From Limnohabitans sp. (GTDB lineage Bacteria; Pseudomonadota; Gammaproteobacteria; Burkholderiales; Burkholderiaceae_C), in assembly GCA_021731425.1 (NCBI GenBank), contig JAKFXJ010000021.1:1-22670 (forward strand): DNA of 22,670 bases, written 5' to 3'. A program made the position numbers and the translations under genes. Positions 1 through 22,670 of this stretch are shown here, in pieces (position 1 is the first letter of the stretch; every line of letters begins with the position of its first letter). Below the pieces are notes generated by a model. The model saw only the letters and a list, made by a program, of their open reading frames with translations. It was not told where the DNA came from and ran no database searches.

Positions 1-493
1 GGGGCTGAAAAAACTGCAACTCGGGCAAGACCGCTTGCGGCGCGGCCATGTGCGCTTCCCAGCGGGCTTGCCAGGTGTTGCGACTTTTCAGGCGGCGAAC
101 CACGCCAAACTGCGCCCACTCTGTCCAGCCCACCCCTGCGCTGCGGCACCAAGCGCCCACTTCAAGGTCGCGCTCGTAGGTGAAGGCGTTGCCGGTTTCT
201 TCGTGGGCCACCAATTCGGCAAAGGGCGCTTGTGCATGCAAGGCGGCCAGCACCTGCACGGCATCGCCTGTGCGCACTTGCAAACTTCCGCCCAGCAACC
301 GCAATGCCTCGTGCAGTTCCAACAGGGATTCGCGCACGAATTCAAAGTGCTGCAAGGCCGCATCGGGCTGCCGCCACAACCCGGGCTCAACGATGTACAG
401 GCACAGCACCGGCCCTTGGGCAGCGGCGTGCGCCAGTGCGGCATGGTCCTGCAGGCGCAGGTCGCGTTTGAACCAAATCACGCGGTAAGTCAT
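1..493 (-). CDS. Photolyase/cryptochrome-family protein, N-terminal part (cut by window start)
   Basis: The frame starts at the ATG complementary to 491-493 and stays open to the window edge, giving 164 codons. The protein begins MTYRVIWFKRDLRLQDHAAL, the hallmark start of the DNA photolyase alpha/beta (antenna chromophore) domain. A later HEETGNAFTYERDLEVGAW stretch is typical of bacterial FAD-binding photolyase/cryptochrome-like proteins. Known family members use FAD and blue light to repair pyrimidine dimers or to sense light. The C-terminal FAD-binding domain is outside the window, so repair cannot be told from signalling. The start overlaps the stop of the upstream minus-strand gene by ATGA, which implies translational coupling. 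A light-dependent repair or sensing protein would fit a phototroph. Family assignment is firm; exact subfamily is not. Confidence 0.88.
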   Translation of the reverse strand, partial: MTYRVIWFKRDLRLQDHAALAHAAAQGPVLCLYIVEPGLWRQPDAALQHFEFVRESLLELHEALRLLGGSLQVRTGDAVQVLAALHAQAPFAELVAHEETGNAFTYERDLEVGAWCRSAGVGWTEWAQFGVVRRLKSRNTWQARWEAHMAAPQAVLPELQFFQP

Positions 494-1053
494 GACCTGC
501 CCTCGGGGCTTGGAACTGGCCCCAGTCCACCAGGCCCGATGCCATAACGCGCCGGGTCCACCGAGATGCAATCGAGCAAGGCCTGTGGCAAATCAGGCGC
601 TTGCTGGCGCAGGTAGCGGCGCACAAAGTCGCCGCTGTGCCAAGGGGCGGTGGAGCCGCTCCAGACCGCCTGGTCCTGCACGCGCCAATTCCCGCCCTGA
701 AAGCGCAAGACCACCAGGGCGGGCTTGAGGGTGTCAAAGTCAACTTCGGCCACGCCCCAGTCGCCCGATTGCAACAACTGCAACCACCGTGCGCTCAGGG
801 AGTCGGGCAGGCTGTGCTGCTGAATCACGCTCACCACGGCATGGGCGGTGGGGCTGTCGGCGGGCCAAGTGGTGACGGGTGAGCAATCGCGGCGCACCAA
901 GCGCATCTGCTCGGACGCCCAGCCGCGCAGGTCCCACCGCTGGCCGTTGATCTCCAGCAGCTGCCGACCGTCCAGCCGCACCCAGTCGACGTGGCTGTCG
1001 ATCACCAACAAAGTGGTCAGTACCACGACGAAGGCGGCCACATGGCGTTTCAT
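490..1053 (-). CDS. Unknown membrane-anchored or secreted protein, 187 aa
   Basis: I do not recognise this protein. It starts MKRHVAAFVVVLTTLLVIDS, a short basic N-terminus followed by a hydrophobic stretch (about residues 5-19) that looks like a signal peptide or single membrane anchor. The remaining roughly 165 residues are soluble in character and rich in Trp (WDLRGWASEQ, QSGDWGVAEVDFDTL, QGGNWRVQDQAVWSG), suggesting a small periplasmic domain. There is no lipobox cysteine after the hydrophobic stretch. The stop codon overlaps the photolyase start by ATGA, so the two are almost certainly one operon. The operon is transcribed away from the Rrf2-type regulator across a 129-bp gap. Function is unknown. 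Confidence 0.75.
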   Translation of the reverse strand: MKRHVAAFVVVLTTLLVIDSHVDWVRLDGRQLLEINGQRWDLRGWASEQMRLVRRDCSPVTTWPADSPTAHAVVSVIQQHSLPDSLSARWLQLLQSGDWGVAEVDFDTLKPALVVLRFQGGNWRVQDQAVWSGSTAPWHSGDFVRRYLRQQAPDLPQALLDCISVDPARYGIGPGGLGPVPSPEGRS

Positions 1054-1130
1054 GCGGCTTGACCTTGCGTATTTTTGGATGCTATTTCAGCCATGATCCA
1101 TGAATTTCCGGATATTTAGAAAATTAAAGG

Positions 1131-1158
1131 TTGTTTTGTGACTGCATGGTCATAGAAT
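1131..1158 (+). promoter_or_regulatory. Candidate promoter and operator of the Rrf2-type gene
   Basis: A TTGTTT -35 element (1131-1136) and a TAGAAT -10 element (1153-1158) are 16 bases apart, 25 bases ahead of the start codon. The spacer holds an inverted repeat with TGAC and GTCA arms around six bases (1139-1152), placed where a repressor would block RNA polymerase. A GGAG ribosome site lies at 1173-1176. Autoregulation by the adjacent Rrf2 protein is an inference; the dyad is short. Confidence 0.45.
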
Positions 1159-1182
1159 ATCTCATCGTTAACGGAGAATGCC

Positions 1183-1677
1183 ATGATCCAGAAGAAAACC
1201 GTCAAAGCCCTTGACATCGCTGTGTTCATCACTTCGCGTGCGGTGGTCAAGCCTGTGACCACCGAAGAGATCGCCCACGGCCTGAATTTGTCGTCTTCGT
1301 ACACCGAATCCATCCTGAAAGAGCTTCGCGAGGCGGGTTTGATTCGTGCGCACCGCGGCCCGGGCGGCGGCTACCAGATCCGGGGCAATCCCGAAGACAT
1401 CAGCTTGTGGGATGTGGTGCAGCACTTCGAAGAAGTGCACAGCTTTGACGCGCTCTACCCCGAAGGCGATCACCCCATGAAGGCGCTGGAGAGCGATATC
1501 CAGAGCAACATGCAATCTTTGTTGCAAGCGCAAACCCTGTCCGATGTGGCCGTGCCCTTCATGCCACGCGATGCCCGCGTCTCTTCCATGTTGGGTCAGT
1601 TCCGTCTCAAGCCCTTGCCGCCACCGGTTATGCCACGCGCACCGAACTCGGTGTTCCAGCTCAGCATGATGATGTGA
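1183..1677 (+). CDS. Rrf2-family transcriptional regulator lacking cysteines
   Basis: The 164-residue protein has the Rrf2 winged helix-turn-helix: KALDIAVFITSRA at the N-terminus, a TTEEIAHGLNLSSSYTESILKELREAG recognition unit split over about residues 24-51, and the diagnostic wing RGPGGGYQIRG at about 58-68. Rrf2 proteins (IscR, NsrR, RirA, CymR) often bind an Fe-S cluster through three cysteines in the region after the wing. This protein has no cysteine anywhere, so it cannot hold such a cluster through cysteine and may sense something else or act through partners. The C-terminal 40 residues are Pro/Met-rich and look disordered. It is divergent from the photolyase operon and ends five bases before the convergent DUF2237 gene. 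It could control either neighbour. Confidence 0.88.
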   Translation: MIQKKTVKALDIAVFITSRAVVKPVTTEEIAHGLNLSSSYTESILKELREAGLIRAHRGPGGGYQIRGNPEDISLWDVVQHFEEVHSFDALYPEGDHPMKALESDIQSNMQSLLQAQTLSDVAVPFMPRDARVSSMLGQFRLKPLPPPVMPRAPNSVFQLSMMM

Positions 1678-1682
1678 GCCCC

Positions 1683-2057
1683 TCAGTGCGGGGCCCAAGC
1701 GAACTCGCGCAATTGCTCCAAAGTCACATAAGCCAAGGCTTTTTGGTGCGTGCACTCCAGCACTACATGCGGGGCCACCCCGGCCTGAAAGGCTTCGAGC
1801 CAGCGCAGCGCACACAGGCACCATCGGTCACCCGCCTTCAGGCCCGCAAAGCGATGCTCGGGTCTGGGCGTGACCAGATCGTTGCCCCGTGAGAGCGAAA
1901 AATCCAGAAAAGCCTGCGTGACTTTGGCGCAGATCACATGGGTGCCTGCGTCTTCATCGCTGGTGTTGCAGCAGCCGTCCCTGAAAAAACCCGTGAGCGG
2001 GTCGTAAGAGCAGGGGATCAATTCGCCACCGAGAACGTTCAAACCGGAGCGAGTCAT
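1683..2057 (-). CDS. DUF2237-family cysteine-rich protein
   Basis: The 124-residue protein carries the family pattern from end to end: NVLGGELIPCSYDPLTGFFR near the start, then DGCCNTSDEDAGTHVICA, SRGNDLVTP, GLKAGDRWCLCALRWLEA and VVLECTHQKALAYVTLEQL. DUF2237 proteins are small (about 120 residues), widespread in bacteria and of unknown function. The conserved cysteines suggest metal binding or redox chemistry, but that is inference. It converges with the Rrf2 regulator with only five bases between stop codons, leaving no room for a separate terminator. The ribosome site is weak (GGAC a few bases before the ATG). Confidence 0.88.
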   Translation of the reverse strand: MTRSGLNVLGGELIPCSYDPLTGFFRDGCCNTSDEDAGTHVICAKVTQAFLDFSLSRGNDLVTPRPEHRFAGLKAGDRWCLCALRWLEAFQAGVAPHVVLECTHQKALAYVTLEQLREFAWAPH

Positions 2058-2259
2058 GGGTGTCCAAGAGCAAGAGATGATGGGAGGCGTATTGTGTGTG
2101 CGTCACCGTCAGGGGCCTGTCACGCAGGCTAAAAGCTTCACAGGGTGCAGGGTCTTTCAATCCCGGGGCCCGACATGGCATTCGGTCCATCAGCCGTCAA
2201 ACTGCGCGACAGGGCGCGGCACTGTGGGCCGTTAAGATGGCTCGACACACCGCCTGTCC
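2058..2259. other. Divergent intergenic region between the DUF2237 gene and tauE/safE
   Basis: About 200 bases lie between two divergent starts and should carry both promoters. TAAGAT at 2233-2238 could be a -10 element for the rightward gene, but I see no good -35 partner. No TGT-N12-ACA box and no strong dyad are visible. I see no convincing small ORF. Confidence 0.4.
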
Positions 2260-3015
2260 ATGAATTTCCCGCTCATCACCGACCCCTTTTTTTACGTGAT
2301 TGCCGTACCGGCGGTGCTGCTGCTGGGTTTGAGTAAGAGCGGCTTTGGTGCAGGGTTCGGCTCATTGGCGGTGCCGATGATGGCTTTGGCCGTCACCGTG
2401 CCACAAGCTGCCGCGATTTTGATGCCCGTTTTGCTGGTGATGGACCTGCTGGGCATGGCAGCCTTTCGCAACGATGTGGACAAGCCCTTGCTGCGTTTCA
2501 TGGTGCCTTTTGCCATGGTGGGCATAGTGCTCGGGGCTTTGTTGTTCAAACTGCTGGATGCCAAGCTGGTGGCGGCCATCGTTGGGGCGTTCACCTTGCT
2601 GTTTCTGGCGCAGCAAATGCTTTTTAAGCCCGACCCCCATGGCCCTCCGCCGCCGCGCTGGTTGGGTGGTTTGCTGCTCATCACTTCGGGTTTCACCAGT
2701 TTCATCGCACACGCGGGCGGCCCCCCGGTCAACGCTTATGTGATGCGCCTGAGGCTCAAGCCCATTCTGTTCACGGGCACGCTGGCGTATTTGTTTTTCT
2801 TCATCAACATGGCCAAGTGGCTGCCTTTCGCTTGGTTGGGCCTGCTCGATTGGCGCAACCTGGCCACCTCTTTGGTGCTGTTGCCGTTGGCTCCCATTGG
2901 GGTTTGGATGGGGGTGCGTTTGGCCCGCCGCATTCGGCCCGATTTGTTTTACCGCCTGATACGTTTGGGCATGTTCCTCACCGGGTGCAAGCTCTTGTGG
3001 GACGGTGTGCGCTGA
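2260..3015 (+). CDS. TauE/SafE-family membrane exporter, 251 aa
   Basis: The protein is hydrophobic throughout, with seven to eight predicted membrane segments. It shows the two family repeats, each with a glycine-rich entry motif: GLSKSGFGAGFGSLAVPMMA (about residues 23-42) and the second-half counterpart SGFTSFIAHAGGPPVNAYVM (about 143-162). TauE/SafE (formerly DUF81) proteins are thought to export sulfite, sulfoacetate or other small organic anions across the cytoplasmic membrane, and length about 250 is normal. The substrate cannot be told here. No sulfur-metabolism gene is adjacent. It is followed after 31 bases by the MDR oxidoreductase on the same strand, so the two may be co-transcribed. 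Confidence 0.9.
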   Translation: MNFPLITDPFFYVIAVPAVLLLGLSKSGFGAGFGSLAVPMMALAVTVPQAAAILMPVLLVMDLLGMAAFRNDVDKPLLRFMVPFAMVGIVLGALLFKLLDAKLVAAIVGAFTLLFLAQQMLFKPDPHGPPPPRWLGGLLLITSGFTSFIAHAGGPPVNAYVMRLRLKPILFTGTLAYLFFFINMAKWLPFAWLGLLDWRNLATSLVLLPLAPIGVWMGVRLARRIRPDLFYRLIRLGMFLTGCKLLWDGVR

Positions 3016-3046
3016 ATGAACTTTTGACACTTCAAGGAGACCTCTC

Positions 3047-4033
3047 ATGAAAGCAGCCTGGTACAGCCGCAACGGCGAAGCCCAAGACGTGATGCAGGTG
3101 GGCGATTTGCCCACACCCAGCCCCCAGCCTGGTGAGGTGCTGGTGCGCCTGGCCACCTCGGGTGTGAACCCCTCCGACGTCAAGTCCCGTCGCGCCCGGC
3201 CCTTGTCAGACCCATTGATCGTGCCGCACAGCGACGGCGCGGGCGTTATCGAAGCCGTGGGCGAAGGCGTGCCTGTATCGCGCGTGGGTGAGCGGGTGTG
3301 GGTGTGGAACGGGCAGTGGCAGCGCCCCATGGGCACCTGCGCCCAGTTCATCGCCTTGCCCGCCGCGCAAGCTGTGGCCCTGCCTGCTGGCGTCGACTTC
3401 GCCGCCGGGGCCTGCATGGGCATTCCGGGCTTGACGGCCGTGCAGGCGGTCATCCTCGCCGAACGCTTGGGGGGTGATTTGCGCGGTCAAAACGTCTTGG
3501 TCACCGGGGCCTCATCGGCTGTGGGCCACTACATCACCCAAATGGTGACCCAGGCCGGGGGTCGGGTGATCGGCACTGTGGGCTCTGAGGGCAAAGCCGT
3601 GCACGCCCAAGCGGCAGGCATGCAAGACGCTGTTTTTTACAAAACCGAATCGGTGCCCCAGCGCGTCAAGGCGCTCACGCAAGGGCGCGGTGCGGATGTG
3701 ATCATCGACATGGACTTCTCAACCACCGCGGGCTGGGCCTCGGAAGGCGCTTTGGCCCCGCATGGCCAGGTGGTGTGTTACGGCTCCAATGCGCTGGAAG
3801 TGCCCCTGCCGTTTCGGCCCTGGCTGTTCCAGTCGATGGGCGTGAAGTTCTTTTTGGTCTACGACCTGACGCCCGCTGACCGCCAGACGGCTGTGGCGCG
3901 TTTGTCGGGCATGCTGGCCGCTGGGCAGTTGCAGCACAGCATTGGGGCACGCTACCCGCTGGACCAAGTGGCACAGGCTCACCGCACGGTGGAAGCGGGG
4001 CAGACCGTGGGAAATGTGGTGATCGAGCTCTGA
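3047..4033 (+). CDS. Zinc-free MDR oxidoreductase (NADPH:quinone reductase type), 328 aa
   Basis: The fold is read from the N-terminal GroES-like part (GEVLVRLATSGVNPSDVKSR, about residues 27-46, then PLIVPHSDGAGVIEAVGEGV). The Rossmann nucleotide site NVLVTGASSAVGHYITQM follows, with its glycine motif starting near residue 154. The catalytic-zinc cysteine/histidine pattern of alcohol dehydrogenases is missing, which fits the quinone reductase/zeta-crystallin branch. Such enzymes move a hydride from NADPH to quinones or enones in the cytosol. Actual substrate is unknown. A strong AAGGAGA ribosome site precedes the ATG. This gene is not related to bchC beyond sharing the MDR fold. Confidence 0.9.
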   Translation: MKAAWYSRNGEAQDVMQVGDLPTPSPQPGEVLVRLATSGVNPSDVKSRRARPLSDPLIVPHSDGAGVIEAVGEGVPVSRVGERVWVWNGQWQRPMGTCAQFIALPAAQAVALPAGVDFAAGACMGIPGLTAVQAVILAERLGGDLRGQNVLVTGASSAVGHYITQMVTQAGGRVIGTVGSEGKAVHAQAAGMQDAVFYKTESVPQRVKALTQGRGADVIIDMDFSTTAGWASEGALAPHGQVVCYGSNALEVPLPFRPWLFQSMGVKFFLVYDLTPADRQTAVARLSGMLAAGQLQHSIGARYPLDQVAQAHRTVEAGQTVGNVVIEL

Positions 4034-4037
4034 GCTG

Positions 4038-4053
4038 GCAACGGCGCCGTTGC
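4038..4053. repeat. Perfect 16-bp palindrome just after the MDR gene
   Basis: GCAACGGCGCCGTTGC reads the same on both strands. It begins five bases after the stop codon. It could form a small hairpin but has no T-run after it, so it is a poor Rho-independent terminator; an operator or a chance GC-rich palindrome are alternatives. The rest of the 164-base gap up to the ABC transporter shows a T-rich leader (TTGTTTTGTTTTTTG, 4177-4191) and no clear ribosome site. Confidence 0.5.
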
Positions 4054-4197
4054 GGTTGGACAGGCTGCGGTGGCGTACTTTGTACGGCCTGCAGGCTGGG
4101 CCGGAAACCCCGGCGGCAAAGACCGCGAGGTCGACCACCGGTTTGACGTTATGCTTGATGGGCTTGTGTGACTCCTTGTTTTGTTTTTTGATCGTTC

Positions 4198-5958
4198 ATG
4201 GCTGCATCTCCCAAATCGCTCTCTGGCCTGGCCCCTTTTTTCAAGCCCTACCGTGTGGCCTTGGGTGTGGCGGCCTTGTTCCTTTTGCTGGCCGCGGGCA
4301 CCACGCTGGCTTTCCCGTGGGTCTTGCGCCAGCTGATTGACCAAGGCCTGGCCAGTGGCGCACCGGCCGATCAGTTGTCGGGCAACTTCTTGCAGTTGTT
4401 TGGTGTCGCGGCGGCTTTGGCGGTGTTTTCTGCGGGGCGCTACTACACCGTGAGCTGGCTGGGTGAGCGCATCACCGCCGACCTGCGCAATGCGGTGTAC
4501 GGCCATGTGTTGCAACAAAGCCCGGCCTTTTTTGAAACCACGCAGTCGGGCGAAGTGCTCTCGCGCCTCACCAACGACACCACCTTGGTTCAGACCGTGG
4601 TGGGCTCGTCGTTTTCGATGGGCCTGCGCAATCTGGTTATGGGCTCTGGTGCGCTCATCATGCTGGTGTGGACCAATCCCGTGCTGATGCTGCAGGTGGT
4701 GGCGGTGCTGGTGGCGGTGATTTTTCCAAGCGTCTATTTGGGCCGCCGCGTGCGCCGCCTCTCTCGCACCAACCAGGACCGCGTGGCCGATTCGAGCGCG
4801 ATCGCCTCGGAGGTGCTCAACGCCATCAGCGTGGTGCAAAGCTACACCGCCGAGGGCCGCGAAACCCGGCGTTTCATCGATTCCACCTTGCGAGCTTTGA
4901 GTTCGGCGTTGGGCCGCATCCGCGCCCGCGCGGTGTTGGTGGGTTTCATCATCATGGCGTCGAGTGCGGTCTTGCTTTGGGGTCTGTACATGGGCACGCT
5001 GGCCGTGCGGGCGGGCACCAGCACAGCGGGGCAGTTGGGTGAGACGGTGTTTTATGTGATCTTGCTGGCCAGTGCCTTCGCGGTGCTGGGTGAGGTGTAT
5101 GGCGACTTGCTGCGTGCAGCCGGTGCCACCGAGCGGCTGATGGAGTTGCTGCACACCGAGTCCAACCTCAAGATCTCGGCCCAACCGCAGCAAGCACCCT
5201 GGCCGACTGGCGGCTCTTCATTGCAGCTGGAGTCGGTGCGCTTTCATTACCCCTCGCGCCCCGACACTTGGGCGCTGGACCAGCTCACGGGCCAGATCCA
5301 CCCCGGCCAGACCGTGGCCGTGGTGGGACCGAGTGGTGCAGGCAAAACCACCTTGTTCGATTTGCTCATGCGCTTTCACGATCCTCAATCGGGCCGCATC
5401 GTGCTAGATAGTGTGCCGATTGAGCAGATGGACCTGCACGCCCTGCGCGAGCGCATGGCCATCGTGCCGCAGGAGCCTGTGATTTTCTCGGGCACCGTGA
5501 TCGAAAACATCCGTTATGGCCGACCTGACGCCAGCCTGGAGGACGTCCACGCTGCCGCCGAGGCGGCTTATGCCCAAGAGTTCATCAGCGAGCTGCCCGA
5601 AGGTTATGACACCTATCTGGGCGACCGGGGTGTGCGTTTGTCGGGCGGTCAGCGCCAACGCATCGCCATCGCCCGTGCCATCTTGAAAAATGCCCCGCTG
5701 CTGCTTTTGGACGAGGCGACCAGTGCGCTCGATGCACAGAGTGAAAAAATGGTTCAGGCCGCGCTGGACAAAGCCATGGTGGGCCGCACCACGCTGGTCA
5801 TTGCCCACCGTCTGGCCACGGTGCAACGCGCCGATGTGATTTGGGTGCTGGAGCGCGGACGCTTGATGGAGCAGGGCACCCACGCCGAGCTGCAAGCCAA
5901 AGGCGGGCTGTATGCCAGCCTGGCGGCGCTGCAGTTCAACAACGCCTCAGGCCACTGA
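4198..5958 (+). CDS. ABC half-transporter with fused membrane and ATPase domains, 586 aa
   Basis: The N-terminal half (about residues 15-300) has six membrane spans of the type-1 ABC exporter fold. The C-terminal half is a full ATPase: Walker A GPSGAGKTT at 377-385, signature LSGGQ at 481-485, Walker B LLLLDEAT with Asp505 and catalytic Glu506, and the switch histidine at 537 (VIAHRL). This makes it an MsbA/ABCB-like half-transporter that should work as a homodimer in the cytoplasmic membrane. Substrate cannot be inferred; lipids, peptides or drugs are typical for the family. No obvious ribosome site precedes the chosen ATG, but the N-terminus AASPKSLSGLAPFFKPYR fits family members. It sits directly outside the photosynthesis genes, with no evidence of a role in them. 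Confidence 0.93.
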   Translation: MAASPKSLSGLAPFFKPYRVALGVAALFLLLAAGTTLAFPWVLRQLIDQGLASGAPADQLSGNFLQLFGVAAALAVFSAGRYYTVSWLGERITADLRNAVYGHVLQQSPAFFETTQSGEVLSRLTNDTTLVQTVVGSSFSMGLRNLVMGSGALIMLVWTNPVLMLQVVAVLVAVIFPSVYLGRRVRRLSRTNQDRVADSSAIASEVLNAISVVQSYTAEGRETRRFIDSTLRALSSALGRIRARAVLVGFIIMASSAVLLWGLYMGTLAVRAGTSTAGQLGETVFYVILLASAFAVLGEVYGDLLRAAGATERLMELLHTESNLKISAQPQQAPWPTGGSSLQLESVRFHYPSRPDTWALDQLTGQIHPGQTVAVVGPSGAGKTTLFDLLMRFHDPQSGRIVLDSVPIEQMDLHALRERMAIVPQEPVIFSGTVIENIRYGRPDASLEDVHAAAEAAYAQEFISELPEGYDTYLGDRGVRLSGGQRQRIAIARAILKNAPLLLLDEATSALDAQSEKMVQAALDKAMVGRTTLVIAHRLATVQRADVIWVLERGRLMEQGTHAELQAKGGLYASLAALQFNNASGH

Positions 5959-5965
5959 CGTCGGC

Positions 5966-5981
5966 TGGGGCACGCGCCCCA
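5966..5981. terminator. Small GC-rich hairpin between convergent genes
   Basis: TGGGGC and GCCCCA arms enclose a four-base ACGC loop, seven bases after the ABC transporter stop and before the convergent small membrane-protein gene. It is followed by AAAA rather than a T-run on the plus strand, so it is at best a weak or Rho-assisted terminator. Confidence 0.35.
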
Positions 5982-6006
5982 AAACCCTCTGCCGCACGCG
6001 CGTGAC

Positions 6007-6195
6007 TCACGACTTCAGGTCTGTTTTGTCTGTCGCTGGCTCGGCAGCCGCTTCCTGATCCACCGTCTCTTGCGCCGCCTTTTCGCGTGCCCGCTGCTGG
6101 CGGGTTTGTTCCTGCGCCTTGCGCACATCGTGCATTTGCCAAAAGGCAAATACAAACACCAGACCAAAAATCCCCAGTTCCAACCAAATGCCCAT
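6007..6195 (-). CDS. Small single-span membrane protein, 62 aa, divergent from crtE
   Basis: I do not recognise a family. The start at 6195 is chosen over an in-frame ATG ten codons upstream because a strong GGGAGGTG ribosome site lies six bases before it. The protein has one N-terminal hydrophobic span (LELGIFGLVFVFAFWQM, about residues 5-21). A charged helix then follows (HDVRKAQEQTRQQRAREKAAQ) and an acidic Ala/Glu/Lys tail, suggesting a cytoplasmic coiled-coil-like domain on a membrane anchor. Its start is only 25 bases from the first PpsR-type box of the crtE promoter, so it may be under the same light and oxygen control. It could equally be an unrelated housekeeping gene that borders the cluster. 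Confidence 0.65.
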   Translation of the reverse strand: MGIWLELGIFGLVFVFAFWQMHDVRKAQEQTRQQRAREKAAQETVDQEAAAEPATDKTDLKS

Positions 6196-6219
6196 GGCTT
6201 CACCTCCCGCGTGTTGCTG

Positions 6220-6237
6220 TGTCAATAAAGATTGACA
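6220..6237. promoter_or_regulatory. PpsR/CrtJ-type box 1 upstream of crtE
   Basis: TGTCAATAAAGATTGACA matches the TGT-N12-ACA consensus of the PpsR/CrtJ repressor exactly, with perfect seven-base arms TGTCAAT and ATTGACA. It overlaps the TTGACA -35 hexamer of the crtE promoter, so binding should block polymerase. Repressor identity is inferred; the ppsR gene is not in the window. Confidence 0.85.
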
Positions 6238-6259
6238 GTATTGATTATCGGGTTATATT
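6232..6259 (+). promoter_or_regulatory. Sigma-70-type promoter of crtE
   Basis: A consensus TTGACA -35 (6232-6237) is followed after 16 bases by TATATT (6254-6259). The start of transcription would be near 6266, leaving a leader of about 45 bases that contains the second PpsR-type box and a GGAGG ribosome site (6303-6307). Confidence 0.7.
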
Positions 6260-6271
6260 GACACTCATGCC

Positions 6272-6289
6272 TGTCAGTCCATGTTGACA
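6272..6289. promoter_or_regulatory. PpsR/CrtJ-type box 2 downstream of the crtE promoter
   Basis: TGTCAGTCCATGTTGACA is a second exact TGT-N12-ACA site with five-base arms TGTCA and TGACA. Its centre is 52 bases from that of box 1, close to five helical turns, which would place two bound repressors on the same face of the DNA. It lies just past the predicted transcription start. Confidence 0.8.
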
Positions 6290-6311
6290 GGTCTTCCCTT
6301 CCGGAGGTCCC

Positions 6312-7226
6312 ATGAGTCTGTTGACACGCGCCGAACACGCTTTGAGCTCCCATTTTGAGCAAGCCGCCGGTGTGGGTGCGCCCTCCCGGCTGGTGGCGGC
6401 CATGCGGCATGCGGTATTTTCGGGCGGCGCCCGCATCCGCCCGCAACTGTGCATGGCGGTGGCCACCGCCTGTGGTGATGACGCGCCTGAGTTGACCAAT
6501 GCGGCTGCTGTGGCTTTGGAGTTGATGCATTGCGCCTCCTTGGTGCACGACGACATGCCTGCCTTTGACAATGCCGATACCCGGCGCGGCCGCCCCACGG
6601 TGCACAAGGCCTTCAGCGAACCGCTGGCGCTGCTGGCCGGTGACGGCCTGATTGTCATGGCCTACCGCGTTTTGTTGCAAGCGGGCGCACAGCGGCCTGA
6701 TCGCCTGATCGCGCTGATGGACAACATGACCACCGGCGTGGGCCTGCCCAACGGCATCGTGGCCGGGCAAGCCTGGGAGTGCGAGACCGGCGCCGATCTG
6801 GGTCAATACCAACGTGCCAAAACAGGCGCTTTGTTCGTTTCGGCCACTTGCGCGGGTGCGCTTAGCTGCGGCTACGAGCCCGAACCATGGGCCCCTTTGG
6901 GGGCTTATTTGGGCGAGGCCTACCAAGTGGCGGACGACATCCGTGACGTGATCGCCGACGCCGCCACCTTGGGTAAACCTGCAGGGCAGGACGCATTACA
7001 CGCCCGCCCCAGCTCGGCCCAGGTGCTGGGCCTTGATGGGGCTATTGCCCACTTTGACCACCTGATCGATCAGGCTGCCTCGTCGATCCCGGCTTGCTCG
7101 TGCCGCGACATGTTGCGCCAGCTGGTGCAGCTCGAAGCCGAACGCCTGGTGCCCAAGGCCCTGTGCGAAGGCTATTTCAAGACGCACCCGGCCGTCGCCC
7201 CGGCCCGCATCGGTGCCGCGCACTGA
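6312..7226 (+). CDS. crtE: Geranylgeranyl diphosphate synthase CrtE, 304 aa
   Basis: This polyprenyl synthase condenses isopentenyl diphosphate with allylic diphosphates to C20 GGPP, the precursor of carotenoids and of the bacteriochlorophyll tail. The first Asp-rich motif is DDMPAFD at 80-86 followed by RRGRPT, and the second is QVADDIRD with Asp208, Asp209 and Asp212. Both bind Mg-diphosphate. FSGGARIRPQL near the N-terminus is the usual substrate-binding stretch. Length is normal. An excellent GGAGGTCCC ribosome site precedes the ATG. It heads the crtE-crtF-bchC run that is conserved in purple bacteria, and is probably repressed by PpsR/CrtJ under oxygen. Confidence 0.95.
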   Translation: MSLLTRAEHALSSHFEQAAGVGAPSRLVAAMRHAVFSGGARIRPQLCMAVATACGDDAPELTNAAAVALELMHCASLVHDDMPAFDNADTRRGRPTVHKAFSEPLALLAGDGLIVMAYRVLLQAGAQRPDRLIALMDNMTTGVGLPNGIVAGQAWECETGADLGQYQRAKTGALFVSATCAGALSCGYEPEPWAPLGAYLGEAYQVADDIRDVIADAATLGKPAGQDALHARPSSAQVLGLDGAIAHFDHLIDQAASSIPACSCRDMLRQLVQLEAERLVPKALCEGYFKTHPAVAPARIGAAH

Positions 7227-7258
7227 ACGCCCCAGCTGCCAGACGCGAAGGAAGCCGC

Positions 7259-8470
7259 ATGTCACAACCCCTGGATATGGCCGCCTTGCAGGCCCACACA
7301 GCCCCCACTTTCAAGGACGCTTGGCAGGCCCGCCTTGAGCGCTGGTACGCACACCCTGGCCTGTACCGCTGGTCATTGGGCAACCCGCTCACGCGCTGGC
7401 TCACGCGCCGCCGCACCCGCCAGTTGTTTGATTTGATGGCTGGTTTTGTGCACAGCCAGGTGTTACTGGGCTGCGTGCGCCTGGATCTGTTTCGTGCCTT
7501 GCACCAAGCGCCTGCCAGCTTGACCGATTTGGCCCGCCGTACCGGCTTGGCCCCGGCGGTTTTGCAGCGATTGCTGCTCTCGGCCGTGGCGCTGGGTCTT
7601 TTGGAGCACCGCAGCCAAGGCCGTTTTGGTCTGGGTCCGCTGGGTGTGCCGCTGGCGCAGCACGAGGGCATTGCCCAAATGATCGAGCACAACCACCTGC
7701 TCTACCAAGACATGCAGGACCCGGTGCAGTTCTTGAACAACGCCTGGAGCGGCGGCATGGCCGAGTACTGGCCCTATGCCCACGAAAAACCCCCTGCGGC
7801 CATGCCAGTTGAGCAGGTCGACAAGTTCACCCGCTATTCGCAGCTCATGGCCGCTTCACAAGGCTTTGTGGTGCAGGAGATTTTGTCGTCCTACTTTTTT
7901 GACGAACACCGCTGTGTGCTGGATGTCGGCGCAGGCAAGGGCCGCTTTGTGAGTGAGCTGGCCGCGCATGCGCCGCACCTGCAGTTCAAGATGTTTGATC
8001 TGCCCCCTGTGTTGGCGCTGGCCCGCGAAGGTCTGCATGCCAAGGGTTTGACCGAGCGCGTGAGCCTGCACCCCGGCAGCTTTCTGGATGACCCCTTGCC
8101 CGAAGGGGCGGACCTGATCACTCTGGTGCGTGTGGCGCATGACCACCCCGATGCGGTGGTGAAGCAGATTTTGCAAAAAGCCCATGCCGCTTTGCCTGTG
8201 GGCGGCGTCATGTTGCTGGCCGAACCCATGGCCCAGCCCGACGAAGAGGCTGGGCAGCCCGAGGCTTCGGTCGATGCTTATTTCCACTTTTACCTCTTGG
8301 CCATGGGGGCAGGGCGTCTGCGCACCCCCCAAGAGCTGCAAACCATGATGGAAGAGGCCGGATTCACCCACGTGGAGCTGGTGCCGAACGCCATGCCCAT
8401 CCATGCTCGCATCCTTGTGGGGCGTAAATCTCAGTGTTTACCCTTATTTTCCGGAAAAAGTGTCAATTAG
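7259..8470 (+). CDS. crtF: Hydroxyneurosporene O-methyltransferase CrtF, 403 aa
   Basis: CrtF methylates the 1-hydroxy group of demethylspheroidene-type carotenoids using S-adenosylmethionine. The N-terminal half holds a winged-helix dimerisation domain (QVLLGCVRLDLFRAL, then LTDLARRTGLAPAVLQRLLLSAVALGLL). The C-terminal half is the SAM fold with motif VLDVGAGKGRF from about residue 220, and DLITLVRVAHDHPD further on. The reading frame is open 55 codons further upstream, but the ATG at 7259 has an AAGGAAG ribosome site, gives the expected N-terminus and lies 32 bases after crtE. The stop codon lies inside the first PpsR-type box of the bchC promoter. Confidence 0.93.
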   Translation: MSQPLDMAALQAHTAPTFKDAWQARLERWYAHPGLYRWSLGNPLTRWLTRRRTRQLFDLMAGFVHSQVLLGCVRLDLFRALHQAPASLTDLARRTGLAPAVLQRLLLSAVALGLLEHRSQGRFGLGPLGVPLAQHEGIAQMIEHNHLLYQDMQDPVQFLNNAWSGGMAEYWPYAHEKPPAAMPVEQVDKFTRYSQLMAASQGFVVQEILSSYFFDEHRCVLDVGAGKGRFVSELAAHAPHLQFKMFDLPPVLALAREGLHAKGLTERVSLHPGSFLDDPLPEGADLITLVRVAHDHPDAVVKQILQKAHAALPVGGVMLLAEPMAQPDEEAGQPEASVDAYFHFYLLAMGAGRLRTPQELQTMMEEAGFTHVELVPNAMPIHARILVGRKSQCLPLFSGKSVN

Positions 8471-8478
8471 CTTTGACA
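8461..8478. promoter_or_regulatory. PpsR/CrtJ-type box 1 at bchC
   Basis: TGTCAATTAGCTTTGACA is an exact TGT-N12-ACA site with six-base arms TGTCAA and TTGACA. Its right arm is the -35 hexamer of the bchC promoter. It overlaps the last codons of crtF. Confidence 0.85.
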
Positions 8479-8501
8479 TGTTTTGATGTAAAGCAAAGAA
8501 T
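8473..8501 (+). promoter_or_regulatory. bchC promoter, with predicted start of transcription at the start codon
   Basis: TTGACA (8473-8478) and a weaker AAGAAT (8496-8501) are 17 bases apart. Seven bases beyond the -10 element is position 8508, the A of the bchC ATG. Both elements lie within the two PpsR-type boxes, the arrangement known for Rhodobacter capsulatus bchC. Confidence 0.55.
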
Positions 8502-8504
8502 ACA
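8487..8504. promoter_or_regulatory. PpsR/CrtJ-type box 2 at bchC
   Basis: TGTAAAGCAAAGAATACA fits TGT-N12-ACA but with short arms. It begins exactly eight bases after box 1 ends, the spacing described for cooperative CrtJ binding at bchC, and it covers the -10 element. The spacing supports it more than the arms do. Confidence 0.65.
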
Positions 8505-8507
8505 AGC

Positions 8508-9461
8508 ATGAAATCCCAAGCCGTTGTCTTCAACAGCCCCAGGCACCTGTCCCTGCAGGCCCTGGACTTGCCCGAATTGCAGGCCGGTCAGCTGGATGTG
8601 GCCGTGGAGTTCAGCGGCATCAGCACCGGCACTGAGCGCATGCTTTGGGACGGCAGCATGCCGCCTTTCCCGGGCATGGGCTACCCGCTGGTGCCCGGTT
8701 ACGAGACGGTGGGCCGTGTGGTCCGTGCCGCCTCAGACACCGGCATGCAAGCCGGTCAGCGCGTGTTTGTGCCGGGGGCCAATTGCTTCACCGGTGTTAA
8801 AAGCCTGTTTGGCGGTGCCGCATCGCGTTTGGTGGTGACCGAGCAAAAAGTCGTGCCCGTGGCCGAGCACCTGGGCGCGCAATCGGTGCTGCTGGCGCTG
8901 GCCGCCACGGCTTACCACGCCGTTTCGGGTGGTGGACAGCAAGACCCGTTTGAAGCCCCCGAACTTATTGTGGGACACGGTGTCATGGGCCGTCTGCTGG
9001 CCCGTTTGACCGTGGCCGCTGGCATGCCCGCACCCACCGTGTGGGAGACCCAAGCCGAGCGCTCTGCCGGGGCCGAAGGTTACACCGTGGTGCAGCCGCA
9101 AGACGACCCACGGCGCGACTACCGCACCATTTACGACGTGAGTGGCGACGGCAGCCTGCTCAACGGCCTGATCCAGCGCCTGCGCCCCGGTGGCGAGTTG
9201 GTGTTGGCGGGTTTCTACAAACAAGACCTCTCTTTTGCTTACGCCCCGGCTTTCATGCGCGAAGCGCGCATGCGCATCGCCGCCGAGTGGAAGCGCCCGG
9301 ACCTGTTGGCCGTCAACGAGTTGGTGAACACCGGCCGCTTGTCGCTCGACGGATTGATCACCCATACCCAGCCATCGACGCAAGCTGGTTCTGCCTACGA
9401 GACAGCCTTCGGAGATGCGAGCTGTCTCAAGATGATCCTTGATTGGAGTGCCACAGCATGA
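8508..9461 (+). CDS. bchC: Bacteriochlorophyllide dehydrogenase BchC, 317 aa
   Basis: BchC oxidises the C3 hydroxyethyl side chain of (bacterio)chlorophyllide to the acetyl group of bacteriochlorophyll a. The N-terminus reads QAVVFNSPRHLSLQALDLPE, then the family signature SGISTGTERMLWDG and FPGMGYPLVPGYETVGRVV. A Rossmann-type VGHGVMGRLLARL motif starts at about residue 155. No classical zinc-site pattern of MDR alcohol dehydrogenases is seen. The start codon has no Shine-Dalgarno sequence before it, although the N-terminus matches the family exactly, which fits a leaderless mRNA from the promoter just upstream. The stop overlaps the bchX start by ATGA. Confidence 0.95.
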   Translation: MKSQAVVFNSPRHLSLQALDLPELQAGQLDVAVEFSGISTGTERMLWDGSMPPFPGMGYPLVPGYETVGRVVRAASDTGMQAGQRVFVPGANCFTGVKSLFGGAASRLVVTEQKVVPVAEHLGAQSVLLALAATAYHAVSGGGQQDPFEAPELIVGHGVMGRLLARLTVAAGMPAPTVWETQAERSAGAEGYTVVQPQDDPRRDYRTIYDVSGDGSLLNGLIQRLRPGGELVLAGFYKQDLSFAYAPAFMREARMRIAAEWKRPDLLAVNELVNTGRLSLDGLITHTQPSTQAGSAYETAFGDASCLKMILDWSATA

Positions 9462-10465
9462 ACACAGATACCACCACCACACAGCCCATCAAATTTGTCG
9501 AAGTGCTTCGCCGCGAGGCCGACGTCGAACCCGACGCCGTGAGCACCTCCGAGGTGACCAAAGAGACACAAATCATTGCCATTTATGGCAAAGGCGGGAT
9601 TGGCAAAAGCTTCACGCTGGCCAACCTGTCTTACATGATGGCGCAGCAGGGCAAAAAAGTGCTGCTGATCGGCTGTGACCCCAAGAGCGACACCACCAGT
9701 TTGCTGTTCGGCGGCAAGGCTTGCCCCACCATCATCGAGACCTCATCGCGCCTCAAACTCTCCGGCCAAGCAGTGAGCATTGGCGACGTGTGTTTCAAGC
9801 GCGATGGCGTGTTCGCCATGGAGTTGGGTGGCCCCGAGGTCGGTCGCGGCTGCGGCGGTCGCGGCATCATCCACGGTTTTGAAACCCTCGAAAAACTCGG
9901 TTTCCACGACTGGGGTTTTGACTACGTGCTGCTCGACTTTTTGGGTGACGTGGTCTGCGGCGGCTTTGGCCTGCCCATTGCCCGCGACATGTGTCAAAAA
10001 GTCATTGTCGTGGCCAGCAATGACTTGCAGTCGCTGTATGTGGCCAACAACGTCTGCAGCGCGGTGGAGTACTTCCGCAAGCTCGGCGGCAACGTGGGCG
10101 TGGCCGGCATGGTCATCAACAAAGACGACGGCACGGGCGAAGCCCAGAGCTTTGCGGCCAATGCGGGCATCCCGGTGCTGGCGGCTATTCCAGCCAACGA
10201 AGACATCCGCCGCAAAAGCGCCAGCTACGAAATCATTGGTCGCCCCGACGGCGAGTGGGGCCCGCTCTTTGCCGAGTTGGCCAAGAACGTGGCCGAAGCC
10301 CCGCCCATGCGTCCGAAGCCTCAAACCCAAGACCAGTTGCTGGGCTTGTTCAGCGCCGACGTGGTCGGTCGCAACGTGGTGCTCGAGCCCGCCACCGTGT
10401 TCGACATGGTCGGCAAGCACGAAGACATCAAGCCTTCGCTGGAAGTCGTCTACGACGCGGCCTGA
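9458..10465 (+). CDS. bchX: Chlorophyllide a reductase iron protein BchX, 335 aa
   Basis: BchX is the nitrogenase Fe-protein-like ATPase that feeds electrons to BchYZ for reduction of chlorophyllide ring B. Walker A is GKGGIGKS at 44-51, with CDPKSDTTSLLFGG following. The two cysteines that hold the shared 4Fe-4S cluster of the dimer are Cys132 (GRGCGGRG) and Cys167 (DVVCGGFG). The frame is open five codons upstream, but the ATG at 9458 is preferred because of the ATGA overlap with bchC and a GGAGTG ribosome site at 9445-9450. The 50-residue N-terminal extension before the P-loop is usual for BchX and separates it from BchL and NifH. Confidence 0.96.
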   Translation: MNTDTTTTQPIKFVEVLRREADVEPDAVSTSEVTKETQIIAIYGKGGIGKSFTLANLSYMMAQQGKKVLLIGCDPKSDTTSLLFGGKACPTIIETSSRLKLSGQAVSIGDVCFKRDGVFAMELGGPEVGRGCGGRGIIHGFETLEKLGFHDWGFDYVLLDFLGDVVCGGFGLPIARDMCQKVIVVASNDLQSLYVANNVCSAVEYFRKLGGNVGVAGMVINKDDGTGEAQSFAANAGIPVLAAIPANEDIRRKSASYEIIGRPDGEWGPLFAELAKNVAEAPPMRPKPQTQDQLLGLFSADVVGRNVVLEPATVFDMVGKHEDIKPSLEVVYDAA

Positions 10466-10495
10466 TTCGCGCAGACACACCCACAGGACACGGCC

Positions 10496-12049
10496 ATGAC
10501 ACGCACCATTCCGATTCACCCCAGTACCGATGCCCCCAACCCTGCAGGGCTGCAAGGCGACGGCATGGGTTGCCACGCCGGGACCGAAGCCATGGTGGCT
10601 GCTGCCAAGCAAGCTGGAAAGTCAGAGGTGCTTGAGCAGTTCGCTCGTGACTACCCGCGCCAACCCGATGCCGGTCCACACGACCAGCCGCAAAGCATGT
10701 GCCCGGCCTTTGGCTCGCTGCGTGTGGGTTTGCGCATGAAACGCACAGCGACCATCTTGTCGGGTTCGGCCTGCTGTGTGTACGGCCTCACGTTCACCTC
10801 GCATTTTTACGGCGCCCGCCGCAGCGTGGGCTATGTGCCCTTCAACTCCGAGTCGCTGGTCACCGGCAAACTGTTTGAAGACATCCGCGAAGCGGTGCAT
10901 GCCGAAGCTGACCCGAGTCAGGTCGACACCGTCATCATCATCAACCTGTGTGTGCCCACCGCCAGTGGTGTGCCGCTGCAGTTGCTGCCCAAAGAGATCA
11001 ACGGCGTGCGCATCATCGGCATCGACGTGCCCGGATTTGGTGTCCCCACGCATGCCGAAGCCAAGGACGTGCTGGCCGGGGCGATGCTGAAATACGCCCG
11101 CGAAGAAATCATGAGCGGCCCGGTGGCCGCCCCCCGCGCAGGTCGTGGCGACAAGCCCACGGTGGCATTGCTGGGTGAGATGTTCCCGGCCGATCCGGTC
11201 ATCATCGGCCAAATGCTCGCCCCCATGGGCCTGGCCGCTGGCCCGGTGGTGCCCACCCGCGAGTGGCGCGAGTTGTATGCCGCGCTCGACTGCTCGGTGG
11301 CCGCCGCCATCCACCCCTTTTACACCGCCAGCGTGCGCGAATTCAAAGCCGCAGGTCGCCCTGTGGTGGGCTCGGCTCCAGTGGGTCTCGAAGGCACACA
11401 AGACTGGTTGCAAAACATTGGTCAAGCTGCAGGCATTGCGCAGGCGCAGATCGATGTGGCGCGCAACCAGGCTCTGACACAAATGCGTGGCCTCTTGATG
11501 CAAAAACCGATCAACGGTCGCATCACTCTGAGTGGTTACGAAGGCTCCGAGTTGTTAGTGGGCCGTCTGCTTGTTGAATGTGGCGCCGATCTGCGCTACG
11601 TGGGCTCGGCCTGTCCCGCCACCGAGTGGAACGCACAAGACATCGCCTGGCTACAAGCCAAGGGTGTGCAGGTGCAAATGCGTGCCTCGCTGGAGCAAGA
11701 CCTGAACGCCATGTACGAGTACCGGCCGCAGCTGGCCATTGGCACCACCCCGGTGGTGCAGATCGCCAAGCAAAACAGCGTGCCGTCTTTGTACTTCACC
11801 AACTTGATTTCGGCTCGTCCTTTGATGGGTGTGGCGGGTGCTGGGTCTCTGGTGCAAGTGGTGCAAGCGGCCATGGGCAACCAAGCCCGCTTTGACGCCA
11901 TGAAGGATTTCTTTGGTGATGTGGGTGCAGGCCACGCCGCAGGCGTGTGGGAATCGGTGCCCAAAGACCGGCCCGAGTTCAAGGCTGAGACCCGTCGCCA
12001 GATTGAAAAACTCTTGAAAAAGCGCAAAGCCGAGGAGATGGGTTCATGA
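10496..12049 (+). CDS. bchY: Chlorophyllide a reductase subunit BchY, 517 aa
   Basis: BchY is one half of the NifDK-like catalytic component. The N-terminal region carries the cysteines expected for the inter-subunit Fe-S cluster: Cys26 ([11 protein letters not shown]), Cys69 ([11 protein letters not shown]) and the Cys93-Cys94 pair ([11 protein letters not shown]). The remainder follows the nitrogenase-like fold, with [20 protein letters not shown] and [20 protein letters not shown] typical of BchY. An AGGA ribosome site lies before the ATG, 30 bases after bchX. The stop overlaps the bchZ start by ATGA, so the two subunits are translationally coupled, as expected for a 1:1 complex. Confidence 0.96.
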
Positions 12050-13572
12050 ACCAAGTGTCCCCACCCCCCAGCACCGTGGCCAAGCCCAAGTTGCCCCTCA
12101 TCCTCGACCACGACCGCGCAGGCGGTTACTGGGGCGCGGTGTATGTGTTCACCGCCATCAAGGGTTTGCAGGTCGTGATCGACGGCCCGGTCGGCTGCGA
12201 AAACCTGCCGGTGACCTCGGTGCTGCATTACACCGATGCGCTGCCTCCGCACGAGTTGCCCATTGTGGTGACGGGTCTGGCCGAAGAGCAGCTGGGTCGC
12301 GAAGGCACCGAAGGTGCGATGAAACGGGCGCATGCCACGCTCGACCCTGAATTGCCCGCCGTGGTGGTGACCGGCTCGATCGCCGAGATGATCGGTGGTG
12401 GTGTCACGCCCGAAGGCACCAACATTGCACGTTTTTTGCCACGGACCATTGACGAAGACCAATGGCAATGTGCCAACCGCGCCATGTATTGGCTCTGGAG
12501 TGAGTACGGGCTGCGCAAAGTGCCTGCCCGCAAACCTTTCGAAGAACGCCCTGTGGGCGAAAAGCCCCGCGTCAACATCATTGGCCCCTGCTACGGCACC
12601 TTCAACAGCCCCAGCGATTTGGCCGAAATCCGCCGCTTGGTGCAAGGCATCGGCGCCGACGTCAACATGGTCTTCCCGTTGACCAGTCACTTGGCCGATG
12701 TGTCGCGCCTGGTCGAAGCCGATGTGAACATCTGCATGTACCGCGAGTTTGGCCGCATGCTCTGCGAGGCGCTGGAGCGCCCCTATTTGCAAGCGCCCAT
12801 TGGCCTGCACAGCACCACCAACTTCTTGCGCAAATTGGGCGAGTTGCTGCACCTGGACCCTGAGCCCTTCATTGAGCGTGAAAAGCACACCACTTTGAAG
12901 CCCATGTGGGACCTGTGGCGCTCGGTCACCCAAGACTTTTTTGCCACCGCCAGTTTTGCCGTGGTGGCGGGTGAGACCTATTCGCGGGGCCTCAAAAACT
13001 TCCTCGAAAACGAAATGGGCTTGCCCTGCCGCTTCAGTGTGTCACGCACCGCGGGCAACAAGACCGACAACGCCGCTGTGCGCGAACTGGTCAAAACGCA
13101 AACACCACTCATCATGTTTGGCAGCTACAACGAGCGCATGTACCTGAGTGAAATCTCAGGCGGCAGCCCCATGCGTGCGGCCTTCATTCCTGCGTCCTTC
13201 CCTGGCGCCATCATCCGCCGCCATACCGGCACGCCCTTCATGGGCTACAGCGGTGCGAGTTATCTGATCCAAGAGGTGTGTAACGCGCTGTTTGATGCGC
13301 TGTTCCACATCCTGCCCTTGGGCACGGAAATGGACAAAGTCGAAGCCACCCAAGCGCGTGGTGTGGTCGCTCCCAACGCGAGCTGGCAAGACCAGGCCCA
13401 GCAACGCCTGCGCGATGTGGTGCAAAGCCAGCCGGTGCTGGTGCAAATTTCAGCGGCTAAGCGCTTGCGCGACCAGGCCGAACAACTCTCGCAGGCCCAA
13501 GGCCACAGCGAGGTGACCGAAGCCCATGTGAACGCGGCCAGCCGCGAACTGGGTCTGGGGATTGCGGCATGA
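12046..13572 (+). CDS. bchZ: Chlorophyllide a reductase subunit BchZ, 508 aa
   Basis: BchZ pairs with BchY to reduce the C7-C8 bond and make the bacteriochlorin ring. It opens with [20 protein letters not shown] and carries the cluster cysteine at Cys51 ([19 protein letters not shown]), followed by [14 protein letters not shown] and [19 protein letters not shown]. The last 60 residues (from about [14 protein letters not shown] to [14 protein letters not shown]) are the small PCP_red-type helical domain shared with BchB. The stop codon overlaps by ATGA with a short ORF leading to pufB, and no terminator is seen, so read-through into puf is likely. Confidence 0.96.
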
Positions 13573-13700
13573 ACCACGCCCCCAACAACACACCAGCCAG
13601 TGCCGCCGCGTGCGGTATGGCTAATCCGATGTCGTGGCCTTTGGCTGCGGATGCCCATCTGCGCGGGCTGTGCGCAACCCGGGTCGCAAGGCCTCGTTAA
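13569..13700 (+). CDS. Short ORF (43 aa) in the pufQ position, unrecognised
   Basis: An ATG overlapping the bchZ stop (ATGA) opens 43 codons ending in TAA, 12 bases before the pufB start. The stop leads straight into the pufB ribosome site. In many purple bacteria pufQ occupies this slot, but PufQ is about 70 residues with a membrane span. This peptide is [20 protein letters not shown] followed by a Trp, Ala and Arg-rich tail, with no membrane span. It may be a leader peptide that couples bchZ and pufB translation, an unrelated small protein, or chance. Position supports it; sequence does not identify it. Confidence 0.38.
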
Positions 13701-13712
13701 CAGGAGCAAAAC

Positions 13713-13856
13713 ATGTCCACCAAGACATCAATTTCCGGACTCACCGATGAGGAAGCCCAGGAGTTCCACCACTACTGGATGCAGGGCACCGTGGGCTTCA
13801 CAGCAGTTGCTGTGTTGGCACACATCCTGGTCTGGGCGTGGCGTCCCTGGTTCTGA
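13713..13856 (+). CDS. pufB: LH1 antenna beta subunit PufB, 47 aa
   Basis: The protein has the LH beta layout: a soluble N-terminus with [19 protein letters not shown], one membrane span, and the bacteriochlorophyll-binding His37 in [14 protein letters not shown] with the conserved C-terminal aromatic cluster. It forms the outer ring of the core antenna with PufA. AGGAG lies before the ATG. The start codon sits in a small inverted repeat (ATGTC and GACAT arms, 13713-13728). Unusually, pufA does not follow directly: a hairpin and a 74-codon gene come between. Confidence 0.95.
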
Positions 13857-13874
13857 TTCAGAGCCTGATTTTTT
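13849..13874 (+). terminator. Terminator-like hairpin overlapping the pufB stop codon
   Basis: GGTTCTG (13849-13855) pairs with CAGAGCC (13859-13865) across a three-base loop, with one G-U pair. After three bases comes a run of six T (13869-13874). This is the form of a short intrinsic terminator or attenuator, lying inside the puf operon between pufB and the next gene. The stem is short, so partial read-through or a role in mRNA 3'-end protection is as likely as full termination. Confidence 0.5.
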
Positions 13875-13900
13875 AACCATAGATTGACGGAGTCACTGTC

Positions 13901-14125
13901 ATGCCCAACACAACTCACCTCAACGAGGCCCATTCGCGTGCGGATGAGTCTCCCGCTTACTGGTCCATTTTCCTCATCGGATTCGGATGTCTGTTTGTGG
14001 TCGTCGTACTGGCCAAACTGGTCGGCGTTCACTGGCGGGATCTGCTGCCTGGTGCAGAAGATGCCAAGAGCATGAGTCAGGGTGTGAAAGCTGCTGTGTA
14101 CACCTTCATGTCCCACATCATTTAG
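13901..14125 (+). CDS. Unrecognised 74-aa single-span protein between pufB and pufA
   Basis: I do not recognise this as a standard puf product. It has a polar N-terminus (residues 1-20), one strong membrane span (about 22-43, [20 protein letters not shown] and on), then [13 protein letters not shown] and a likely amphipathic helix (about 57-74) ending SHII. This layout, including an LP soon after the span and a His plus two hydrophobic residues at the end, recalls Rhodobacter PufX, though I claim resemblance of form, not proven homology. GGAG lies eight bases before the ATG. The TAG stop is part of the pufA ribosome site TAGGAG, so translation of pufA is probably coupled to it. Codon use looks like that of its neighbours. 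A role as an extra LH1-reaction-centre subunit is inference. Confidence 0.82.
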
Positions 14126-14135
14126 GAGATTCACC

Positions 14136-14345
14136 ATGTGGAGAATTTGGCGACTTTACGACCCTTTGCGTGCCATGGTGCTGCAGGGTATTTTCTTGTT
14201 TGGCCTGGCCGCGATGATTCACCTCATCTTGCTCAGCACCAACAAATTCAACTGGCTCGACGGCGCGAAAAAGCCCGTAGCAGCATCGGCGCAAAACTCG
14301 CCGCTGCCGACTTCGGTGGCTTCGCTCCCAGCGCCCAAGTCTTGA
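14136..14345 (+). CDS. pufA: LH1 antenna alpha subunit PufA, 69 aa
   Basis: The sequence [20 protein letters not shown] is the typical LH1 alpha start, followed by [21 protein letters not shown]. His29 ligates bacteriochlorophyll and Trp40 is the usual hydrogen-bonding aromatic of the 870-nm type antenna. The roughly 25-residue Ala/Ser/Pro-rich C-terminal tail is longer than in Rhodobacter. The ribosome site GGAG overlaps the stop of the preceding 74-codon gene. A strong hairpin follows the gene and should protect the upstream antenna mRNA. Confidence 0.95.
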
Positions 14346-14362
14346 TCCAGGACTTGCCGTCC

Positions 14363-14398
14363 AGGTGCTGACATTGAAATCCATTCAATGCAGCACCT
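14363..14398 (+). other. Strong pufA-pufL intercistronic hairpin
   Basis: AGGTGCTG (14363-14370) and CATTGAA (14372-14378) pair with TTCAATG (14384-14390) and CAGCACCT (14391-14398). This gives 15 base pairs with a single bulged A at 14371 and a five-base loop. No T-run follows, so it is not an intrinsic terminator. In Rhodobacter a hairpin at this place shields the pufBA segment from 3' decay and gives antenna excess over reaction centre; the same role is inferred here. Confidence 0.88.
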
Positions 14399-14429
14399 GT
14401 TCATCCACTGAAAGCAGGAGGACCCAACC

Positions 14430-15266
14430 ATGGCCATGCTGAATTTTGAGAAAAAGTACCGTGTTCGCGGTGGTACCCTGCTGGGTGGTGATTTGTTCGA
14501 CTTTTGGGTCGGCCCGTTTTACGTCGGTTTTTTCGGCGTCACAACCCTTTTCTTTTCGTTCCTAGGTACTGCCCTCATCTTGTGGGGCGCCTCACAAGGC
14601 CCAACCTGGAACATTTGGCAGATCAGCATCGCACCGCCTGATCTGTCGTATGGCTTGCGCTTTGCGCCCCTGATGGAAGGCGGCCTGTGGCAGCTCATCA
14701 CGGTGTGTGCCATCGGCGCCTTTGGCTCGTGGATGATGCGCGAGGTCGAAATCTGCCGCAAGCTGGGCATGGGCTTTCATGTGCCTGTGGCCTTTGGTGT
14801 GGCCATCTCGGCTTATGTCACTTTGGTGGTGGTGCGGCCGGTGCTCATGGGCGCTTGGGGCCATGGCTTTCCGTACGGCATCTACAGCCACCTGGACTGG
14901 GTCTCCAACGTGGGCTACCAGTACCTGCACTTTCACTACAACCCGGCGCACATGATCGCCGTGAGTTTCTTCTTTGCCAGCGTGTTTGCTCTGTCGCTGC
15001 ACGGCGGTCTGGTCCTTTCCTCCACCAACCCTACACCGGGCACCGTCGTCAAGACACCCGAGCACGAAGACACCTTCTTCCGCGACTTCATCGGTTATTC
15101 GGTGGGCACATTGGGTATCCACCGAGTCGGCCTGTTCCTGGCATTGGCGGCAGTCTTGTTCAGTGCGCTGTGCATTGTGCTCAGCGGCCCCTTCTGGAGC
15201 CGTGGCTGGCCCGAGTGGTGGAGCTGGTGGCTGAACCTGCCGATCTGGTCCCAGTGGCCTGTGTGA
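14430..15266 (+). CDS. pufL: Reaction centre L subunit PufL, 278 aa
   Basis: PufL binds half of the special pair, the active-branch cofactors and lines the QB site. With Met as residue 1, His154 and His174 (bacteriochlorophyll ligands) and His191 and His231 (non-haem iron) are all present, matching the usual numbers 153, 173, 190 and 230 of the processed protein. The QB-site acids Glu213 and Asp214 (EHEDTFFRD) are also kept. Five membrane spans are evident. A perfect AGGAGG ribosome site lies at 14416-14421. Length is normal (about 275-282). Confidence 0.98.
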
Positions 15267-15267
15267 G

Positions 15268-15289
15268 TCGGATGACAAAACCCGTCCGA
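15268..15289 (+). other. Small pufL-pufM intercistronic hairpin
   Basis: TCGGATG (15268-15274) pairs with CGTCCGA (15283-15289) including one G-U pair, around an eight-base loop. No T-run follows. It may be an mRNA processing or stability element, or chance. Confidence 0.4.
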
Positions 15290-15315
15290 ATCTAAAGAAT
15301 AGAGGAGTACCTTCA

Positions 15316-16293
15316 ATGGCCGATTATCAAAACCTGTTCACCACGGTGCAAGCCGTGGGTCCAGTCCACCACGGGGTGGAGCTGGGTCACGGCAACAGTC
15401 CGCGCACGGGACAACCTGTGATCAGTTACTGGCTCGGCAAGCTGGGCAATGCCCAGCTGGGTCCGATTTACCTGGGAGGGCTGGGTTTGGCCTCGCTGGT
15501 GTGTGGTTTGATCGCCTTCACCTTGATCGGCATGAACATGCTGGCCTCGGTCAACTACGACCCGATCCAATTTGTGCGCCAGTTGTTTTGGTTATCGCTG
15601 GAGCCGCCACCCCCAAGTTACGGCTTGAGTTTGCCGCCGCTCAACCAAGGCGGCTGGTTCCTCATCGTCGGACTGTTCCTCACCGCGTCCATCATGTTCT
15701 GGTGGGCCCGTACTTACCGTCGCGCGGTTGAGCTGGGCATGGGTTTACACATCGCTTGGGCTTTTGCAGCAGCGATTTGGTTGTTCTTGGTGCTGGGCTT
15801 GTTCCGCCCCATCTTGATGGGTTCTTGGGGTGAGGCTGTGCCTTACGGCATCTTCTCCCACCTGGACTGGACAGCGGCCTTCTCGCTGCGCTACGGCAAC
15901 CTGTTCTACAACCCGTTCCACGCGCTGTCTATTGTGTTCCTCTATGGCTCGGCCCTGCTGTTTGCCATGCACGGTGCCACCATTTTGGCTGTGACCCGTT
16001 ACGGCGGTGAGCGCGAGATCGAGCAGATCACCGATCGCGGTACAGCCTCTGAACGTGCGGCCTTGTTCTGGCGCTGGACCATGGGTTTCAACGCGACCAT
16101 GGAATCGATTCACCGTTGGGCCTGGTGGTTCGCCGTCCTGTGCCCCATCACGGGCGGTATCGGCATCTTGCTGACCGGCACCGTGGTCGACAACTGGTAC
16201 CTGTGGGCCATCAAGCATGGCGTGGCGCCACCGTACCCCGAAATTTTTCCAGCGATGGCTGACCCCACGCTGAGCACAGGAGTCAAGCCATGA
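15316..16293 (+). CDS. pufM: Reaction centre M subunit PufM, 325 aa
   Basis: PufM is the partner of PufL and holds QA. His182 and His202 (bacteriochlorophyll ligands), His219 and His266 (iron ligands) and Glu234 (bidentate iron ligand, in GEREIEQ) are present at the expected places. The common signature stretch [20 protein letters not shown] is intact. The C-terminus is extended ([18 protein letters not shown]), as is usual in species whose reaction centre carries a bound cytochrome. GAGGAG precedes the ATG. The stop overlaps pufC by ATGA. Confidence 0.98.
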
Positions 16294-17348
16294 ACCCGAA
16301 CACCACTCAATCCCATTGGATGGGCCGCATGGCCAAAGGCTTGGGCCTGGCACTGGTCGGCCTGGTGCTGGCCGGTTGCGAGCGCCCGATTCCCGAATCG
16401 GTGCAAAGCGGCTACCGGGGCACCGGCATGGCGCAGGTCTACAACGCGCGTTTGCTCGAAGTTAAAACCGAAAAGAACCAGCCGCCTGTGGCCATTCCAT
16501 CGGCCGGTTCTGACGGGCCCAAGGCCTCGCAGGTCTACAAGAACGTCAAAGTCCTGGGTGACCTGAGCGTGGGTGATTTCAACCGCCTGATGGTCTCCAT
16601 GACCAGTTGGGTGGCGCCCAACGAGGGCTGCGCTTATTGCCATGCCTTGCCCAACTTTGAAGACGACAGCAAATACACCAAGGTGGTGGCACGGCGCATG
16701 GTCGAGATGACCCAGCACATCAACGCCGACTGGCAGCCGCACGTCGCCCAGACCGGGGTGACCTGCTACACCTGTCACCGTGGCGAGCCCGTGCCCAGCG
16801 CCATCTGGTTCAAGTCCAACCCGCAGCCTTATGGCTCGAACTTCATGGGCGACAAGGCCGGACAAAACGAGCCTTCGCCCGTGGTCAATTTGTCATCTCT
16901 GCCCAACGATCCCTTCACCCCGTTTTTGCTGGACAAGCAAAACATCCGTGTGAATGGCCCCACGGCGCTGCCCTCGGGCAACCGCCAGTCGATCAAGCAA
17001 GCCGAGTGGACCTATGGTCTGATGACGCACATGTCCACCTCGCTGGGTGTGAATTGCACCTACTGCCACAACACGCAGTCTTTCCAGAACTGGGAAAACA
17101 GCCCACCACAACGCGTGACCGCCTGGCATGGCATCCGCATGGCGCGGGACCTGAACTTGACCTTCATGGAGCCCTTGACCGAAGTCTTCCCGGCGCACCG
17201 CAAGGGCCCCATGGGTGACGTGGCCAAGCTCAATTGCGCCACTTGCCACCAAGGGGCCTACAAGCCGCTGAACGGCGCACCCATGGCCAAGGATTTCCCC
17301 GAGTTGCTCAAACCTGCTTTGGCTGCGTCCAAAGTGGCGGCCAAGTAG
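16290..17348 (+). CDS. pufC: Reaction centre tetraheme cytochrome c lipoprotein PufC, 352 aa
   Basis: PufC re-reduces the photo-oxidised special pair from the periplasmic side. Four CxxCH haem sites are seen at 114-118 (CAYCH), 159-163 (CYTCH), 256-260 (CTYCH) and 316-320 (CATCH), two in each half as in the known structures. The signal peptide ends in a lipobox, LVLAGC with Cys30, so the mature protein should be lipid-anchored in the periplasm. Translation is coupled to pufM by ATGA. No terminator is visible before crtA, 35 bases on. Confidence 0.97.
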
Positions 17349-17383
17349 TTCTCCCCGCCTTGACTTGATGACCGGACCCCGTC

Positions 17384-18262
17384 ATGGAAGCCCTTACCCC
17401 CCTTCATGACCCGCTGTCCGGCGTGGTGGTGGTGTTGCTGGCCGATTTTTTGCGGCAGCATCAGGGCTGGGGTTGGTTGCGTCTGGTGGCCGGGGCCACG
17501 CCCTACAAGGACGTGCCCGGCCTGACCATGGTCAAGGTCATGGGCAGTGGCCATGGCGGCGGTTTCAGCTTGCGCCCCAGTGCCACGCATCAGGGCCTGA
17601 TCTGCACTTTCAGCCACCTTGATCTGGCCCTCAAGTTTTTGGACAGCCCGGCTGTGCAGGCCTACCGCAGCCGAGCCCGTGAGTGCTGGACGGGCGTGTT
17701 GTCCGTGCAATCGGCCCGGGGCCATTGGGACAAACAAGCCTGGCAAGCGAGCAGCGCACAAGCGCTGGGCATGCCTGGCGAGAAGCAAGACAAGAGCGAG
17801 CAGGGTGATTCAGGCCAGAGCTTGGACGGCCAGCCGCACAGCGGTCCCTTTGCCGTGCTCACCCGCGCTAGCATCGTGCCCACCAAGGCCATGGCTTTTT
17901 GGCGTTATGCCCCGGCCGCACAAGCCGACCTGGGGCAAGCCCCCGGTTGCCTGTTGGCCATGGGCCTGGGCGAAGCTCCTTTGGTGCGCCAATGCACTTT
18001 CAGCCTGTGGCAGGACACGGCCGCCATGCTGCAGTACGCCCGTCAGGGCGCCCACCAGGTGGCCAGTGCCGCTGCTTACAAGCACCAGTTTTTTTCTGAA
18101 TCGCTTTTTGTGCGCATGCAGGTGCTGCAGATGGCCGGTGTCTGGCAAGGCCGCAGTTTCGATGCGCCCGCCAAGGCCGTTCAGAGCACCTCCCCAGCCG
18201 ATGTGGCGCTGGCCGGCAGCCGCCTGGCCGGTGTCCCCAGCCTGGAGGTCAGCCATGTCTGA
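17384..18262 (+). CDS. crtA: Spheroidene monooxygenase (acyclic carotenoid 2-ketolase) CrtA, 292 aa
   Basis: CrtA adds a keto group at C2 of methoxylated acyclic carotenoids, giving spheroidenone-type pigments under oxygen. VVVVLLADFLRQHQGWGWLR, GLTMVKVMGSGHGGGFSL and the later FAVLTRASIVPTKAMAFWRY and LLAMGLGEAPLVRQCTFSLW are characteristic. About residues 131-153 form a polar Gln/Ser/Gly-rich insertion (GEKQDKSEQGDSGQSLDGQ), which makes the protein longer than the roughly 240-residue Rhodobacter enzymes. No strong ribosome site precedes the ATG. The end overlaps crtD by eight bases. The crtA-crtD-crtC order matches Rubrivivax. Confidence 0.9.
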   Translation: MEALTPLHDPLSGVVVVLLADFLRQHQGWGWLRLVAGATPYKDVPGLTMVKVMGSGHGGGFSLRPSATHQGLICTFSHLDLALKFLDSPAVQAYRSRARECWTGVLSVQSARGHWDKQAWQASSAQALGMPGEKQDKSEQGDSGQSLDGQPHSGPFAVLTRASIVPTKAMAFWRYAPAAQADLGQAPGCLLAMGLGEAPLVRQCTFSLWQDTAAMLQYARQGAHQVASAAAYKHQFFSESLFVRMQVLQMAGVWQGRSFDAPAKAVQSTSPADVALAGSRLAGVPSLEVSHV

Positions 18263-19787
18263 GCACCGCGTTGTCATCGTCGGCGCGGGCATGGGCGGCT
18301 TGTGCAGCGCCATCGCGCTCGCGCACCAAGGGCTCGATGTCACCGTGGTCGAAGCCTCGGGTGCACCCGGTGGCAAGGTGCACAGCCGCGAGGTGAACGG
18401 CGCACACATCGACAGTGGCCCCACCGTGTTCACCATGCGCTGGGTGTTCGACGACTTGCTGCGCAGCGTGGGCACCAGCGTGGAGGCCGAGATGCGCATC
18501 ACGCCGCTGCAGGTGCTCGCCCGCCACTTCTGGCCCGATGGCAGTCAGCTTGATTTGTCCGCCGATGCTCAGACCAGCGAAGCCGCCATTGCCGCCTGGG
18601 CGGGTGGGGACGAAGCCAGGCGCTTTCGAGATTTTTGCAAGACCACGCGCCAGCTCTACGCCACGCTCGAAGGCCCCATGATTCGCGCCCAGCGCCCCAG
18701 CATGGGCGGCTTCATGGGCGATTTGGGCTTCAAAGGCTTGGGTGTCTTGGCCCAACTCGGCCCCATGCGCAGCCTGTGGCAACAACTGGGCCACCAATTC
18801 ACCGACCCGCGTTTGCGCCAGTTGTTTGCGCGCTACGCCACCTACTGCGGCTCCTCGCCTTGGCAGTCGCCCGCCACGCTCATGTTGATCGCCCAGGTCG
18901 AGATGGACGGGGTCTGGTCGGTCGAAGGCGGCATGGTCGGCATGGCCCAAGCACTGGCCCGAGTGGCCCGCCGCCGTGGCGCGGTGTTCCGCTACCACAG
19001 CAGCTGCCAGCGCATTGAGCAGCGCCAAGGCCGCGTCTGCGGTGTGCACCTGCAGTCGGGTGAATTTTTACCAGCCGACCGCGTTATTTTTAATGGCGAT
19101 GCCGCCGCTTTGCGCCAAGGCTTGTTGGGCGACGACGTGCGCCGTTCTGTGCCAACAGACGCACCGCCACGCTCCTTGTCGGCCTTGACCTGGTCCTTGA
19201 ATACACCTGCCGAAGGCGTGGCGCTGGACCGGCACAACGTGTTTTTCCAGAGCACCTACGCCAGCGAGTTCGAAGACATCTTTGAGCGCCAGCGCTTGCC
19301 CGAGCAGCCCACGGTCTATGTCTGTGCACAAGACCGACCCGCTGCGTTGCCGTACGGCCAAGCCGAGCGCCTGTTTTGTTTGGTCAACGCCCCCGCCTGC
19401 GGTGATGGCAGCGCAATCACCGAGGAGGCTTTAGAACAATGCCAAACGCACACCTTTCAGCACCTGCGTCAGCTGGGCCTGCATCTGCAACCCACGGTGA
19501 GCAACAGCCTGCGAACGACGCCGCAGGATTTTCATCGGCGCTTTCCGGCCAGCGGGGGAGCCCTGTACGGGCAGGCGACGCACGGCTGGACCAGCATCTT
19601 CAGCCGACCTGGCTCCACCACACCCCTGCAGGGCCTGTATCTGGCGGGGGGCAGCGTGCACCCGGGACCGGGCGTGCCGATGGCGGCCTTGTCCGGGCAG
19701 CGGGCGGCCGAGGCGCTGATGGCGAGCCTCGCTTCGACCAGCACGTTCCCGACGGGGGCTACCTTTGGTGGTATGTCGACGCCATGA
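18255..19787 (+). CDS. crtD: Hydroxyneurosporene/methoxyneurosporene desaturase CrtD, 510 aa
   Basis: CrtD is a flavin-dependent 3,4-desaturase of the phytoene desaturase family. The N-terminal dinucleotide fold is VVIVGAGMGGLCSAIALA with the GxGxxG pattern starting at Gly10, and the C-terminal flavin motif is YLAGGSVHPGPGVPMAALSG. The ATG at 18255 has a GGAGG ribosome site and gives the expected N-terminus; the frame is open further upstream inside crtA but that is not coding. CrtD rather than CrtI is favoured by position between crtA and crtC. The last 25 or so residues (ASLASTSTFPTGATFGG and on) lie over codons that read as conserved CrtC in another frame. Confidence 0.9.
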   Translation: MSEHRVVIVGAGMGGLCSAIALAHQGLDVTVVEASGAPGGKVHSREVNGAHIDSGPTVFTMRWVFDDLLRSVGTSVEAEMRITPLQVLARHFWPDGSQLDLSADAQTSEAAIAAWAGGDEARRFRDFCKTTRQLYATLEGPMIRAQRPSMGGFMGDLGFKGLGVLAQLGPMRSLWQQLGHQFTDPRLRQLFARYATYCGSSPWQSPATLMLIAQVEMDGVWSVEGGMVGMAQALARVARRRGAVFRYHSSCQRIEQRQGRVCGVHLQSGEFLPADRVIFNGDAAALRQGLLGDDVRRSVPTDAPPRSLSALTWSLNTPAEGVALDRHNVFFQSTYASEFEDIFERQRLPEQPTVYVCAQDRPAALPYGQAERLFCLVNAPACGDGSAITEEALEQCQTHTFQHLRQLGLHLQPTVSNSLRTTPQDFHRRFPASGGALYGQATHGWTSIFSRPGSTTPLQGLYLAGGSVHPGPGVPMAALSGQRAAEALMASLASTSTFPTGATFGGMSTP

Positions 19788-20647
19788 GTGACGACGGTCA
19801 ACACGGCATCACCCTCATTGCCTTTGTCGGCAGTGTGTTCTCGCCCTATTACGCCTGGGCGCGCGGGCGCGGACCGGCCCATGCCGACAACCACTGCGCC
19901 CTGAACGTGGCCATCTACAGCAAAGGCCAAGGCCGCTGGGCCATGACCGAGCGTGGCCAGCGCCATTGCGCCCGCAGCGCCCGCCAGTTCACCATCGGCC
20001 CGAGCCAACTGAGCTGGGACGGCGACTGCTTGACCATCGACATCGACGAGGTGTGTGTGCCCATTCCGCGCCGCGTGCGCGGCCGCATCAAGCTGTGGCC
20101 GCAGCAATTGTTTGGCTACTCCACACCGCTCGATGTGAATGCCCAGCACCGCTGGGGGCCACTGGCACCCAGCTCGCGCATCGAGGTGGACCTGAATGCC
20201 CCCGATCTGAAATGGCAAGGCCACGCTTATCTGGATTCCAACGAAGGCGACGAACCGGTGGACCGGGGTTTTCACACCTGGGATTGGTCCCGTGCCCGTA
20301 CACGCGATGGCAGCACCGTGGTGTTTTACGACATGCAAGCGCCTGGCACCGAAGACCGTGTGCTCTCGCTGCGTTTCACGCCGCAGGGCACGGTCGAGCC
20401 CATGGCCACACCCCCGGCGCAGCGCCTGTCCAAAACCGGCTGGCGCATCGACCGCCGCATGCGCAGCGCGCAAGCGGTGCGTGTGCACGAACAACTCGAA
20501 GACACGCCCTTTTACCAGCGTGCCTTGCTGCAATTTGATCACGCAGGCGAGCCTTTGCTTGCCTTTCACGAAACCCTGTCGGTGCCGCGTTTGGTGTCAC
20601 CGGTGGTTCAAGCCATGCTGCCCTTTCGCATGCCAAGGCGGGCTTGA
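19784..20647 (+). CDS. crtC: Acyclic carotenoid 1,2-hydratase CrtC, 287 aa (start uncertain)
   Basis: CrtC adds water across the terminal double bond of neurosporene or lycopene, the first step to spheroidene-type carotenoids. The sequence GITLIAFVGSVFSPYYAWAR is diagnostic, as are WAMTERG, GWRIDRRMRSA and the stretch GFHTWDWSRARTRDGSTVVF. The ATG at 19784 overlaps the crtD stop (ATGA) and gives a length like that of Rhodobacter capsulatus CrtC. However, 17 codons upstream in the same frame read FDQHVPDGGYLWWYVDA, which I recall as conserved in longer CrtC proteins. There is no ATG, GTG or TTG between that stretch and an ATG far inside crtD at 19439. The start is therefore provisional. Confidence 0.85.
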   Translation: MSDDGQHGITLIAFVGSVFSPYYAWARGRGPAHADNHCALNVAIYSKGQGRWAMTERGQRHCARSARQFTIGPSQLSWDGDCLTIDIDEVCVPIPRRVRGRIKLWPQQLFGYSTPLDVNAQHRWGPLAPSSRIEVDLNAPDLKWQGHAYLDSNEGDEPVDRGFHTWDWSRARTRDGSTVVFYDMQAPGTEDRVLSLRFTPQGTVEPMATPPAQRLSKTGWRIDRRMRSAQAVRVHEQLEDTPFYQRALLQFDHAGEPLLAFHETLSVPRLVSPVVQAMLPFRMPRRA

Positions 20648-20784
20648 GATGATTCGCTTGACACCCTTCTCAGCGAGGCTTCAGAAGCCCCGTTGCGCCC
20701 GGTTTCAGGCACCCCCATTCCTGGCCGTGGTGGCCAAGAATAGCCCTCGTGCGGGCCGTGCACGTCTTCTGCAAGGAGAAAACT
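20648..20784. promoter_or_regulatory. Intergenic region before pucB, probable antenna promoter
   Basis: These 137 bases separate crtC from the LH2-type genes. TTGACA at 20658-20663 is a perfect -35 hexamer but has no good -10 at 16-18 bases (TCAGAA). AAGAAT at 20737-20742 could be a -10 without a clear -35. A short dyad, TGGCC and GGCCA around GTGGT, lies at 20722-20736. No TGT-N12-ACA box is visible. AAGGAG at 20773-20778 is the pucB ribosome site. Confidence 0.35.
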
Positions 20785-20937
20785 ATGTCTAACTCAGACA
20801 AAGTCTGGCCAACGGGACTGACCGAGGCCGAATCGGAAGAGATTCACCGAAATCTCATCCAGGGTACGCAGATCTTCGGCATGATTGCCGCATTTGCCCA
20901 TCTGCTGGCCTACATCTATTCACCCTGGCTCAAGTAA
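20785..20937 (+). CDS. pucB: LH2-type antenna beta subunit PucB, 50 aa
   Basis: The sequence WPTGLTEAESEEIHRNLIQG, one membrane span, His39 in FAHLLAYIYSPWLK and the earlier histidine of EEIH follow the LH2 beta pattern (the B850-type ligand and a membrane-interface His). The ending SPWLK resembles the TPWLH ending of LH2/LH3 beta chains more than the RPWF ending of the pufB product at 13713. It pairs with the alpha gene 12 bases downstream. AAGGAG precedes the ATG. Confidence 0.9.
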   Translation: MSNSDKVWPTGLTEAESEEIHRNLIQGTQIFGMIAAFAHLLAYIYSPWLK

Positions 20938-20949
20938 AGGAAAATCATC

Positions 20950-21144
20950 ATGATCTACTCGAAAATGTGGTGTGTGGTGAAACCTTCGGTGGGTATTCCG
21001 GTGTTCATTGCGGCTGTGGCGATCTCGTCGTTCAGCGTGCATTTGGCCCTGACAACCAACACCACCTGGGTGAAAAGCTTCCTGAACGGTGGTACCAAAG
21101 TGGTCGCTGCGGCGCCTGCTGCGGACGCTGCGGTGAAGAAGTAA
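20950..21144 (+). CDS. pucA: LH2/LH3-type antenna alpha subunit PucA, 64 aa
   Basis: The protein aligns without gaps to LH2 alpha chains: KMWCVVKPSVGIPVFIAAVA, His31 (ring bacteriochlorophyll ligand) in SVHLAL, then TTNTTWVKSFLNGG. At the positions equal to Tyr44 and Trp45 of the 850-nm antenna of Rhodoblastus acidophilus, this protein has Phe44 and Leu45. That pair is found in the 820-nm LH3 form. The tail GTKVVAAAPAADAAVKK is Ala-rich and typical of betaproteobacterial alpha chains. It is directly followed by a hairpin and then a pucC-like gene. Confidence 0.92.
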   Translation: MIYSKMWCVVKPSVGIPVFIAAVAISSFSVHLALTTNTTWVKSFLNGGTKVVAAAPAADAAVKK

Positions 21145-21163
21145 AGGGTGAAAGCCCGAACGG

Positions 21164-21183
21164 CCAGGCGCGAAAGCGCCTGG
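21164..21183 (+). terminator. GAAA-loop hairpin between pucA and the pucC-like gene
   Basis: CCAGGCGC (21164-21171) and GCGCCTGG (21176-21183) pair perfectly around a GAAA tetraloop. The stem can extend by a G-U and a G-C pair, and a pyrimidine-rich TCTTTCTCTT follows. It could be a leaky terminator or a 3'-end stabiliser for pucBA mRNA that allows reduced read-through into the assembly gene. Confidence 0.7.
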
Positions 21184-21198
21184 TCTTTCTCTTGACTT

Positions 21199-22596
21199 AT
21201 GAACACCACCAAAAATCGCAGCAACTGGGGTATGGCTTTGGCCAGTTGGGGTCCTAGGTTTCTCCCCTTTGCCGACGCCGCCAGCGATGATTTGCCGCTG
21301 TCGCGTTTGCTGCGCTTGTCGCTGTTTCAAATTTCTGTCGGCATGGCCATGGTCATGCTGGTGGGCACCCTCAACCGCGTGATGATCGTGGAGCTCAAAG
21401 TCTCCGCCACGCTGGTGTCCTTCATGGTGGCCTTGCCCTTGCTCATTGCGCCTTTGCGTGCGCTCATTGGTTTTCGCTCGGACAACCACCGCTCCCAACT
21501 GGGCTGGCGGCGCGTGCCCTACATCTGGATGGGCAGCTTGCTGCAGTTTGGTGGCTTTTCCATCATGCCGTTTGCGCTCTTGGTGCTCGCCGGTGCCGGG
21601 CAAGCCAGCCAGGCTCCGGCCTGGGTTGGCCAGTTGGGCGCTGCAGGTGCGTTTTTGTTGGTGGGCCTGGGCATGCACACCGTGCAAACCGCAGGCCTGG
21701 CCTTGGCCACCGACCTGGCCCCGCCCGAGCGCCAGCCCCAGGTGGTGGGTCTCATGTATGTGATGCAGCTGATCGGCATGATTGGCAGTGCCTTGGTGCT
21801 GGGCTATTTGCTGCACGACTACAGCCCTGGCCAGCTGATTCGTGTGGTGCAGGCTGTGGCGGTGACCACACTGGTCCTGAATGTGATCGCGCTTTGGAAG
21901 CAAGAACCGCGCAGTCGGCTGCGCAAACCCGGCACGCCCATAGAACACACCTTTGCGCAAGCCTGGCAACTGTTTTGCCAAGGTCCCAACACACTGCGCC
22001 GTTTGTTGGCGGTGGGTTTGGGCACCATTGCCTTCACCATGGAAGACGTGTTGCTCGAACCCTATGGCGGCGAGATTTTGACCATGAGTGTGTCCAGCAC
22101 CACGCTGCTCTCGGCCACTTTGGCGCTGGGCGGTCTGCTGGGTTTTGCTTGGGCTTCGCGCGTGTTGGGGCGCGGTGGCGATGCGTACCGCATGTCCGGC
22201 TGGGGGGCCTGGGTGGGTTTGCCCGCCTTCGTCTGCGTCATTGCCTCCGGCCCTCTGGCCATGCCCGCCTTGTTTGTGCTGGGCATTTTCTTGATTGGCT
22301 TAGGGGGTGGTTTGTTTGCACACGGCACCCTCACGGCCACCATGCAGCTGGCCCCACCGGGACAGATCGGTTTGGCCATGGGCGCTTGGGGCGCTGTGCA
22401 GGCCACCGCCGCGGGTGTCGGTATGGCCGCAGGCGGCTTGGTGCGTGATGGCGTGGCCCTGATCAGCACCCCCGTCATGGGCTATTCGGCGGTCTACGCC
22501 ATCGAGATCCTTTTGCTGGGCATGACCCTGTGGGCCATGGGACATTTGCTGCGTTCTGTGCCCGCTGCTGTACGCCCGCCCGCCATCTCTGCATAA
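21199..22596 (+). CDS. PucC/LhaA-family antenna assembly membrane protein, 465 aa
   Basis: This BCH2-type major facilitator relative has about 12 membrane segments. Its near-N-terminal PRFLPFADAASDDLPLSRLL followed by LSLFQISVGMAMVMLVGTLNRVMI is diagnostic, as is TDLAPPERQPQVVGLMYVMQ in the middle. The family (PucC, LhaA, Bch2/G115) helps insert or deliver bacteriochlorophyll to LH1 or LH2. Placement right after pucBA suggests PucC; by sequence alone I cannot separate PucC from LhaA, so no symbol is given. The chosen ATG has no Shine-Dalgarno sequence. An internal ATG at 21232 with GGGG shortly before it is an alternative that would drop 11 residues. Confidence 0.92.
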   Translation: MNTTKNRSNWGMALASWGPRFLPFADAASDDLPLSRLLRLSLFQISVGMAMVMLVGTLNRVMIVELKVSATLVSFMVALPLLIAPLRALIGFRSDNHRSQLGWRRVPYIWMGSLLQFGGFSIMPFALLVLAGAGQASQAPAWVGQLGAAGAFLLVGLGMHTVQTAGLALATDLAPPERQPQVVGLMYVMQLIGMIGSALVLGYLLHDYSPGQLIRVVQAVAVTTLVLNVIALWKQEPRSRLRKPGTPIEHTFAQAWQLFCQGPNTLRRLLAVGLGTIAFTMEDVLLEPYGGEILTMSVSSTTLLSATLALGGLLGFAWASRVLGRGGDAYRMSGWGAWVGLPAFVCVIASGPLAMPALFVLGIFLIGLGGGLFAHGTLTATMQLAPPGQIGLAMGAWGAVQATAAGVGMAAGGLVRDGVALISTPVMGYSAVYAIEILLLGMTLWAMGHLLRSVPAAVRPPAISA

Positions 22597-22645
22597 TCAA
22601 TCCCCGCGTCATTCCCAAGATCACCCCGCAACCCTAGGACTCACC

Positions 22646-22670
22646 ATGGAAATCAAACACATCCTCATCA
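22646..22670 (+). CDS. Start of a further gene, cut by window end
   Basis: An ATG at 22646, 49 bases after the preceding stop codon, opens MEIKHILI and runs off the window. TAGGAC a few bases upstream is a weak ribosome site. Eight codons are too few to name a product or to be sure the gene is real. Confidence 0.4.

Follow-up and report, generated by a model that had tools for sequence, protein, structure and literature searches.

The 74-codon gene that separates pufB from pufA in the puf operon of Limnohabitans sp. very probably encodes a paralogue of the LH1 beta chain that has diverged and lacks the BChl ligand. We refer to the ORF at 13901..14125 (+), and to its protein family, as X, and we describe X as a pseudo-beta because it appears to descend from beta and does not have the features by which a working beta is defined. 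As far as its sequence indicates, the product would most likely occupy a pigment-free place among the beta chains of the LH1 ring or guide ring assembly. The window, meaning the whole stretch of DNA analysed, comprises 22,670 nucleotides (assembly GCA_021731425.1, contig JAKFXJ010000021.1, positions 1-22,670, forward strand).

The gene order in the window is bchZ - pufB - X - pufA - pufL - pufM - pufC, all on the + strand. The upstream neighbour is a bchZ-like gene of the chlorophyllide reductase family (12046..13572, PF00148 match), which adjoins pufB in all related loci that reach far enough. pufB (13713..13856; PF00556; NF040862, E 8e-24) encodes a normal short LH1 beta of 47 amino acids with both histidines and the Trp at +9. 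X itself, an ORF74-type gene of 74 amino acids, runs from an ATG at 13901 to a TAG at 14125, and a ribosome-site-like GGAG (13889..13892, +) ends eight bases 5' of its start. Its stop codon lies within TAGGAG (14123..14128, +) and so overlaps the ribosome-site-like motif of pufA (14136..14345; PF00556; NF040861, E 2e-17), which encodes a normal LH1 alpha of 69 amino acids. The original prediction of a gene with its own ribosome site, built into the operon through a stop codon shared with the pufA ribosome site, is borne out, and 79 of the 80 related loci show the same overlap. A stem-loop (14363..14398, +; fold of the 90 bases 14343-14432, z -3.3) lies between pufA and pufL, and since it comes after pufA, X belongs to the antenna side of the operon. 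The remaining genes are pufL (14430..15266, +; PF00124 and operon order), pufM (15316..16293, +; PF00124) and pufC for the RC cytochrome subunit (16290..17348, +; PF02276). An association of X with pufC is uninformative, as pufC is present in all 68 related loci that reach far enough.

ORF X is a genuine gene. A single-sequence search found 89 homologues, and a 25-row profile raised this to 1800 of 3961 candidates at E<=1 (the best 120 of the 1800 are listed); together with a dN/dS of 0.134, these homologues argue against a chance ORF. A scan of named genomes gave 140 loci with an X relative, of which the best 80 were kept, including Limnohabitans, Rubrivivax gelatinosus, R. benzoatilyticus, Piscinibacter, Methylibium, Curvibacter and Hylemonella. 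X lies between pufB and pufA in all 80, a figure that reflects synteny and is not a rate because the loci were picked for having X. The protein has 74 amino acids in 74 of these loci, 75 in four and 78 in two. Conservation in the pufB-pufA gaps of relatives, among them Limnohabitans and Rubrivivax gelatinosus, and purifying selection had been named beforehand as checks on the gene, and both turned out in its favour.

Selection was estimated from pairs passing the dS filter in 36 loci, mostly Limnohabitans-like. The dN/dS of X (0.134, 605 pairs) is not near 1; in the same 36 loci, pufB gave 0.031 (572 pairs) and pufA 0.072 (613 pairs). Along X, the values were 0.243 for the N-terminus, 0.136 for the span, 0.059 for residues 44-54 and 0.037 for the tail, so that X is under purifying selection that is strongest on the tail (residues 55-74, 14063..14122, +). 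For residue counts, we pooled the proteins of the single-sequence and profile searches (141 proteins), those of the 80 loci and the rows of a further alignment into one set of 222 distinct X proteins, a sample that leans towards close relatives of the query because of how the sequences were gathered. A tail-like motif is present in 217 of the 222. The X product might conceivably be irrelevant, with the segment serving only to space pufB and pufA and to set their ratio by translation coupling. The nearly universal overlap of the stop codon with the pufA ribosome site would suit such a spacer, but the dN/dS of the whole gene and of the tail and the retention of the tail motif speak for a selected protein, and we give the spacer reading hardly any credence.

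The ORF itself seems to be on record already. In Roseateles depolymerans, ORF74 (RD2015_RS05155) lies, by locus numbers, between pufB (RS05150) and pufA (RS05160), and the three genes are described, citing Suyama et al. 2002, as co-transcribed in a major 1-kb puf transcript (PMC10037100). In a mutant of the sigma factor SP70, the transcripts of pufA, pufB and ORF74 were the three most reduced, with 0.71, 1.09 and 2.34% left, respectively, in sequencing without replicates (PMC10037100). X appears to be this ORF74, as judged by name, length and place. The available text of the report states no identity, function or beta ancestry for ORF74 (PMC10037100). The description of X as an unrecognised subunit thus holds only in part: the gene is apparently on record as ORF74, and at least 23 of the 89 homologues are named 'light-harvesting complex 1 beta chain' by one public source, but its beta nature is unstated in the portions of the literature found. 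Likewise, X as a pigmentless LH1 beta is stated nowhere in the available portions of the literature retrieved, and an earlier comment on ORF74 is possible in Suyama et al. 2002 or Kasalicky et al. 2018.

The kinship to beta emerged from profile comparisons. X matched no Pfam or NCBIfam family at E<=5, and thus neither PF00556 nor NF040862. Searched alone against the PDB with phmmer, it gave eight weak matches at E<=10, of which the best four were LH1 beta-type chains (E 0.0013-0.057) and two of the other four were unrelated proteins (B9 and Cox7c); with a best E of 0.0013, no solved chain in the PDB is itself an X. A profile of 30 rows gave 48 PDB matches at E<=10. The first 40 were light-harvesting chains of beta type, led by chain B of 8Z81 (E 1e-15), and the last eight were unrelated (E 1.1 and worse). 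Thirty of the 40 are named beta, and the other ten, with names that do not specify alpha or beta, were all also matched by a true long beta; no chain among the 40 is named alpha only.

In profile-profile comparisons, X reached 99.5% over 73 columns against the tail-bearing, or 'long', beta, 95.0% against the short beta and 0.8% against LH1 alpha as a control. As a further control, the X columns were shuffled 40 times within three segments. The score against the long beta was 109.6 (shuffles at most 19.2) and that against the short beta 39.2 (at most 17.7), and the score against alpha, 12.9, fell inside the shuffles (at most 18.5). The tail of X alone scored 24.1 against the long-beta tail, with 60 shuffles reaching at most 9.6. 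In whole-genome searches with the X profile, other matches (E<=0.001) in X-bearing genomes occurred only within a few hundred bases of X, at pufB. On a tree of 74 columns, a single branch (94/88; recovered in 93% of the bootstrap trees) sets X apart.

The long LH1 beta, represented by chain B of 7XXF (Rhodopila globiformis) and, by its sequence, chain B of 8Z81, shares with X the same order of parts over the 73 columns, namely an N-terminal region, a span, a WR-W-LPG junction, a linker and a C-terminal tail. The solved reaction centre nearest by pufM, 9M8M, also has a long beta. The long beta keeps the BChl-ligand His and the (S/T)GL..EA.EFH start, whereas X is without both. In X, the junction, a conserved stretch, extends from W45-R46 to LPGAE53 (14033..14059, +), and profile comparisons show it to be common to X and the tail-bearing beta.

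The residues that define the pigment site are largely gone. In the window, Lys39 (codon 14015..14017, +) aligns with the BChl-ligand His(0) of LH1 beta, Trp21 (13961..13963, +; anchored on W45-R46) with His(-18), and Leu48 (14042..14044, +) with Trp(+9). Among the 222 homologues, the ligand position is occupied by Lys in 103, Gln in 68, Ser in 18, Asn in 12, Arg in 11 and Thr in 6, and by Glu, Leu, Cys and His in one each. The only X with a ligand His (locus L111) is placed inside the X group on the tree, so that its His may be a reversal. His(-18) is absent in all 221 homologues that reach the place, Trp(+9) is kept in 71 of the 222 and is Leu in 103, Ala(-4) is replaced by Val in 116, and the N-terminal SGL motif occurs in none of the 222, a few of which are cut N-terminally. 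In pufB, both histidines, the Trp, the Ala and SGL are present in 38 of 38 distinct sequences.

These replacements also bear on whether X could be an altered antenna chain that binds BChl or a precursor through a Gln or Asn at the ligand position or through the frequent His or Gln at +5. Gln and Asn are able to ligate Mg. Position 0 is Gln or Asn in 80 of the 222 proteins, and position +5 is His, Gln or Asn in 216. The commonest residue at position 0 is however Lys, and the replacements at -4, -18 and +9 described above likewise count against such binding. We regard such an altered antenna chain as very unlikely and retain the pigmentless paralogue as the reading of X.

An AlphaFold2 model of X, weak as a whole (mean pLDDT 64, pTM 0.32), predicts a helix at residues 18-48, a loop and a tail helix at residues 60-73. 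The long helix (13952..14044, +; pLDDT about 81-85 in residues 21-40) would hold the membrane span, in agreement with the single span of the original prediction. The amphipathic C-terminus of that prediction is unsupported: the tail is predicted to be helical (residues 60-73, pLDDT about 66), but its hydrophobic moment of 0.27 is not unusual, being reached by 11% of shuffles.

The distribution of X was followed in two samples: 250 genomes of the window's family, 41 with PF00124 (RC L/M), and 300 genomes of the order, 38 with PF00124, of which three are common to the family sample. In the family sample, the X profile matched 40 of the 41 PF00124 genomes and no other of the 250; the match is pufB itself in one of these 40 (G115) and a long beta in seven. 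A census of 76 phototrophic Burkholderiales genomes found X in 58, and one long His-bearing beta and no X in 12. Four further genomes (G115, G317, G434 and G464) have a short beta and, upstream of pufB, an X-like protein that we designate Q', and two (G209 and G393) were assigned to none of these classes. The pufB region was read in all 12 long-beta genomes, all four Q' genomes and 24 of the 58 X genomes, and in these 24 the beta was always short. The other 34 X genomes, known from profile matches only, include 29 with a second match next to X, where pufB would lie, and five (G140, G202, G224, G229 and G355) with a single match of at least 93 bits, versus at most 79.9 for a long beta. One genome outside the 76 (G517) has X and no PF00124 match, on a contig that ends nearby. 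When the ORFs of the long-beta loci were scored with the X and Q' profiles, only the long beta itself was found in 11 of the 12; in the twelfth (L097), the ORF was over the length limit of that scoring and the long beta was read separately. Within this sample of Burkholderiales, X and the long beta thus exclude each other.

On a pufM tree with 67 rows, carriers of X and carriers of the long beta are intermingled, with 6 and 5 label changes, of which 3 and 2, respectively, are forced by well supported branches. The Q' genome G115 (locus L102) is nested among X carriers (96/83), a possible natural replacement of X by Q'. The mixed states and the position of G115 suggest that replacements among X, the long beta and Q' took place repeatedly. 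This pattern fits a shared role, and a history of gene fusion or duplication could give the same pattern.

Beyond the order, 369 genomes of the class and 204 of the phylum were sampled, and matches occurred in 7 genomes outside the order in the class sample and in 8 outside the class in the phylum sample. pufB is followed directly by pufA, without X between them, in 13 of these 15; of the other two, G548 (L142) gave no row and G817 (L141) no pufA. The 15 genomes have a long or a short beta, and eight carry Q' upstream of pufB. Over all samples, X-like Q' genes upstream of pufB were found at L196, L197, L199, L200, L201, L202, L136, L137, L102 and L118-L120, with tails like RRSVFGEAKAMAVSAIPFAFMG in alphaproteobacterial loci. 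At E<=1e-5, Q' has 272 relatives, with many from Methylobacterium, and none of the names among the best 120 of the 272 gives a function. Outside Burkholderiales, some loci have a short beta without X or Q' nearby (L143, L144 and L203) and others combine a long beta with Q' (L137, L196, L197 and L199-L202), so that the need for a tail is not universal and no simple trade holds.

Q', from Methylobacterium and others, is beta-like and, as in X, mostly without the ligand His. In profile-profile comparisons, it reached 97.8% against X and the same value against the long beta. It differs from X in its position, in forming a separate group on the tree (98/92, against 94/88 for X, on 74 columns only) and in a tail without a direct match to that of X (score 6.7, within the shuffles). 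Because Q' stands apart from X, pseudo-beta chains seem, on these sequence comparisons, to have arisen at least twice. One very diverged X (L121, genome G300) has a tail (DGVRKAANSVIPLMFM) closer to the long-beta and Q' tails than to those of other X proteins.

The position of Q' raises the question of PufQ, since pufQ in Rhodobacter lies upstream of pufB, as do the X-like ORFs of some genomes here, and orthology with PufQ was considered for this reason. The PufQ family PF05398 gave no match to X; at E<=1 it had no match in the window's genome, and in 60 Burkholderiales genomes no match passed the cut-off. X against PufQ reached 34.8%, and Q' against classical PufQ 2 to 9%; the X score of 23.4 was above all 40 shuffles (at most 16.7), with only five PufQ sequences in the comparison. 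The pufQ gene is the first of its puf operon, whereas X lies between pufB and pufA. Membership of X in the PufQ family is rejected on the lack of a PF05398 match, the low profile value and the different position.

A PufQ-like job is a separate matter and is the main rival to a place in the ring. X would then assist assembly or pigment supply: as a beta mimic, it would bind alpha, BChl or a precursor while the ring is built and would be missing from the finished ring. PufQ, as described in the available text of PMC5725709, is likewise encoded in the puf operon, is small, crosses the membrane once, has a conserved span and C-terminus, and interacts with ferrochelatase. The score of X against PufQ above all shuffles, the pufQ-like position of Q', and the four Burkholderiales genomes in which Q' takes the place of X, once nested among X carriers, all point in this direction, but the empty PF05398 searches, the low profile values of X and Q' against PufQ, the unmatched tails of X and Q', and the difference in position point away from it. 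On balance, we consider a PufQ-like role of X possible but rather unlikely.

The original picture of a single-span protein built into the operon holds, and X proved to be conserved, under purifying selection and akin to an LH1 chain; the suggested likeness to PufX found no such backing. The PufX gene lies downstream of pufM, a place taken by pufC in the window. The 48 PDB matches of the X profile, judged by their chain names, include no PufX, and kinship to PufX is not supported. Protein-W, protein-U and gamma were likewise not named among these matches. According to the available texts, the small membrane proteins PufX, protein-W, protein-U and LH1 gamma give the LH1 ring its form or line it (PMC10214105, PMC8564508, PMC9640540), and X may resemble them by analogy of job only. 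Protein-U is described as having two spans, whereas X has one long helix (18-48), a loop and a tail helix in its weak model.

A gamma-like X, after Blastochloris gamma or the Rhodopila gamma-like protein, would be present in many copies, occupying the pores that separate the beta chains, making the ring more stable and limiting the passage of quinones. Its output could approach the alpha/beta level because it is encoded in the antenna part of the operon with its stop overlapping the pufA ribosome site, and, being beta-like, it could pack among beta chains. The Rhodopila protein is, however, an antiparallel peptide of only 22 residues encoded far from puf (PMC9640540, as far as its text was available), in contrast to the 74 residues and puf location of X, and no report of a third stoichiometric chain was found in the portions of the literature covered by our searches. 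We hold a gamma-like X to be improbable. A high copy number of X is also disfavoured by the early protein chemistry of R. gelatinosus LH1, in which reportedly only alpha and beta were found.

We propose that the best explanation as a whole is a duplicated, pigmentless beta that is placed in the LH1 ring, and we give this combined reading a nearly even chance; that X is a ring component, taken as a claim of its own, is put tentatively at somewhat under even. In this scheme, an LH1 beta gene was duplicated, and the copy would have kept the membrane span, the periplasmic WR..LPG junction and the C-terminal tail while losing both histidines, the N-terminal beta motif and, in most cases, the Trp at +9. 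X would be made together with the antenna chains and would take up one or a few positions in the outer (beta) layer as the LH1 ring grows. There it would leave a pigment-free site, and the tail would pack on the periplasmic face if the beta orientation is kept. Without the N-terminal beta motif, X may perhaps be unable to pair with alpha in the normal way. By terminating, spacing or opening the ring, the pigment-free site would bear on quinone exchange. The [AS][PA][LMI]P motif of alpha, present in 67 of 78 alpha chains here, has been linked to contact with the cytochrome subunit (PMC9640540, available text), so that the tail of X need not serve this contact.

The quinone passage and ring size of LH1 have been explained for a few model species, in which unrelated helpers (PufX, W, U and gamma) are involved. 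If the proposal is true, the presence of a pigment-free copy of an antenna chain in 58 of the 76 phototrophic Burkholderiales genomes sampled would represent a new solution that arose by gene duplication. The X and Q' families, with many proteins that have no functional name, would gain an ancestry, and this ancestry would open a test of the origin of PufQ. A broader reading, in which the LH1 rings of Burkholderiales hold a genetically fixed pigmentless beta that substitutes for a normal beta at one position or a few and acts as a built-in gate, pseudo-subunits arose from beta at least twice (X and Q') and PufQ is perhaps a third, far-diverged case, is in our estimate doubtful.

Several other features of the window were observed. 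Between bchZ and pufB, a 43-codon ORF (13569-13700) overlaps the bchZ stop by four bases (ATGA), and its C-terminal end is conserved in the Limnohabitans-type loci examined. It has the same place as pufQ of Rba. sphaeroides and could be either a leader ORF or a DNA element that is conserved. After pufC, two ORFs at 17384-18262 (292 codons) and 19439-20647 (402 codons) have no Pfam match at E<=1e-5. They precede two more LHC-family matches at 20827-21072, which seem to be a peripheral pucB-pucA pair belonging to this cluster and are followed by a pucC-like gene at 21199.
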